Shown here: positions 1 through 64,000 of the stretch, piece after piece
Layout of the letters: every line of letters starts with the position of its first letter
How positions within the stretch are numbered: position 1 is the stretch's first letter
Source: an uncultured Pelagibacteraceae bacterium
GTDB lineage: Bacteria > Pseudomonadota > Alphaproteobacteria > Pelagibacterales > Pelagibacteraceae
NCBI GenBank assembly: GCA_902569785.1
Contig: CACFVO010000001.1
Location: forward strand, 51,971 to 115,970
Length of the DNA stretch: 64,000 bases
Direction: 5' to 3'
Notes under the pieces: generated by a model
The model's input: the letters and a program-made list of their open reading frames with translations, nothing else
The model's database searches: none
What the model was told of the DNA's origin: nothing
Position numbers and translations under genes: made by a program

Positions 1-1
1 A

Positions 2-124
2 ATCTCACAAGATACAGGTTTGCCTGTTACTATAGCTGATGATCCATTATCATGTGTAGCTGTTGGTACAGGAAGAGCTTTAGAAAATGAAGAATTATTT
101 TCTACAATGTTATCCGAGTATTAA
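2..124 (+). CDS. mreB: MreB rod-shape determining protein, C-terminal fragment (cut by window edge)
   Basis: Frame 2 reads [40 protein letters not shown], matching the MreB C-terminus; followed by mreC and mreD. Confidence 0.9.
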
Positions 125-141
125 TTTATCTAAAAAGATAA

Positions 142-993
142 ATGTCCTCTAGTAGAGATGATTTTGGTATAGCGTTTCGTTCAGCCCTTTTACAAAGAGG
201 TGCTGCACAAAAATTTTCATTAGTTTTTTTAATAATTATAGCAAGTGTTATCTTTTTTTTAGATGTTTACGGTTTTAGTTTTATGAAACCTGTAAGGTCT
301 ATTGTTAACGATGGAATTTATAGAGTTTCATTAATAGCCTCATCTCCATCCAGATTTATTCCAAAAGCAACACAAAGTGTCACAAATTTATTTAATATAA
401 AAAGCGAAAATGAAAAATTAAAAAAAGCACTAGAAGTTTATAGGCAAAAAGAGCTTAGTGTCGAATACTTAACCAATCAAAATAAAAGTTTAAGAAAAAT
501 TTTAGAGTCGGATGAAACTTTATTTCAATTTCAATCAAAAACTATTCTTTCAAAAGTTTTAATTGACAAAAGTAGCCCGTATTTAAAATCAATCATTATT
601 AACAGAGGGTCTAAATCAGGTATTTTAAAAGGAATGCCAGTTTTAGACAAAGAATATTTAGTTGGTCGAGTTGTAGAAACAAACTACTTGTCTTCAAGAG
701 TTTTGCTTTTAAATGATTTAAACAGCAGAATACCCGTAACTTTTGGCGAAGATGGAGTCCAAGCAATTTTAAAAGGCAGTGGCGGATCAAAGCCAGTGCT
801 AGAATATTTACCCGAAGGTTACGTGGTTGAAGAAGGAATAGAAGTATTTACTTCTGGAAAAGATAGAATATTCCTTCCAGGATCTCCAATTGGAATCACA
901 ACAGAAAAAGGACAAGTAAAACTATTTTCTGAGTCTAGCCAACTTTCATTTGTTAAAGTTGATCTTTCAAAACAAAATAAGGAGGTTTTTTAA
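142..993 (+). CDS. mreC: Rod shape-determining protein MreC
   Basis: N-terminal TM plus MreC core (VLIDKSSPYLKSIIINRGSKSGILKGMPVL); gene order. Confidence 0.93.
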   Translation: MSSSRDDFGIAFRSALLQRGAAQKFSLVFLIIIASVIFFLDVYGFSFMKPVRSIVNDGIYRVSLIASSPSRFIPKATQSVTNLFNIKSENEKLKKALEVYRQKELSVEYLTNQNKSLRKILESDETLFQFQSKTILSKVLIDKSSPYLKSIIINRGSKSGILKGMPVLDKEYLVGRVVETNYLSSRVLLLNDLNSRIPVTFGEDGVQAILKGSGGSKPVLEYLPEGYVVEEGIEVFTSGKDRIFLPGSPIGITTEKGQVKLFSESSQLSFVKVDLSKQNKEVF

Positions 994-1506
994 ATGTCAA
1001 AATTTAATACGATAAGCAAAGCTATTAATCTTGGTCCTCTTGTTCTTTTATATTATTTATCTCTTAGTGAAATAGACAGTCATTTTGAAAATTATTTTGA
1101 AATTTTATCTTTTAATATACAATTAATCATAATTTATTTTTGGGTTTCAAAAAGACCAGAAGCACTTGGAAATGGACATATCTTTTTTGCCGGTCTGATT
1201 AATGATGTTGTTATAGGTTTTCCTCTAGGCTTAAGTTCTTTATCTTATCTGGTAGTATCCTTTGTGGCTACTTACGTGAAAAATATGACAGTTAACACTA
1301 GAATTACGACCGACTGGTTTACTTTTTTTATTGCAATCTTTTTTTCTAATGCAATATTTTTTGCTTTGCTAACTAATTTTTCAGAGACAACTGTAAGCAT
1401 TACAGAAATGTCATACAATACTTTTTTTACTTTACTTTTCTTTCCATTTTTTTGGTTTATATTTACTTTCTATAACTCAATTATAACGACTGGAAAGAAT
1501 GCTTAG
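994..1506 (+). CDS. mreD: Rod shape-determining protein MreD
   Basis: Small multi-TM protein between mreC and PBP2. Confidence 0.85.
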   Translation: MSKFNTISKAINLGPLVLLYYLSLSEIDSHFENYFEILSFNIQLIIIYFWVSKRPEALGNGHIFFAGLINDVVIGFPLGLSSLSYLVVSFVATYVKNMTVNTRITTDWFTFFIAIFFSNAIFFALLTNFSETTVSITEMSYNTFFTLLFFPFFWFIFTFYNSIITTGKNA

Positions 1507-3433
1507 CTCTGGATCTGGGAATACAGTTATAAAATCAAAATTAATAAGCAGAAGAATGTTTTTATTGTCTGTTAGCAAAGCTGTAGTTGTAGTCGGAGTT
1601 TTGGGTCGTTTGATCTCACTTCAAATTAATGAAAGCACCAAATATAAAACTTTATCTGATAAAAATAGATTTAGAGAATGGAAATTAGCTCCTGAACGAG
1701 GAATTATAAAAGATTATTTCAATAAAGAAATGGCCTCTAATAAACAAGTTTACCAAATACATTTAATACCTGAAAATGCACAAAGCATTGAAGAAGTATT
1801 TTTTAGACTTAAAACAATATTAAATATATCAGATAAAAAGATATTTTCTTTAAGAAAAAAAATAACAAAACAAAAGCCCTGGGAACCGATTATTGTTTCT
1901 GACAATTTAAATTGGTCAGAGTTTTCAAGAATAAATCTATTTTTGCATGAGCTACAAGGAGTAGAACCTATAGTATCAGTTGCAAGAGTATATAAAGATA
2001 GTTCCTCCGCTCATGCTTTAGGCTATGTTTCTCAAGTGAGCGCTAAAGATTTAAAAAACAAAAAATATTTAAAAGACATGTCAGTTCCTGGTATTGCAGT
2101 AGGTAAGACAGGACTTGAAAATAGATTAGATAAAGAAATAATAGGTGAAGTTGGTTTTCAAAGGTATGAAGTTAATGCTTTTGGAAAAAGAATTAAACAA
2201 ATCAAAGTTGACCCTGGCAAAGCGGGAAAAAGTTTTAAAACTACATTAGATTTAGAAGTTCAAAAATATGTAGCAGAAATACTGGGAAATAAAGCAGCAT
2301 CGGTATGTGTTATGGATATTTACAATGGGGATATTATATCTCTAGTATCCTCTCCTTCTTATGATCCAAATGCTTTTGTTCATGGAATAGACCAGGCGTA
2401 TTGGAAAAGTTTAATTAACAACGATAGAAAACCTTTAATTAATAAAGCTGTTTCAGGATTATATCCACCAGGATCAACTATTAAAACCCTTGTAGCATTA
2501 AGTGCTTTGGAAAATAAAATAATTCGACCTTTAGACACCGTCAGATGTAAAGGTAAAATTGAATTATTTGGTGAGAAATTTCATTGCTGGAAAAAAGAAG
2601 GTCACGGCATAATGAACATGAGAACAGGGATTAAGAGATCATGCGATGTGTATTTTTATGAAGTTGCTAGAAGACTAGGTGTAGACCGTTTATCAGAAAC
2701 AGCAAAAAAGTTTGGTCTTGGAAAAAAAGTTTTACAAGATTTTTCTGAAGAACGTTCAGGAGTAGTGCCTAGTACTTCTTGGAAAAAAAAATATATTGGT
2801 CAAAACTGGTATTTAGGAGAAACATTACACTCAGGAATAGGCCAAGGTTATTTTCAAAGTACACCAATTCAATTATGCTTAATGACTGCTCAAATAGCTA
2901 ATGGAGGATTTGAAATTAAACCTAGAATACTGTTTGACAAAACAAAAAATAATTTAAAAGAGTATTTAAAATTTAAAAATGAAAATCCTGGTCAACCTCT
3001 ACCCGCTGACCTACTAGTATCCAATTTTGATTTAAAACCATTATTTAAGAATCAGGAAAACATAAAGATTATAAAAGATGCGATGTACTCATCTTCAAAT
3101 GAACCAGGAGGAACCTCTTATAGATCAAGATTAGAAGACAAAAGATTTACTTTTGCTGGCAAGACAGGCTCATCTCAGATTAGAAAATTTACGGAAGCAC
3201 AGCGAGAGGCAGAAGTAAAACAAGAACAATTAAAATATGAAAATCGAGACCACGCTTTATTTATTGCTTTTGCTCCAGTAAGCGATCCTAAATATGCAAT
3301 TAGCGTTGTAGTAGAACATGGTGGCACAGGAAGTAAAGCTGCAGCACCAATAGCAAAAAAAGTTATTAAAAAAGTTTTAGAACGTCACAGTTTACGACAA
3401 TCTATAAGAAATTTACCAGGAGATTCTATTTAA
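1499..3433 (+). CDS. mrdA: Penicillin-binding protein 2 (transpeptidase)
   Basis: Transpeptidase motifs (YPPGSTIK, KTGSSQ); 8-nt overlap with mreD, 1-nt overlap with rodA. Confidence 0.93.
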   Translation: MLSSGSGNTVIKSKLISRRMFLLSVSKAVVVVGVLGRLISLQINESTKYKTLSDKNRFREWKLAPERGIIKDYFNKEMASNKQVYQIHLIPENAQSIEEVFFRLKTILNISDKKIFSLRKKITKQKPWEPIIVSDNLNWSEFSRINLFLHELQGVEPIVSVARVYKDSSSAHALGYVSQVSAKDLKNKKYLKDMSVPGIAVGKTGLENRLDKEIIGEVGFQRYEVNAFGKRIKQIKVDPGKAGKSFKTTLDLEVQKYVAEILGNKAASVCVMDIYNGDIISLVSSPSYDPNAFVHGIDQAYWKSLINNDRKPLINKAVSGLYPPGSTIKTLVALSALENKIIRPLDTVRCKGKIELFGEKFHCWKKEGHGIMNMRTGIKRSCDVYFYEVARRLGVDRLSETAKKFGLGKKVLQDFSEERSGVVPSTSWKKKYIGQNWYLGETLHSGIGQGYFQSTPIQLCLMTAQIANGGFEIKPRILFDKTKNNLKEYLKFKNENPGQPLPADLLVSNFDLKPLFKNQENIKIIKDAMYSSSNEPGGTSYRSRLEDKRFTFAGKTGSSQIRKFTEAQREAEVKQEQLKYENRDHALFIAFAPVSDPKYAISVVVEHGGTGSKAAAPIAKKVIKKVLERHSLRQSIRNLPGDSI

Positions 3434-4557
3434 TGTTTCAACCTAGGTCCATACAATCATCTTTAAGTTTTAGAGATAAACTTTACTCTATTGATTATGT
3501 TTTAGTTTTTTCTATTTTAATTTTAGGAATTGTGAGTATGTTTGCAATGTACTCGACAGATGGTGGAGAATTTAAATACCACACTGAAAGTCATATTCTC
3601 AGATTTTTTGTTTTCTTCTTAATGTTTTTTATTTTATCTTTTGTACAAATAAGATTTTGGCATACTACTAGCTATTTTATCTATCTAGTTTTTCTTATTC
3701 TTCTTATAGGAGTTAAATATTTTGGATTAACATCATCAGGATCACAACGATGGTTAAATTTTTACTTTATGAATCTTCAGCCTTCTGAGTTGATGAAGAT
3801 AGGTTTGATTTTATTTTTAGCAAAATATTATCATCGTATTCCAATAGAGAGCGTTAATAAGTTGAAATTCCTTTTTCTTCCGATATTTGTTTTAATTTTT
3901 CCAGTACTGCTAGTTGTAATGCAGCCAGATCTAGGGACCTCCATTTTAATTGCTGCAGGGGGTTTAATAGTAGCTTGGCTCGCTGGAGTAAGGATAAAGT
4001 TTTTTATTTATTCTTTATTAATTTTTATTTCATTATTGCCTATAGCTATTTCTTTTTTAAAGCCATATCAAAAATCAAGAATATTAACATTTTTAAATCC
4101 TGAAAAAGATCCATTAGGAGCTGGCTATCAAATTATACAGTCTAAAATTGCTATAGGTTCAGGAGGTCTTTTTGGTAAAGGTTTTTTGAATGGATCACAA
4201 AGTTATCTTGATTATTTACCAGAAAAACACACTGATTTTATATTCACTTTATTTTCTGAAGAGTTTGGTTTCTTTGGATCAGTATTCATCTTGTTGCTTT
4301 ACGGAGTGATTATTTTAAGAATAGTTAAAATAGGAAACATAACTAGGAGTAATTTTGGAAAACTTTATTGTTATAGTTTTGCAACAGCATTTTTTATTTA
4401 TGTAATAGTAAATATGGGTATGGTCCTAGGATTATTACCAATTGTAGGCTCTCCTTTACCCATTATGTCTTATGGAGGTTCATCTATGATGGCAATTATG
4501 CTCGGATTAGGCATTGCAATGTCTTGTAAGGTATACAAAGACATGCCAGTTAATTAA
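3433..4557 (+). CDS. rodA: Rod shape-determining protein RodA (SEDS glycosyltransferase)
   Basis: SEDS family motifs (QPDLGTS, PEKHTDFIF, MSYGGSS). Confidence 0.93.
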   Translation: MFQPRSIQSSLSFRDKLYSIDYVLVFSILILGIVSMFAMYSTDGGEFKYHTESHILRFFVFFLMFFILSFVQIRFWHTTSYFIYLVFLILLIGVKYFGLTSSGSQRWLNFYFMNLQPSELMKIGLILFLAKYYHRIPIESVNKLKFLFLPIFVLIFPVLLVVMQPDLGTSILIAAGGLIVAWLAGVRIKFFIYSLLIFISLLPIAISFLKPYQKSRILTFLNPEKDPLGAGYQIIQSKIAIGSGGLFGKGFLNGSQSYLDYLPEKHTDFIFTLFSEEFGFFGSVFILLLYGVIILRIVKIGNITRSNFGKLYCYSFATAFFIYVIVNMGMVLGLLPIVGSPLPIMSYGGSSMMAIMLGLGIAMSCKVYKDMPVN

Positions 4558-4640
4558 AAAAAAGACCTATAATGGGCAGAGTTTTTTTTTAAAAAAGACT
4601 TGTTAATATTACTAATAGGTGATTAGATTAATAAAAATAT

Positions 4641-5105
4641 ATGTTCGGAGACAAAAAAAATAAAATAAAAGATACTGAAAGATCCTTAATAAGCGAAACA
4701 GTAAGTATTGAAGGAACAATAAATAGTTCTGGAGCTATTGATGTTGCAGGTCTAGTTAAAGGTCCAGTAACTTCAAAAGAAATAGTTATTAGAGAAACCG
4801 GATCAATTACAGGCTCTATCGAAGGAGATAGAGTTGAAATACATGGTCACATGGATGGAAAAATATCAGGTGACGAGGTGATTGTCGGAAGCACTGGCAC
4901 AGTTAAAGGCGATATCGAGTTTGGCAATAATCTAAAAACAGAAAATGGCGCAGACATAGATGGATACATTAAAAAAACTCATGGATCTAAATCTAAACTT
5001 AAACCTGACTTTTTATTTAGCAAATCATCAAAAGAAGAGAAGAAGACCAAAGAAAATGGTGGCTCTGAAGCAAATTTAAACAAAGATTCAGAAGTTTTAG
5101 CCTAA
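4641..5105 (+). CDS. Bactofilin family polymer-forming protein
   Basis: Repetitive beta-helix core (GTINSSGAIDVAGLVKGPVTSKEIVIRETGSITGSIEGDRVEIHGHMDGKISGDEV). Confidence 0.88.
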   Translation: MFGDKKNKIKDTERSLISETVSIEGTINSSGAIDVAGLVKGPVTSKEIVIRETGSITGSIEGDRVEIHGHMDGKISGDEVIVGSTGTVKGDIEFGNNLKTENGADIDGYIKKTHGSKSKLKPDFLFSKSSKEEKKTKENGGSEANLNKDSEVLA

Positions 5106-5150
5106 TCTATCGCACTACAAAATCTATAAAGTTTGCATTATAAATTTTCT

Positions 5151-6410
5151 ATGGAAAAATATAAGTGTAAATCTGTAGGGGTTGTAGGAGCTGGCATACA
5201 AGGGATCTGTGTAGGTCTTCAATTAATTAAAAAAGGAATTCCAGTTACTATATTTGACAGAAGTGACCCTTTGTCTTCAGAATTCAAATCTGCATCTTAT
5301 GGAAATGCGGGTCACTTTTCTCCTTATGCAGTTTTACAATTTAATCGTCCCGATGTTTTGTATGATGTCCCTAAAATGCTTTTTGGTTCTAACGGCCCTC
5401 TAGCTTTAAAATGGAATTATGTTCCAAGTTTGATGCCTTGGATATTAAATTACTTAAAAAGATTTAATAAGAAATCAATGTTGCATACTGCAAAATATAT
5501 GCATCAAATTTTAAGTTTATCAAATGATGCATACGAAGAGATATTTAAGGAGATAGACACAACTAATTTAATTGAAAGAAAAGGTATTATTTATGTTTGG
5601 ACGAATAAAAATTTAAAAAGCAGAAAGCTTGAAATCAAAGTTAGAAATGACTTAGGTATAGAACAAAAACTTTTAACTAAGAAAGAAATTTTAGATTTAG
5701 AACCTAACTTGAGCCCAGCATTTGATGCTGGTGTAATTTATGAAAACGCAATGCATGCTAGAGATCCTCATGGAATTTTAAAAGCAATATTTAAGCTTTT
5801 TTTAATTAAAGGAGGAAAATTTATCCAAGAAAATATTATAAATCTTAAACAAGTTGATGATAGTCAAACCATTGTTAAATCAGAAAAAAATAAATACATT
5901 TTTGAAAAAATTGTAATTGCTTCAGGAGCTTTTTCAAAAAATTTAACAGATCAATTAGAAGAAAACATCCCTCTTGATACTGAGCGAGGATATCATGTTC
6001 ATTTTAAAAATATGGAACATTTAATTTCTAGACCAGTGATCTTTTTAGACAGAGGTTTTGGCATGACTCCAATGAATCAAGGATTAAGAGCTGTCGGCAC
6101 TGTTGAACTCGGAGGTTTAAAAAATCCTCCATCCAAAAAACGTATCGATTATCTCATAAGATGTGCAAAAGAGCTTTTACCACAACTTAAAAAGCATGAT
6201 GATGAATGGTTAGGTTTTAGACCAACACTACCAGATTTTTTACCTATCCTTGGCCCTTCCTTAAAAAATAAAAACATCATTTATGCATTTGGCCATCATC
6301 ATTTAGGCTGGACTCTAGGAGCTATAACAGGCAAAATTATCTCTAAGATAGTTGCGGAAGAGAAAACAAATTTAGATTTATCTCCCTACAGCTCAAAAAG
6401 ATTTAATTAG
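5151..6410 (+). CDS. FAD-dependent D-amino acid dehydrogenase-like oxidoreductase (DadA/DAO family)
   Basis: N-terminal GxGxxG (VGVVGAGIQGICVG), DAO-family C-terminus; ORF track starts at 5133 but ATG at 5151 is more likely. Confidence 0.85.
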   Translation: MEKYKCKSVGVVGAGIQGICVGLQLIKKGIPVTIFDRSDPLSSEFKSASYGNAGHFSPYAVLQFNRPDVLYDVPKMLFGSNGPLALKWNYVPSLMPWILNYLKRFNKKSMLHTAKYMHQILSLSNDAYEEIFKEIDTTNLIERKGIIYVWTNKNLKSRKLEIKVRNDLGIEQKLLTKKEILDLEPNLSPAFDAGVIYENAMHARDPHGILKAIFKLFLIKGGKFIQENIINLKQVDDSQTIVKSEKNKYIFEKIVIASGAFSKNLTDQLEENIPLDTERGYHVHFKNMEHLISRPVIFLDRGFGMTPMNQGLRAVGTVELGGLKNPPSKKRIDYLIRCAKELLPQLKKHDDEWLGFRPTLPDFLPILGPSLKNKNIIYAFGHHHLGWTLGAITGKIISKIVAEEKTNLDLSPYSSKRFN

Positions 6411-6417
6411 GAGAATT

Positions 6418-7311
6418 TTGTCGAAAAATTATTTAGCTTATTTATTTTTAATTCTAGCAGCGTTGTTTTGGTCAGGTAATTTTATCGTTGGTAAATTCGC
6501 TACATTATTTCAAATTCCTCCACTTACATTAAATGTTTTTAGATGGATTGCAGTTTGGTTTATATTGATACCTTTCACTCATAAAGAAATTTACAACAAT
6601 CTACCTTATATAAAAAAAAATTGGCTTGTAATTAGTTTTATGGGAGTAATTACAATAAGTACGTTTAACTCAGTTGTTTATTTTGCCTTGAACTATACTC
6701 AAGTTATAAATGCAGTTTTAATGCTCGCAGCTATCCCAGCAGCTACAATTGTTCTTTCATCTTTAATGAAAATTGAAAAAACAAATATTTTTCAAATAGT
6801 TGGACTCATTTTATCTATTATAGGAATTGGATCAATAATTTCTAATGGTGACATTCAAAAAATTATTTCTTTAAGCTTTAATAAGGGAGATTTATGGATG
6901 CTAGTTTGTGTAATTACTTGGTCACTTTATTCTACTTTACTTAAAAAATACAAATTTAAATTTTCACAATTTACTTTAATACAATTAATGGTTTCTGTTG
7001 GAATACTTTTTTTAATACCACAATTTTTTTACGAAAAATCTATAGGCCTTGAATTAAATCTAAATAAAGCATTTTTTCTAATTCTTTTTTATGTAGTCAT
7101 ATTTCCAGCAATAGCAGCTTATTACTGTTGGCAAAAAGGTATAGAGATAATTGGACCAAATAGATCTACTATGTTTATTCAATTGATGCCTTTATTTAGC
7201 GCGATTATGGCAATCATTATTTTTAATGAAAAATTCGAGCTATATCATTTTGCAGGAGCTAGTTTTATATTAATTGGTATTTATCTATCAAATAGGAAAG
7301 CAAATGATTAA
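6418..7311 (+). CDS. EamA/DMT-family transporter
   Basis: 10-TM DMT pattern; TTG start. Confidence 0.85.
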   Translation: MSKNYLAYLFLILAALFWSGNFIVGKFATLFQIPPLTLNVFRWIAVWFILIPFTHKEIYNNLPYIKKNWLVISFMGVITISTFNSVVYFALNYTQVINAVLMLAAIPAATIVLSSLMKIEKTNIFQIVGLILSIIGIGSIISNGDIQKIISLSFNKGDLWMLVCVITWSLYSTLLKKYKFKFSQFTLIQLMVSVGILFLIPQFFYEKSIGLELNLNKAFFLILFYVVIFPAIAAYYCWQKGIEIIGPNRSTMFIQLMPLFSAIMAIIIFNEKFELYHFAGASFILIGIYLSNRKAND

Positions 7312-8254
7312 AGTTGCAATTTTAGATGACTATCAAGACATATTTAAACAAATAATTGATATTCAAAAATATAAAGAAAAATATAGTTTTGAAATTTTTA
7401 ATGAACCATTTTTAAATGAAAATGAGGCAATCGTTGCTCTAGAGGAGTTCGAAGCACTTTTTATAATGAGAGAAAGAACTCCAATTACAAGAGCATTAAT
7501 TACCGGACTTCCAAAGTTGAAATATATTATGACTTCCGGAATGAGAAATAATGCTATTGATTTAGAAACAACAAAAAAAAATAAAATTATAGTTTGTGGA
7601 ACAGAAATTAATCCAAATCCTGCAGCTGAAATAACTTGGGCGTTAATTTTAGGCCTTTATAGAAATATGAGACAGGAGATTGATAATATGTTCCAAGGGT
7701 ATTGGCAAACAACAATTGGTTTTGAATTAAAGGGTAAATTGATAGGTTTAATTGGTCTCGGTAAAATTGGAACACAAGTCGCTAAAGTTGCAAAAGCTTT
7801 TGGGATGGAGGTTTGTGCATGGAGTGAAAATTTGGATTTATCTCACGCCAATAAAATTGGAGTTTTACCAATGAGTAAAGAAGATTTATTAAAAACAGCT
7901 GATATTATTTCAATACATCTAGTGCTTGGAGACAGGTATAAAAATCTAATTACAAAAAAAGAATTTGAATTGATGAAAAAATCATCATTCTTAATCAATA
8001 CATCACGCGGTCAAATTATTAATGAAGATGATTTAATTGAAGCTCTCAAAGAAGAAAAAATTGCTGGTGTAGGTCTAGATGTTTATGATAAGGAGCCACT
8101 TCCACAAGACCATAAATTGAGATTTCTTCCTAATGCGTTGTTATTGCCTCATATCGGTTACGTAACAGCTGAAAATTATTCTAAATTTTATTATCAAATG
8201 ATCGAAAATCTTGAAAGCTGCCTAAAAAAGAAGCCTTTAAGGATAATATCTTAA
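7304..8254 (+). CDS. D-2-hydroxyacid dehydrogenase family protein
   Basis: GLGKIGTQVAKVAKAFGM Rossmann motif and INTSRGQIINEDDLIEAL; internal ATG at 7304 preferred to 7274. Confidence 0.88.
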   Translation: MIKVAILDDYQDIFKQIIDIQKYKEKYSFEIFNEPFLNENEAIVALEEFEALFIMRERTPITRALITGLPKLKYIMTSGMRNNAIDLETTKKNKIIVCGTEINPNPAAEITWALILGLYRNMRQEIDNMFQGYWQTTIGFELKGKLIGLIGLGKIGTQVAKVAKAFGMEVCAWSENLDLSHANKIGVLPMSKEDLLKTADIISIHLVLGDRYKNLITKKEFELMKKSSFLINTSRGQIINEDDLIEALKEEKIAGVGLDVYDKEPLPQDHKLRFLPNALLLPHIGYVTAENYSKFYYQMIENLESCLKKKPLRIIS

Positions 8255-8365
8255 ATAGGCACTTCCATTATAGGTTGTATTATATATAAACTCAATTTGA
8301 GTGATTCGTTTGTTTTATAACAGGCAAATCTCTGCTTAAATTAGGAGTAAATAAAAAAAGGGAGT

Positions 8366-8689
8366 ATGAAAAAAATTTTCGTTTTATTAACAACAATGTT
8401 GTTACTTAATGGTTGTGCGGAGTCCATGGCATTACTTGGCACTTCGGTTAGTGGAGCTTCAAACGGAAAAATACTTCAATCCTCTTTAAATTCCGCAATA
8501 AGCTATGGTGTAAAAAAGCAGACCGGCAAAGCTCCTTTAGAGCATGTTAAAGCTTATGCCGAAAAAATAAATCCTGAGAAAAAAAAAGAGCCATGCTTAT
8601 CATTTCTTGAAAAAACTAATTCAGAAATTTGTACAATTGTAAAAAAACGACTTATTTTAACTAAATCAAAAATAAAATACTTAAATTAA
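8366..8689 (+). CDS. Small putative lipoprotein, copy 1 of a tandem paralog pair
   Basis: Lipobox LLLNGC; about 95-aa region strongly similar to the 8830..9339 product. Confidence 0.75.
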   Translation: MKKIFVLLTTMLLLNGCAESMALLGTSVSGASNGKILQSSLNSAISYGVKKQTGKAPLEHVKAYAEKINPEKKKEPCLSFLEKTNSEICTIVKKRLILTKSKIKYLN

Positions 8690-8829
8690 CCTCTCCTAAA
8701 AAAAAGCCTAAAGAAAACTTAGATTTCAACTACCTTAAGTTGTGTTGATAAAAATAATTAGGCTTACAATTAACTTTTATTTAAATAAGAAGCAGATATA
8801 CGAAAGCAATCAATGCAAGCCAAAAAACT

Positions 8830-9339
8830 ATGAAAAAAGTATTTTTTTTACTGTCAATTATATTTTTACTAAATGGATGTGCGGAGTCCATTGCTTTGCT
8901 GGGCAGTTCAGTTGGAGGAGCATCTAGTGGGAAAATGCTTCAATCTTCTTTAAATTCAGCTTTAAGCTATGGAGTTAAACAACATACAGGAAAAACCCCT
9001 TTAGGTCACGTACTTGCATATGCTGAAGAGAAAAATCCTGAAAAAAAGAAAGAAACTTGCTTTTCATTTATTGAAAGAACTAGATCGGAATTTTGTACGA
9101 TTGTAAAAAAACAAATATCTTTAACAAATAGCGCTATAAAAGAGAAAACATTAAAAATTGGTAAAAAATATACTAAAACAAATAAGATCAAAGATGTAAT
9201 TTTAGAGAAGGAAAATGATTTTACAAATATTTTTTTTCAAGCAAAACAATCTCCTAGAAAGCTAGCTATAGCTTTTCAAACTAAGTTAAAAAAAGAGTCC
9301 AAAAATAAACATTCCAATCAATATTTAATCAAAGAGTGA
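8830..9339 (+). CDS. Putative lipoprotein, copy 2 of a tandem paralog pair, with a lysine-rich C-terminal extension
   Basis: Lipobox FLLNGC; shares CAESxALLGxSVxGASxGKxLQSSLNSAxSYGVK with the upstream ORF. Confidence 0.75.
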   Translation: MKKVFFLLSIIFLLNGCAESIALLGSSVGGASSGKMLQSSLNSALSYGVKQHTGKTPLGHVLAYAEEKNPEKKKETCFSFIERTRSEFCTIVKKQISLTNSAIKEKTLKIGKKYTKTNKIKDVILEKENDFTNIFFQAKQSPRKLAIAFQTKLKKESKNKHSNQYLIKE

Positions 9340-9365
9340 TCTAAAATTTTTTCTATTGGGATATA

Positions 9366-9394
9366 ATGGCCCCAATATAATGAATTGGGGCCAT
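9366..9394. terminator. Perfect 11-bp hairpin in the convergent intergenic space between lipoprotein and metY
   Basis: ATGGCCCCAAT ATAATGA ATTGGGGCCAT, AT-rich flanks; likely bidirectional terminator. Confidence 0.75.
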
Positions 9395-9404
9395 AAATTA
9401 ATTA

Positions 9405-10697
9405 TTAAGCAGCCAATGCTTGTTTAATATCTGCAATGATATCGTCTGGATGCTCTATACCAATAGATAGCCTTACGTAACCTGGTGTTACGCCAGCAGC
9501 AAGTAACTCTTCATCGTTAAGCTGACTATGAGTTGTAGTAGCTGGATGTATTGCTAAACTTCTAGCATCTCCAATATTAGCAACATGATAAAGCATTTTT
9601 AAATTGTCAATAAATTTAGAACCTGCTTCTCTAGTGCCAACATCCATTCCAACTAATGAACCGTACCCTCCTTGCATATATTTTTTAGCTCTTTCCTTAA
9701 TCTCACCTTGATGATTAGTAGGGTAGATTATATTTTTAACTTTCTTTTGTGTTTCTAGGAAAGAGACAACTTTTTCTGCATTGATACAGTGTTGTTTCAT
9801 TCTAAGAGCAACAGTTTCCAAACCTTGAATAATTTGGAAAGCATTGAATGGACTTAATGGAGCACCTAGGTCTCTAAGCAAAACCACTCTTGCTCTGATC
9901 GCAAAAGGAATGTTAGCTCCTGTTAATTGAGGAACTGCATCTGCCCAAATAGCACCACCATAACTTTGATCAGGCTCGTTCATTAACGGTTGTCTTTTTC
10001 TGTCTTTTGTCCAGTCAAAGTTACCACCATCAACAATGATTCCACCTATTGAAGTTCCGTGACCACCAATATATTTAGTCAAAGAGTGTATTACTACTGC
10101 AGCACCATGAGCTAAAGGTTTACATATTACTGGTGAAGCAGTGTTATCTATAATTAAAGGTATTCCTTTTTTTTTACCGATATCTGCAACCTCTTTAATT
10201 GGAAATACTCGAAGATAAGGATTTGGACAAGACTCACCGTAATAAGCTCTTGTTTTATCATCTGTCAACTTCTCGAAGTTTTTTGGATCTGCGGGATCTG
10301 CAAATCTAACTTCAATACCCTGTTGTCTTAAAGTATTTTTAAATAAATTTACTGTCCCTCCATATAAATCTGTTGAAGCAACAACATTATCACCAGCTTG
10401 TGCTACGTTTTGTACACTAAAGGCTGATGCTGCTTGACCAGAACCAACTGCTACTGCAGCTAAACCGCCTTCTAATGCAGCAACTCTTTTCTCAAGAACA
10501 TCACATGTTGGATTCATAATCCTTGTGTAAATATTTCCAAATTCTTTCAAACCAAATAAATTTGCTGCCGTTTCAGCATTTTTAAATTGATAAGAAGAAG
10601 TTTGATAAATCGGAACTGCCACCGCAGTAGTTGCAGGGTCGCTTCTATACTCACCACCGTGTAACCCAATAGTTTCCGGATGCTTAAATTTAGTCAT
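9405..10697 (-). CDS. metY: O-acetylhomoserine sulfhydrylase / aminocarboxypropyltransferase
   Basis: Cys/Met metabolism PLP enzyme (VIHSLTKYIGGHGTSIGG). True start likely MTKFKHPETIGLHGG at 10697, with GGAG at about 10704-10707; the ORF-track start at 10742 lies in the leader. Confidence 0.92.
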   Translation of the reverse strand: MTKFKHPETIGLHGGEYRSDPATTAVAVPIYQTSSYQFKNAETAANLFGLKEFGNIYTRIMNPTCDVLEKRVAALEGGLAAVAVGSGQAASAFSVQNVAQAGDNVVASTDLYGGTVNLFKNTLRQQGIEVRFADPADPKNFEKLTDDKTRAYYGESCPNPYLRVFPIKEVADIGKKKGIPLIIDNTASPVICKPLAHGAAVVIHSLTKYIGGHGTSIGGIIVDGGNFDWTKDRKRQPLMNEPDQSYGGAIWADAVPQLTGANIPFAIRARVVLLRDLGAPLSPFNAFQIIQGLETVALRMKQHCINAEKVVSFLETQKKVKNIIYPTNHQGEIKERAKKYMQGGYGSLVGMDVGTREAGSKFIDNLKMLYHVANIGDARSLAIHPATTTHSQLNDEELLAAGVTPGYVRLSIGIEHPDDIIADIKQALAA

Positions 10698-10710
10698 TTT
10701 TTTCTCCTTT

Positions 10711-10765
10711 TTTAGTACTTTGACGAAATGTCGGGTGTACAATATAGTTCAAATACCCGGTTTTA
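10711..10765 (-). ncRNA. SAM-V riboswitch candidate overlapping the metY translation-initiation region
   Basis: Minus strand AACCGGGTATTTGAACTATATTGTACACCCGACATTTCGTCAAAGTACT: P1 CGGGT/ACCCG and H-type pseudoknot GTAC(10737-10740)/GTAC(10715-10718), ending just upstream of AAAGGAG. Confidence 0.8.
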
Positions 10766-10779
10766 ATTTGAGAATATTT

Positions 10780-10810
10780 CAAAAAAAAACCACCGGCTAA
10801 AGCGGTGGTC
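10780..10810 (-). terminator. Intrinsic terminator between the SAM-II and SAM-V aptamers
   Basis: Minus strand CCACCG CTTTAGC CGGTGG TTTTTTTTT. Confidence 0.9.
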
Positions 10811-10824
10811 ATTAGACTTTGTCG

Positions 10825-10875
10825 CTTTAGCTGGATTTGTTGAGCGCTCAGCAATTTGAATTAAATCAGCGCTAA
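10825..10875 (-). ncRNA. SAM-II riboswitch
   Basis: Minus strand TTAGCGCTGATTTAATTCAAATTGCTGAGCGCTCAACAAATCCAGCTAAAG: P1 AGCGCT/AGCGCT, pseudoknot GCTG/CAGC, and conserved GATTTAA and AGCTAAA elements of SAM-II. Confidence 0.88.
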
Positions 10876-10879
10876 CATC

Positions 10880-10908
10880 ACTAAACTACCTTTCTTAATT
10901 GCTGTCAA
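10880..10908 (-). promoter_or_regulatory. Putative sigma70-type promoter for the metY leader
   Basis: TTGACA (10903-10908), 17-nt spacer, TTTAGT (10880-10885), directly upstream of the SAM-II aptamer. Confidence 0.65.
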
Positions 10909-11012
10909 GATGTATATAAATACTCAAAATTCAAGCTTTAAAGCCTTACTTGTTGATACCTTTTTACCTTTGAATCCTTTTGTTATTTTCCGCTTTTTTG
11001 CTAGTTTGAGAT

Positions 11013-12263
11013 GTGAAAAAAAAATATTCAATTTTTACTCTTATAAAAAACGCTCTATCCAACAATGAAAATTGGCAAAAAATGTGGAAGAGCCCAGAGC
11101 CAAAAAAGACTTATGATGTAATTGTTGTAGGTGGTGGAGGACATGGACTAGGAACAGCTTATTATTTAGCTAAAGAACATGGAATAAAAAATATTGCAGT
11201 AATAGAAAAAGGATGGTTAGGAAGTGGGAATACTGGCCGAAACACTACAATTATAAGATCTAATTATTTATGGAATGAAAGCGCTTTTCTTTATGATCAC
11301 TCTGTAAAGTTATGGGAAAATTTATCTCAAGAATTAAATTATAACATGATGTTTAGTCAAAGAGGCGTAATGAATTTGGCTCACAACGAGCACGATATAA
11401 AAGAAATGAAAAGAAGAATAAGTGCTAACAGACTTAATGGCCTCGACACTCAATGGTTGGAGACAAGAGAAATTAAAAAATTAGTTCCTATTATGAACAC
11501 TCATAATTTAAGATATCCAGTACTAGGTGCAGCATTTCAACCTAGAGGAGGAGTGGCAAGACATGATGCCATCGCTTGGGGTTTTGCAATGAGAGCTGAT
11601 GAAATGGGAGTTGATATTATTCAAAATTGTGAAGCTCATAGTATTAAAACAAAAAATGGTAAAGTTGTTGGAGTCAAAACTTCTAAAGGTTTTATAAACG
11701 CAAAAAAAGTAGCAGTAGTGGCTTCAGGCCATACAAGTGTACTAGCAAAAACTGCAGGAGTAAGATTGCCATTACAAAGCCGACCATTACAAGCTTTAGT
11801 TTCTGAACCTATTAAACCAGTGATTAATACAGTTGTGATGTCTAATGCTGTTCATGCTTACGTTAGTCAATCAGATAAAGGTGAACTAGTTATAGGCGCT
11901 GGAACTGATGGATATAATTCATTTACTCAAAGAGGTGGATATGATGTTATGGAAGAAACAGTCCGTGCTATCGTTGAACTGTATCCAATATTTGGAAAAA
12001 TGAAAATGTTACGCCAATGGGGAGGTATAGTTGATATTTGTCCTGATGCCAGTCCAATAATAAGTAAGTGTGAGGTAAATGGATTATATTTCAATTGTGG
12101 TTGGGGAACTGGAGGTTTTAAAGCAACGCCGGGTAGCGCAAATGTTTTTGCCCATACAGTTGCTCATGATGAGCCTCACAAAATAAATGCTCCTTTTAAT
12201 TTAGAAAGATTTTCTGACGGAAGACTAATAGATGAACATGGGGCGGCAGCGGTAGCTCATTAA
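11013..12263 (+). CDS. soxB: Sarcosine oxidase subunit beta
   Basis: FAD-binding [22 protein letters not shown]; followed by soxD, soxA, soxG; GTG start in ORF track. Confidence 0.92.
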
Positions 12264-12265
12264 AT

Positions 12266-12616
12266 ATGATTTTAATTAATTGTCCATATTGTGGAGAAAG
12301 AGATCAATCTGAATTTTCTAATGGAGGTGAAGCCCACGTAGCAAGACCAGAAAACTCTGAAAATCTTAATGATAAGGAATGGGGAAAATATGTTTTTTAT
12401 CGAGATAACCCAAAAGGAATTTTTTATGAGCGGTGGGTTCATACTCATGGTTGCAGAAAATGGTTTAACGCCGTTAGAAATACATCTACTGACGAAATAT
12501 TAAAGATATATAAATTAGGAGACAATCCTCCAAACAAAGAAAGTTTTTCGAATACTTTAAAAACACCATCAGGAGAGCCTAAAGTAGGTTCTGGAAACTT
12601 TACTGTGAAAAAATAA
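12266..12616 (+). CDS. soxD: Sarcosine oxidase subunit delta
   Basis: CPYCGERDQSEFSNGGEAHVARP plus HTHGCRKWFNAVR. Confidence 0.95.
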   Translation: MILINCPYCGERDQSEFSNGGEAHVARPENSENLNDKEWGKYVFYRDNPKGIFYERWVHTHGCRKWFNAVRNTSTDEILKIYKLGDNPPNKESFSNTLKTPSGEPKVGSGNFTVKK

Positions 12617-12619
12617 ATT

Positions 12620-15604
12620 ATGGGCGCTAAAGATAATAAAAAATCTTCTTATATAAGTAACAAAGAAATTTCTTTTAAATTTGATGGAAAAAAATATCAT
12701 GGTTATGAAGGAGATACAATTGCCTCGGCTTTATTGAGAAATAATGTCAGGTTTGTTGCTAGAAGTTTTAAGTATCATAGGCCAAGAGGTATATATACTT
12801 GTGGAATAGAGGAACCAAACGGAATTGTTCAGATATTAAATGAACATAATGAACCTAACACCAGAGCAACGGTAAAACAAATTTATGAAGGGTTAAAAGT
12901 TAGTAGCCAAAATCGTTGGCCGTCACTTAATATAGATATTGCTTCAATTAACAATTTACTATCCCCTATGTTTTCTGCGGGTTTTTATTACAAGACTTTT
13001 ATGGGTCCAAAAGGGTTCTGGAAAAGAATTTATGAGCCAATAATTAGAAGAACAGCCGGACTTGGAAAGCCCCCTAGGGAATTTAGATCTAAAAGCATTC
13101 ACCAAAATCATAACGTAGATATTGTTATTGTAGGCGGAGGTCTGAGCGGGTTAATTGCCGCAAGAAAATTGATTGATACACAATATGATGTTTTGATTTT
13201 AGAACAAGATAGTTTTCTAGGAGGTGTATTAAAGAATTCTAACAAAGTAAAAAAGATTAATAACAAAGAACCAAAAGAATGGATAAAAGAAACCGAAAAA
13301 CTTATTCAAGCTTCTAAAAATATAAAAGTATTAAAGAATTCATTAGTAACTTCTTACAATTTTACAAATCATTTAATTGCTTCAGAAGATAAATGTGCAG
13401 GAAAAAAAATTGATGAAAATAAATCTGAGTTAACTCTTCACAAAATTAGAACAACCCACACTATTTTGGCTAACGGACATATTGAGCGATTTATTTCATT
13501 TAGGAATAATGACCTACCAGGAGTAATGCTAGCCTCATCTTTTGAAAAATATATCCATCGGTATGGAGTAGTTCCTGAGACTAATCCAGCAATTTTTACA
13601 AATAATTCAACAACAGCTACACTGTTAAAATCTTTAATTGATCTTGGCCATAAGCCAGCTGCTTATATAGATGCTAGAAATAAAGAAAAGATTGGAAGAA
13701 AGTTTTTAAACTACCTAGAGAAAAATAATATACCTACCTATATTAATGCTGAGGTAGAAGGTTGTGATGGAAACAAAAAAATAAAGACTATATCAATCAG
13801 AAAATCTAACAAAATTATTAAAATAAAATCTTCTATGCTTTGTGTTTCAGGCGGACTAAATCCTGATATACATTTATTTACTCAATCGAAAGGTCTGGTT
13901 AAATGGGATGATAAACTTGTGACCTTCAAGCCAGATGTTCCTTTTCAAAATACTATTACTTTAGGATCTGTCAGTGGAAATTATAACTACGAGAAAACTT
14001 TTGAAGAAATTAATAAAAAATTATCTTTTTTAAAAGTAAAAAATATTAACTTGAAGATAGAACTGAGCGATATAAATAATTTTAATATTAAAGAGCTATG
14101 GGAAACCAAGCACGAAAAAAAATCTAATTGGTCCAAATCTTTTATAGATTTACATAATGATGTAACAACAAAAGATCTGAAACAAGCTGTAAAAGAAGGT
14201 TTTGATCGTATTGAACATCTAAAACGCTTTACCACAAACAGCATGGGTACTGATCAAGGAAAAATTAGCAGTATTAATTCTTTAGGAATAGTATCAAAAA
14301 TTTTAAAAAAGAAAATTTCTGAAGTTGGAACTACAACTTATAGACCTCCCTATGCTCCACTTAGCTTTTCAGCTATAGCGGGAAGAAATACTTATGAATT
14401 TTACGATCCTCAAAGAAAAACCCCTATTCACAATTGGCATATAGACAACAAAGCCGTTTTTGAAGATGTTGGACAATGGAAAAGACCTTGGTATTTTAAA
14501 AAATTTGAAATGGAAAGCATGCATCTAGCTGTACAAAGAGAATCAGAACAAACTAGAAAAACCGCTGGAATTTTAGACGGAAGCACTCTTGGAAAAATAG
14601 AAATTAAAGGAAAAGATGCTTTGGAATTTATGAATCTTATGTACACAAATGCATTCACTAAAATGAAACCAATGACCTCAAGATATGCTCTTATGTTAGG
14701 CGAAGATGGAATGATAAAAGATGACGGTATTGTATGCAAATTTGATGATAAACATTTTATAGTAACGACTACTTCAGGTGGTGCTCCTAAAGTTTTAGCA
14801 GACATGGAGGAATATCTTCAAACTGAGTGGCCACATCTTCAAGTTTATGTGAATTCAATTACTGAGCAATTTAGCACATTTAATATTAGTGGGCCAAAAT
14901 CAAGAGACATAGTGAGCAAAGTATTTACTGATGTTGATTTTAGTAATGAGAACTTTCCTTTTATGACTTTTAAAGTTTTTGATTACATGGATACCAAAGT
15001 TAGAATCATGAGAGCTAGTTTTACCGGAGAACTTGGATATGAGATTTATATAACTCCTAATAAAGCTTTGGAACTATGGAAAAAAATATTTCATTTCGGA
15101 AAAGCGTACGATCTTGTGCCTTATGGTACAGAAACAATGCATTTGTTGAGAGCAGAAAAGGGCTATGTTGTAATAGGTCAAGAGACTGATGGAACCGTAA
15201 CACCTCTCGATTTAAATTTTAATTGGATGATAGGTAAAAAGAAAAAAGATTTTATTGGAAAAAGGTCTTTAACTAGAAGCGATACATCGCGAGACGATCG
15301 AAAACAATTAGTTGGAATTATTCCTTTAGACAAATCTGAATTTATCGAAGAAGGGCAACATGTTGTAGAATGTGAGAGATTGCCTAAACGAATAACAACT
15401 CCAGTAGAATATCTTGGCCATGTTTCATCAAGCTACCATAGTCCTAATCTTAACCACTGTATTGCAATGGCAATGATAAAAGGAGGCAACAAACTAATGG
15501 GTAGTAAACTATTTGTCTCTTCAACCTATGGAACTAAAAACATACCGGTTGAGGTTGTTAGTCCGATTTTTATTGATCCAGAAAATAAGAGGTTAGTATC
15601 ATGA
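12620..15604 (+). CDS. soxA: Sarcosine oxidase subunit alpha
   Basis: 994 aa: N-terminal 2Fe-2S-like fold, FAD domain, C-terminal GcvT-like aminomethyltransferase domain. Confidence 0.94.
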   Translation: MGAKDNKKSSYISNKEISFKFDGKKYHGYEGDTIASALLRNNVRFVARSFKYHRPRGIYTCGIEEPNGIVQILNEHNEPNTRATVKQIYEGLKVSSQNRWPSLNIDIASINNLLSPMFSAGFYYKTFMGPKGFWKRIYEPIIRRTAGLGKPPREFRSKSIHQNHNVDIVIVGGGLSGLIAARKLIDTQYDVLILEQDSFLGGVLKNSNKVKKINNKEPKEWIKETEKLIQASKNIKVLKNSLVTSYNFTNHLIASEDKCAGKKIDENKSELTLHKIRTTHTILANGHIERFISFRNNDLPGVMLASSFEKYIHRYGVVPETNPAIFTNNSTTATLLKSLIDLGHKPAAYIDARNKEKIGRKFLNYLEKNNIPTYINAEVEGCDGNKKIKTISIRKSNKIIKIKSSMLCVSGGLNPDIHLFTQSKGLVKWDDKLVTFKPDVPFQNTITLGSVSGNYNYEKTFEEINKKLSFLKVKNINLKIELSDINNFNIKELWETKHEKKSNWSKSFIDLHNDVTTKDLKQAVKEGFDRIEHLKRFTTNSMGTDQGKISSINSLGIVSKILKKKISEVGTTTYRPPYAPLSFSAIAGRNTYEFYDPQRKTPIHNWHIDNKAVFEDVGQWKRPWYFKKFEMESMHLAVQRESEQTRKTAGILDGSTLGKIEIKGKDALEFMNLMYTNAFTKMKPMTSRYALMLGEDGMIKDDGIVCKFDDKHFIVTTTSGGAPKVLADMEEYLQTEWPHLQVYVNSITEQFSTFNISGPKSRDIVSKVFTDVDFSNENFPFMTFKVFDYMDTKVRIMRASFTGELGYEIYITPNKALELWKKIFHFGKAYDLVPYGTETMHLLRAEKGYVVIGQETDGTVTPLDLNFNWMIGKKKKDFIGKRSLTRSDTSRDDRKQLVGIIPLDKSEFIEEGQHVVECERLPKRITTPVEYLGHVSSSYHSPNLNHCIAMAMIKGGNKLMGSKLFVSSTYGTKNIPVEVVSPIFIDPENKRLVS

Positions 15605-16122
15605 CTCAATTATTATCATCTGAAGGCATAGATGTTTCTCAAAAAAATTTTCAACAGATCATTATTAGAGGTGATGGAAAAGATCAATTTAATCAAAAAA
15701 TAAACCAGGAAATCTCGACATTTCCTCCATCTAAAAATCTTGAAGTAACAACAAATCATAAATTTATATTAGCAAAAAATTCCTTTGATCAGTGGAGTTT
15801 GATTTATCTAGTAGAACAGGATTATAAAGAAATTTTGAAGTTTATTTCTAAAATTAATTCAAATGATGAAATTCTTGCTTCGGATTATTCTTATGGTCAA
15901 GTTTACTTTGAAATTTCTGGTGAAAATAAAAATGAATTTTTAAATCAATTAACTCATTTTGATTTGCGTTTAAAAAAATTTCCAGCCTTTACAATGGCTC
16001 AAACTTTAATAGCTAAAATAGATTGCACCATATATAATTTAAAAGACAAATATATTGTAACTTGCAATAAGTCATATGAGGATTATTTTAAAGAAAGGTT
16101 GAAGGATTCGATTAAAGTGTAA
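15601..16122 (+). CDS. soxG: Sarcosine oxidase subunit gamma
   Basis: Position and 4-nt overlap with soxA; weakly conserved SoxG-like sequence. Confidence 0.8.
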   Translation: MTQLLSSEGIDVSQKNFQQIIIRGDGKDQFNQKINQEISTFPPSKNLEVTTNHKFILAKNSFDQWSLIYLVEQDYKEILKFISKINSNDEILASDYSYGQVYFEISGENKNEFLNQLTHFDLRLKKFPAFTMAQTLIAKIDCTIYNLKDKYIVTCNKSYEDYFKERLKDSIKV

Positions 16123-16123
16123 A

Positions 16124-17032
16124 TTATTTTTTTTTCACCCAAACATATCTTGATGATAAAGGCTGTTTAGTATTAAAGGCATAAAAGATTATTGCAGTTG
16201 TTATAATTCCTCCACCAATTAATGTATTTGCTGTTGGAACCTCATTAATTCCAAATATTGGCAACCAAACCCAAAAAATTCCACCTAAAACCTCTGTCAG
16301 CGAAAGAAGAGTTAAATCTGTAGCTGGTAAATCTTTCGATTTTATAGAAAATAATATAAGTCCAGAACAAACCAGAAATCCATGTAAAGCAGAGAGAGAT
16401 GAGTTTTTAACTGAAATAAAAATATTATCATCATTAAATATAAGAACTAAGATAGCGACTGCTGCACAGAAAATACCCGCTATAGCTACAGTAGTAAATT
16501 TTGGAGTTTTTCTTCTCCATCTAAGTGAAACAGTAAACCCTGCAAATCCTAAAGATGACAACAAACCATTAATTAAACCAAACAAAGAACCTTCTCCTTT
16601 ACTATCTAAAGACATAAATATTATACCTCCAGCAGCTACTACTATTGCTATAAAAGTTGTCATTGAAATTTTTTCTTTCAAAAAAACGTATGCTAAAATT
16701 GCAGCTACAAATGGTTGAGTTGCCAGCATCATCATAGTCACCGCTGCAGTAGTAGTTGTTATAGAAAGAATAAAAGATATATTAGCAATACCAAGACTTA
16801 CTCCGCCAATTATTCCAGATAAACCAATCTTATTATAATTTTTTGTAAACTTAATACCTTCAGCTAAAAATAAATATACATTTAAGACTAAAAAGATTAT
16901 TGAACCTCTAAAAAAAAGATATTGCCAAGGAATTAATTGTGCATCATCTATATATCTTACAACTAAAGGTCCAAAGGACCAAAATAGTCCTGCAATTAAA
17001 ACAATTAGTATGGCTGAACTATTTTTTATCAT
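16124..17032 (-). CDS. EamA/DMT-family transporter
   Basis: 10-TM DMT protein; likely start MIKNSSAILIVL at about 17032. Confidence 0.85.
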   Translation of the reverse strand: MIKNSSAILIVLIAGLFWSFGPLVVRYIDDAQLIPWQYLFFRGSIIFLVLNVYLFLAEGIKFTKNYNKIGLSGIIGGVSLGIANISFILSITTTTAAVTMMMLATQPFVAAILAYVFLKEKISMTTFIAIVVAAGGIIFMSLDSKGEGSLFGLINGLLSSLGFAGFTVSLRWRRKTPKFTTVAIAGIFCAAVAILVLIFNDDNIFISVKNSSLSALHGFLVCSGLILFSIKSKDLPATDLTLLSLTEVLGGIFWVWLPIFGINEVPTANTLIGGGIITTAIIFYAFNTKQPLSSRYVWVKKK

Positions 17033-18341
17033 TTGAAGTATTAGATAAATCAACCCCTGTATCTGGATCAAGCTCGATACCTAGCGGAGTAATATCTTTT
17101 GGTAGAGGTGTAAATGTTGACTCTGGATTGTCTTCATATTTTCTTTTGTTCATTCTGAAGACACCAAAGATAGTAATTACAAAGAAAAAAATAAGTAAAT
17201 GAATAAAAAATCCATTTGGTCCAAAAATACTCATTAAAACTGAACACATAACGGGTCCTGCTATAGCCCCTAAACCAAAAATAATGTTCAAACCAGCTCC
17301 AGCCGCAACAAACTTTTCTTTGGGAATATAATCGTTTACAAGGGCAAGATTTAGAGCAAATAATGGAAGTGTCATCCCAGACAAAAGAATTATAAAAATA
17401 AATAATTTTGTTTTATTCATGCTCGTATCTGTTGAAAAATAATTAAATCTGAACATTTCTTCTACAAAAAGATTTTCAAAAGAAATTCCAGATGCCATTA
17501 TAGAAAGAACAGCAAAAATAGATGATGTTATACAACATCCAATAATTATAATTCTTCTATCATAATTGTCTGACAAAGATCCTATTGGCCACTGAAAAAG
17601 TGCACCTGCTAAAGTTACTGAAAATAGTAATATAGAAATCTCTAATACTGTTAAGTTCATCGTTACAGCATAAACTGATAACATGGTGAACATAGCTGAG
17701 AAAATGAACCCTGAACAAAACGTAGAAAAACTTCCGAAAGGAGAAATTTTAAAAAGCTCTTTAATCCTTATGGAACTAGTTTTTTTAAACGTAGGAGGCT
17801 TTCTTTTTGTTAGAAGTATTGGAATTAAAGCTATAGAAAATAATAGTGAAATCAATATAAAAGGTTCATAGTTTTTAGGACTACTTACGTTTAACAATAG
17901 GTTTCCTAAGGCAAATGCAAAAAAAGTAACAAACATGTATAGAGATAAAACTTTACCTCTTGTTTTATTAGTAGCTCTATCGTTTAACCAGCTTTCAACA
18001 ATGATAAGAATTCCAATCATGCTAAAACCAGTTAAAAATCTTGCCAAAGTCCAAACGATTGGATCTACAAACACTACATGAACTAAAGAACTTAAAGAAG
18101 CCATCGAAGCAAAAGCTGCAAACACTCTTATATGACCTACTTTGCTGACAAGATTTGGAATGATATTAGCACCAATAAAATATCCAATAAAATAACCAGA
18201 CATCATTGTGCCCGTTGCAATAAAATTAAAATTTTCTAATACAGCTCTAATTCCTAAAAGATTTCCTTGAAAACCATGTGAAATCATAATTACTGCAAAA
18301 CCAGTAAAAAGAGCCCAAGAATTTTTTATAATTTTATACAT
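17019..18341 (-). CDS. MFS transporter
   Basis: 12-TM; YDRRIIIIGCC loop motif, SLSDNYDRR. Confidence 0.85.
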   Translation of the reverse strand: MYKIIKNSWALFTGFAVIMISHGFQGNLLGIRAVLENFNFIATGTMMSGYFIGYFIGANIIPNLVSKVGHIRVFAAFASMASLSSLVHVVFVDPIVWTLARFLTGFSMIGILIIVESWLNDRATNKTRGKVLSLYMFVTFFAFALGNLLLNVSSPKNYEPFILISLLFSIALIPILLTKRKPPTFKKTSSIRIKELFKISPFGSFSTFCSGFIFSAMFTMLSVYAVTMNLTVLEISILLFSVTLAGALFQWPIGSLSDNYDRRIIIIGCCITSSIFAVLSIMASGISFENLFVEEMFRFNYFSTDTSMNKTKLFIFIILLSGMTLPLFALNLALVNDYIPKEKFVAAGAGLNIIFGLGAIAGPVMCSVLMSIFGPNGFFIHLLIFFFVITIFGVFRMNKRKYEDNPESTFTPLPKDITPLGIELDPDTGVDLSNTSNDKK

Positions 18342-18387
18342 GGTGGAAAGCCATTATGCTTTCTCACAGACAAAAGCAATAGTCTTT

Positions 18388-19995
18388 TTACATGTTTCCG
18401 TATTTAGGTCCACCTCCACCCTCGGGTGCAACCCAAGTGATATTTTGAGAGGGTTCTTTGATATCGCAGGTCTTACAGTGAATACAATTTTGCGAATTAA
18501 TAACAAACTTTTCCTGTTGGATTTCATACACACCTACTGGACAATACTTTTGAGCAGGTTCGTCGTATTCTTTTAACGTATAACTAATAGGTAGATAGGG
18601 ATCTTTTAACCTAAGATGGACAGGCTGATTTTCAGCATGGTTTGTTCCAGTTAAATAAACAGAACTAGTTTTATCAAATGTAAGTTTACCATCAGGCTTT
18701 GGATACTCTATCTTAGGCATCTGGCTAGCTGGTTTTAAAGCTTCGTGGTCGGCATGTTTATGTTTAAGGGTAAAAGGAAGCTTTCCTCTAAATAAGATTT
18801 GGTCAATTCCTGTAAAAATAATGCCTAATATTAAACCCCAACTGAAACTTGGTTTTACATTTCTAGCAGCATGAAGCTCTTTATAAATCCAACTTTCTTT
18901 AAATTTTTTCTCATAAATTGATAAATCCGTTTTGTTTTTAATACTCTCAACAATAGTTTCTGCTGCAATAATTCCACTTTTCATAGCAGTGTGAGAACCT
19001 TTAATTTTTGGCATATTTAAAGTCCCTGCATCACAACCTATTAACAATCCCCCAGGCATATACATTTTAGGCAAACTTTGAATTCCGCCTTCAATTAAAG
19101 CTCTTGCCCCAAAGGAAATTCTTTTGCCACCTTCAAACATTTTTCTAATTGATGGATGCGTTTTAAATCTTTGAAATTCATCAAAAGGTGAAAGATGTGG
19201 ATTTTGATAGTCCAAACCAATTACATACCCAAGATATATTTGTCTTTTTTCAGCATGATATATAAAACTTCCACCGTATGTTTTGTTATCAAGTGGCCAT
19301 CCTGCAGTATGCATAACTAACCCTTCTTGATGTTGTTGTTCGCTTACTTCCCAAATTTCTTTAAGTCCTATTCCATATTGTTGAGGGTCTTTACCATCAT
19401 CTAGATTAAATTTTTTAATTAATTGTTTACCTAAATGACCTCTACATCCTTCAGAGAAAACTGTTACCTTAGCGTGTAATTCCATTCCTTCTTGGTAGGT
19501 ATCTTTTTTATTACCATCTTTATCTAAACCCATGTCCAGAGTAGCTACACCTTTTATAGACCCATCTTCATTATAAAGAACTTCACTGGCTGGAAATCCT
19601 GGAAATATTTCTACACCAATTTTTTCTGCTTGTTCTGCTAACCATCGACAAAGATTCGCAAGACTAACGATGTAATTGTTATGATTTTTTTGCACAGAAG
19701 GCAAAAGCCAAGTTGGCCAACTTAAAGAAGAATTTTTTCCTAAAAATAAGAATTTTTCTTTTGAAACTTTTGTTTTTATAGGCGATCCTTCATTCTTCCA
19801 ATTAGGCAATAACTCATCGAGGGCTTTTGTTTCAAAAACATTTCCACTTAAAATATGGGCTCCAACTTCTGATCCTTTTTCAAGAATACAAACATTTAAA
19901 TTTGAATCGAGTTGTTTAAGTTTTATTGCAGTAGTTAAGCCTGCTGGTCCTGCACCAACAATAACCACATCATATTCCATTGCTTCTCTTGCCAT
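18388..19995 (-). CDS. Electron transfer flavoprotein-ubiquinone oxidoreductase
   Basis: DVVIVGAGPAGLTTAIKLKQ; C-terminal 4Fe-4S region (NSQNCIHCKTCDIKEPSQNITWVAPEGGGGPKYGNM). Confidence 0.95.
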   Translation of the reverse strand: MAREAMEYDVVIVGAGPAGLTTAIKLKQLDSNLNVCILEKGSEVGAHILSGNVFETKALDELLPNWKNEGSPIKTKVSKEKFLFLGKNSSLSWPTWLLPSVQKNHNNYIVSLANLCRWLAEQAEKIGVEIFPGFPASEVLYNEDGSIKGVATLDMGLDKDGNKKDTYQEGMELHAKVTVFSEGCRGHLGKQLIKKFNLDDGKDPQQYGIGLKEIWEVSEQQHQEGLVMHTAGWPLDNKTYGGSFIYHAEKRQIYLGYVIGLDYQNPHLSPFDEFQRFKTHPSIRKMFEGGKRISFGARALIEGGIQSLPKMYMPGGLLIGCDAGTLNMPKIKGSHTAMKSGIIAAETIVESIKNKTDLSIYEKKFKESWIYKELHAARNVKPSFSWGLILGIIFTGIDQILFRGKLPFTLKHKHADHEALKPASQMPKIEYPKPDGKLTFDKTSSVYLTGTNHAENQPVHLRLKDPYLPISYTLKEYDEPAQKYCPVGVYEIQQEKFVINSQNCIHCKTCDIKEPSQNITWVAPEGGGGPKYGNM

Positions 19996-20016
19996 GGAAT
20001 TACTATATCAAATCAA

Positions 20017-20970
20017 TTATTTTTGGATAGTATTCAGTTTGTTCAACTCAGCTAAAAATTCTGGAAGTGCTTTAAATAAATCTGCCTCTAACCCATAATC
20101 TGCAACACTAAAAATTGGTGCTTCTCCATCTTTATTAATTGCGACAATTATCTTGCTCTCCTTCATACCTGCTAAGTGTTGAATTGCTCCAGAGATACCA
20201 ACCGCAATGTATAAATCTGGAACAACTACCTTACCTGTTTGACCAACTTGATGGTCGTTACTTATGTAACCAGCATCAACCGCGGCTCTAGATGCTCCAA
20301 CTGCAGCATTAAGTTTATCAGCTATATCATTTATTAGTTTAAAATTTTCTCCACTTTCCAATCCTCTGCCTCCTGACACAACTATTCTAGCAGTTCCAAG
20401 CTCTGGTCTCTCTGATTTAGTTTCTTCTCTTTTAATAAATTTAGAAGTATTAGGAACATCCACTGCTTCAACTTTTTCTATAGGAGCAGAACCATCTGAT
20501 TTTTCTGCAGCATCAAAAGAAGTTGGTCTTATCGTTACACATTTTTTTTTATCATTACTTTTTACCGTAGCAAAAGCGTTTCCTGCGTAAATTGGTCTTA
20601 CAAAAGTATCAGGACTCTTTACTTTAATTATATCGCTTACTTGAGACACATCTAAAGCAGCTGCTACTCTTGGCATAAAGTTTTTTCCAAAAGTATTAGC
20701 TGAAGCTACGATATGATCATATTTTTCTGAAACCTTAACTACTAAAGGAACCAGATTTTCTGGTAAATAATTTTCATAATTTGGAGAGTCGCAAACTAAA
20801 ACTTTTTTTACTAAAGCAACGTTTGCTATTTCTTTTGAAACATTATCACACCCTGTTCCAGCTACTAAAACATGAACCTCTCCATCCATTTTTGATGCAG
20901 CAGTCATAGCATTAAGCGTAAACGGTTTTAATTTTTTATTATCGTGTTCTGCTATTAATAATACTGACAT
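20017..20970 (-). CDS. etfA: Electron transfer flavoprotein alpha subunit
   Basis: [42 protein letters not shown]. Confidence 0.96.
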
Positions 20971-21719
20971 TATATAACTTTTGCCTCATTCTTTAATTTA
21001 CTTACTAACTCAGCTACATTAGCAACTTTTATACCTGCTTTTCTTTTAGGTGGTTCTTCTACTTTTAATTGTTCAATTCTATTAGTTAAATCAACACCCA
21101 TATCCTTAGCGTTTAATTGCTCCATAGGTTTTTTCTTAGCTTTCATTATATTTGGAAGTGAAGCAAATCTAGGTTCGTTTAATCTCAAATCACATGTAAC
21201 TACTGCAGGTAAATTTACTTCAATAGTTTCTAAACCTTCATCAATTTCTCTCACGATTTCGATAGATTTATCCTTTAAATTTATTTTAGAAGAAAATGTT
21301 GCTTGAGGCCAATTCAACATCGCGGCTAACATCTGACCTGTTTGATTACAATCATCATCTATTGCTTGTTTTCCTAAAAAAACCATATCTGGTTTTTCTT
21401 TTTCTACAATTTTTTTTAAAATTTTTGCAATACCTAAAGGCTCAATGTAGCTATCAGACTTAATATGAATTCCTCTATCGGCTCCTACAGCAAGAGCTTT
21501 TCTGATACTTTCTTGAGCTTTGTCTTCACCAATAGAAATTGCCACGACTTCTTTCACTTTACCGGACTCTTTTAATTTAACTGACTCCTCTACAGCATTA
21601 TCATCCGGAGGGTTAGTTGACATCTTTACATTGTCTGTGTGAACGCCAGAACCGTCTTCTTTAACTCTAATTTGAACATTGTAATCAATAACTCTTTTAA
21701 CAGCTACAAGGATTTTCAT
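20970..21719 (-). CDS. etfB: Electron transfer flavoprotein beta subunit
   Basis: [39 protein letters not shown]. Confidence 0.96.
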
Positions 21720-24152
21720 TTAAGCTCTAAGTAATTTATTTTCAGCATCATAAGGGGATTCTTCTACTATCGAAGCCTCATGCATTTTACCAAGAATATC
21801 TATTTTTAATTTTTGACCAACTTTTGCTAATTCGGGCTTAACCATACCTAGAGCAATTGATTTATTTACTCTAAAACCAAAGTCCCCGCTTGTAGCTCTG
21901 CCAACAACAGAACCATTATTGTATATTGGATTGTTCCCTAGAACATCTGCATCAGTAATACCATGAATTTCCATAGTTACTAATTTATTTGAAAAACCTT
22001 TTGCTCTCCATTTGTCTAATGACGCACGCCCTATAAAATCCCCTTTATTTGGATGCACAAATCTATCCAGCCCAGACTCGTAAGGTGAATATTCAATAGA
22101 TAATTCTGTTCCAACTAATTTATAAGATTTTTCAACTCTCAAACTATTCATTGCTCTTATACCATAAGGTTTTAAACCAAATTCTTTACCAGCCTCCATA
22201 AGTTGATCAAAAATATGATTTTGGTATTCGATTGGATGGTGAAGTTCCCATCCTAGCTCCCCAACAAAGTTAACTCTCATAGCATTACACGGAGCCAAAC
22301 CAATATTAATATTTTGGGCACTTAACCATTTAAATCTCTCATTAGAAAAATCTGATCTTGAGACTTTTTGCATTAGCTTTCTGGCTTTAGGTCCTGAGAC
22401 TACTAAAACACCCATGCTATTCGTTAAATTTTCATATTGAACTGTTCCATCTTTTGGCATCCATTTATGTATCCAATCATGGTCTAGTCTTTGATAAGCA
22501 CCCGCTGAAACTAAGTAAAAACTATCATCGGCTTCTCTCATAATAGTAAATTCTGAATGAACTCCACCTTTTGTGTTTAAGGCATGACAAAGATTAATTC
22601 TTCCAATCTTTTTAGGAAGTTTATTGGCAACAAGTTTATCTAAAAATTCCTCTGCTCCTGGACCTTTAATTCTACATTTTCCAAATGCTGTCATATCTAA
22701 TAGTCCAACATTTTCTTTTACATTTTTACATTCACTCTCAACATTTTTAAACCATTTAGATCTTCTAAATGACCAGTCGTCTTCCTGTTTCTCTCCATCT
22801 TTTGCAAAAAAGTTTGCTCTTTCCCATCCAAATTTTGCGCCAAAAACTGCTCCTAATTTTTTTAAACGATCATAACAAGGTGCTTGTCTAAGAGGTCTGC
22901 CAGCTTCTCTTTCTTCATCAGGATAGTGTACTGTAAATACATTTGCATATGCTTCTTCATTTTTAGCTTTTAAATAAGACTTAGTTGCGTAAGAACCATA
23001 TCTTCTTGGTTCTACTCCAAGCATATCTATAGTTGGCTCGCCATCTATAATCCACTCAGCTAATTGCCATCCTGCTCCGCCTGCTGCAGTTATTCCAAAA
23101 CTATGTCCTTCATTAATCCAAAAATTTTTTAGTCCCCAAGCTGGTCCAACTACTGGATTTCCATCAGGTGTATAAGCAATAGCACCATTGTAAACTTTTT
23201 TAACTCCAACTTCTCCAAAAGCAGGCACTCTTTTAATTGCTCCTTCTATATGTGGGGCTAGTCGATCTAAGTCTTCTTGAAATAATTCGTATTCACTATC
23301 TTTGGAAGGACCATCAACATAACAACATGGCGCTCCTTTTTCATAAGGTCCCAGCAATAATCCCCCAGCTTCCTCTCTCATGTACCATGAGTTATCGCTA
23401 TCTCTTAACACTCCCATTTCAGGTTTTCCTTCTTTCCTTCTTTTTTGAATCTCTGGATGAGGTTCTGTAACAATATATTGGTGCTCTACTGGAATAACTG
23501 GAATTTCTAATCCAACCATTCGTCCAGTTTGCCTTGCAAAGTTTCCACTGCATGACACAACATGTTCGCATTCTATATCTCCTTTATCAGTGTTAACCAC
23601 CCAACCATTTTTTGTTTGTTTAATTGCTGTTACTGTTGTGTTTCTATAAATTTCAGCGCCGTGATTTCTTGCTCCTGTTGCTAATGCTTGTGTTAAATCG
23701 GCTGGTTGAATGTAACCATCTTCAGGATGTTGTATTGCACCAACTAATCCATCTGTATTAATTAAAGGCCAAATTTCTTTCACTTGGTCGGGTTTCAAAA
23801 ATTTTACGTCTACACCTATAGTTTTTGCTACGCCAGCATATTGGTGGTATTCATCCATACGATCTTGAGTTTGAGCTAAGCGAATGTTTGATACAACGCT
23901 AAATCCCACGTTTTTTCCTGTTTCTTTTTCCAAAGACTTGTAAAGTTGTACTGCATATCTATGAAGTTGACCCACAGAATAACTCATATTAAATAAGGGC
24001 AATAAACCAGCAGCATGCCAAGTAGAACCCGAGGTTAATTCTTTTCGCTCTACCAATACAACGTCTGACCAGCCCTTTTTAGCCAAGTGATAAAGCACGC
24101 TTACGCCAACTACACCACCGCCAACTACAACTACTTTTGCTTTTGATTTCAT
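21720..24152 (-). CDS. Dimethylglycine/sarcosine dehydrogenase family protein (DAO plus GcvT-like folate domain)
   Basis: 810 aa; GSTWHAAGLLP; C-terminal GCV_T domain; abuts etfB. Confidence 0.88.
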   Translation of the reverse strand: MKSKAKVVVVGGGVVGVSVLYHLAKKGWSDVVLVERKELTSGSTWHAAGLLPLFNMSYSVGQLHRYAVQLYKSLEKETGKNVGFSVVSNIRLAQTQDRMDEYHQYAGVAKTIGVDVKFLKPDQVKEIWPLINTDGLVGAIQHPEDGYIQPADLTQALATGARNHGAEIYRNTTVTAIKQTKNGWVVNTDKGDIECEHVVSCSGNFARQTGRMVGLEIPVIPVEHQYIVTEPHPEIQKRRKEGKPEMGVLRDSDNSWYMREEAGGLLLGPYEKGAPCCYVDGPSKDSEYELFQEDLDRLAPHIEGAIKRVPAFGEVGVKKVYNGAIAYTPDGNPVVGPAWGLKNFWINEGHSFGITAAGGAGWQLAEWIIDGEPTIDMLGVEPRRYGSYATKSYLKAKNEEAYANVFTVHYPDEEREAGRPLRQAPCYDRLKKLGAVFGAKFGWERANFFAKDGEKQEDDWSFRRSKWFKNVESECKNVKENVGLLDMTAFGKCRIKGPGAEEFLDKLVANKLPKKIGRINLCHALNTKGGVHSEFTIMREADDSFYLVSAGAYQRLDHDWIHKWMPKDGTVQYENLTNSMGVLVVSGPKARKLMQKVSRSDFSNERFKWLSAQNINIGLAPCNAMRVNFVGELGWELHHPIEYQNHIFDQLMEAGKEFGLKPYGIRAMNSLRVEKSYKLVGTELSIEYSPYESGLDRFVHPNKGDFIGRASLDKWRAKGFSNKLVTMEIHGITDADVLGNNPIYNNGSVVGRATSGDFGFRVNKSIALGMVKPELAKVGQKLKIDILGKMHEASIVEESPYDAENKLLRA

Positions 24153-24298
24153 TAGACATTATTTAGCTTTACAGCCGATACTGAGTCAAACTAATTATTA
24201 GATGAGATAGTAAATCTTGAAAAATTTAAGGCTTTATAAGATATTTTAAAGGACAAATAAGTCGTTGAATGTCTACTTTATTTTATTATAATTAAATC

Positions 24299-24418
24299 AT
24301 GGCGTGTGGTAGTGAAAAATGTAATTGCACAAACTGTGTTAATGAGAGTTGTAGATGTGATGGATCTAAAGAATGCATTTGTAAGCCAGAAGATGCATCT
24401 TGTTGTTGCACCAAGTAA
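24299..24418 (+). CDS. 39-aa cysteine-rich metallothionein-like peptide (absent from ORF track)
   Basis: MACGSEKCNCTNCVNESCRCDGSKECICKPEDASCCCTK*: 11 Cys of 39, several CxC motifs; stop 3 nt before the msrB ATG. Confidence 0.75.
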   Translation: MACGSEKCNCTNCVNESCRCDGSKECICKPEDASCCCTK

Positions 24419-24421
24419 AAA

Positions 24422-24799
24422 ATGACCAATAAAAATTGGGATTCAAATTTAACTCCTGAGCAAAATTATGTTTTAAGACAAGAAGGAACAGAGTCTCCAG
24501 GCTCAAGTCCTTTAAATCAAGAAAAAAGAGAAGGCTCTTATCATTGTGTAGGTTGTGGGACTAAATTATTTAACTCCAATACAAAATATGAAAGCGGTTC
24601 GGGATGGCCTTCTTTTTTTAATTCATTGCCAGATGTCTTTGAGGAAAAAACTGATATGCACATTGGTTATCCTAGAACTGAATATCATTGCAAAAAATGT
24701 GGAGGACATCATGGTCATATATTTGAAGATGGTCCAAAACCAACTGGAAAACGTTATTGCAACAATGGCGTGTGCTTAGTGTTTAAACCCAAAAGTTGA
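24422..24799 (+). CDS. msrB: Peptide-methionine (R)-S-oxide reductase MsrB
   Basis: Zn CxxC pairs (CVGCG, CKKCGGHHGHIF), catalytic RYCNNGVCL. Confidence 0.96.
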   Translation: MTNKNWDSNLTPEQNYVLRQEGTESPGSSPLNQEKREGSYHCVGCGTKLFNSNTKYESGSGWPSFFNSLPDVFEEKTDMHIGYPRTEYHCKKCGGHHGHIFEDGPKPTGKRYCNNGVCLVFKPKS

Positions 24800-24921
24800 A
24801 AAGTTATTCACTCACACCTTACAAGTGTTTTGAATACAACTATCTAAAAGTTTAAAGTTTATTTTGCCATGTCAACTAGACCAAGGCATCATAAATTTGT
24901 TAGACTATCTTTTCATCCACC

Positions 24922-25482
24922 ATGATAAGAAACATTGTTCCCCTAATTCTTTTTTTTACCTTTATTTTTTCATTTTTCATTTCACAACCAGTTAATGCAA
25001 GTTGGGATCCCGCGAAAGACGGAGACAAAATCATCTTAATTAGACACTCAAAAGCTCCTGGATTTGGAGACCCACCTGGCTTTAAAATTAAAGATTGCAA
25101 GACACAAAGAAACCTTAGCAAAGAAGGAATTGAACAATCGAAAAAAATTGGAAAATTATTTAAAAAAAATAAAATTAAAATTGATAAAGTCTTTAGTAGC
25201 CAATGGTGCAGATGTAAAGACACTGCTAAATATGCATTTAAAAATTATAAAGAGTTCTCAGCCCTTAATTCTACTTTTCAGTCACCTTATGATAAAAATG
25301 CAAAGAAACAAATTAAAGCATTAAAAGATTATATTGAAAAATGGAATGGACAAGGGGGAAACCTAGTATTAGTAACTCACTATGTAATAATAACTGCAAT
25401 AACAGACGTTGTGCCAAGATCTGGTGAGATTATCATCATAGATAAGAATTTTAACACTCTTTCAACTATTTTAACTAATTAG
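24922..25482 (+). CDS. Exported histidine phosphatase superfamily protein
   Basis: Signal peptide; LIRHSKAPG (RH motif), VTHYV. Confidence 0.82.
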   Translation: MIRNIVPLILFFTFIFSFFISQPVNASWDPAKDGDKIILIRHSKAPGFGDPPGFKIKDCKTQRNLSKEGIEQSKKIGKLFKKNKIKIDKVFSSQWCRCKDTAKYAFKNYKEFSALNSTFQSPYDKNAKKQIKALKDYIEKWNGQGGNLVLVTHYVIITAITDVVPRSGEIIIIDKNFNTLSTILTN

Positions 25483-25823
25483 AAAAAAATATAATAGGCA
25501 AAAATTGTAATAATCAAATATTCAATAGTTGTTTTAATCATTATTAAATATTTTTTATCGGTAAATTTTGAATTAATATAAATACTTAATCTTGCAAAGG
25601 CTAAGTGAACTAAAATTATACTTACTAAAATTCCAAGCAATGTTTGATAAAATGAGAAATTCTTAAAACCATAAAAGCAAGCAGCAATAAATGTTAACCA
25701 AGAGATGTTAGAGACAAATAATGTAATTAATAAACCAGACCCCTTTTTAAAAATACTTTGAGATTTAATAAAAGTATAAGACCATAATAGAGTAAATAAA
25801 AACCCAATGTATTCAATTATCAT
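25479..25823 (-). CDS. Hypothetical membrane protein
   Basis: About 4 TM; fills the gap between flanking genes; no family recognised. Confidence 0.55.
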   Translation of the reverse strand: MIIEYIGFLFTLLWSYTFIKSQSIFKKGSGLLITLFVSNISWLTFIAACFYGFKNFSFYQTLLGILVSIILVHLAFARLSIYINSKFTDKKYLIMIKTTIEYLIITIFAYYIFF

Positions 25824-25873
25824 GAGCCAATATTGTAATTGCGAGAGATATCAAAGGCAAATATAAAGAGAGT

Positions 25874-26587
25874 ATGATTATTAAGCTAGCTTTTGCTCTT
25901 GGTGCAGGGTTTATAAGTTTTCTGACCCCATGTGTATTACCGATTATTCCAGGTTATATTTCATATATAACTGGCAAAAATCTAAATGAAATACAACAAG
26001 ATAAAACAATAGTTTTGCATAAAACGATTTTATTTTCTTTAGGATTTTCATTAGTATTTATTACACTTGGAGCTACTGCTTCGGCGGTGGGAAATATTTT
26101 ATTATTTTTATCTAATGAATTAAGAATAGCAGCTGGAGTTATAATCATTTTATTTTCTTTACAAATGTTAGATATATTAAATTTTCAATTTTTAAATAAA
26201 GAAAAACGATTTGAAACAAAAGGATATAAAGATAATTATATATTTCCCTTTGTAGTAGGAGCCGCTTTTGCCTTTGGTTGGACACCTTGTATAGGACCTG
26301 TTTTAGGTTCTATTTTAGCTTTGTCAGCAACTGAAGCATCAATAAGCAATGGAGTTCTTTTACTTTCATTTTACTCATTAGGATTAGCTATCCCTTTTAT
26401 TTTGTCAGGTTATTTTATGAATAGTTTTTTAATTTCTAAAAAAGGTTTTGGTGCATATTACAGTAGAATAACAAAAACCGGTGGACTCATTCTATTAATA
26501 ACTGGAATTTTAATCGCTACCAATCAAATCCAAGTTATAAGTTATTATATTTTGACAATATTTCCATTCCTAACTAGTCTTGGATAA
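25874..26587 (+). CDS. ccdA: CcdA-type cytochrome c biogenesis / thiol-disulfide transport protein
   Basis: FLTPCVLPIIPGY and AFGWTPCIGPVLG. Confidence 0.92.
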   Translation: MIIKLAFALGAGFISFLTPCVLPIIPGYISYITGKNLNEIQQDKTIVLHKTILFSLGFSLVFITLGATASAVGNILLFLSNELRIAAGVIIILFSLQMLDILNFQFLNKEKRFETKGYKDNYIFPFVVGAAFAFGWTPCIGPVLGSILALSATEASISNGVLLLSFYSLGLAIPFILSGYFMNSFLISKKGFGAYYSRITKTGGLILLITGILIATNQIQVISYYILTIFPFLTSLG

Positions 26588-27483
26588 TGAGCGATATAAC
26601 TGTTCTTGGTATATTTGTTGCAGATATAAGTTTTTTAGGAAATAAAATTCCAGCGACGGGTGAGACGATTCTTGGTGATAGTTATAATATTGGACCAGGG
26701 GGGAAAGGATGTAATCAGGCAATAGCAATTTCTAGATTAGGAGGGGAAGTAAATTTTATTACTAAACTTGGAAATGATGATTATGGAAAGTTAGCAATAA
26801 ATAAACTTAAAAAAGATAATATAGATACTTCAAATATAATTATTTCTAATACGCATCAAACTGGTGTTGCTGGTATTCATGTTGATAGAAACACTGGAAA
26901 AAATGCAATCACAGTTGTACGAGGAGCCCCAGCAAGCTTAACTATTAAAGAAATTGATACAAATACAATTAAAAAATCAAAAATATTTTTAACTCAATTA
27001 GAAATACCAAAAGAAGTGACTTTACACTGTTTAAAAATTGCAAAAGAAAACGGTCTTATAAATATATTAAATCCTGCTCCAGCAAGTGAGTTAAGCAAAG
27101 ATTTTTTTGATTTAGTTGATTACTTTACGCCTAATGAAACTGAAGCTGAGTTTTATACTGGAATTAAAATCAACGATGAGAACGACGCAAAAGAAAATGC
27201 AAAAAAACTTATAAATATGGGAATTAAAAAAGTAATAATAACATTAGGTGAAAAAGGATTGTTTTATTCAGACGGCAAAGAAGAGATTTACATGAAAGCA
27301 AATCCTGTAAAAACTATTGATACTACTGGAGCAGGAGACGCCTTTAATGGAGGTTTTTCTTATGCGTTATTGAAGGGAAAAAAAATAAAAGAATGTTTGG
27401 AAATAGCTAATAAGGTTGCCGGATTATCTACTACAAAACTTGGAGCTGGTGATGGTATGCCGTTTTTAAAAGATTTAAGTTAA
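26587..27483 (+). CDS. rbsK: Ribokinase (PfkB family)
   Basis: GPGGKGCNQAIAISRLGG and DTTGAGDAFNGGF. Confidence 0.92.
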   Translation: MSDITVLGIFVADISFLGNKIPATGETILGDSYNIGPGGKGCNQAIAISRLGGEVNFITKLGNDDYGKLAINKLKKDNIDTSNIIISNTHQTGVAGIHVDRNTGKNAITVVRGAPASLTIKEIDTNTIKKSKIFLTQLEIPKEVTLHCLKIAKENGLINILNPAPASELSKDFFDLVDYFTPNETEAEFYTGIKINDENDAKENAKKLINMGIKKVIITLGEKGLFYSDGKEEIYMKANPVKTIDTTGAGDAFNGGFSYALLKGKKIKECLEIANKVAGLSTTKLGAGDGMPFLKDLS

Positions 27484-27729
27484 CAATTTATCTAACTCTC
27501 CGCTTTTATTAGATTCCTGAAGTTGGTCATTGCCACCTATGTAGTGCTTTCCTATGAATATCTGAGGAATTGTTCTAGCACCATTTGTTCTTTGTAGCAT
27601 TTCTTTTGCTTTCGCAGGATCTTTCCATACATCAATTTCTTCAATTTCAACATTTTTAGTTTTAAGCAAAGCTTTTGCTGCGTCACAGAATGAGCAAGGA
27701 TTTCCAGTATACATTGTTACTTTTTTCAT
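27475..27729 (-). CDS. grxC: Glutaredoxin 3
   Basis: CSFCDAAK active site, RTIPQIFIGKHYIGGNDQL. Confidence 0.93.
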   Translation of the reverse strand: MKKVTMYTGNPCSFCDAAKALLKTKNVEIEEIDVWKDPAKAKEMLQRTNGARTIPQIFIGKHYIGGNDQLQESNKSGELDKLLT

Positions 27730-28028
27730 AATGAATATATATCAGTAATTTTTATTTTTTCCCTGAGTTTTTTTCGCCCAAGTTTAAATTTTTTTCTATG
27801 TTTAATGCTTGTGTTATGAACACGTTTTCTCCAAAGCCTAAATGAACCTGGCTTTAAATTTTTTCTCATTAATTTAATTACTTCTGATTCATTTTTTCCA
27901 GTTTTCTCTTTTATTTCTTCAAAAGTAATTCGATCAGCCCAAGCTGCCCAAATAACCCAGTTATCATCTTTTTCTTTGGGTTCAGGGTTTTTAACTTTTG
28001 TTTGGGGAATTAAACTTCTTTTCTTCAT
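27726..28028 (-). CDS. TIGR03643/DUF2805 family protein
   Basis: IWAAWADRITFEEIKEKTGKNESEVIKLMRKNLKPGSFRLWRKRV. Confidence 0.8.
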   Translation of the reverse strand: MKKRSLIPQTKVKNPEPKEKDDNWVIWAAWADRITFEEIKEKTGKNESEVIKLMRKNLKPGSFRLWRKRVHNTSIKHRKKFKLGRKKLREKIKITDIYSL

Positions 28029-28053
28029 TAATTCCTATATAATCACTTTTATT

Positions 28054-28668
28054 ATGTTTCCAACCGATTTTTTAATTTTTTTACAAATAATTTTATTTCT
28101 ATTTATTACTCCTGGCCCACCGCGTGTTGTAATTGTTTCTCATACATTAAATTATGGAATTAAGAAGTCTATTTGGACAGCGTTTGGAGATATATCAGCA
28201 AATTTATGTCAAGGAATTTTAGTAGTTTTTTTTATTGGAACTTTTTTAAGCGATAATACAAAAATTCTTCAAGCTTTAAAATGGGCAGGAATTCTATATA
28301 TCATCTATTTAGCTTATGATACTTACACATCGAGAATAAAATTAGTTAATTCTGGAAACAAGAACTTAAAGTCTATTTTTTCTTTCTATAGAGACGGCTT
28401 TCTTGTTGCTGGGTTAAGTCCGAAATCAATTATATTTTTTGGAACAATTTTTACTTCATTTATTGATTTTACTTCAAATTATACTGCTCAATTTTTTATA
28501 TTAATATTTACTTACATACTTTTAGATTTTTTAACTTTAATGATTTATGCTTTTGCAGCCAATAAAGTCTCAATATGGTTAAGGGATAACCCAAAAGTTT
28601 TAAATACAATCTCAGCGTGTGTATTAATTATTATCGCATTATATGTCGCGGCATCTCAAAACTATTAA
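28054..28668 (+). CDS. LysE-family translocator
   Basis: LysE-type TM pattern; ATG 28054 preferred over ORF-track start 27976. Confidence 0.8.
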   Translation: MFPTDFLIFLQIILFLFITPGPPRVVIVSHTLNYGIKKSIWTAFGDISANLCQGILVVFFIGTFLSDNTKILQALKWAGILYIIYLAYDTYTSRIKLVNSGNKNLKSIFSFYRDGFLVAGLSPKSIIFFGTIFTSFIDFTSNYTAQFFILIFTYILLDFLTLMIYAFAANKVSIWLRDNPKVLNTISACVLIIIALYVAASQNY

Positions 28669-28712
28669 TTAATTCTTACTGTTGTTTTCGTCTCTGTTTC
28701 TTGTTTTAATAT

Positions 28713-28736
28713 TTAAAATTAATTAATTAATTAACA
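28713..28736 (+). promoter_or_regulatory. 24-nt AT-only-core leader element before SBP gene, copy 1
   Basis: TTAAAATTAATTAATTAATTAACA, identical to 35786..35809; immediately precedes AAGGGG SD. Confidence 0.55.
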
Positions 28737-28747
28737 AAGGGGAACTA

Positions 28748-29989
28748 ATGAATAAACTAGTAAAACTATTTACTATATTTATTTCGGCTATAACTTTAAC
28801 ATTAGCAAGTATCTCTTCTTCTTTCGCAAAAGTTGAAGGTGAATACATAGTGTTAGGTTCTGCAATATCTCTTACAGGAAAGTATTCTTCTAATGGAGTA
28901 CACACTCAAAACGGTTACAACATGGCCGTTGAAAGAATTAATAAAATGGGTGGAGTAAAAGTTGGAGGAAAAAGCTATAAATTTGAAATCATTTATTATG
29001 ATGATGAGTCAAATCCTAAAAGAGCTGCTCAGTTAGCTGAAAGATTAATTAAACAAGATGGTGTTCATTATATGCTTGGACCATACAGTTCAGGATTAAC
29101 GAAGGCCATTGCACCGGTAACCGAGAAATATAAAATTCCTATGGTTGAAGCAAATGGTGCATCTAGATCTTTATTTACTAAAGGTTATAAATATTTGTTT
29201 GCTGTGTTATCACCAGCTAACCAATACCTTGAAGTAGCTATAGATTTAGCGGTAGAGAAAAACGGTGGTAAACCAGTTAAAATTGCACAAGCATTTGAAC
29301 AAGATGCTTTCTCACAAGACGTGAGACTTGGTATTTTAGATGCAGCAAAAAGAACTGGATCTGAAATCATCATCGATGACAAGCTACCAAAAGAACTTAA
29401 CGATATGGCAGCTACATTGGCTAAAGTAAAAGCTGTTAAGCCAGATGTGCTTGTTGTATCAGGTCACACAAAAGGCGCGTTAACTGCAATCAGACAAATT
29501 TCTGAAATGAAAGTTGATGTTCCTATGTTAGCGATGACACATTGTGATGCTGCTAAACTTTCTAAACAACATGGAAAGAAATCAGAATACGCATTGTGTG
29601 CTTCTCAGTGGCATAAAAATTTAAGCTATAAAGATAAGTTTTTTGGTTCAGGTAAAAAGTATGACAAAGACTTTAAAAAAGAATTTGGTTATGCTCCACC
29701 TTACCAATCAGCTGAATCATCTGCTGCTTTACTAGTGTTTAAAGATGCGTTCGAAAGAGCAAATTCTTTTGACAGAGATAAAGTAAGAGATGCTCTTAAA
29801 ACTACTGAAATGCAAACTTTCTATGGAAACATTAAATTTGGTCCTGGCGGTCAAAACGTTGCTAAACCAATGATCTTGTTCCAAGTAAGATGTAAAGGTG
29901 ATGTGTGTGAGAATAAAGTTGTTGCTCCAACTAAATGGGCATCTGACAAATTCTACCACCCAATCCCTAAGTGGTCTGAAAGAAGTTAA
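28748..29989 (+). CDS. Branched-chain amino acid-type ABC transporter substrate-binding protein
   Basis: Signal peptide; YIVLGSAISLTGKYSSNG periplasmic-binding type 1 fold. Confidence 0.9.
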   Translation: MNKLVKLFTIFISAITLTLASISSSFAKVEGEYIVLGSAISLTGKYSSNGVHTQNGYNMAVERINKMGGVKVGGKSYKFEIIYYDDESNPKRAAQLAERLIKQDGVHYMLGPYSSGLTKAIAPVTEKYKIPMVEANGASRSLFTKGYKYLFAVLSPANQYLEVAIDLAVEKNGGKPVKIAQAFEQDAFSQDVRLGILDAAKRTGSEIIIDDKLPKELNDMAATLAKVKAVKPDVLVVSGHTKGALTAIRQISEMKVDVPMLAMTHCDAAKLSKQHGKKSEYALCASQWHKNLSYKDKFFGSGKKYDKDFKKEFGYAPPYQSAESSAALLVFKDAFERANSFDRDKVRDALKTTEMQTFYGNIKFGPGGQNVAKPMILFQVRCKGDVCENKVVAPTKWASDKFYHPIPKWSERS

Positions 29990-30007
29990 TAACTTATAAA
30001 TAATTTG

Positions 30008-30040
30008 AAAAGCCCCTAGTAAACTAGGGGCTTTTCTTTT
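30008..30040 (+). terminator. Intrinsic terminator between SBP and permease genes
   Basis: AAAAGCCCCTAG TAAA CTAGGGGCTTTT followed by CTTTT. Confidence 0.9.
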
Positions 30041-30057
30041 ATAAATTTTTAAATTTT

Positions 30058-30951
30058 ATGGACTTTCTAATTTTTAAAGCTCCAATGTTAATGGTCCAAG
30101 CTTCATTGGACGGAATTCTTCTAGGAATTTTATTTGCTTTAATTGCATACGGCATGGCTCTCCAGTGGGGAGTAATGAATATAATCAATATTGCACAAGG
30201 TGATTTAGTTATACTCGGAGGTTATATTGCTTACACAATGTATCTCGCTGGAATTCATCCAGCTTGGGGAGTTATCGTTTCTCCAATTATAATGTATTTT
30301 GTTGGCTGGGCACTTTATAAATTAGTAATTAATAAAGTTGTTGATCGAGACTTATTTATTTCAATTTTAGCGACTTTTGGTATCGCTATTGTATTCCAAC
30401 AGTTAATGAATTTTATTTTTGGTGCAGACGTAGTTGTGGCACAGTCTGAATATGGAACAACAATGTTATTTGACAATTCAGTTACCCTACCAAATTCAAA
30501 AATATTCTCTGCTTTTATAAGTATTTTATATGCAGTAGCTTTGGTTGTTTACATGAAAAAATCTAGACTTGGACGAGCTATAAGAGCCACAGCACAAAAC
30601 GCTAGAGCTGCAAAAATTTTAGGAGTAGACACAGAAAAAGTTTATGCTGCAACTTTTGGAATTAACGCTGCATTATGCGGAATTGCAGGAGCTTTAATTT
30701 CAATAACTCTTACACTTCATCCTTATGTAGGTCTTCCATATACAGTAAGATCGTTCATGATAGTTATTGTTGCAGGTCTTGGAAACTTACCTGCGGTAGC
30801 AGTTTCAGGGATGGGGCTAGGTCTTTTCGAGGAATTCGCTGATTATATTTTAGGAACAGAATTTAGAATTGGTGCAGTATTTATGCTGCTAGTTTTCATA
30901 TTAGTTTACAGAAGATTTAAATTATCGAAAAAAAGGGAGTATTTAAAATGA
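30058..30951 (+). CDS. livH: Branched-chain amino acid ABC transporter permease (LivH-like)
   Basis: LivH-type permease (MNIINIAQGDLVILGGYIAY). Confidence 0.9.
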   Translation: MDFLIFKAPMLMVQASLDGILLGILFALIAYGMALQWGVMNIINIAQGDLVILGGYIAYTMYLAGIHPAWGVIVSPIIMYFVGWALYKLVINKVVDRDLFISILATFGIAIVFQQLMNFIFGADVVVAQSEYGTTMLFDNSVTLPNSKIFSAFISILYAVALVVYMKKSRLGRAIRATAQNARAAKILGVDTEKVYAATFGINAALCGIAGALISITLTLHPYVGLPYTVRSFMIVIVAGLGNLPAVAVSGMGLGLFEEFADYILGTEFRIGAVFMLLVFILVYRRFKLSKKREYLK

Positions 30952-31265
30952 TGCTTATTTTATCTGCCTCAATAGATCCCTTAGTTTTTTTGGTATCTTT
31001 AGTAATTACTTATTTATTTTTTAGATTTGGTTTACAAACAAAAAAATTGACAAAACTAGGAACAATTCTTGTTTCAATTCTATCTATAGGAATTCTTAGG
31101 TTTATAATTCAAGGAGCCATGATATTTCAAATGAGGCGAGGTGTGACAGGCTTCGATCCAATTATTGGGAAATTACTAATTGTAAGTTTTGGAGTTGCCG
31201 TTATTCACGTATTAATTAGTTTTTTTTTAATTGATTTTACGAATAAACTTATGAGGAAAAAATGA
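30948..31265 (+). CDS. Small integral membrane protein of unknown function embedded between LivH and LivM
   Basis: 105 aa, about 3 TM; 4-nt overlaps on both sides. Confidence 0.7.
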   Translation: MMLILSASIDPLVFLVSLVITYLFFRFGLQTKKLTKLGTILVSILSIGILRFIIQGAMIFQMRRGVTGFDPIIGKLLIVSFGVAVIHVLISFFLIDFTNKLMRKK

Positions 31266-32326
31266 ATAAAGTAAAACAAAAAGATTTAATATTATATTCT
31301 GGCTTAATTATCTTAGGTTTAGCTGCACCTTATTTATTTTCCGCTTTTAAAGTTCAGCTTACATATCTTTGCGTACTGATCGTTTTGGCGATGACTTGGA
31401 ATTTACAAGGTGGAGAAATGGGCTACAACAGTTTTGGAAATATTCTTTTCTATGGTCTTGGAATGTACCTAACTGCATCAGTTCAAGTAGGCATGTTTTT
31501 TCCATTAGCAGAATGGACAGAAAGCGGTGGAGAAAAAACGTTTGTGCATACTACAGCACAATATTTTCAAGGAATAGGTGTTGGTTTATTAGTTGCAGCC
31601 ATCATACCTGCCATTGTTGCGGGCGCTATAGGTTATGCTATTTTAGGTTTAAGAGGTCATTACTTTGCTATTTGTACTTTAGGTCTTGGGATTGCAGCAG
31701 GTGAAATCGCCGGAGGGATAGAAATTATTGGAGCAGGCCAAGGCTTCACTACACCACCTTTTCCAGCAGAAATAGTTGATCCCGAAGCAAGAGGAAAATT
31801 TTTCTACTTCACAAGTTTTATTGTATTAGTTCTAGCATTTGTTTTTGTAAAATACATTTATGGTTCTAGATTTAGATTAATACTTAACGCGATAAGAGAT
31901 AATGAAGACAAAGCAGAGGCAATGGGCATTCAAACAATGAAATATAAAATTGTTGGTTGGATGGTATCTGCATTTTTCTGTGGTCTAGCCGGTGGAATTA
32001 TGGGCGGATTAATTGGATATATAGACTCAACGGATGTTGCATTTGATGGAAGAGAGATGGGAGTGTTTATGGTTTTAATGGCAATACTTGGTGGAAAAGG
32101 AACTTTGTGGGGACCAATTATTGGTGCAACTTTATTCCACTTCTTCAAGGAAGGTCTCTGGACTTTTATATTGGGTTGGCAATATGTTGCGTTAGGAGTT
32201 TTGATTGTTGTAATTGTAATTTATTTCCCAGAGGGATTAATGGGCTGGCTAAGAGAAAAATACCCTGAAAGATTTGGAGAAGTTATAGATGAAAAAGATC
32301 GTAAAGCACAGGTGGAATTAAAATGA
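31262..32326 (+). CDS. livM: Branched-chain amino acid ABC transporter permease (LivM-like)
   Basis: LivM motifs (ALRGHYFAICTLG-like, RDNEDKAEAMGI). Confidence 0.9.
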   Translation: MNKVKQKDLILYSGLIILGLAAPYLFSAFKVQLTYLCVLIVLAMTWNLQGGEMGYNSFGNILFYGLGMYLTASVQVGMFFPLAEWTESGGEKTFVHTTAQYFQGIGVGLLVAAIIPAIVAGAIGYAILGLRGHYFAICTLGLGIAAGEIAGGIEIIGAGQGFTTPPFPAEIVDPEARGKFFYFTSFIVLVLAFVFVKYIYGSRFRLILNAIRDNEDKAEAMGIQTMKYKIVGWMVSAFFCGLAGGIMGGLIGYIDSTDVAFDGREMGVFMVLMAILGGKGTLWGPIIGATLFHFFKEGLWTFILGWQYVALGVLIVVIVIYFPEGLMGWLREKYPERFGEVIDEKDRKAQVELK

Positions 32327-33057
32327 GTCTTTTAGAAGTAAAAAATGTAAGCAAATCTTTTGGAGGGGTAAAAGCCAATGTAGATATTTCTGTTTCTGTG
32401 AAGCAAGGATCAATAGTTGGCTTAATAGGACCTAACGGTTCTGGTAAAACAACGTTATTCAATTCAATCGTTGGAACCCATCCAATTGATCAAGGATCTA
32501 TCGTCTTTAATGATACTGAGGTTTCAGAAATGCCAGTCCCTGCAGTAGCTAAACTGGGTTTGTTGAGAACATTTCAGCAAACAAGAATTTATTCTAAACT
32601 TAATTGCGTAGAAAATATGTTAATTAGCCATAAGGCTAGTGACTCAGGATTTATATTTGCAAAAATACCTGCTGAGCTTACTGAAAAAGCAGAAAATCTT
32701 TTAAACTTTGTAGGACTTTATCAAAAAAGAAATTTAAGAGCAGGAGATTTATCATTTGGCCAGCAAAAACTTTTAGAATTAGCAATGGCTTTGATGAATG
32801 AGCCTAAAATGCTTTTATTAGACGAGCCTACCGCAGGTATTAACCCAACTTTGATCAATGGAATTATAGATAGGCTAATAAAAATAAACAAAGATTATGG
32901 AATAACTTTGCTAGTAATAGAACACAATATGAAAGTGATAATGAGCTTAGCTCAAAGTATTTTCTGTTTGGCACATGGAAAACTTTTAGCAGAAGGTTCT
33001 CCAGAAGAAATTAAAAATGATAAGCGAGTAGTTGATGCTTATCTAGGAGCACAATAA
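32323..33057 (+). CDS. livG: ABC transporter ATP-binding protein LivG
   Basis: Walker A GPNGSGKTT, LSFGQQ, Walker B LLLDEPTAGINP. Confidence 0.93.
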   Translation: MSLLEVKNVSKSFGGVKANVDISVSVKQGSIVGLIGPNGSGKTTLFNSIVGTHPIDQGSIVFNDTEVSEMPVPAVAKLGLLRTFQQTRIYSKLNCVENMLISHKASDSGFIFAKIPAELTEKAENLLNFVGLYQKRNLRAGDLSFGQQKLLELAMALMNEPKMLLLDEPTAGINPTLINGIIDRLIKINKDYGITLLVIEHNMKVIMSLAQSIFCLAHGKLLAEGSPEEIKNDKRVVDAYLGAQ

Positions 33058-33842
33058 TGGCAAATCAATATGAAGTTTTAGGAAAAGCACCTGGCCCAGA
33101 GGATTTAAAAAAGCTATCACCTAAAGATGTGCATTTAACTATAAAAGGTCTAAATGCTGGATATGGTAAAATGGAAATACTTCATAATTTCGATCTGTCA
33201 GTAAGTAAAGCACAGTCTTTATGTTTGATAGGTCCTAATGGTGCAGGAAAGTCTACAATTCTTCATTCTATTTACGGATTTACAAATATTTTTTCTGGTA
33301 AAATAGAGATTGATGGCAAAGAAATAACAAATTTGACTCCAGCAGAAAAACTTAATTCAGTTGGCATAGCTTATATTCTTCAGGATAATTCAGTTTTTCC
33401 AGATATGACTGTAGAAGAAAATCTTTTAATGGGAGGATACATTAAAGATAAACAAGACGAAGCCTATGAGGAAGCTGAAAGAATTTTTAAAAAATATGAA
33501 AGATTAAGAAATAGAAGAAATCAACCAGCAAAAGTTTTATCAGGAGGAGAGAGAAGATTATTAGAAATTTCTAGAGCGCTAGTTATGAAACCCTCAATCC
33601 TTTTGGTGGACGAACCTTCTATTGGATTAGAACCAAGATATATCAATATGGTTTTTGAAATACTTACAGAACTTCAAAAAAATGAAAAAAAAACCATTAT
33701 CATGGTAGAACAAAATGCAAAAAAAGGTCTTGAATTTGCAGATATTGGTTATGTTTTAGTTTCAGGACAAACAGCTATCGCCGGTAAAGGTGATGATCTT
33801 TTAAAAAATCCAGATGTAGGAAGATTATTCCTCGGTGGATGA
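33057..33842 (+). CDS. livF: ABC transporter ATP-binding protein LivF
   Basis: GPNGAGKST, LSGGERR, ILLVDEPSIGL. Confidence 0.93.
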   Translation: MANQYEVLGKAPGPEDLKKLSPKDVHLTIKGLNAGYGKMEILHNFDLSVSKAQSLCLIGPNGAGKSTILHSIYGFTNIFSGKIEIDGKEITNLTPAEKLNSVGIAYILQDNSVFPDMTVEENLLMGGYIKDKQDEAYEEAERIFKKYERLRNRRNQPAKVLSGGERRLLEISRALVMKPSILLVDEPSIGLEPRYINMVFEILTELQKNEKKTIIMVEQNAKKGLEFADIGYVLVSGQTAIAGKGDDLLKNPDVGRLFLGG

Positions 33843-34543
33843 TAAATTCTAAAGTTTTTTTTCTAGGTTTAAAATCATTAAAAGGTTCAAGATCTCCAGC
33901 TATTCCTTTAGCTGCCTGCTTTATTGCTTTAGGAGCATTATTGAAAGATGCTGGGTTTAATTTACAACAAAGCGCTGCATCAAGTTTTTTTACTTATGCG
34001 CTACCAGGTCAGCTAGTTATGGCTGAATCATTATTAGTTGGTGCATCTTTATTAAATATATTTATTGCTGTTTGGCTGGTAAATTTTAGGCTTTACCCGA
34101 TGACTGTTTCTTTATTTCCACTTCTAAAACATAAATCACAACCTAAGTGGAAATTCTATTTATCTTGTCATTTTCTAGCTGTGTCTTCTTGGCTGATTGC
34201 AAAAGATAGTTATAAAAAAATTGATAAACGTTATCGAATTGACTTTTGGATGGGAGTTGGTTTTGGGACATGGACTACTGCAGTTTTAATGACTTTAGTT
34301 GGTTATTCGTTATCTGATTATTTAAATAAAGATATGATGATAGGTTTTGCAATTGTTAACCCTGTCTACTTTTTTTGCATGATGATAGGTGCAATGAAGA
34401 ATATAAGTATCTCAATTGCAGTGATCGGAGGAACGATACTTGGACCTGCAGTTTATTTATTTTCAACTGAATGGGCAATTTTATTTGCAGGTTTAATTGC
34501 AGGCACTATTGCTTTTTTATTTGGAGGTAAAAATGGATATTAA
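33839..34543 (+). CDS. azlC: AzlC family amino-acid exporter large subunit
   Basis: AzlC fold; 4-nt overlap with livF. Confidence 0.85.
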   Translation: MINSKVFFLGLKSLKGSRSPAIPLAACFIALGALLKDAGFNLQQSAASSFFTYALPGQLVMAESLLVGASLLNIFIAVWLVNFRLYPMTVSLFPLLKHKSQPKWKFYLSCHFLAVSSWLIAKDSYKKIDKRYRIDFWMGVGFGTWTTAVLMTLVGYSLSDYLNKDMMIGFAIVNPVYFFCMMIGAMKNISISIAVIGGTILGPAVYLFSTEWAILFAGLIAGTIAFLFGGKNGY

Positions 34544-34856
34544 TATTATGTCTCTAGCAATTATTGTTACTTCAATAGCAACTTTTTTATCTAGATTTTT
34601 AGGGGCATTAACTTCAGAAAAAGTAAGCGTTAAATCAAAAGTTTTTCAATGGTTTAACTGTGTAGCATATTCAACTTTAGCAGCGCTTCTTGGAAGGATG
34701 ATAATTTTTCCTGCAGGAGTTTTATCAGAGTCGTCATTAATAATTAGAATTTTTGTGCTTTTTATTTGTATTTCTATATTCATATACACTAAAAAAAACT
34801 TAGTACTACCAACTTTAATTTCTGCTATACTTTTGTCTGTTTTAACAAGCGTATGA
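34533..34856 (+). CDS. azlD: AzlD family membrane protein
   Basis: Small multi-TM protein after azlC; start MDINIMSLAI at 34533. Confidence 0.8.
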   Translation: MDINIMSLAIIVTSIATFLSRFLGALTSEKVSVKSKVFQWFNCVAYSTLAALLGRMIIFPAGVLSESSLIIRIFVLFICISIFIYTKKNLVLPTLISAILLSVLTSV

Positions 34857-35749
34857 GTATAGAAATTAAAGACCATAATAAATCTAAGAGAGTAAAAATA
34901 ATAAAACTTAAAGAGCAGGATCTGGAAAAAATCATATTTCCGTTTAAAAAACACAGCATTACTTCTTTAGAATACAAACCATTTTCAAGATTTAGTTTAG
35001 CTAAAAGTTTGGATGAAGTTTTCAATAATAAGCTGGCCAGTTCATTAACCAAAATTCTTAATGATAGAAATACGGGCACAGCTATTATTGAGCCCGAAAT
35101 TAATAATAAGAAATTTGATAAAGATTTTTTAGTTAAGCTTTCAACAGGCTTAGCTTATTTAGTAGGAAATCCAAATTTTGACTCGATGACAGGAAAGTAT
35201 TATGCAAGATTTTATGTTAAGCACCAAGACAGTAGCGACTCTTATTTAAGAAAAGCTTATACCAATTTAGATCTTCATACAGATGGCACTTATGTTAAAG
35301 AAAAAACTGATTGGTTGATTATGACAAAAATGGAAGAACAGGGAGTTTCTGGTGGTGAAAGTGTTATTTTACATTTAGACGATTGGGAGCATTTAGATGA
35401 ACTAAGCAATAATCCTGTAGGTCAGCAAAATTTTATCTGGAGTTCGCCAAAAAGTAAAAATATAGATTATAAAGTAGAACATCCTGTCTTTAAAAAAGAT
35501 AATAGTGGCAAACCCACAATTTCTTACATAGACCAATTTCCAGAACCAAAAAATATGGAGCAAGGTTTGTTTTTGCAAAGACTGTCAGACTGTTTAGAGG
35601 AAAGTAAAAATAAGATAGAATTTCCCTTACCTGTTGGATCCACGATATTCTCTAACAATTATTTTTGGCTTCACGGAAGAAAAGCATTTAAAGAAAACAC
35701 CAATTTGAGCAGAGAATTGCTTAGAATTAGAGGAACTTTTTTTAATTAA
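34853..35749 (+). CDS. glaH: CsiD/GlaH-family Fe(II)/2-oxoglutarate dioxygenase (probable glutarate 2-hydroxylase)
   Basis: LHTDGTYVKEKTDWLIMTKMEEQGVSGGESVILHLDDWEHLDEL, YIDQFPEPKNMEQG and FWLHGRKAF resemble E. coli CsiD; HxD motif. Confidence 0.85.
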   Translation: MSIEIKDHNKSKRVKIIKLKEQDLEKIIFPFKKHSITSLEYKPFSRFSLAKSLDEVFNNKLASSLTKILNDRNTGTAIIEPEINNKKFDKDFLVKLSTGLAYLVGNPNFDSMTGKYYARFYVKHQDSSDSYLRKAYTNLDLHTDGTYVKEKTDWLIMTKMEEQGVSGGESVILHLDDWEHLDELSNNPVGQQNFIWSSPKSKNIDYKVEHPVFKKDNSGKPTISYIDQFPEPKNMEQGLFLQRLSDCLEESKNKIEFPLPVGSTIFSNNYFWLHGRKAFKENTNLSRELLRIRGTFFN

Positions 35750-35785
35750 GACCAGTTGACTCTGATCCTCCATTGATTTTTAATC

Positions 35786-35809
35786 TTAAAATTAATTAAT
35801 TAATTAACA
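35786..35809 (+). promoter_or_regulatory. 24-nt leader element before TctC gene, copy 2
   Basis: Identical to 28713..28736; followed by GAGG SD. Confidence 0.55.
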
Positions 35810-35821
35810 GAGGAAAATAAT

Positions 35822-36802
35822 ATGTTTAATAATTTGAAAAAATTAATTAGCTTAGTTTTCGCAACTGTTCTTTTAACTTCAATCTCATCAACTAGTTTTG
35901 CAATCGATAAGTTACATTTCATTATCGGTGGTGGTGCTGGTGGTGGTTGGGATGGAACTGCTAGAGGGACTGGAGAAGCTTTAACTAAAGCTGGTTTTCT
36001 TAAAAGTGCTTCATTTGAAAATATGTCAGGTGGTGGTGGAGGAAAAGCTCTATCTTATATAATTAATTCGAAGCCAGAAGGAACTATATTAGTTCAATCA
36101 ACACCTTTAGTATTAAGATCAATCACTAGACATAAAGGATATGTTAAAGGTTCAGGCGTATTGTCTTATAAAGATGTTAAGCCAATTGCTGGTGTAATCG
36201 GTGACTACGGTGCAATCGCAGTTGCTAAAAATTCACCTTATAAAAACTTTAAAGATGTAGTGGATGCTTATAAAGCAAATCCTAAGTCAATTAAAATGGC
36301 TGGTGGTTCTGTAAGAGGAAGCATGGACCATTTAATTGGCGCACTTGCATTTCAAGAAGCTGGCGCAAACCCTAACAACGTAGTGTACGTACCTTACGAT
36401 GCTGGTGGTAAAGCTTTAGCTGGACTTTTATCAGGAGAAACTCAAATTCTTTCAACTGGTTTGGGAGAAGTAATGGGTGCAAGAGACCAAGTAAGAATTA
36501 TTGGTATTACTGCTCCTAACAGAGTAGGCGATGCTCCAGAAGTTCCAACTTTAAAAGAACAAGGATATGATGTTCAGTTTGTTAACTGGAGAGGTTTCTT
36601 TGCTCCTAAGAGCATGTCAAGCGGAGATGTTAAGAAAATTGCCAAAATGTTAGGCGATGTTCAAAAAACTCCAGAATGGGAAACAGTTAGAAAAAGAAAT
36701 GCTTGGGTAAATATTTACAATCCAGGTAAAAAATTTGACAGTTTCTTAAAAACTCAAACAAAAGAAATGACAAAGTTAATGAAAAAACTAGGTGTTATCT
36801 AG
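35822..36802 (+). CDS. tctC: Tripartite tricarboxylate transporter substrate-binding protein (TctC/Bug family)
   Basis: Signal peptide, GGGAGGGWDGTARG, Bug fold; followed by tctB and tctA. Confidence 0.88.
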   Translation: MFNNLKKLISLVFATVLLTSISSTSFAIDKLHFIIGGGAGGGWDGTARGTGEALTKAGFLKSASFENMSGGGGGKALSYIINSKPEGTILVQSTPLVLRSITRHKGYVKGSGVLSYKDVKPIAGVIGDYGAIAVAKNSPYKNFKDVVDAYKANPKSIKMAGGSVRGSMDHLIGALAFQEAGANPNNVVYVPYDAGGKALAGLLSGETQILSTGLGEVMGARDQVRIIGITAPNRVGDAPEVPTLKEQGYDVQFVNWRGFFAPKSMSSGDVKKIAKMLGDVQKTPEWETVRKRNAWVNIYNPGKKFDSFLKTQTKEMTKLMKKLGVI

Positions 36803-36825
36803 TTAATTAGTCTATAGGAAGAGCA

Positions 36826-37296
36826 GTGAAAATTAATTCAGTAAAAATAATCTCACTGCTCTTCTTTGTTTTATCTGCATTTTATTTATATACAGCTCAT
36901 CAAATACAAGTTTTTGCCTTCGATGAAGGTGCCCCTTTTAATGCCAAAACCTTTCCAATTTATTTAGGTTATGCAGGGATGTTTTTTTCTGGTTTAAAGA
37001 TTGTTTTACCAGATAAAAAACCTATAGAGGTAGACCCAACATATTTAGAATTTAGAAAAACAATCTTATTAGTACTCACCATGATTGTTTATGGAGCAAC
37101 TATACTTAAAGTTGGTTTCTTTTTATCGACTTCGCTTTTTTTAGTCCTTTCATATTATTTTTTAGGAGAGAGAAGATGGAAATATATTATAATTTTTTCT
37201 TTTCCTTTTGTTGCAGTTTTTATGTATCTCCTACACGGGGTATTAGCTGTATATCTTAGAGATCCATTATTAAAATACTTAGGAATCATGGGATGA
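36826..37296 (+). CDS. tctB: Tripartite tricarboxylate transporter small permease TctB
   Basis: 4-TM TctB-like; GTG start; upstream of tctA. Confidence 0.85.
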   Translation: MKINSVKIISLLFFVLSAFYLYTAHQIQVFAFDEGAPFNAKTFPIYLGYAGMFFSGLKIVLPDKKPIEVDPTYLEFRKTILLVLTMIVYGATILKVGFFLSTSLFLVLSYYFLGERRWKYIIIFSFPFVAVFMYLLHGVLAVYLRDPLLKYLGIMG

Positions 37297-38795
37297 TTGA
37301 AGGAATACTAATTGGGTTAAAAACTGCTTTATCTTTTCAAAACCTAATGATGGTGATGATAGGATGTTTTGCTGGAACTATAATTGGAATGCTTCCTGGT
37401 TTAGGCCCAATGACGGCAATCGCTTTAATGATACCAATCACTTACGGCTTTGAACCTGCAACAGGTTTAATTTTAATGGCCGGGGTTTATTATGGTGCTG
37501 TATTCGGTGGTTCAACTTCTTCTATTTTAATAAACGCACCAGGTGTTCCCGGAACAGTCGCTACATCATTCGATGGCTATCCAATGGCACAACAGGGTAA
37601 AGCTGGTAAAGCACTAGCAATTGCTGCTTATAGTTCTTTTGCAGGGGGAACGATTTCAGCAATCTTTTTATTAATAGCAGCACCAAGTTTATCTAAAGTA
37701 AGTTTATCATTTAGATCACCAGATTATTTTGGTTTGATGATACTAGGCTTAACTGCTGTTGCTGCCTTTTCTTCAAAAGGAAATTTTTTAAAAGCCATGA
37801 TGATGTGTGTTTTAGGTTTAATGCTAGCATCAGTCGGCCAAGATACTTTATCTGATATTCCAAGATTTACTTTCAATACAATGAACTTGTCGGATGGAAT
37901 TAGTTTCGTTTTAGTAGTAATGGCTACATTTGCTATGAGTGAAGCTTTAACTATTATAATCAAAGGTAACGACCCCTCCAAAGCAGCAAAACAAATTTCA
38001 CTAACAGATTTAGGATCTATTAAAGTTAGTAAAGAAGAAACTAAACAAATGGCTGTAACAATTCCTCGTTCTTCTATTTTAGGATTTATTGTTGGAGTAT
38101 TACCTGGTGCAGGAGCTACAATTGCATCTTTCTTAGCTTATGGAATGGAAAGAAATTTTGTAAATAATGAAGAAAAAGAAAAATTTGGTAAAGGAAGTGT
38201 GCAAGGTTTATCTGCACCAGAAACTGCGAATAATGCGGCTTGTTCAGGATCTTTTGTCCCATTACTTACTTTAGGTATTCCTGGGAGTGGTACTACTGCA
38301 GTCATGCTTGGTGCTTTGCTAGGTTTTGGTATTCAGCCAGGGCCAAGACTATATGAAACTAATCCGGATATATTTTGGTCAGTAATAATGTCTATGTATA
38401 TCGGAATGGTAGTTCTTTTAATTCTTAATCTACCATTAATTCCTTACATAGCAAGAATACTTGCTGTACCAAGAACATTTTTAATACCAATGATTTTATT
38501 CTTCTCTGTAACTGGAATTTATTTAATGTCATTTAATAATTTTGATATTTTTTTGATGATAGGAATCGCAGTTGTTGCAACTATTTTAAGACTTTATGAT
38601 TTTCCTATGCCACCATTAATACTAGCTTTTGTACTCGGTGGACTGATGGAGGAAAATCTCAGAAGATCCCTTTTAATAAGTGATGGCTCTTGGACTTTTC
38701 TTTGGAACAGACCTCTTACACTTTGCATAATGATAGCTATTTTGACTATAGTTGGTTGGCAAATTTACAATAGTTTCTTTAAAAAAAAATTATAA
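37293..38795 (+). CDS. tctA: Tripartite tricarboxylate transporter large permease TctA
   Basis: GMLPGLGPMTAIALMIP, GVLPGAGATIASFLAYGMER. Confidence 0.95.
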   Translation: MIEGILIGLKTALSFQNLMMVMIGCFAGTIIGMLPGLGPMTAIALMIPITYGFEPATGLILMAGVYYGAVFGGSTSSILINAPGVPGTVATSFDGYPMAQQGKAGKALAIAAYSSFAGGTISAIFLLIAAPSLSKVSLSFRSPDYFGLMILGLTAVAAFSSKGNFLKAMMMCVLGLMLASVGQDTLSDIPRFTFNTMNLSDGISFVLVVMATFAMSEALTIIIKGNDPSKAAKQISLTDLGSIKVSKEETKQMAVTIPRSSILGFIVGVLPGAGATIASFLAYGMERNFVNNEEKEKFGKGSVQGLSAPETANNAACSGSFVPLLTLGIPGSGTTAVMLGALLGFGIQPGPRLYETNPDIFWSVIMSMYIGMVVLLILNLPLIPYIARILAVPRTFLIPMILFFSVTGIYLMSFNNFDIFLMIGIAVVATILRLYDFPMPPLILAFVLGGLMEENLRRSLLISDGSWTFLWNRPLTLCIMIAILTIVGWQIYNSFFKKKL

Positions 38796-39176
38796 CCTAA
38801 CGTATTTCTTCTTTTTTTCTATTGCCCATTCTCTAGGGCCATTAACAGCTATAAATAAAAATCCTCCAGCTAAGCCAAAGTTTTTAAGAAAAGCAATTGT
38901 TTGCATTTGATTAGCAAAGTCATAATGAAAGATCAGAGCTGTTGCTAGACAGAATATTGCTAATATTATTGCTGATATTTGAGTTCGATAACCTATAATT
39001 ATAAAAATAGGCAAAAGAATTTCTAGAACAATTGCCGGCCACAACAAAAATCCAGGTATGCCAAACCCTTCCATCCAAGAAATAGTATTATCGTAATTAA
39101 AAATTTTATTGTATCCAGACAATAAAAAAACTAACGAAATAAAAATTCTACCTATAAGATCAAAAAGATTAGCCAT
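38790..39176 (-). CDS. DoxX family membrane protein
   Basis: RIFISLVFLLSGYNKIFNYD; DoxX pattern. Confidence 0.85.
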   Translation of the reverse strand: MANLFDLIGRIFISLVFLLSGYNKIFNYDNTISWMEGFGIPGFLLWPAIVLEILLPIFIIIGYRTQISAIILAIFCLATALIFHYDFANQMQTIAFLKNFGLAGGFLFIAVNGPREWAIEKKKKYVRL

Positions 39177-39226
39177 AAGTCATATAATCTCATAGCCAAA
39201 CTAGAGTCAAAGCAAGATAGATTAAA

Positions 39227-40306
39227 TTAGGTTTTTTTTTCTATAATTCTCAATATTTGAGGCACAATAAACAGTATCATTAATAATCTAATAATATGGT
39301 GAAAAGATACAAATTCTGGATCAAGATCAAAAAAAATTGCTATAACTGCTACTTCATAAATGCCACCTGGGCAGTAAGACAAAAGAAGAGTAAAGAAATT
39401 TTTATCAATTATTAAACTCGCAGCAAAAGCAGCTAGCAAACCTAAGACTAATAGTAAAAATGTTGCAACAAAACTGTGTAAGGCATTACGAGCTATTTCA
39501 CCAAAAGTTTTGTCGGCAAATCGACATCCAACTGAAGCTCCAAGAATAAGTAGACAATAATCAATTATATTTGCAGGAAATTGATAAGAAGCAATATCTG
39601 AAATTTGCAAAAATCCACTTGCAAATAAAGTGCCAGACAAGAGAGCTGCTGGAATTCTAAACTTATCGAAAATGATTATCAGAGCAATTGAAGATATGAT
39701 GAGCAATATTAAATGAAAAATATTTTGATCTTTAATTATTTCTTCAGTGATTTTTACGTTTTCAACATCATAAAAACTGTTAACGAGAAATGGAAAAACA
39801 GTAATAATTATTATTAATCTAATTAAATGAGAAGTTGCAACTTGGCTTAAATCAGATTTTTCATCTTCAGCCAAGATCATTAAAGGGCCTAAGGCGCCGG
39901 GAGCAGCGGAAAAAATTGAAGTTTTCCTTCCATATTTTGAAAATATCTGAAGGTATTTTGAAACTATTAATACACTAACAATAATATAAACAAGCATTAT
40001 CAGAGAAGTAAAAGCCCATTGATGCATTTGAGAAAATAAACTTTTGTCAATATAATTACCGATATAGAGACCCAATAAAATTAATATTGAAGAAAGCACT
40101 AATTTAGGGATTTTTATTTTTAAACCCATTAACGAAGCAAGAGATGTGATGAGCATTGGACCTAAAAACCAAGCCAGTGGAATATTGAAGAACTCAGCTA
40201 CAATTGCGGTAGGAACAGATATTATAATAACTAAAGCAAATTCTTTAGAGAATATTAGTTTAAAATTTTCTTTATTAAACGGTATAGCTTGGTTATTCTG
40301 CATCAT
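39227..40306 (-). CDS. AbrB family putative membrane transporter/regulator
   Basis: Duplicated AbrB-like TM domain (PAGLFGPMLIT-like; SYCPGGIYEVAVIA). Confidence 0.8.
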   Translation of the reverse strand: MMQNNQAIPFNKENFKLIFSKEFALVIIISVPTAIVAEFFNIPLAWFLGPMLITSLASLMGLKIKIPKLVLSSILILLGLYIGNYIDKSLFSQMHQWAFTSLIMLVYIIVSVLIVSKYLQIFSKYGRKTSIFSAAPGALGPLMILAEDEKSDLSQVATSHLIRLIIIITVFPFLVNSFYDVENVKITEEIIKDQNIFHLILLIISSIALIIIFDKFRIPAALLSGTLFASGFLQISDIASYQFPANIIDYCLLILGASVGCRFADKTFGEIARNALHSFVATFLLLVLGLLAAFAASLIIDKNFFTLLLSYCPGGIYEVAVIAIFFDLDPEFVSFHHIIRLLMILFIVPQILRIIEKKT

Positions 40307-40308
40307 TC

Positions 40309-41079
40309 ATGATTTTAGGTTTTATAGGAACAGGACGCATTACATCTTCAGTTATTGAAGGTATTTTTAAATCCAATTTAAGAGTCAAAAAAATTTACAT
40401 CTCCCCTCGTAATAAAATAATAGCAAAAAAATTAAGTAAAAGATTTAAAAAAGTAACCATTTCAAGGAACAATCAACAATTAATTGATAATTCGAATTGG
40501 GTATTTTTGGCTGTTACACCAAAGGTTGGAGATAAAATTTTGAAAAAACTTAGTTTTAAAAAAAATCAAAAGATTGTAAGTTTTATTTCCACAATAGATT
40601 TAGCTCAACTCAGAAAAGTTATTGGTAAAAAAATTAAGATTGTAAGAGCTATTCCACTTCCTCCAATTTCAATGCGAAAGGGACCAGTGCCAATTTGTCC
40701 CCCAGATAAACAAGTAAAAAGTTTTTTTAATAAATTAGGTACAACAGTTGAAATAAAAAATGAGAAATCATCAATAAATTTTTGGGCAACTTCAGGAATG
40801 ATGGCGCCTTTTTATGAATTATTAAAAATACTATCTGATTGGTTAGTTAAAAGAGGAATTAAAAGAAGTGAAGCTCAAAAATATATTACTTCTCTTTTTG
40901 CGGCATTATCAGAAGACTCAGTTATTAATTCTAAAAAAGATTTGAAATATTTAGTTAAAGATTCTCAAACACCACGAGGATTGAATGAACAAGCTGTAAA
41001 ACAATTGAGAAAAGCTGGGTTTTACCGAAATTTAGAAAAATCTTTGAATGGTATCCTTAAAAGAGTAAACAAAGTATAA
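40309..41079 (+). CDS. Pyrroline-5-carboxylate reductase-like protein
   Basis: ILGFIGTGRITSSVIEGI Rossmann start; KDSQTPRGLNEQAVKQLR ProC C-terminal domain. Confidence 0.8.
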   Translation: MILGFIGTGRITSSVIEGIFKSNLRVKKIYISPRNKIIAKKLSKRFKKVTISRNNQQLIDNSNWVFLAVTPKVGDKILKKLSFKKNQKIVSFISTIDLAQLRKVIGKKIKIVRAIPLPPISMRKGPVPICPPDKQVKSFFNKLGTTVEIKNEKSSINFWATSGMMAPFYELLKILSDWLVKRGIKRSEAQKYITSLFAALSEDSVINSKKDLKYLVKDSQTPRGLNEQAVKQLRKAGFYRNLEKSLNGILKRVNKV

Positions 41080-41085
41080 TTTTCT

Positions 41086-41880
41086 ATGCAGTCAGATTCG
41101 AATATTCTGCAAGTCAATAATCTTTCTAAATTTTTTGGAGGATTAGCAGCAGTTTCAAATTGTTCTTTAAAAATTAAAAAAGGCTCCATAACAGGAATTA
41201 TTGGGCCCAATGGATCAGGTAAAACAACGTTATTTAATTTGATTGCAGGAAATCTAAAGTCATCTAAAGGCACTGTTTTATTTAATAATGAAAATATTAC
41301 TAATATTCCTTCTTACGAATTATTTTCAAAAGGCGTCTTAAGAACTTTTCAAATTGCGCACGAATTTACAAATCTTACAGTGCTAGAAAATTTAATGATG
41401 GTTCCAGGAAATCAGTCTGGTGAAAACTTGGTTAACGCTTTGTTTAAACCAAGTATTGTTAAAAAAGAGGAATTAAAAGTTAAAGAAAAAGCTTTAAAGG
41501 TGATTGATTTTTTAAATCTAAAGCATCTTTCTAATGAGTTAGCGGGAAATTTATCCGGAGGTCAAAAAAAACTACTAGAACTTGGTAGAACTATGATGGT
41601 TGATGCGAAGTTGGTTTTATTAGATGAAGTTGGTGCAGGAGTTAACCGAACACTATTAAAAGATATAGGTAGTGCGATATTGAGACTAAATAAAGAAAAA
41701 GGATACACATTTTGCATGATAGAGCATGATATGGAATTTATTAGTCGATTGTGCAATCCAGTAATTGTAATGGCAGAAGGCTCTGTTTTATTTGAAGGAA
41801 CTTCAGACGAAGTTAAAAAGAACGAACAGGTTATTGATAGTTATTTAGGAAGAGGGTCAAAATTAAAGGATAAAAGTTAA
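41086..41880 (+). CDS. livG: ABC transporter ATP-binding protein, LivG-like (second system)
   Basis: GPNGSGKTT, LSGGQKK, LVLLDEVGAGVN. Confidence 0.92.
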   Translation: MQSDSNILQVNNLSKFFGGLAAVSNCSLKIKKGSITGIIGPNGSGKTTLFNLIAGNLKSSKGTVLFNNENITNIPSYELFSKGVLRTFQIAHEFTNLTVLENLMMVPGNQSGENLVNALFKPSIVKKEELKVKEKALKVIDFLNLKHLSNELAGNLSGGQKKLLELGRTMMVDAKLVLLDEVGAGVNRTLLKDIGSAILRLNKEKGYTFCMIEHDMEFISRLCNPVIVMAEGSVLFEGTSDEVKKNEQVIDSYLGRGSKLKDKS

Positions 41881-42587
41881 TGGCTTTTTTTGAAGGTATA
41901 AAAATGACAGGAGGCTATGGTAACGGGCCTGATATCATTTCTTCCTGCTCGGTCAATGTGAATCAGGGTGAAATAGTTTCAATACTTGGTCCAAATGGAG
42001 CCGGAAAATCTACAGCTATGAAAGCTATGTTAGGGTTGTTGAATCTTAAATCAGGCAAAATTATTATAAACGGTAAAGACATATCTCATCTTAATCCACA
42101 AGATAGAGTTAAGCAAGGAATAGCATTTGTTCCACAAACTAGAAATGTATTTGCAGGACTAAGCGTTGAAGAAAATTTAGAAATGGGGGCTTTCTTGAGA
42201 GATGAAAATCTTCAGAAAATTATTGATGAAGTTTATGAGTTGTTTCCTATTTTAAAAGAAAAAAAGTCCCAGTTAGTGGGTGAATTATCTGGAGGGCAAA
42301 GACAACAAGTGGCATTGGGAAGAGCATTAATGATAAAACCGTCTGTCTTAATGCTCGATGAACCTACGGCTGGAGTTTCACCTATAGTCATGGATGAGTT
42401 ATTCGATCACATTATTAAAGTAAAAAAAACAAATGTAGCTATTTTAATGGTTGAGCAAAACGCAAAACAAGCGTTAAGCATATCGGACAGAGGTTATGTC
42501 TTAGTTACTGGAGAAAATAGATACTCAGGAACAGGAAAAGAACTATTAGACGACCCAAGAGTAAGAAGTTCTTTCTTGGGAGGTTGA
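41880..42587 (+). CDS. livF: ABC transporter ATP-binding protein, LivF-like (second system)
   Basis: GPNGAGKST, LSGGQRQQ, LMLDEPTAGVSP. Confidence 0.92.
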   Translation: MAFFEGIKMTGGYGNGPDIISSCSVNVNQGEIVSILGPNGAGKSTAMKAMLGLLNLKSGKIIINGKDISHLNPQDRVKQGIAFVPQTRNVFAGLSVEENLEMGAFLRDENLQKIIDEVYELFPILKEKKSQLVGELSGGQRQQVALGRALMIKPSVLMLDEPTAGVSPIVMDELFDHIIKVKKTNVAILMVEQNAKQALSISDRGYVLVTGENRYSGTGKELLDDPRVRSSFLGG

Positions 42588-42588
42588 T

Positions 42589-43599
42589 ATGGATTTTTTA
42601 AACGCTATAGTTTTACTTTTAAATTATTTGTTTGTTCCTGCTTTATCTTATGGATCTCAGCTAGCTCTAGGAGCAATTTTTGTCTCTTTAATTTATGGCA
42701 TCTTACGGTTTGCATATTTTACTGCTGGTGATCTTATGTCTTTCGGAACTATGTTTACAATTTTATTTACTTGGTATTTTCAATCTCTTGGGATAAATCT
42801 AGGTTTTCTTCCCACAGCATTACTTGCTATACCTTTTGGGATTACTGTCACAATACTTTATGTTCTCGTAAAGGATAAATTAGTTTTTAGTTATTATCGT
42901 TCACAAAAAAGCCCTCCAGTTATGTTAGCAATGGTTAGTATAGGGACGATGTTTGTTACTCAAGCGATTGTAAGAATAATTATTGGGCCATTTGACAGAA
43001 GGTTTTTCGATGGTGAAAAATTTCTTTTAAAAGCAAATGAATTTAAAGAAATGACAGGTTTAAATGAAGGATTAACGATTAAATCAACCCAAGTTATTAC
43101 TTTGGTGGTTACAATTATTGTGGTTTCTATTTTATTTTGGTTTTTAAATAAAACAAAAACTGGAAAAAGTATGCGAGCTTATTCAGATAATGAAGATTTA
43201 GCACTTTTATCTGGCATAGACCCTAAAAAAGTAGTTATGATTACTTGGGTTATAGCTGCTATTTTGGCTACTATCGGAGGAGCTCTTTACGGTCTAGATA
43301 AAAGCTTTAAACCTTTTACCTACTTTAACAACATGCTTCCAATATTTGCAGCAGCAATTGTAGGAGGTATTGGAAATCCTTTTGGAGCCTTTTTAGGAGG
43401 TTATGTTATTGCATTTTCAGAAATACTTTTAACTTATGCTTACAAAAAATTCTTTGTTTATTTACTTCCAGAAAGTTTAGAACCCGATGGCTTATTACAA
43501 TTGCTATCGACCGATTATAAATTTGCAGTGTCTTTCTCAATTTTAGTAATAGTTTTATTATTTAGACCATCAGGAATATTTAAAGGAAAAGTTTTATGA
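42589..43599 (+). CDS. livH: Branched-chain amino acid-type ABC permease, LivH-like (second system)
   Basis: LivH fold; position. Confidence 0.9.
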   Translation: MDFLNAIVLLLNYLFVPALSYGSQLALGAIFVSLIYGILRFAYFTAGDLMSFGTMFTILFTWYFQSLGINLGFLPTALLAIPFGITVTILYVLVKDKLVFSYYRSQKSPPVMLAMVSIGTMFVTQAIVRIIIGPFDRRFFDGEKFLLKANEFKEMTGLNEGLTIKSTQVITLVVTIIVVSILFWFLNKTKTGKSMRAYSDNEDLALLSGIDPKKVVMITWVIAAILATIGGALYGLDKSFKPFTYFNNMLPIFAAAIVGGIGNPFGAFLGGYVIAFSEILLTYAYKKFFVYLLPESLEPDGLLQLLSTDYKFAVSFSILVIVLLFRPSGIFKGKVL

Positions 43600-44966
43600 G
43601 AAAAAATCTAGACATAATAAGCGCATATTCAATAATGTTAGGACTCATAATTTTGGTAGGATTTTTACAGTCTTGGAGCATGGCGTTATCAATTTTGTGC
43701 CTTTGTTTGATCTCTGCAGTAATGACCATGGGAGCTAACATTCAATGGGGATATGCAGGATTAATAAACTTTGGAATAATGGGATACACGGCTCTTGGAG
43801 GCTTAGCAGCAGTTTTGGTTTCAGTTCCTCCTGTTCGAGAAGCATGGCAGGTAGGAGGTTTTAGTATGATATTATGTGCCTTTTTGATTGCTTTCATGGT
43901 TTTTAGCATTCGTTTTATTATAAAAAAATATAGTCAATCAAAAAAAAGAAGCTATGGAATTGTGGCTATAATAATAGTTGGGCTAATTCTTTTAAGATTA
44001 ATATCTGCCCCAGCTATAGAGTCAATCGAGTCCGTTAGTCCAGCAACTACTGGCTTTTTAGGAGGAATGGGTCTTCCAATATTATTTTCTTGGATAATAG
44101 GAGCTTTTTTTGCTGGCTCTTTGGCATACATTATTGGAAAAATTGCTTTAGGGCTTAGAGCAGACTATCTAGCAATAGCAACACTTCTTATATCAGAGAT
44201 TGTTATTTCAGTAATAAAACATGAAGATTGGTTAGCTCGTGGTGTTAAAAATGTGATTGGCTTAAAAAGACCAGTCCCATATGAAGTTGATCTACAAACT
44301 AAAGAATGGTTTATCAATTTAGTTCAAAAATTTAACCAGGGTGCCTTAAACTTAATTACTGATACTTTAGAAAGACAAGAATTATTAAAACAGCTAGTTA
44401 TCGAATCTTCAACAGTATTTGTAAAATTATGTTTTGCAGGACTTTTTACTGTTGTAGTAATAATTCTTTTGATCATAACTCAAAAAGCGCTTTATTCTCC
44501 TTGGGGTAGAATGATGAGAGCAATCAGAGACAATGAAGAAGCAGCTAATGCAATGGGAAAGAATGTTGTTAAACAACACCTTTTAATTTTTGTTCTTGGT
44601 TCAGCAATTGTTGGTATAGCGGGAGCTATGATGGTTACATATGATGGATTATTTACACCGGGAAGCTATAGGCCAATGAGATATACATTTTTAATTTGGG
44701 TAATGGTTATTGTTGGCGGAAGTGGAAATAACTTTGGTGCAATTTTAGGAGGTTTTGCAGTTTGGTTTTTATGGGTTGAGGCTGCTCCAATCGCATTATT
44801 CTTGATTAATTTTTTTACTAGCGGTTTAGAAGAAACTAATGCTTTTAGAGTTCATTTAGTAAATAGCATTCCATATTTTAGATTTTTAATGATGGGAGTT
44901 GGTTTATTGTTGATTATGCGTTATAGGCCAAAAGGAATTTTGCCAGAGAAAATAAAACACATATAA
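43596..44966 (+). CDS. livM: Branched-chain amino acid-type ABC permease, LivM-like, enlarged (456 aa)
   Basis: GLRADYLAIATLLISEI and RAIRDNEEAANAMGKN. Confidence 0.9.
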   Translation: MRKNLDIISAYSIMLGLIILVGFLQSWSMALSILCLCLISAVMTMGANIQWGYAGLINFGIMGYTALGGLAAVLVSVPPVREAWQVGGFSMILCAFLIAFMVFSIRFIIKKYSQSKKRSYGIVAIIIVGLILLRLISAPAIESIESVSPATTGFLGGMGLPILFSWIIGAFFAGSLAYIIGKIALGLRADYLAIATLLISEIVISVIKHEDWLARGVKNVIGLKRPVPYEVDLQTKEWFINLVQKFNQGALNLITDTLERQELLKQLVIESSTVFVKLCFAGLFTVVVIILLIITQKALYSPWGRMMRAIRDNEEAANAMGKNVVKQHLLIFVLGSAIVGIAGAMMVTYDGLFTPGSYRPMRYTFLIWVMVIVGGSGNNFGAILGGFAVWFLWVEAAPIALFLINFFTSGLEETNAFRVHLVNSIPYFRFLMMGVGLLLIMRYRPKGILPEKIKHI

Positions 44967-44969
44967 AAG

Positions 44970-44995
44970 ACCTCAGCAGTTTTCACCGCTGAGGT
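44970..44995. terminator. Bidirectional terminator between convergent livM and SBP genes
   Basis: ACCTCAGC AGTTTTCACC GCTGAGGT. Confidence 0.85.
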
Positions 44996-45010
44996 TTCTA
45001 AGATTAAATT

Positions 45011-46192
45011 TTATCTTTGTTTTTTATTTTTAAATTTACCGCCCTTAATTTCTTTTTCTATGAAATTACCAACGTGTTCTCCAACATCTGTAAATTTAAC
45101 TGCAGTAGCACCCTCGTAATCAATTGCTTTTCCTTTAGCTAAAAGATCTAAACCTTTTTTAAGTTGACCAGGATAAATTTTAGTTCCAGGCGCATTAGCT
45201 ACGGACATTACATTTTTGGCAATTGAACCTCGGTCTGCAGAACCACCAGCTTGCATCGCAAGAACGATTAAAGCTGCCGCATCGTAAGACTCGCCGGTAT
45301 ATGGACCAGATGGATCAATCCCAGCTCCTTTGGCTACTTTTGCAAATACTCCTGCCCCTTTACCTAAAGAACCTGGCAAAGAACCAAAAGATTTGTTCAA
45401 GCTTTTACCGAAAGTATCAGTAAGTGAATCACCGATCATACCATCTGATAATATAAATGTATCAAAGGCACCAGAATCTAAAGATCCTTGAATAATTCCT
45501 TTACCACCTTGGTCAAGGTATCCAATTACAGCAACTGCATCTCCACCAGCTGATGCTAGTGTAGAAACTTCTGCGCTATAGTCGGCTTTACCATCTTCGT
45601 GCGCAGTTACAGTTGTAACTTTTATGCCATGAGCTTTAACTGCTGCTGAATAAACATCAGCTAAACCTTTACCATAGTCGTTATTAGTGTATGTAACAGC
45701 AACACTTTTAACGCCTCTATCTTTTGTTATGTCTGCAAGAATTTGTCCACCTCGAGCATCCGATGGAGCTGTACGGAAAAACAAACCTTTATCTTTTAAA
45801 GTTGTTAAACCGGGAGATGTTGCAGACGGTGATATAATAGTAATTCCATTAGGAACCGCTACGTTTGATGCGACTGCTCCAGTAACACCAGAACAATCTG
45901 CTCCCATAATTGCAACTATACCTTGACTAACTAAACCTTCTGCAGCGGTTGTTGCTGCTGCCGAGTCAACACAAGTTGAGTCTGCTCTTAAAGGTTTAAT
46001 TGTTTCTCCACCTAGCAAAGAACCTGAGTCAGAAGCTTCTTTAAAAGCTAATTCAGCAGATGCTGCCATGGCAGGAGTTAAAGATTCAATAGGACCAGTA
46101 AATCCTAAGATTATTCCCATTTTAATTTCTGCATATGCACTTGAGGTTAAAACCGACAAAGACAAAATTGCAGATAAAAATATTTTTTTCAT
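45011..46192 (-). CDS. Branched-chain amino acid-type ABC transporter substrate-binding protein (second system)
   Basis: Signal peptide; IKMGIILGFTGPIESLTPAMAASAELAFKEA. Confidence 0.9.
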   Translation of the reverse strand: MKKIFLSAILSLSVLTSSAYAEIKMGIILGFTGPIESLTPAMAASAELAFKEASDSGSLLGGETIKPLRADSTCVDSAAATTAAEGLVSQGIVAIMGADCSGVTGAVASNVAVPNGITIISPSATSPGLTTLKDKGLFFRTAPSDARGGQILADITKDRGVKSVAVTYTNNDYGKGLADVYSAAVKAHGIKVTTVTAHEDGKADYSAEVSTLASAGGDAVAVIGYLDQGGKGIIQGSLDSGAFDTFILSDGMIGDSLTDTFGKSLNKSFGSLPGSLGKGAGVFAKVAKGAGIDPSGPYTGESYDAAALIVLAMQAGGSADRGSIAKNVMSVANAPGTKIYPGQLKKGLDLLAKGKAIDYEGATAVKFTDVGEHVGNFIEKEIKGGKFKNKKQR

Positions 46193-46368
46193 ATTTTCCC
46201 TCTCATTAGTATTTTATTAATTATAATATTATTGACTTTTAGGACCAATTATTCAATGACAAAATTTCTAATATTTACCCATTAGAATAGACCTATAAAG
46301 ACTAATTTTTTGAAAAAAGATAAATATAAATGTGTACGAACAAACAAAATAAAGATAATTAATATTTT

Positions 46369-46710
46369 ATGAAAAAAGAAATTACTTTTGAAGATTATAA
46401 TAAAGTTCAGATATTAGTGGGAACAGTTTTAAAAGTATCAAAAAATGAAAAAGCCCGAAAACCCTCTTTAGTCGTAGAGGTTGATTTTGGAAAAGATGTA
46501 GGAATAAAAAAATCATCTGCTCAAATAACACATTACTATAACTCAGAGAATCTGTTGGGAAAACAAGTTATTGGAGTTTGTAATTTCCCGAAAAAAAATA
46601 TTGCAGGAGTTGTTTCAGAGGTATTAATTTTAGGGGCCATTGAGAAAGACGGCAAAGTAGTTTTAGTTCATCCTTCTCAAAAAACAGATAATGGACTTGA
46701 AATAGCCTAA
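46369..46710 (+). CDS. csaA: CsaA-like tRNA-binding domain protein
   Basis: EMAP/OB tRNA-binding fold: VQILVGTVLKVSKNEKARKPSLVVEVDFG, KQVIGVCNFPKKNIAGVVSEVLILGA. Confidence 0.88.
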   Translation: MKKEITFEDYNKVQILVGTVLKVSKNEKARKPSLVVEVDFGKDVGIKKSSAQITHYYNSENLLGKQVIGVCNFPKKNIAGVVSEVLILGAIEKDGKVVLVHPSQKTDNGLEIA

Positions 46711-47300
46711 TGTATGATCAATTTGTTCCTTTAATTCTTTTTGGTATCGCCACAGCTTTTACCCCAGGACCAAATAATATCTTGTCTTCATATTCAGGTT
46801 TTAATTTTGGTTTTAAAAAAACTATACCATTGATGCTGGGAGTTATTCTTGGTTGGACTACTATGTTAACTGTTATGGCTTCAGGTTTAATTATTATCTT
46901 TCAAAAATATATTTTTTTACAAAGCATCATTAAAATTTTAGGAACAATTTTTTTAATCTATCTAGCATACAAAATTGCTTTTAGTTCAGCTAATGACTCA
47001 GAAAATATAAAAAAACCAGTTCTTTTTTTCGATACTTTTTTATTTCAGTTTATTAACCCCAAGGGCGTGATGGTTGCAATGATAGCTGTTTCAACATTTA
47101 TTGATGTTCAAAATAACTATTTAAGAGATGCGACGATAGTAATAATAACCTATTTTTTTATGGCGATTTTTAGCGTTAGTTCATGGTGCTTATTAGGTAA
47201 ATATTTGAGAAAATTTGCCACAAGTAAAAACTTTATTAGGAAATTTAACTATATAATGTCTTTTTTGCTTATAGTTTGTGTTATTATGTTTTATGTATAG
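46710..47300 (+). CDS. LysE-family translocator
   Basis: ATAFTPGPNNILSSYSGFNFGF. Confidence 0.88.
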   Translation: MYDQFVPLILFGIATAFTPGPNNILSSYSGFNFGFKKTIPLMLGVILGWTTMLTVMASGLIIIFQKYIFLQSIIKILGTIFLIYLAYKIAFSSANDSENIKKPVLFFDTFLFQFINPKGVMVAMIAVSTFIDVQNNYLRDATIVIITYFFMAIFSVSSWCLLGKYLRKFATSKNFIRKFNYIMSFLLIVCVIMFYV

Positions 47301-47303
47301 CGC

Positions 47304-49976
47304 ATGAAATTTAATAGCAAAGATTCCTTTAAATCATTAGACATCATTTCTTCTTCGGGAAAAGAATACAAAATTTTTAACTTAAATAATGCTGAAAAAA
47401 ATGGATTGGACGGTATCTCGAAATTACCTAAATCGCTAAAAGTTCTACTAGAAAATTTATTAAGATATGAAGATGATATAACAGTTAACAAAAAACAAAT
47501 TCTAGCTCTTAAGGATTGGTTAAAACAAAAAAAATCTAATACTGAAATAGCTTATAGGCCTGCGAGAACTTTATTACAAGACTATACAGGTATTCCAGCT
47601 ATTGCTGACCTAGCCGCGATGAGAGATGCTGTTAAAGAAAAAAACAAAGATCCAAATAAAATCAATCCATTGTCTACGGTTGATTTAGTAATAGATCACT
47701 CTGTTATGGTAGATGAATACGCATCTGGAAAATCTTTTAATCAAAACGTTGAAAAAGAATTTTCTAGAAATGGAGAGAGATATGCATTTCTTAAGTGGGG
47801 TCAAAAAGCTTTTGATAATTTTAGGGTTGTTCCTCCTGGAACGGGTATTTGCCATCAAGTTAACCTAGAATATTTAGCTAAAGTAGTTTGGTCATCCAAA
47901 AGTGGAAAGGATTTTTATGCTTATCCAGATACGTTAGTTGGAACAGATAGTCATACAACCATGGTCAATGGATTATCTGTTTTAGGGTGGGGAGTAGGCG
48001 GAATAGAAGCTGAAGCCGCTATGTTAGGCCAACCTATTTCAATGCTTATCCCAGAAGTTATCGGCGTAGAGATTAAAGGGAAATTACTGGAAGGATTAAC
48101 AGCTACAGATTTAGTTTTAGCTATTGTTGAAATGTTAAGAAAAAAAGGAGTTGTAGGAAAATTTGTAGAATTTTATGGAGCAGGTTTAAAAAATCTTACA
48201 CTAGCTGATAGAGCAACGATTGCTAATATGGCTCCCGAGTACGGAGCAACATGCGGTTTCTTTCCAGTAGATGAAGAAACTTTGAAATATTTGAAACTTT
48301 CTGGAAGAGATAAAGAAACAATAGAACTTGTAGAAAAATATTCAAAAGAACAAGGTCTTTGGGCGAGCGAAGATATGGTATTTACTGACAATTTATCTTT
48401 AGATATTAGCTCTGTTGTACCAAGCATCTCTGGACCTAAAAGACCTCAAGACAAAGTTTTACTAACTGAGTCTTCAAAAGAATTTTCTAAAAATTATAAA
48501 GAAAATACTAAAAGAGATAAACCAGTAGAAGCTAAAGTTTTAGGAACTGATTTTAAAATTACTGATGGAGATGTAGTAATAGCTGCTATTACTTCTTGCA
48601 CTAACACTTCTAATCCAAGTGTAATGATTGGAGCAGGATTACTTGCAAAAAAAGCAATAGAAAGAGGTTTGAAAATTAAACCTTGGGTCAAAACTTCTTT
48701 AGCGCCTGGTTCACAAGTTGTTACAGACTATTTAGAAAAAGCTGGATTGAATAAATATTTAGATGAGCTTGGATTTAATCTAGTTGGATATGGATGCACA
48801 ACGTGTATTGGAAACTCTGGTCCTTTAAATAAAAATATTTCTGAAGCTATACATAAAGAAAATTTATATTCAGTTTCTGTTTTATCAGGAAATAGAAATT
48901 TTGAAGGTAGAATAAGTCCTGATGTTAAAGCCAACTATCTTGCTTCACCACCACTTGTAGTAGCTTTTGCGTTAGCAGGTAATATGAATTTCGATATGTA
49001 CAAAAATTCTCTTGGTAAAGATAAGGATGGCAAAGAAGTTTTTTTAAAAGATATTTGGCCAAGCAATAAAGAAATTGAAGACATAATGCTAAAATCAATT
49101 AATGCAGAGATGTTTATTAACCGTTATTCAAACGTTTCAAAAGGACCAAAAGAATGGAGCGCTATTAAAACAGTAGATAGCAGTATTTATAATTGGGAAG
49201 ATAATTCTACCTATGTCAAAAAACCTCCTTTTTTTGATAATTTGCCAGATCATCCAGAAGGATTTAAGCCAATCAAAGATGCAAGATTATTGCTTCTATT
49301 GGCTGATACAGTTACTACTGATCATATTTCTCCTGCAGGAAATATAAAAAAAGATAGTCCCACTGGTGATTATTTTATGAAAAACCAGGTTCAACAAAAA
49401 GATTTTAACTCTTATGGGGCTAGAAGAGGAAACCATGAAGTAATGATGAGAGGAACATTTGGAAATATTAAAATTAGAAATGAAATGGCTCCTGGTACTG
49501 AAGGTGGATTTACTACTTTACAGCCTGATGGAAAAGTCATGAGCGTTTACGATGCTGCAATTGAATATAAAAAAAGAGGAAATGACTTAATTGTAATGGC
49601 TGGAAAAGAATACGGAACTGGGTCTTCAAGAGATTGGGCGGCTAAGGGCACAAAACTTTTAGGTATAAAAGCAGTCATCGCTGAAAGCTTTGAGAGAATT
49701 CATAGATCAAACTTAATTGGAATGGGTGTTTTACCTCTTCAGTTTAAAGAGGGTTTTGACAGAAAAAAATTAAACATCTCAGGTGAAGAGATGATCACAA
49801 TCGTTGATATAGATAAGGGAGTAAAACCTAGAGATGAGGTGTCTTGTGAAATAAAATATAAAGATGGAACAAGTAAAACTATCAAGTTACTTTGCAGAAT
49901 AGATACTCAGAACGAAGTTGAATATTATAAGAATGGTGGAATTCTTCAATACGTTCTTAGAAATATGTTAAATTAA
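47304..49976 (+). CDS. acnA: Aconitate hydratase A
   Basis: 890 aa; [50 protein letters not shown]. Confidence 0.96.
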
Positions 49977-51481
49977 TGAGAAACATAATTGTAAAAGTAC
50001 ATCCATCTAAAGCTAATCTAAAAAAAAAAGATCAACTTGCTTGGAAAATTGCAGAGATTGCATCTGATAAAGCAAAAATTAACAAAGATGCAATTGAAAT
50101 GGTTATTAATAGAATTATTGATAATGCCTCAGTAGCTATTGCTTCTTTTAATAGAAAGCCTGTTGTTTCAGCGAGAGAAATGGCCTTGGCTCATCCTAGA
50201 AAAAATGGAGCTACTGTTTTTGGACTAAACTCAAAAACTAAAGTTGATTGTGAATGGGCTGCGTGGGCTAACGGAACAGCAGTAAGAGAATTAGACTACC
50301 ATGATACATTTTTAGCAGCTGATTACAGTCATCCTGGAGATAATATTCCAGCAATTTTAGCAGTTGCTCAACAAACTAAATCTAATGGAATGGACTTAAT
50401 TAGAGGAATTCTTACTGGTTATGAAGTACAGGTAAATCTTGTTAAAGGCATATGCTTGCATGAACATAAAATAGATCATATTGCTCATCTAGGTCCAAGT
50501 ATTGCTGCAGGAATTGGCAGTTTATTGAAATTAAAGACTGAGATTATTTATCAATCTATACAACAAGCTTTGCATACAACTATTTCAACAAGACAATCCA
50601 GAAAAGGAGAAATTTCAAGCTGGAAAGCTTTTGCTCCAGCTCATGCCGGCAAACTTGCTATTGAGGCCGTTGATAGATGCATGAGAGGTGAGGGCGCACC
50701 TAGTCCAATTTATGAAGGCGAAGATAGTGTTATCGCTTACGTACTATCTGGACCAAGGAAGAAATATGTTGTTCCTCTTCCAAGAATCAATGAACCAAAA
50801 AAAGCTATTTTAGAAACTTACACTAAGGAACATTCAGCAGAATACCAATCACAAGCATTAATAGATTTAGCGCGAAGTTTAAATAGAAAGATTAAAGATT
50901 TATCTAAAATTTCAAAGATTGTTATAGAAACAAGTCACCACACTCACTACGTGATAGGAACTGGATCTAAAGATCCTCAAAAAATGGATCCTTATGCTAG
51001 TAGAGAAACTTTAGACCATTCAATAATGTATATTTTCGCTGTTGCTTTAGAGGACGGTGCTTGGCACCACGTAAAGTCGTATACCCCGCAAAGAGCAAGA
51101 AAGAAAAGTACAGTTTCTTTATGGAAAAAAATATCAACTCGAGAAAATCCAAAATGGACAAAAAAATACCATGACTCGAATCCCAAAAATAAGTGTTTTG
51201 GTGGTAAAGTTATAATTCGTATGAAAGATGGATCAATAATATCTCAAGAAATAAATGTTGCCGATGCGCATCCTTCAGGAAAAAGACCTTTCGGAAGAGA
51301 GCAATATATCAATAAATTTATAACTCTTACAAAAGGACTAATCACAAAAAATGAATCAGATCGTTTCTTAAAAACTGTTCAAAATTTAAAAAATATTAAG
51401 CCTAAAGATCTGGATGGGTTAAATATAGAGATGATTCATAGGGCAAAAGAAGGATTTAATAAGAAAAAATCAATATTTTAA
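49976..51481 (+). CDS. prpD: MmgE/PrpD family protein (2-methylcitrate dehydratase-like)
   Basis: [35 protein letters not shown]; 1-nt overlap with acnA. Confidence 0.9.
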
Positions 51482-51663
51482 AAGCTTGTAAATCTAGAAA
51501 ATTAGATATTTGGTGTTGTAAAAAAGCAACATATAAACGTTAATTTTATTGATGTTTTTGATACAATTCAGGATAGAAGCGTAGTTTTTAAGTAGACAGG
51601 AGTGGAAAAATTACATAATTATATCGAAACGATCGTTAAGAATTTATAAATTAAGGAAGTATT

Positions 51664-52359
51664 ATGAACAAAATTATAATTACAGCTATAGCAACAATTA
51701 TGCTTGGCACTTCAGCGTTTGCTGGAAGTGTTCAATTAGGTGCTAAACTTTCTCAAAACTTTATAGAGGCTTCAGGTACAGAAACAACTACTGCAGGTAC
51801 TGTAACTGGAGGTGCAGCTAACAGTAACTCAACATCAGTTGATAACTCTGTAACAATAGGATCTCTATTTGGAGAATACAGTTTAGACAGCTCAATTTGG
51901 GGCGAAGAAGGTAACGAGATTACCTTTGGAGCTAACTATGTATTTGGAGAGGCTGACGTAAGTGACGTAACTTCTTCAAGAACTGAAGTAGCAGAAGATG
52001 CTGCTGGAAGTGGATCTACTGGTACAGTAACTTACTCTGCAAACGCAGTAGTAGAAAACTACATAAATTACTACGTAGAAATGCCACTTGCAGGAAGCGC
52101 ATATGTTAAGTTAGGATTTTCACAAATAGATGTACTAACCAGAGAAGACCCGGATCACCATGGTTCTTATGGCGATGCAACTCTTGACGGAGTAAATTAC
52201 GGAGTTGGTATAAAAGGTCTATACGGTCCTTATCAGTTTAAACTTTCATATGAAACAACTGACTGGGATGACTTGAGCCTTACTTCAACTACATCAAACA
52301 CAATTTCTGCTGACCTAGATAATGATGAATTAGCATTATCTGTAGCATATAGATTTTAA
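51664..52359 (+). CDS. Outer-membrane beta-barrel protein (porin-like)
   Basis: Signal peptide; alternating beta strands; terminal ALSVAYRF*. Confidence 0.75.
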   Translation: MNKIIITAIATIMLGTSAFAGSVQLGAKLSQNFIEASGTETTTAGTVTGGAANSNSTSVDNSVTIGSLFGEYSLDSSIWGEEGNEITFGANYVFGEADVSDVTSSRTEVAEDAAGSGSTGTVTYSANAVVENYINYYVEMPLAGSAYVKLGFSQIDVLTREDPDHHGSYGDATLDGVNYGVGIKGLYGPYQFKLSYETTDWDDLSLTSTTSNTISADLDNDELALSVAYRF

Positions 52360-52386
52360 ATAATTTAAATTATTTATTAAAAAATT

Positions 52387-52415
52387 AAAACCCGTCTTTT
52401 AGGCGGGTTTTTTTT
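52387..52415. terminator. Intrinsic terminator between convergent OMP gene and gcvP
   Basis: AAAACCCGTC TTTTA GGCGGGTTTTTTTTT. Confidence 0.88.
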
Positions 52416-52440
52416 TATACAAATATATAGAGAGTGAATT

Positions 52441-55308
52441 TTAAGCAGCTTCTTCTTTATATTCTTCAATTGAAGGACATGAGCATACAAGATTTCTATC
52501 CCCATAAACATTATCCACTCTAGCGACTGGAGCCCAGTATTTATAATCTTTGAGGTATGTTTTTGGAAAAGCAGCCTCTTTTCTGGAGTACGAATGTTTC
52601 CACTCATCTCCCGATAATTCTAAATATGTATGAGGAGCATTAATAATTGGATTATCTTTTTTATTGTATTTGCCAGAGTCAATTTTATCTATTTCGTCTT
52701 TAATACTTAATAAAGCATTACAAAATCTATTTATTTCCTCTAAGTTCTCACTTTCTGTAGGTTCAATCATAATAGTTCCCGAAACTGGCCAAGACATTGT
52801 AGGCGCATGATAACCATAATCGATCAATCTTTTGGCAATATCTTCTTCTGAAATACCTGATTTCTCTTTAATAGGTCTTATATCTATGATGCATTCATGT
52901 GCAACATTGCCATTTTTTCCCGTGTATAAAATTTTGTATTTTTCTGATAATTTTTTTGCAATATAATTTGCATTTAGAATTGATATTTGTGATGCGGCTT
53001 TCAAACCTTTTGATCCCATCATTTTAATATACATCCAAGAAATAACTAAAATACTAGCACTTCCCCATGGAGCAGCTGAAACAGACCCCATGCTCTTGTC
53101 AGACTTTAATTCATTTAAATGTTGGTGATTTGGTAAAAAATCTTTTAAATGTTTAGCACAAGCTATCGGCCCCATACCTGGGCCACCTCCTCCATGTGGA
53201 ATACAAAAAGTTTTATGTAAATTAATATGACATACATCAGGTCCAAACTTACCAGGTTTTGCAATTCCTACTAAAGCATTTAAATTTGCCCCATCCATGT
53301 AAACTTGACCACCATTTAAATGAACGATATCACAAATTTGAGTTATCTTTTCTTCAAAAACCCCATGAGTTGAAGGATAGGTAACCATAAGAGCTGCTAA
53401 ATCTTTAGAATATTTTTCTGATTTATTTTGCAGATCTTGCAAGTCAATATTTCCGTTATCATCACAATTAACAACAACTACTTTCATTCCTGACATTTGA
53501 GCACTAGCAGGATTGGTTCCGTGAGCAGAGTTAGGTATTAAACAGACATTTCTATTAGGTTGATTATTATTTTTATGAAATTTTCTTATCGTCATTAAAC
53601 CTGCATACTCCCCTTGAGCACCAGAGTTAGGTTGCAAAGAAACAGCATCAAATCCAGTAATTTCTTTTAGGTCATTTATTAAATCTTCAAATAAAATTTG
53701 ATACCCTTTCGTTTGATTTACCGGCACAAAAGGATGAGGTTGAGAAAATTCTTTCCAAGAAATAGGTATCATTTCAGCAGTAGAGTTTAATTTCATTGTG
53801 CAGGAACCGAGTGCAATCATTGACCTATTTAATGCAATATCGCTGTCCTCAAGTCTTTTTAAGTATCTCATCATTTCTGTTTCAGAGTGATACTTGTTAA
53901 AAACTGGATGGGTTAAATATTTAGATGTTCTCAATAAATTTTTTGGAAGATTATCCAGATTAATATCGACTGTTTTACTTATATCTTTATGAACACCAAA
54001 TATCTTTAATAGTAAATTAACGTGATCAAGTCTTTTAGCTTCATCAAATGCTACCGATAAGGTTTTACTGTCTACTTTTCTTAAATTTACTTTTTCTGAG
54101 ATAGCTTTTTTATAGATTTCTTCAGTTTTATCGTTTGTTTTTATTGTTACAGTGTCAAAAAAATTATTAGTATAAAGTTGAAAACCATTATCTTTAATAT
54201 TTTTTGCAAACAAGTTAGCTAATTTAGATGTTCTATTGGCGATATTTAAAATTCCTTCAGGCCCATGATAAATTGCAAATGCGGCTGATACTATTGCTAA
54301 AAGAGCTTGTGCAGTACAAATATTGCTAGTTGCCTTATCCCTTCTGATGTGTTGCTCCCGAGTTTGTAAAGATAGTCTGTAAGCTTTTTTACCAAACCTA
54401 TCAACAGATACTCCAATAATTCTTCCTGGCATTGATCTTTTAAATTCCTCTTTTGTAGCAAAAAAAGCTGCGTGTGGGCCACCGTAGCCCATTGGCACAC
54501 CAAATCTCTGAGCGTTACCTACCGCTATATCGGCCCCTAGTTCTGCAGGAGTTTTCAATTTTGTTAGAGAAAGAAGGTCACAAATTAAAATAGCTTTACC
54601 TCCTTTTTTATGTATTAGACTTATAGACTCGCTCGGATCTATTATTTCTCCTAATGTATCTGGATAAGCTAAGACTCCACAAACTAAGTCGTCACTTAAA
54701 TTTTTTATAAAATCTTTTTGATTACCAATTAAAAGTTTTAGACCAAAAGGCTCTATTCTAGTTTTAATCAGATCAATTACTTGAGGATTGCAAGTTTCAG
54801 AAACATAAACCTTTTTAGAATTATTTTTAGAAACTCTTTGAGCAAGACCTACTGCCTCCGCAGCCGCAGTAGCTTCATCTAATAACGAAGCATTTGCTAT
54901 ATCCATTCCAGTTAAATCTGTAATTACTTGTTGAAAGTTTAAAAGCATCTCTAGTCTCCCTTGAGCTACTTCTGGCTGATAAGGGGTGTAAGAAGTATAC
55001 CAACCCGGATTTTCTAAAATGTTTCTCACAACTACATTGGGGGTAAAACAATTATAATATCCCATACCAATAAAATTTCTAAACGATTCATTTTTTAGAG
55101 AGATATTTTTAAGTTTTTTTAATGCTTCACTCTCAGAGAGGGAGTCTCCAATCTTCAATTCATCCTTTAGCAAAATATTATTAGGAACAGTATTTTCTAT
55201 CAGATGATTAAGAGATTTACTGCCAATAAAATCTAATATTTTTTCTTGATCATTTTTTGAAGGACCTATATGCCTATTAATAAATTCTTGCGATGTATCG
55301 TCTATCAT
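52441..55308 (-). CDS. gcvP: Glycine dehydrogenase (aminomethyl-transferring), P protein
   Basis: 955 aa; INLHKTFCIPHGGGGPGMGPI PLP site. Confidence 0.97.
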   Translation of the reverse strand: MIDDTSQEFINRHIGPSKNDQEKILDFIGSKSLNHLIENTVPNNILLKDELKIGDSLSESEALKKLKNISLKNESFRNFIGMGYYNCFTPNVVVRNILENPGWYTSYTPYQPEVAQGRLEMLLNFQQVITDLTGMDIANASLLDEATAAAEAVGLAQRVSKNNSKKVYVSETCNPQVIDLIKTRIEPFGLKLLIGNQKDFIKNLSDDLVCGVLAYPDTLGEIIDPSESISLIHKKGGKAILICDLLSLTKLKTPAELGADIAVGNAQRFGVPMGYGGPHAAFFATKEEFKRSMPGRIIGVSVDRFGKKAYRLSLQTREQHIRRDKATSNICTAQALLAIVSAAFAIYHGPEGILNIANRTSKLANLFAKNIKDNGFQLYTNNFFDTVTIKTNDKTEEIYKKAISEKVNLRKVDSKTLSVAFDEAKRLDHVNLLLKIFGVHKDISKTVDINLDNLPKNLLRTSKYLTHPVFNKYHSETEMMRYLKRLEDSDIALNRSMIALGSCTMKLNSTAEMIPISWKEFSQPHPFVPVNQTKGYQILFEDLINDLKEITGFDAVSLQPNSGAQGEYAGLMTIRKFHKNNNQPNRNVCLIPNSAHGTNPASAQMSGMKVVVVNCDDNGNIDLQDLQNKSEKYSKDLAALMVTYPSTHGVFEEKITQICDIVHLNGGQVYMDGANLNALVGIAKPGKFGPDVCHINLHKTFCIPHGGGGPGMGPIACAKHLKDFLPNHQHLNELKSDKSMGSVSAAPWGSASILVISWMYIKMMGSKGLKAASQISILNANYIAKKLSEKYKILYTGKNGNVAHECIIDIRPIKEKSGISEEDIAKRLIDYGYHAPTMSWPVSGTIMIEPTESENLEEINRFCNALLSIKDEIDKIDSGKYNKKDNPIINAPHTYLELSGDEWKHSYSRKEAAFPKTYLKDYKYWAPVARVDNVYGDRNLVCSCPSIEEYKEEAA

Positions 55309-55689
55309 TTAATTTGGATTCTCCTTACAAAATTTTTCATATTCTTCTTTTGACATTAAAGAGTCAAATTCACCTTTGTTTTTTATCTTTAATTTAAAAA
55401 ACCAACTCGCTCCCTCTGGATCTGCGTTAATGCTACTTGGGTCATCTACTATAGCTTTATTTCCTTCAGTAATTTCTCCAGAAATTGGTGAATAAACGTC
55501 ACTAGCTGCTTTTGTTGATTCAACAACAGCTGCTTGGCCTTCTTTATCTAAAGATTTTCCCGCATCTGGTACTTCTGCAAAAACTATATCTCCAAGCAAT
55601 TCAGTGGCATGTTTAGTAATGCCAACTGTAGCTATATCACCCTCTAGTGAAACCCATTCGTGTTTTTTTGAAAATTTTTTTTCACTCAT
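55309..55689 (-). CDS. gcvH: Glycine cleavage system H protein
   Basis: [18 protein letters not shown] lipoyl site. Confidence 0.97.
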
Positions 55690-55703
55690 TTTTACCTCAT
55701 TTT

Positions 55704-56798
55704 TTATTTAACATAACTTTTTTTATAGAACGGAAGCTCCGAAACTTTACCTTCGTATTTTTTTCCTCTTACTTCAAGCTTTATTGATGTTCCAGCTTTA
55801 GCAAAACTTGATTTAACATATCCCATAGCAACTGGTGCATTTACGCTAGGACCAAAAGTTCCGCTTGTAACGAAACCTATCTCGTTATCATCCCTTGAAA
55901 ATATTTTCGTATTTTCCCTAGCTATAACTTTGCCCTCGGGCTTAATACCAACCCTAATTTTTTCACTTCCCTTACTTAATAAATCTTTAATCTTATCCCA
56001 TCCATTAAAACCACCAACATCTTTTCTTTTTTTTGCAATAGCCCATTTTAAATTTGCCTCTACAGGATTGATTTTTTCATTTAAATCATGTCCATACAAA
56101 CAAAGACCCGCCTCTAATCTTAATGTGTCTCTAGCGCCTAAACCTATTGGTTTGACTTCATTTAAAACTAAAAAATTTATTAGTTTTTCAACTTTTTTAT
56201 TTGAGATAGAAATTTCAAAACCATCTTCTCCTGTATAACCTGATCTCGTAATGTATAATTTTTCATTATCATAATTAAATTTATTACCAGTCATAAACTT
56301 TAAATTAGAAACGCCGGGTATCAATTTTTCCAATATTTCAACTGACTTAGGTCCTTGTAAAGCTATTAAAGATAAATCATTATTTAAAACATGTTTATGA
56401 TTTTTTCCTAAAAATTTAGAAATTTGTTTGATATCATTTTCTTTACAAGCAGCATTCAAAATTATACAGAATCCTTTTTCTGTTTTTGTTACAATTAAGT
56501 CATCAATTATTCCTCCATCATTATTAAGTAAAAAAGAGTATTTTGAATGATTAATTTTCAAAGATTTTAAATCTGCAGGAATAATCCTCTCTAAAGCTTC
56601 TGTTAATGTTTCATCGCCCTCTAAAAAAAATTGTCCCATATGAGAAACATCAAAAAATCCAGCATAAGTTCTGGTAGAGATATGCTCTTTTACAATTCCG
56701 TCTTTATATTGAATTGGCATTTCATAACCTGCAAAAGGAACAAACTTCGCCCCCAGGTTTTTATGAATATTATATAAAGCTGTTTTTTGTCCTTCCAT
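55704..56798 (-). CDS. gcvT: Glycine cleavage system T protein
   Basis: Aminomethyltransferase; [19 protein letters not shown]. Confidence 0.96.
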
Positions 56799-56817
56799 AA
56801 TAACTCTTACTCAACCC

Positions 56818-56965
56818 CTATCTGTCCATGTACCTGAGAGATTTAATCCTTCGGTGAGGCTATCGCCTACTTTCCAGAGTTATTATTGTAACGGTCCTTT
56901 TGCCTGAGAGTTTCTAGGGAAGTTGCTCCTTCGGCGCTGTATTAAAACAGACTCTTCCGTTACAT
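56818..56965 (-). ncRNA. Tandem (two-aptamer) glycine riboswitch upstream of gcvTHP
   Basis: Minus strand has two aptamer cores: GCCGAAGGAGCAA...CTCTCAGGCAAAAGGACCG and CACCGAAGGATTAAATCTCTCAGGTACATGGACAG; aptamer 1 closed by TGTAACGG/CCGTTACA. Confidence 0.95.
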
Positions 56966-57009
56966 TTGTACTTTCCATCAAAAGAAGGGAAAAGTCAATT
57001 ATTTTTAAT

Positions 57010-57744
57010 TCACCTACTACTTGAATTATGATTATTTAAACTAAATAAAGTGGTTGGTCCGACGCGTTTAAAAATAGAATAGCTCCTCTTTTCCAAAAAT
57101 TTTGTTATAGAATCAAAATATTCGCTTTCAGATCCATCAACATTATGAGTTTCTACAGAAACAAGTTTAACTTTATATCTATTAAAATCTATTAGTTGTA
57201 AAATTTCAAAATCAAGTCCCTCTGCATCTATGTTTATAAAATCTATTACACTTTTGATTTTACCTAAATCAAGTATTTCTTGAATCGTTTTTGAATGAAC
57301 GGTTAATATTTTCTTATTTTTAAAAAATGATTTTTTTAAACTTTCGTAAAACTTTTTATCAATAGTGTTGACGGGACTGAAAGGATCATCAAGATAAACT
57401 TTAAACTCTTTTTTCTTACCACTTATTGCCGCGCATATATTAGTATCATTTGGACGTACGATGTTAAAAAGATCTATAGATGTTTGATTTATATCAATAT
57501 TTACTCCACTCCATCCTTTTTTATGCAAAAGACATGTATTGCTATACATAAACGGATGGAAACACCCTATATCCAAATAAGTACCTTTGTTTTTATTCTT
57601 AAAATAATCTTCAATAAATAGATCTTCACCCCACTGCGAATACTGCTTTCTATTTATAAAACTTTTGTGACGAATGTAGAGATTATAATATAGGTAAATT
57701 TTATAAGTAAATTTATTTTTTAAGAATATCTTTTTTAATGACAC
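57010..57744 (-). CDS. FkbM family methyltransferase
   Basis: GTYLDIGCFHPFMYSNTCLLHKKGWSGVNIDIN, DFINIDAEGLDFEIL. Confidence 0.85.
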   Translation of the reverse strand: MSLKKIFLKNKFTYKIYLYYNLYIRHKSFINRKQYSQWGEDLFIEDYFKNKNKGTYLDIGCFHPFMYSNTCLLHKKGWSGVNIDINQTSIDLFNIVRPNDTNICAAISGKKKEFKVYLDDPFSPVNTIDKKFYESLKKSFFKNKKILTVHSKTIQEILDLGKIKSVIDFINIDAEGLDFEILQLIDFNRYKVKLVSVETHNVDGSESEYFDSITKFLEKRSYSIFKRVGPTTLFSLNNHNSSSR

Positions 57745-57748
57745 AATT

Positions 57749-58615
57749 CTAAACAGTATTTATTAATTTTTTATCAAAGCTTTTCAAAATTATAGCCAGG
57801 ATAATTATGGAACCACCTATAAAGACGCTAAATGGAGGAATTTCATTTAAAAATAACCATACCCAAACAGGTGCAAAAATTGTTTCAGTGAGCATTAACA
57901 ACCCTATTGTTACTGAACGTGTTGTTCTAGAACCAATTGTAATACAAATAAAGCCAAAACCGAGCTGGGGAACTCCTAATAAAAATCCCATAAAAATATC
58001 ATGAGTTGTAAAATTAAAAGACTCAACCATTGCAATTGCATAAATAAAACTAAAAATAGAAGCGTACCAGATAGCTGGCACAAGATCTAAATTAGAATGT
58101 TTTCTAATTATCATTACTAATATTGAAAAACTAATTGGTATGGTTAAAGCAATAAGATTGCCAAATAAAGTACCTGAATAAATTGAGTCTCCTATCATTA
58201 TCGTAATACCAGACATAGCTAAAACAATTGAGATGAACCCTATTAAAGAAACTTTTTCTTTTAGGTAAAAATAACCAAATATTGCTAAAAACATTGTTTG
58301 TGTGCTTATTATGAAAACCACATTAGCAACAGAAGTATTCATCATAGCAAAAACAAAAGCTATAAAACTAAATGACATTACAAACCCACCTAATAGTGCT
58401 GGAAGTCCAGATTTTTTTATAGTTTTGACAGCATCTTTTTTATAGATCAAAAATAAGAATGTAGAGATCCACAGAAAAAAGAAAAAAGTTCTTAATAGTA
58501 AAATTTCCCAAGCATTAGAAGTTTCAAAAGATCTAACGATAAAACCTCCCCAGCTTAAACAAAACCCTCCAAAAAGTAGGAGCATGTATCCAGGTACTTT
58601 ATACAGAAATTGCAT
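57749..58615 (-). CDS. EamA/DMT-family transporter
   Basis: 10-TM DMT pattern. Confidence 0.85.
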   Translation of the reverse strand: MQFLYKVPGYMLLLFGGFCLSWGGFIVRSFETSNAWEILLLRTFFFFLWISTFLFLIYKKDAVKTIKKSGLPALLGGFVMSFSFIAFVFAMMNTSVANVVFIISTQTMFLAIFGYFYLKEKVSLIGFISIVLAMSGITIMIGDSIYSGTLFGNLIALTIPISFSILVMIIRKHSNLDLVPAIWYASIFSFIYAIAMVESFNFTTHDIFMGFLLGVPQLGFGFICITIGSRTTRSVTIGLLMLTETIFAPVWVWLFLNEIPPFSVFIGGSIIILAIILKSFDKKLINTV

Positions 58616-59941
58616 TTAAAATTTTTTCAAAATCTTATTAAAAAAATAATTTAAGGTAAGTGATCTAAAAATCATAAATAAAAGTAATGAGAGCCATAAA
58701 CCGTGATTACCAAAATATTCTGTTAAATATATAGATGTAATTATAAAAGATACAACTGAAATCATCATTGCATTTCTAATTTCTTTAGTTTGTGTTGCTC
58801 CAATAAATACCCCATCGAATTGATAACAAAAAGAGGCGACTGGAGGAATAATTACAATCCATATGATATATTTGTAGGAGATGAACCTAAGAATCTCAAT
58901 ATCAGTAATAATATTTATAATTTGTTTAGAAAAAATTAAATACAACAACGAAATAATTAAAGCTGTATAAAAACTGATTTGAATAGAATTTTTTACAGCT
59001 GTTAAAAAAGATTTGATATTTTTCCTGCCTACCGCAAACCCCACAACTCCTTCAGTGGAAAAAGCATAGGCATCAAGAAAAAAAGAAGCCAAAATTATAA
59101 ATTGCATTAAAATAGCATTAGCAGCTAAAAAGTCCTCTCCAAGTTTAGATCCAAGATATGTAACCCATAGAAATGAAAATGTCAGAAATAAAGTCCTTAT
59201 AAAGATATTAAAATTAATATTAAATAATTTTAGAAGTTTTGCTGGAACAATTAGCTTTTCAAATTTTGGAATTACTTGAAATTTTTTAATTATAAAATTA
59301 TATGTGAAAACTAAGAATATAATTACTGTTAAATAGTTTCCTATTAAAGTGCCTAATGCAACTCCAAATATTTTTAAATCTAAAGACAAAACAAAAAATG
59401 AGCTAAGGACTATATTTAATAAACATGAAGTAATTATTAAAAGGCTTGATATTTTAGTTTTTTGAATGCCTAAATAAAAACCAACTAAAATATATAGAAT
59501 TAATTCTGCAGGAATTGAAAGTATTCTTACAGACAAGTAGATATTTACTAATTCCTGAGTTTCTTTTGAAGTTGAAAAGTAAATTTTGGCTAAGTTTATT
59601 ATAAATGGTTTTAATAAGATAATAATAATAGCTATTAGCAAAGCAATTAGAAAATTTCTAAGCAATGTTTTTATAATTTCTCTATAGTCTGACCTACCAA
59701 ATAATTGAGCGACAATTCCAACTGTGCCCATTCTTAAAAAACCAAAACTCCAAACAATCATAGTTATAATAGAAGTTGCAATGCTAGTTGCAGCCAGATA
59801 TTTAGCTTCTCCTAGATTGCCCATTAAACCAGTATCGATTATACCCACTAAAGGAATGGCTAAATTTGAAAAAAAAACCGGAATGGATAATAAGAATATT
59901 TGTTTTTTGGAAATATTTGCTGGATAATTTTTATCAGTCAT
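58616..59941 (-). CDS. MATE family efflux transporter
   Basis: 12-TM; PLVGIIDTGLMGNLGEAKYLAATSIATSI. Confidence 0.88.
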   Translation of the reverse strand: MTDKNYPANISKKQIFLLSIPVFFSNLAIPLVGIIDTGLMGNLGEAKYLAATSIATSIITMIVWSFGFLRMGTVGIVAQLFGRSDYREIIKTLLRNFLIALLIAIIIILLKPFIINLAKIYFSTSKETQELVNIYLSVRILSIPAELILYILVGFYLGIQKTKISSLLIITSCLLNIVLSSFFVLSLDLKIFGVALGTLIGNYLTVIIFLVFTYNFIIKKFQVIPKFEKLIVPAKLLKLFNINFNIFIRTLFLTFSFLWVTYLGSKLGEDFLAANAILMQFIILASFFLDAYAFSTEGVVGFAVGRKNIKSFLTAVKNSIQISFYTALIISLLYLIFSKQIINIITDIEILRFISYKYIIWIVIIPPVASFCYQFDGVFIGATQTKEIRNAMMISVVSFIITSIYLTEYFGNHGLWLSLLLFMIFRSLTLNYFFNKILKKF

Positions 59942-59990
59942 TTTTACTCTTTAATATTAACAATTTAAATTATATACATGTATCAACATA

Positions 59991-60611
59991 ATGTTAGAGC
60001 AATTAATCATTTCACTTCAAATTATTCTAATTGATATTGTTATGGTAGCAGATAATGCGATCATAATAGGATTAATAGCAGCAAATTTTGCTTCAGAAAA
60101 TAGAAGGAAGATTATAGCCTGGGGCGTGGGGGCAGCTTTTATTTTTAGAATATTTTTTGCGACAGGAGCTAATTATATATTTGAATTTGCTTGGGTTAAA
60201 ATTTTAGGTGGAGTACTTTTACTATGGGTAATTAATAATTTAAGACAAGACTTTTTTGGCAAAAATATAATTAGATCACCACAACTAAAATCTAAAGAAA
60301 CAAAAAGTTTTTCTTCAGGAGTTTATCAAGTGTTAATAGCAGATTTAACATTAAGTTTTGACAACGTTTTAGCAGTAGTTGCTGTAGCTAAGGGAAATTT
60401 TAATATAATGGTGGTTGGTCTTCTCTTGTCATTATTTTTAATTTTTACATTAGCTAGTTTCTTTGCTGAGTACATAAAGAAACATCAATGGCTAGGGTAT
60501 GTTGGTTTATTTGTTATTTTAATTGTTTCTATTCAATTAATCATAGGCGGTTTAGTGGGCATGGAAGTACTCTCTATAAATGAAAAATACAAATTCTTAT
60601 TTAGCATATGA
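59991..60611 (+). CDS. TerC/YjbE family integral membrane protein
   Basis: VMVADNAIIIGLIAANF and DLTLSFDNVLAVVAVAKG. Confidence 0.88.
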   Translation: MLEQLIISLQIILIDIVMVADNAIIIGLIAANFASENRRKIIAWGVGAAFIFRIFFATGANYIFEFAWVKILGGVLLLWVINNLRQDFFGKNIIRSPQLKSKETKSFSSGVYQVLIADLTLSFDNVLAVVAVAKGNFNIMVVGLLLSLFLIFTLASFFAEYIKKHQWLGYVGLFVILIVSIQLIIGGLVGMEVLSINEKYKFLFSI

Positions 60612-60649
60612 TAAACTTATTAAATCAAATCTTTATTTAATTAGTTTTA

Positions 60650-61876
60650 ATGAAAATTGCAGTTATTGGTTCAGGAATTTCGGGTTTAGCTTCAGCATTT
60701 TATCTTTCAAAAAAATATAAAGTAGACCTATTTGAACAAGACGATCATTTTGGAGGTCATGCATTCACATATGACATTAAGAATCAAAACGAAACTGTAC
60801 CTGTAGACTTAGGTTTTATTGTTTTTAATGAATTAACATATCCTAATTTAATAAATCTATTTAAAGAGCTAAGTGTTCCTTTCGAAAAAAGTGACATGTC
60901 TTTTTCTGTTTCAATAAAAAATAGCAAAATTGAATATAGCGGAAGAGGTCTTAACGCCATTTTTGCCAATAAATTAAATATATTTAATTTAAGCTTTTTA
61001 AAAATGATTAAGGAAATTATTGTATTTTATAATACTGCACCTAAATTACTTAAAAATAATTTAGAAGGATTAACTTTAGGAAGTTATTTAGAAAAAAAAA
61101 ATTTTTCTAAATATTTTATTGAATTTCACATCATACCTATGGTTGCTGCAATTTGGTCGATGCCATTTTCAAACGCAAAGAAAATGCCTTTAAAATTATT
61201 TTTACAATTTTTTGTAAATCATGGTTTATTCAAATTTAAAAATAGACCTCAATGGTATACTGTTTTTAATAGAAGCAGAACTTATGTTAAGAAAATATTG
61301 CCTCAAATCAGTGGTGAAATTTTTAAAAATTATAGGATTAATAAAATTATTCGAAATGATAATAATGTAAGATTAAAAATGGAAAATGAATATTTAGACT
61401 ACGATCATGTTATCTTAGCTTCTCATGCAGACCAAAGTTTACAATTATTGGAAAGCCCAACTACTGAGGAAAAGAAAATTTTAGGCAGGTTTAAATATAT
61501 TTCAAATCTTGCTGTTTTACATACCGAAGAAGAACTTATGCCTCAAAAAAAAATAGCTTGGTCTAGTTGGAATTCTATATCCCAAGAAAAACAAACTTGT
61601 GTAACCTATTGGCTGAATAAGTTGCAAAATTTAAAATGTGAAACTAATTACTTTTTAACTTTAAATCCAATTAGTAAAATACCAGAGTCTAAAATAATAA
61701 AAAAAGTGAATTTTACTCACCCATATTTTAATTCTGAAACTCTAATATATCAAAAAGAACTTAATTCTCTTCAAGGAAAAAAAAAAACCTGGTACTGTGG
61801 TGCATACTTTGGTTATGGATTTCATGAAGACGGAATTAAATCAGCTATCAATCTAACAAAAAATTTCAAGATATGA
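60650..61876 (+). CDS. FAD-dependent (amine oxidase-like) oxidoreductase
   Basis: IAVIGSGISGLASAFYLSKKYKVDLFEQDDHFGGHAFT. Confidence 0.9.
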   Translation: MKIAVIGSGISGLASAFYLSKKYKVDLFEQDDHFGGHAFTYDIKNQNETVPVDLGFIVFNELTYPNLINLFKELSVPFEKSDMSFSVSIKNSKIEYSGRGLNAIFANKLNIFNLSFLKMIKEIIVFYNTAPKLLKNNLEGLTLGSYLEKKNFSKYFIEFHIIPMVAAIWSMPFSNAKKMPLKLFLQFFVNHGLFKFKNRPQWYTVFNRSRTYVKKILPQISGEIFKNYRINKIIRNDNNVRLKMENEYLDYDHVILASHADQSLQLLESPTTEEKKILGRFKYISNLAVLHTEEELMPQKKIAWSSWNSISQEKQTCVTYWLNKLQNLKCETNYFLTLNPISKIPESKIIKKVNFTHPYFNSETLIYQKELNSLQGKKKTWYCGAYFGYGFHEDGIKSAINLTKNFKI

Positions 61877-62631
61877 GAAATTCATGTATATATAATGGAA
61901 TAGTTTCTCATACGAGATTTAAACCAGTCAAACATCATTTAAAATATAACACATTTTCACTTTTAATAGACCTAGATGAGATTGAGTCATTAGACAAAGA
62001 TATTCCCATCTTTTCTTTAAACAAATTTAACATCTTTAGTTTTTATAATAAAGATCACGGAGAGAGAGATGGCAAATCTTTAAAAGATTGGGTTTTAGAT
62101 AACTTAAAAAAATTTAATATTCAGCAAAACATAAACAAAATTAAAATTCTTTGTTATCCTAGAATTTTTGGCTATGTATTTAATCCCTTAAGTATTTTTT
62201 ACTGCTACGAAAATGATTTAATAAAAGCTGTTTTTTATGAAGTTAAAAATACCTTTAATGAGCAACATACTTATATTTTCAAAATAAAAAATAATAAAAG
62301 TATAGAGAAAAAGTGTAAGAAAAGATTTTATGTATCTCCATTTATGGACATGGATACATATTATAATTTTAAATTATCAAAACCAGATAGCAAATTATTT
62401 GTATCCATCAAGCAATCTGACAAAAAAGGGCATATTTTGAGTGCTGTTCAGACAGGAGAAAGAAAAGAATTAAGTTTCAAACAACTTATTATCAATTTTT
62501 TCAAATATCCCTTAATGACTGTAAAAATAATTAGTGCGATACATTTTGAAGCATTACTATTGTGGAAAAAAGGAGCAATATACAGGTCTAGGGTTAAAAA
62601 AATAAAAAATAATTTAAGCTTTGAAGACTAG
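61873..62631 (+). CDS. DUF1365 family protein
   Basis: GIVSHTRFKPVKHHLKYN and CYPRIFGYVFNPLSIFYCYE. Confidence 0.9.
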   Translation: MRNSCIYNGIVSHTRFKPVKHHLKYNTFSLLIDLDEIESLDKDIPIFSLNKFNIFSFYNKDHGERDGKSLKDWVLDNLKKFNIQQNINKIKILCYPRIFGYVFNPLSIFYCYENDLIKAVFYEVKNTFNEQHTYIFKIKNNKSIEKKCKKRFYVSPFMDMDTYYNFKLSKPDSKLFVSIKQSDKKGHILSAVQTGERKELSFKQLIINFFKYPLMTVKIISAIHFEALLLWKKGAIYRSRVKKIKNNLSFED

Positions 62632-62633
62632 TA

Positions 62634-63815
62634 ATGACTTTATATAAAATTTCTGAAAAATTTATTTTAAATAAGTTGAAATTTATTAAATACGGCAATC
62701 TTAAACTAATCAATTATGATGGTAAAGTTTACCATTTTGGAAATCTAGAACATAAATTTACTGCTGATATAAAAATTAACAATCCTAAATTTTATTTGAA
62801 TATTATTTTTGGTGGTGGTTCTGCATTAGGAGAAGCTCATATAAATAAAGATTTTTATTCTACAAATCTAACAAATTTAATTGAACTAACTGCCAAGAAT
62901 ATTCATCTTGTTTATTCATTTTCTGGAAGCTTAAAACTACAAAGATTTAAAAATATTTTAAAAGGGATTTTTGCATCTAACACTAAGTCTAAAAGCTTAA
63001 AATACATTTCAAAACATTATGATCTTGGAAATGAATTTTTTTCTCATTGGCTAGATAAAACTTTAACTTATTCTAGTGCAATATATGAAAATAAAGATGA
63101 AAATTTAGAAGAAGCTCAAAAAAACAAATATCAAAAACTAATTAATCTATTGGATGTTAAAAGTGGAGAGAAGGTTTTGGAAATCGGTTGTGGATGGGGA
63201 GGATTTTCTGAATTTTTAGCAAAAAAATATGATGTTCTGGTAGATTGTATTACTATCTCAAAAAATCAATATAATTATTCAAAAAAAAGAATATTTGAAA
63301 AAGGCTTAAATAATAGAGTTAATGTTTTATTTTTAGATTACCGAGATTTAAAAGACAAATACGACAAAATTGCGTCTATTGAAATGATAGAGGCCGTAGG
63401 TGAAAAATATTTAGATCAATATTTTCGAACAATAAAAAATTCACTAAAACAAGATGGTTGTGCAGCTTTACAGGGAATTACTATAAAAGATAATTTGTTT
63501 GATAGATATAGGACTAATGAGGATTTTATACAAAAATATATTTTTCCTGGTGGTTTTTTACCATCCTTAAATCAAATTAAGAAACTAACTATAAAAAATA
63601 ATTTAAATTTAGAAGAAGTAAATTCTTATTCAGATGATTATGCAAAGACTCTCTTTATATGGAAAAAAAACTTTTTAAGCGCTTGGGATAAAATTTTACC
63701 TTTGGGATTTGATGATTATTTTAAAAGAATGTGGGAATTTTACTTAAGTTATTGTGAGGCCGGATTTAAAGCCAAAAATATAGACTTGATTCAATTTTCT
63801 ATGTCTAATAAATAA
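62634..63815 (+). CDS. Cyclopropane-fatty-acyl-phospholipid synthase family methyltransferase
   Basis: SKHYDLGNEFFSHWLDKTLTYSSAIY, VLEIGCGWGGFSEFLAKKY, EMIEAVGEKYLDQYF. Confidence 0.93.
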   Translation: MTLYKISEKFILNKLKFIKYGNLKLINYDGKVYHFGNLEHKFTADIKINNPKFYLNIIFGGGSALGEAHINKDFYSTNLTNLIELTAKNIHLVYSFSGSLKLQRFKNILKGIFASNTKSKSLKYISKHYDLGNEFFSHWLDKTLTYSSAIYENKDENLEEAQKNKYQKLINLLDVKSGEKVLEIGCGWGGFSEFLAKKYDVLVDCITISKNQYNYSKKRIFEKGLNNRVNVLFLDYRDLKDKYDKIASIEMIEAVGEKYLDQYFRTIKNSLKQDGCAALQGITIKDNLFDRYRTNEDFIQKYIFPGGFLPSLNQIKKLTIKNNLNLEEVNSYSDDYAKTLFIWKKNFLSAWDKILPLGFDDYFKRMWEFYLSYCEAGFKAKNIDLIQFSMSNK

Positions 63816-63820
63816 TCGTC

Positions 63821-64000
63821 ATGAAAAAAGTATTAAGTTTAATTTTAGTTATTTTTTTAACAGGATGTTCAAGTAATATGAAGCCAACAGATTTTAAAGG
63901 TCAAAAACCAAGATTAATTATAGAAGATTACTTGTCTGGCGATGTTAAAGCGTGGGGAGTTTTACAAAATCGCTCAGGTAAAGTAACTAGGCAATTTTCC
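63821..64000 (+). CDS. DUF3833-like lipoprotein, N-terminal part (cut by window edge)
   Basis: MKKVLSLILVIFLTGCSSN lipobox; LIIEDYLSGDVKAWGVLQNRSGKVTRQFS resembles DUF3833. Confidence 0.75.
   Translation, partial: MKKVLSLILVIFLTGCSSNMKPTDFKGQKPRLIIEDYLSGDVKAWGVLQNRSGKVTRQFS

Follow-up and report, generated by a model that had tools for sequence, protein, structure and literature searches.

Expression of metY in an uncultured Pelagibacteraceae bacterium is very probably controlled by a tandem SAM riboswitch of the known bi-mechanism type (SAM-II, terminator, SAM-V), whose response to the ligand we infer. On the minus strand of the window (the whole stretch of 64,000 nucleotides that was analysed), positions 10910-10697 carry, in order, a promoter, a SAM-II pseudoknot, a terminator with a U9 run, a SAM-V pseudoknot, AAAGGAG and metY. 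Thus SAM-II, an intrinsic terminator and SAM-V at the ribosome site are found on one transcript, with the promoter directly 5' of them. The presence of these elements, the homology of both aptamers together with their covariation, the placement of the promoter, and the complementarity and conservation of an antiterminator are directly supported at this locus. The first-pass annotation had proposed that SAM controls metY at the level of transcription and then of translation; this is the best-supported reading in view of homology, covariation, anatomy and the published tandems (PMC9481103). A conserved antiterminator that uses the SAM-binding strand, absent from that annotation, would make SAM-II a switch. 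It is new in the present analysis, as judged from a comparison made apart from the original SAM-V paper (Poiata 2009), which reportedly deals with the bhmT tandem of 'Ca. Pelagibacter ubique' HTCC1062.

For the comparative analysis, 84 distinct tandem leaders of the family were aligned; promoter statistics were taken from 90 leaders and the comparison of folds from 76. The organisms compared are close relatives, with numerous partial single-cell genomes among them, and the counts given below are of sequences, not of events.

The promoter described earlier, TTGACA-N17-TTTAGT on the minus strand, was confirmed. Its -35 box (10908-10903) is kept across 90 related leaders and its -10 box (10885-10880) ends 6 nt 5' of P1 of SAM-II. 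A promoter score of at least 10/12 was obtained for 78/90 related leaders, as against 1.5% of random 55-nt stretches. In 89/90 leaders the distance from the end of the -10 box to P1 is 4-9 nt, and therefore the transcript should begin at the aptamer; in the window, the position of the -10 box would place the start site at or adjoining the SAM-II 5' end. The gene itself (9405-10697, minus strand) encodes an O-acetylhomoserine aminocarboxypropyltransferase of 430 aa, which scored 560.5 bits against TIGR01326 (cutoff 495.1). The nearest MetY relatives in the genome collection come from single-cell and metagenome assemblies of Pelagibacteraceae (SAR11), and the divergent neighbour of metY is sarcosine oxidase beta. 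Just downstream of metY, two adjacent paralogous small lipoprotein-like ORFs (MKK..LLNGCAES.ALLG) lie on the plus strand at 8366-8689 and 8830-9339, probably as a tandem duplication. A single glycine riboswitch aptamer (RF00504, 71.4 bits) is also present in the window at 56882-56969 on the minus strand, ~84 nt before a gcvT-looking ORF, and is ordinary for SAR11.

The SAM-V aptamer (10701-10767, minus strand) matched RF01826 over its full length with 71.5 bits (E 1e-9 in 64 kb; gathering score 41). Its helices are P1, (C)GGGT/ACCC(G) at 10758-10755/10736-10733, P2, GTAC/GTAC at 10740-10737/10718-10715, and P3, at 10732-10730/10724-10722, and covariation supports the P1/P2 pseudoknot. Across the 84 leaders 99.6% of the cells in these helices are paired, and five pairs are changed on both sides in a total of 80 cells, compared with at most one such cell in any slid version. 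The Shine-Dalgarno site AAAGGAG (10704-10710, minus strand) lies 4 nt past P2, and the metY ATG is 6 nt further 3', which puts the end of SAM-V at the ribosome site of a gene for methionine synthesis. The second pseudoknot with SAM-V features (CGGGT/ACCCG plus GTAC/GTAC) that had been noticed earlier was thus borne out, with a gap of 4 nt in place of the estimated 5 or so. For SAM-V of metY, a crystal structure and a model of Shine-Dalgarno masking have been published (PMC6061858).

The check with Rfam covariance models that had been suggested for both aptamers succeeded for SAM-V (RF01826, 71.5 bits against a cutoff of 41) and not for SAM-II. RF00521 gave no SAM-II match in the 64-kb window even at E<=10, and none in the 857-kb partial genome. 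The gathering score of RF00521, which the window SAM-II fails, is a database cutoff and not a structural feature. When the model was calibrated on the published SAM-IIs of HTCC1062, metX scored 26.7 and bhmT 15.5 bits, both below the cutoff of 36; its silence on the window SAM-II is therefore uninformative, and RF00521 was dropped as a judge of SAM-II. Since the Rfam model misses SAM-IIs of SAR11, counts of tandems based on it are likely to be too low. A covariance model (R1) was therefore taken from seven metX-type SAM-IIs, all from non-tandem leaders. With filters off, R1 matched the window at 10874-10821 with 36.3 bits (E 2.5e-7; runner-up E 0.13), and this was its sole convincing match in the 857-kb partial genome. 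A chance origin of the window SAM-II was excluded on these grounds, nothing comparable being found elsewhere in the partial genome.

Alignment with the SAM-IIs of metX and HTCC1062 bhmT reveals an H-type pseudoknot in which P1 is accompanied by a P2 strand that ends in GCUAAA (aptamer at 10821-10874, minus strand), in agreement with the pseudoknot of AGCGCT/AGCGCT plus GCTG/CAGC that had been read from the DNA before. The P1 arms AGCGCT (10868-10873) and AGCGCT (10843-10848) pair with each other (10873-10868 with 10848-10843) and their innermost pair covaries, being T-A, C-G or T-G in 84/84 leaders where 86% would be expected under independence. The L1 third strand GATTTAATTC (10858-10867) and the P2 3' strand CAGCTAAA (10826-10833) were placed by alignment to the HTCC1062 bhmT SAM-II, and the P2 5' strand AATTGCTG (10849-10856) by the leader alignment. 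The P2 core GCTG/CAGC joins 10852-10849 with 10833-10830; the third pair of P2 is TA, AT, GT or GC in 45/84 leaders and a G-A mismatch in 38. In the HTCC1062 tandem SAM-II, the SAM-contact residues are U10, U11, A20, U21, U22, U46, A47 and A49 (PMC11508383). All 8/8 are present in the window, with the numbering verified on HTCC1062 bhmT; U10 and U11 in L1 correspond to 10865 and 10864, and U46, A47 and A49 in the P2 3' strand to 10829, 10828 and 10826. In the relatives, positions 10 and 20 covary (alignment A2: U10/A20 in 41, G10/C20 in 30, G10/A20 in 13, U10/C20 never), and a pocket altered in this way may differ in affinity or ligand.

Between the two pseudoknots, where a U9 terminator had been claimed, an intrinsic terminator does occur at 10810-10781. 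It consists of a GACCACCG/CGGTGGTT hairpin (10810-10790) and the U9 run (10789-10781); in 84 leaders 98.5% of the cells in the stem are paired, but no pair has both sides changed. The SAM-II strand GCUAAAGCG, which holds U46, A47 and A49 and thus half of the pocket, can form nine pairs with the terminator arm and loop, CGCUUUAGC. The 5' arm of this antiterminator, GCTAAAGCG (10823-10831), is complementary to 10804-10796 and is in common with the SAM-binding strand. Its 3' arm, CGCTTTAGC (10796-10804), is the terminator 5' arm plus loop, as assigned from complementarity and the ligand-free fold. As a 12-pair helix, the antiterminator is paired in 91.1% of the cells in 84 leaders, compared with 20-52% when slid, with a mismatch at one of the outer pairs (columns 44 and 84) in 76/84. 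Two pairs are changed on both sides, in six cells, a pair count matched by 45/500 shuffles; the covariation support for the helix thus appears real, yet thin. A stronger argument for the antiterminator is the retention of UUUAGC in the terminator loop, which the terminator itself need not conserve. A similar loop motif, complementary to GCUAAA, was seen in several standalone SAM-II leaders of SAR11 metX.

When folds were predicted in the absence of ligand (ViennaRNA, with pseudoknots outside its model), the antiterminator reached -25.9 kcal/mol in the window against -20.2 kcal/mol for the terminator. The antiterminator was lower in 61/76 leaders, and the terminator was equal or more stable in 15/76. 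A further helix, the read-through stem, can be drawn between GGTTTT (10786-10791; terminator 3' arm and U run) and AAAACC (10759-10764, immediately 5' of SAM-V P1). It is paired in 92.7% of cells, with no compensatory changes seen across the aligned leaders. In read-through transcripts, this GGUUUU/AAAACC helix would hide the U run.

From these elements the following course of events can be proposed. Transcription would begin at the SAM-II 5' end. When SAM is scarce, the 3' strand of the SAM-II pseudoknot would pair with the terminator arm and loop as the antiterminator, and together with the read-through stem this would allow the polymerase to go on. With ample SAM, the pseudoknot would be locked before the terminator arm exists, the terminator would form, and the transcript would stop in U9. 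In transcripts that escape, SAM-V with bound SAM would mask the metY Shine-Dalgarno site. At the metY locus we infer the SAM binding, the termination, the kinetic window and the masking from the elements described above. The co-transcriptional action of SAM-II is a proposal, and in view of the bhmT data, control by SAM-II could be weak or lacking.

The free-energy cost of holding the SAM-II pocket strands unpaired was computed as the transcript lengthens; the energies are rough. In the window, the cost of freeing these strands was ~1.5 kcal/mol at nt 52-72, 4.8 at nt 77 and 13.0 at nt 82, then 6.1 with the U run transcribed and 9.0 for the complete leader. From the jump to 13.0 kcal/mol at nt 82, SAM should have to bind before the terminator loop is made. 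By the computed costs, SAM-II would be able to bind only ahead of formation of the antiterminator helix. In the full-length tandem RNA of HTCC1062 bhmT, the SAM-II domain responds little to SAM, oligos to the poly-U or the start of SAM-V bring its response back, and SAM-V behaves alike alone and within the tandem (PMC11508383). These published assays of SAM-II on the tandem were carried out on full-length RNA, with no growing transcripts (PMC11508383). For the same bhmT RNA (Feng 2024), whose numbering matches exactly, we computed a cost of freeing SAM-II of 13.8 kcal/mol at full length. In silico blocking of oligo-like stretches lowered this to 8.7 or 10.2 kcal/mol; blocking of the linker was not by itself enough to flip the fold, and only lowered the cost. 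The lowered costs fit, in direction, with silencing of SAM-II by the linker and restoration of the response by oligos. Antiterminator timing can thus account, in this model, for the SAM-II domain having been silent in published work on full-length tandem RNA, and the antiterminator offers a simple, testable reason for that puzzle.

The same data could be taken to mean that only SAM-V is active, SAM-II being permanently masked by the linker and the terminator read through or constitutive. The weak response of SAM-II in full-length bhmT RNA (PMC11508383) is what such masking predicts, and the ligand-free fold does bury the SAM-II strand, which costs 9.0 kcal/mol to free in the full window leader and 13.8 in HTCC1062 bhmT. 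We consider this unlikely, since the SAM-II contacts and pairs are retained in most of the 84 leaders, which is hard to square with a dead aptamer, the cost is just ~1.5 kcal/mol until the terminator arm is transcribed, and growing transcripts were not used in the published tests.

Revival of the HTCC1062 SAM-II by oligos to the poly-U or the SAM-V start (PMC11508383), and the fall in computed cost on blocking the same stretches (13.8 kcal/mol, down to 8.7 or 10.2), speak for another possibility, that the read-through stem couples folding of SAM-V to release of SAM-II and the leader is one allosteric device in place of two independent switches. The stem adjoins SAM-V P1 and is 92.7% paired; it is, however, without covariation, blocking by itself leaves the predicted fold unflipped, and SAM-V is the same alone as in the tandem (PMC11508383), all of which make such coupling quite improbable. 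A ligand other than SAM but related to it, SAH for example, would change the logic of one or both pseudoknots from that published. Joint replacement of U10 and A20 in many relatives does indicate that the pocket can change, but the window retains the published residue at every contact position and SAH binding is not detectable for the published SAM-V RNAs (PMC6061858), so that another ligand here seems very remote.

Among the 80 metY genes nearest to that of the window, 65 have a leader with the full tandem and 12 belong to a tandem-bhmT-metY operon. Of the other 3/80, one has the tandem with an altered SAM-V loop, one comes directly after bhmT, and one sits at the end of a contig. A tandem before metY is standard in the window's clade and the window is an ordinary member. 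The tandem at metY that the first-pass annotation mentioned for Pelagibacter thus holds for this clade (65/80) and not for HTCC1062, where the published tandem stands in front of bhmT and SAM-V alone is listed for metY and mmuM (PMC2704228, PMC5069961).

Leaders of metY and mmuM from the HTCC1062 genus that have no full SAM-II were also inspected. All those examined but one carry a conserved TGCCGATTTGATCCTATTGCGGGCATAAACTGCTAAAAAGGA-like element shortly before SAM-V; L135 has SAM-V without it. The metX-based SAM-II model finds the element in the sampled leaders with E 7e-6 to 5e-3, including HTCC1062 metY (L105, 2261-2306) and mmuM (L106, 1963-2008) and L002-L031, and RF00521 did not find it in the HTCC1062 metY and mmuM leaders. 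In this genus the element is not followed by a terminator, whereas related genera have element and terminator. Its covariation is weak, the tested pairs being little above the expectation for independent columns. We found no earlier report of a SAM-II-like element before these SAM-Vs. The mRNAs of metY and mmuM rise under sulfur limitation (PMC5069961), for which a purely translational SAM-V is an insufficient explanation by itself. A wider view, which we regard as evenly balanced between right and wrong, is that almost every SAM-V of the Pelagibacteraceae stands second in a leader with two sensors, beyond the known tandems with terminators. In this wider view, metY and mmuM of the HTCC1062 genus would have an unrecognised short, terminator-less SAM-II-type aptamer that acts by another route, and the antiterminator strand would make SAM-II purely co-transcriptional, which would explain its dead look in full-length RNA. 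A short ORF has a weak SAM-II-like match directly on its ribosome site (L102, 1517-1576), which suggests that in the HTCC1062 genus a SAM-II acts on translation.

In bhmT leaders and some metY leaders, the start codon lies ~65-140 nt past the SAM-V AAGGAG (L033, L046, L104, L107, L120 and ~25 similar). The AAGGAG arm in these spaced leaders can pair with a CUCC segment, for which a purine-rich site closer to the gene is an alternative partner. The arrangement looks like an anti-anti-Shine-Dalgarno relay hairpin and not direct Shine-Dalgarno masking; a simple test by shuffling did not discriminate for these helices. A short upstream ORF was rejected as a conserved feature of these leaders, as it is shortened (L044, L053) or absent (L107, L110) while the hairpin stays. 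Spaced metY leaders (L041, L043, L044, L050 and similar) retain a short ORF that resembles the one separating bhmT from metY in the operon relatives, and look as if bhmT was deleted from a tandem-bhmT-metY operon. Outside the family, SAM-V variants whose L1 is altered (TTTGATGTTCAGATTGT) precede an OmpW-like gene, identified by eye, in L242, L243 and L247, and in L242 a metX-like ORF follows. L246, which comes from an alphaproteobacterial family other than this one, has a short SAM-II-like element, a terminator and a SAM-V variant, and the neighbouring ORF resembles, by eye, a plasmid or phage replication ATPase.

Tandems of SAM-II, terminator and SAM-V have been described as "bi-mechanism" riboswitches in 149 arrangements (PMC9481103). 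The locus is one more copy of this known device, and the comparison shows how common it is at metY in an abundant ocean clade. The bhmT tandem of HTCC1062 (PMC2704228; Feng 2024, PMC11508383) has, like the window, SAM-II, a U9 terminator and SAM-V with the same contact residues, and its CUAAAGCG strand is likewise complementary to the terminator arm. At bhmT, however, the AAGGAG of SAM-V is ~75 nt before the gene with a hairpin between, whereas its counterpart in the window, 6 nt from the ATG, is the Shine-Dalgarno site of metY itself. SAM-IIs of SAR11 metX and Sinorhizobium meliloti metZ (PMC9373788) share the H-type pseudoknot and the termination predicted when SAM is bound, but have no SAM-V downstream, as the window has. 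The SAM-V of HTCC1062 metY (PMC6061858) resembles that of the window in gene, aptamer core and position at the Shine-Dalgarno site. It is published as SAM-V alone, and the SAM-II-like element before it is without a terminator; in the window a full SAM-II with a terminator is added upstream.
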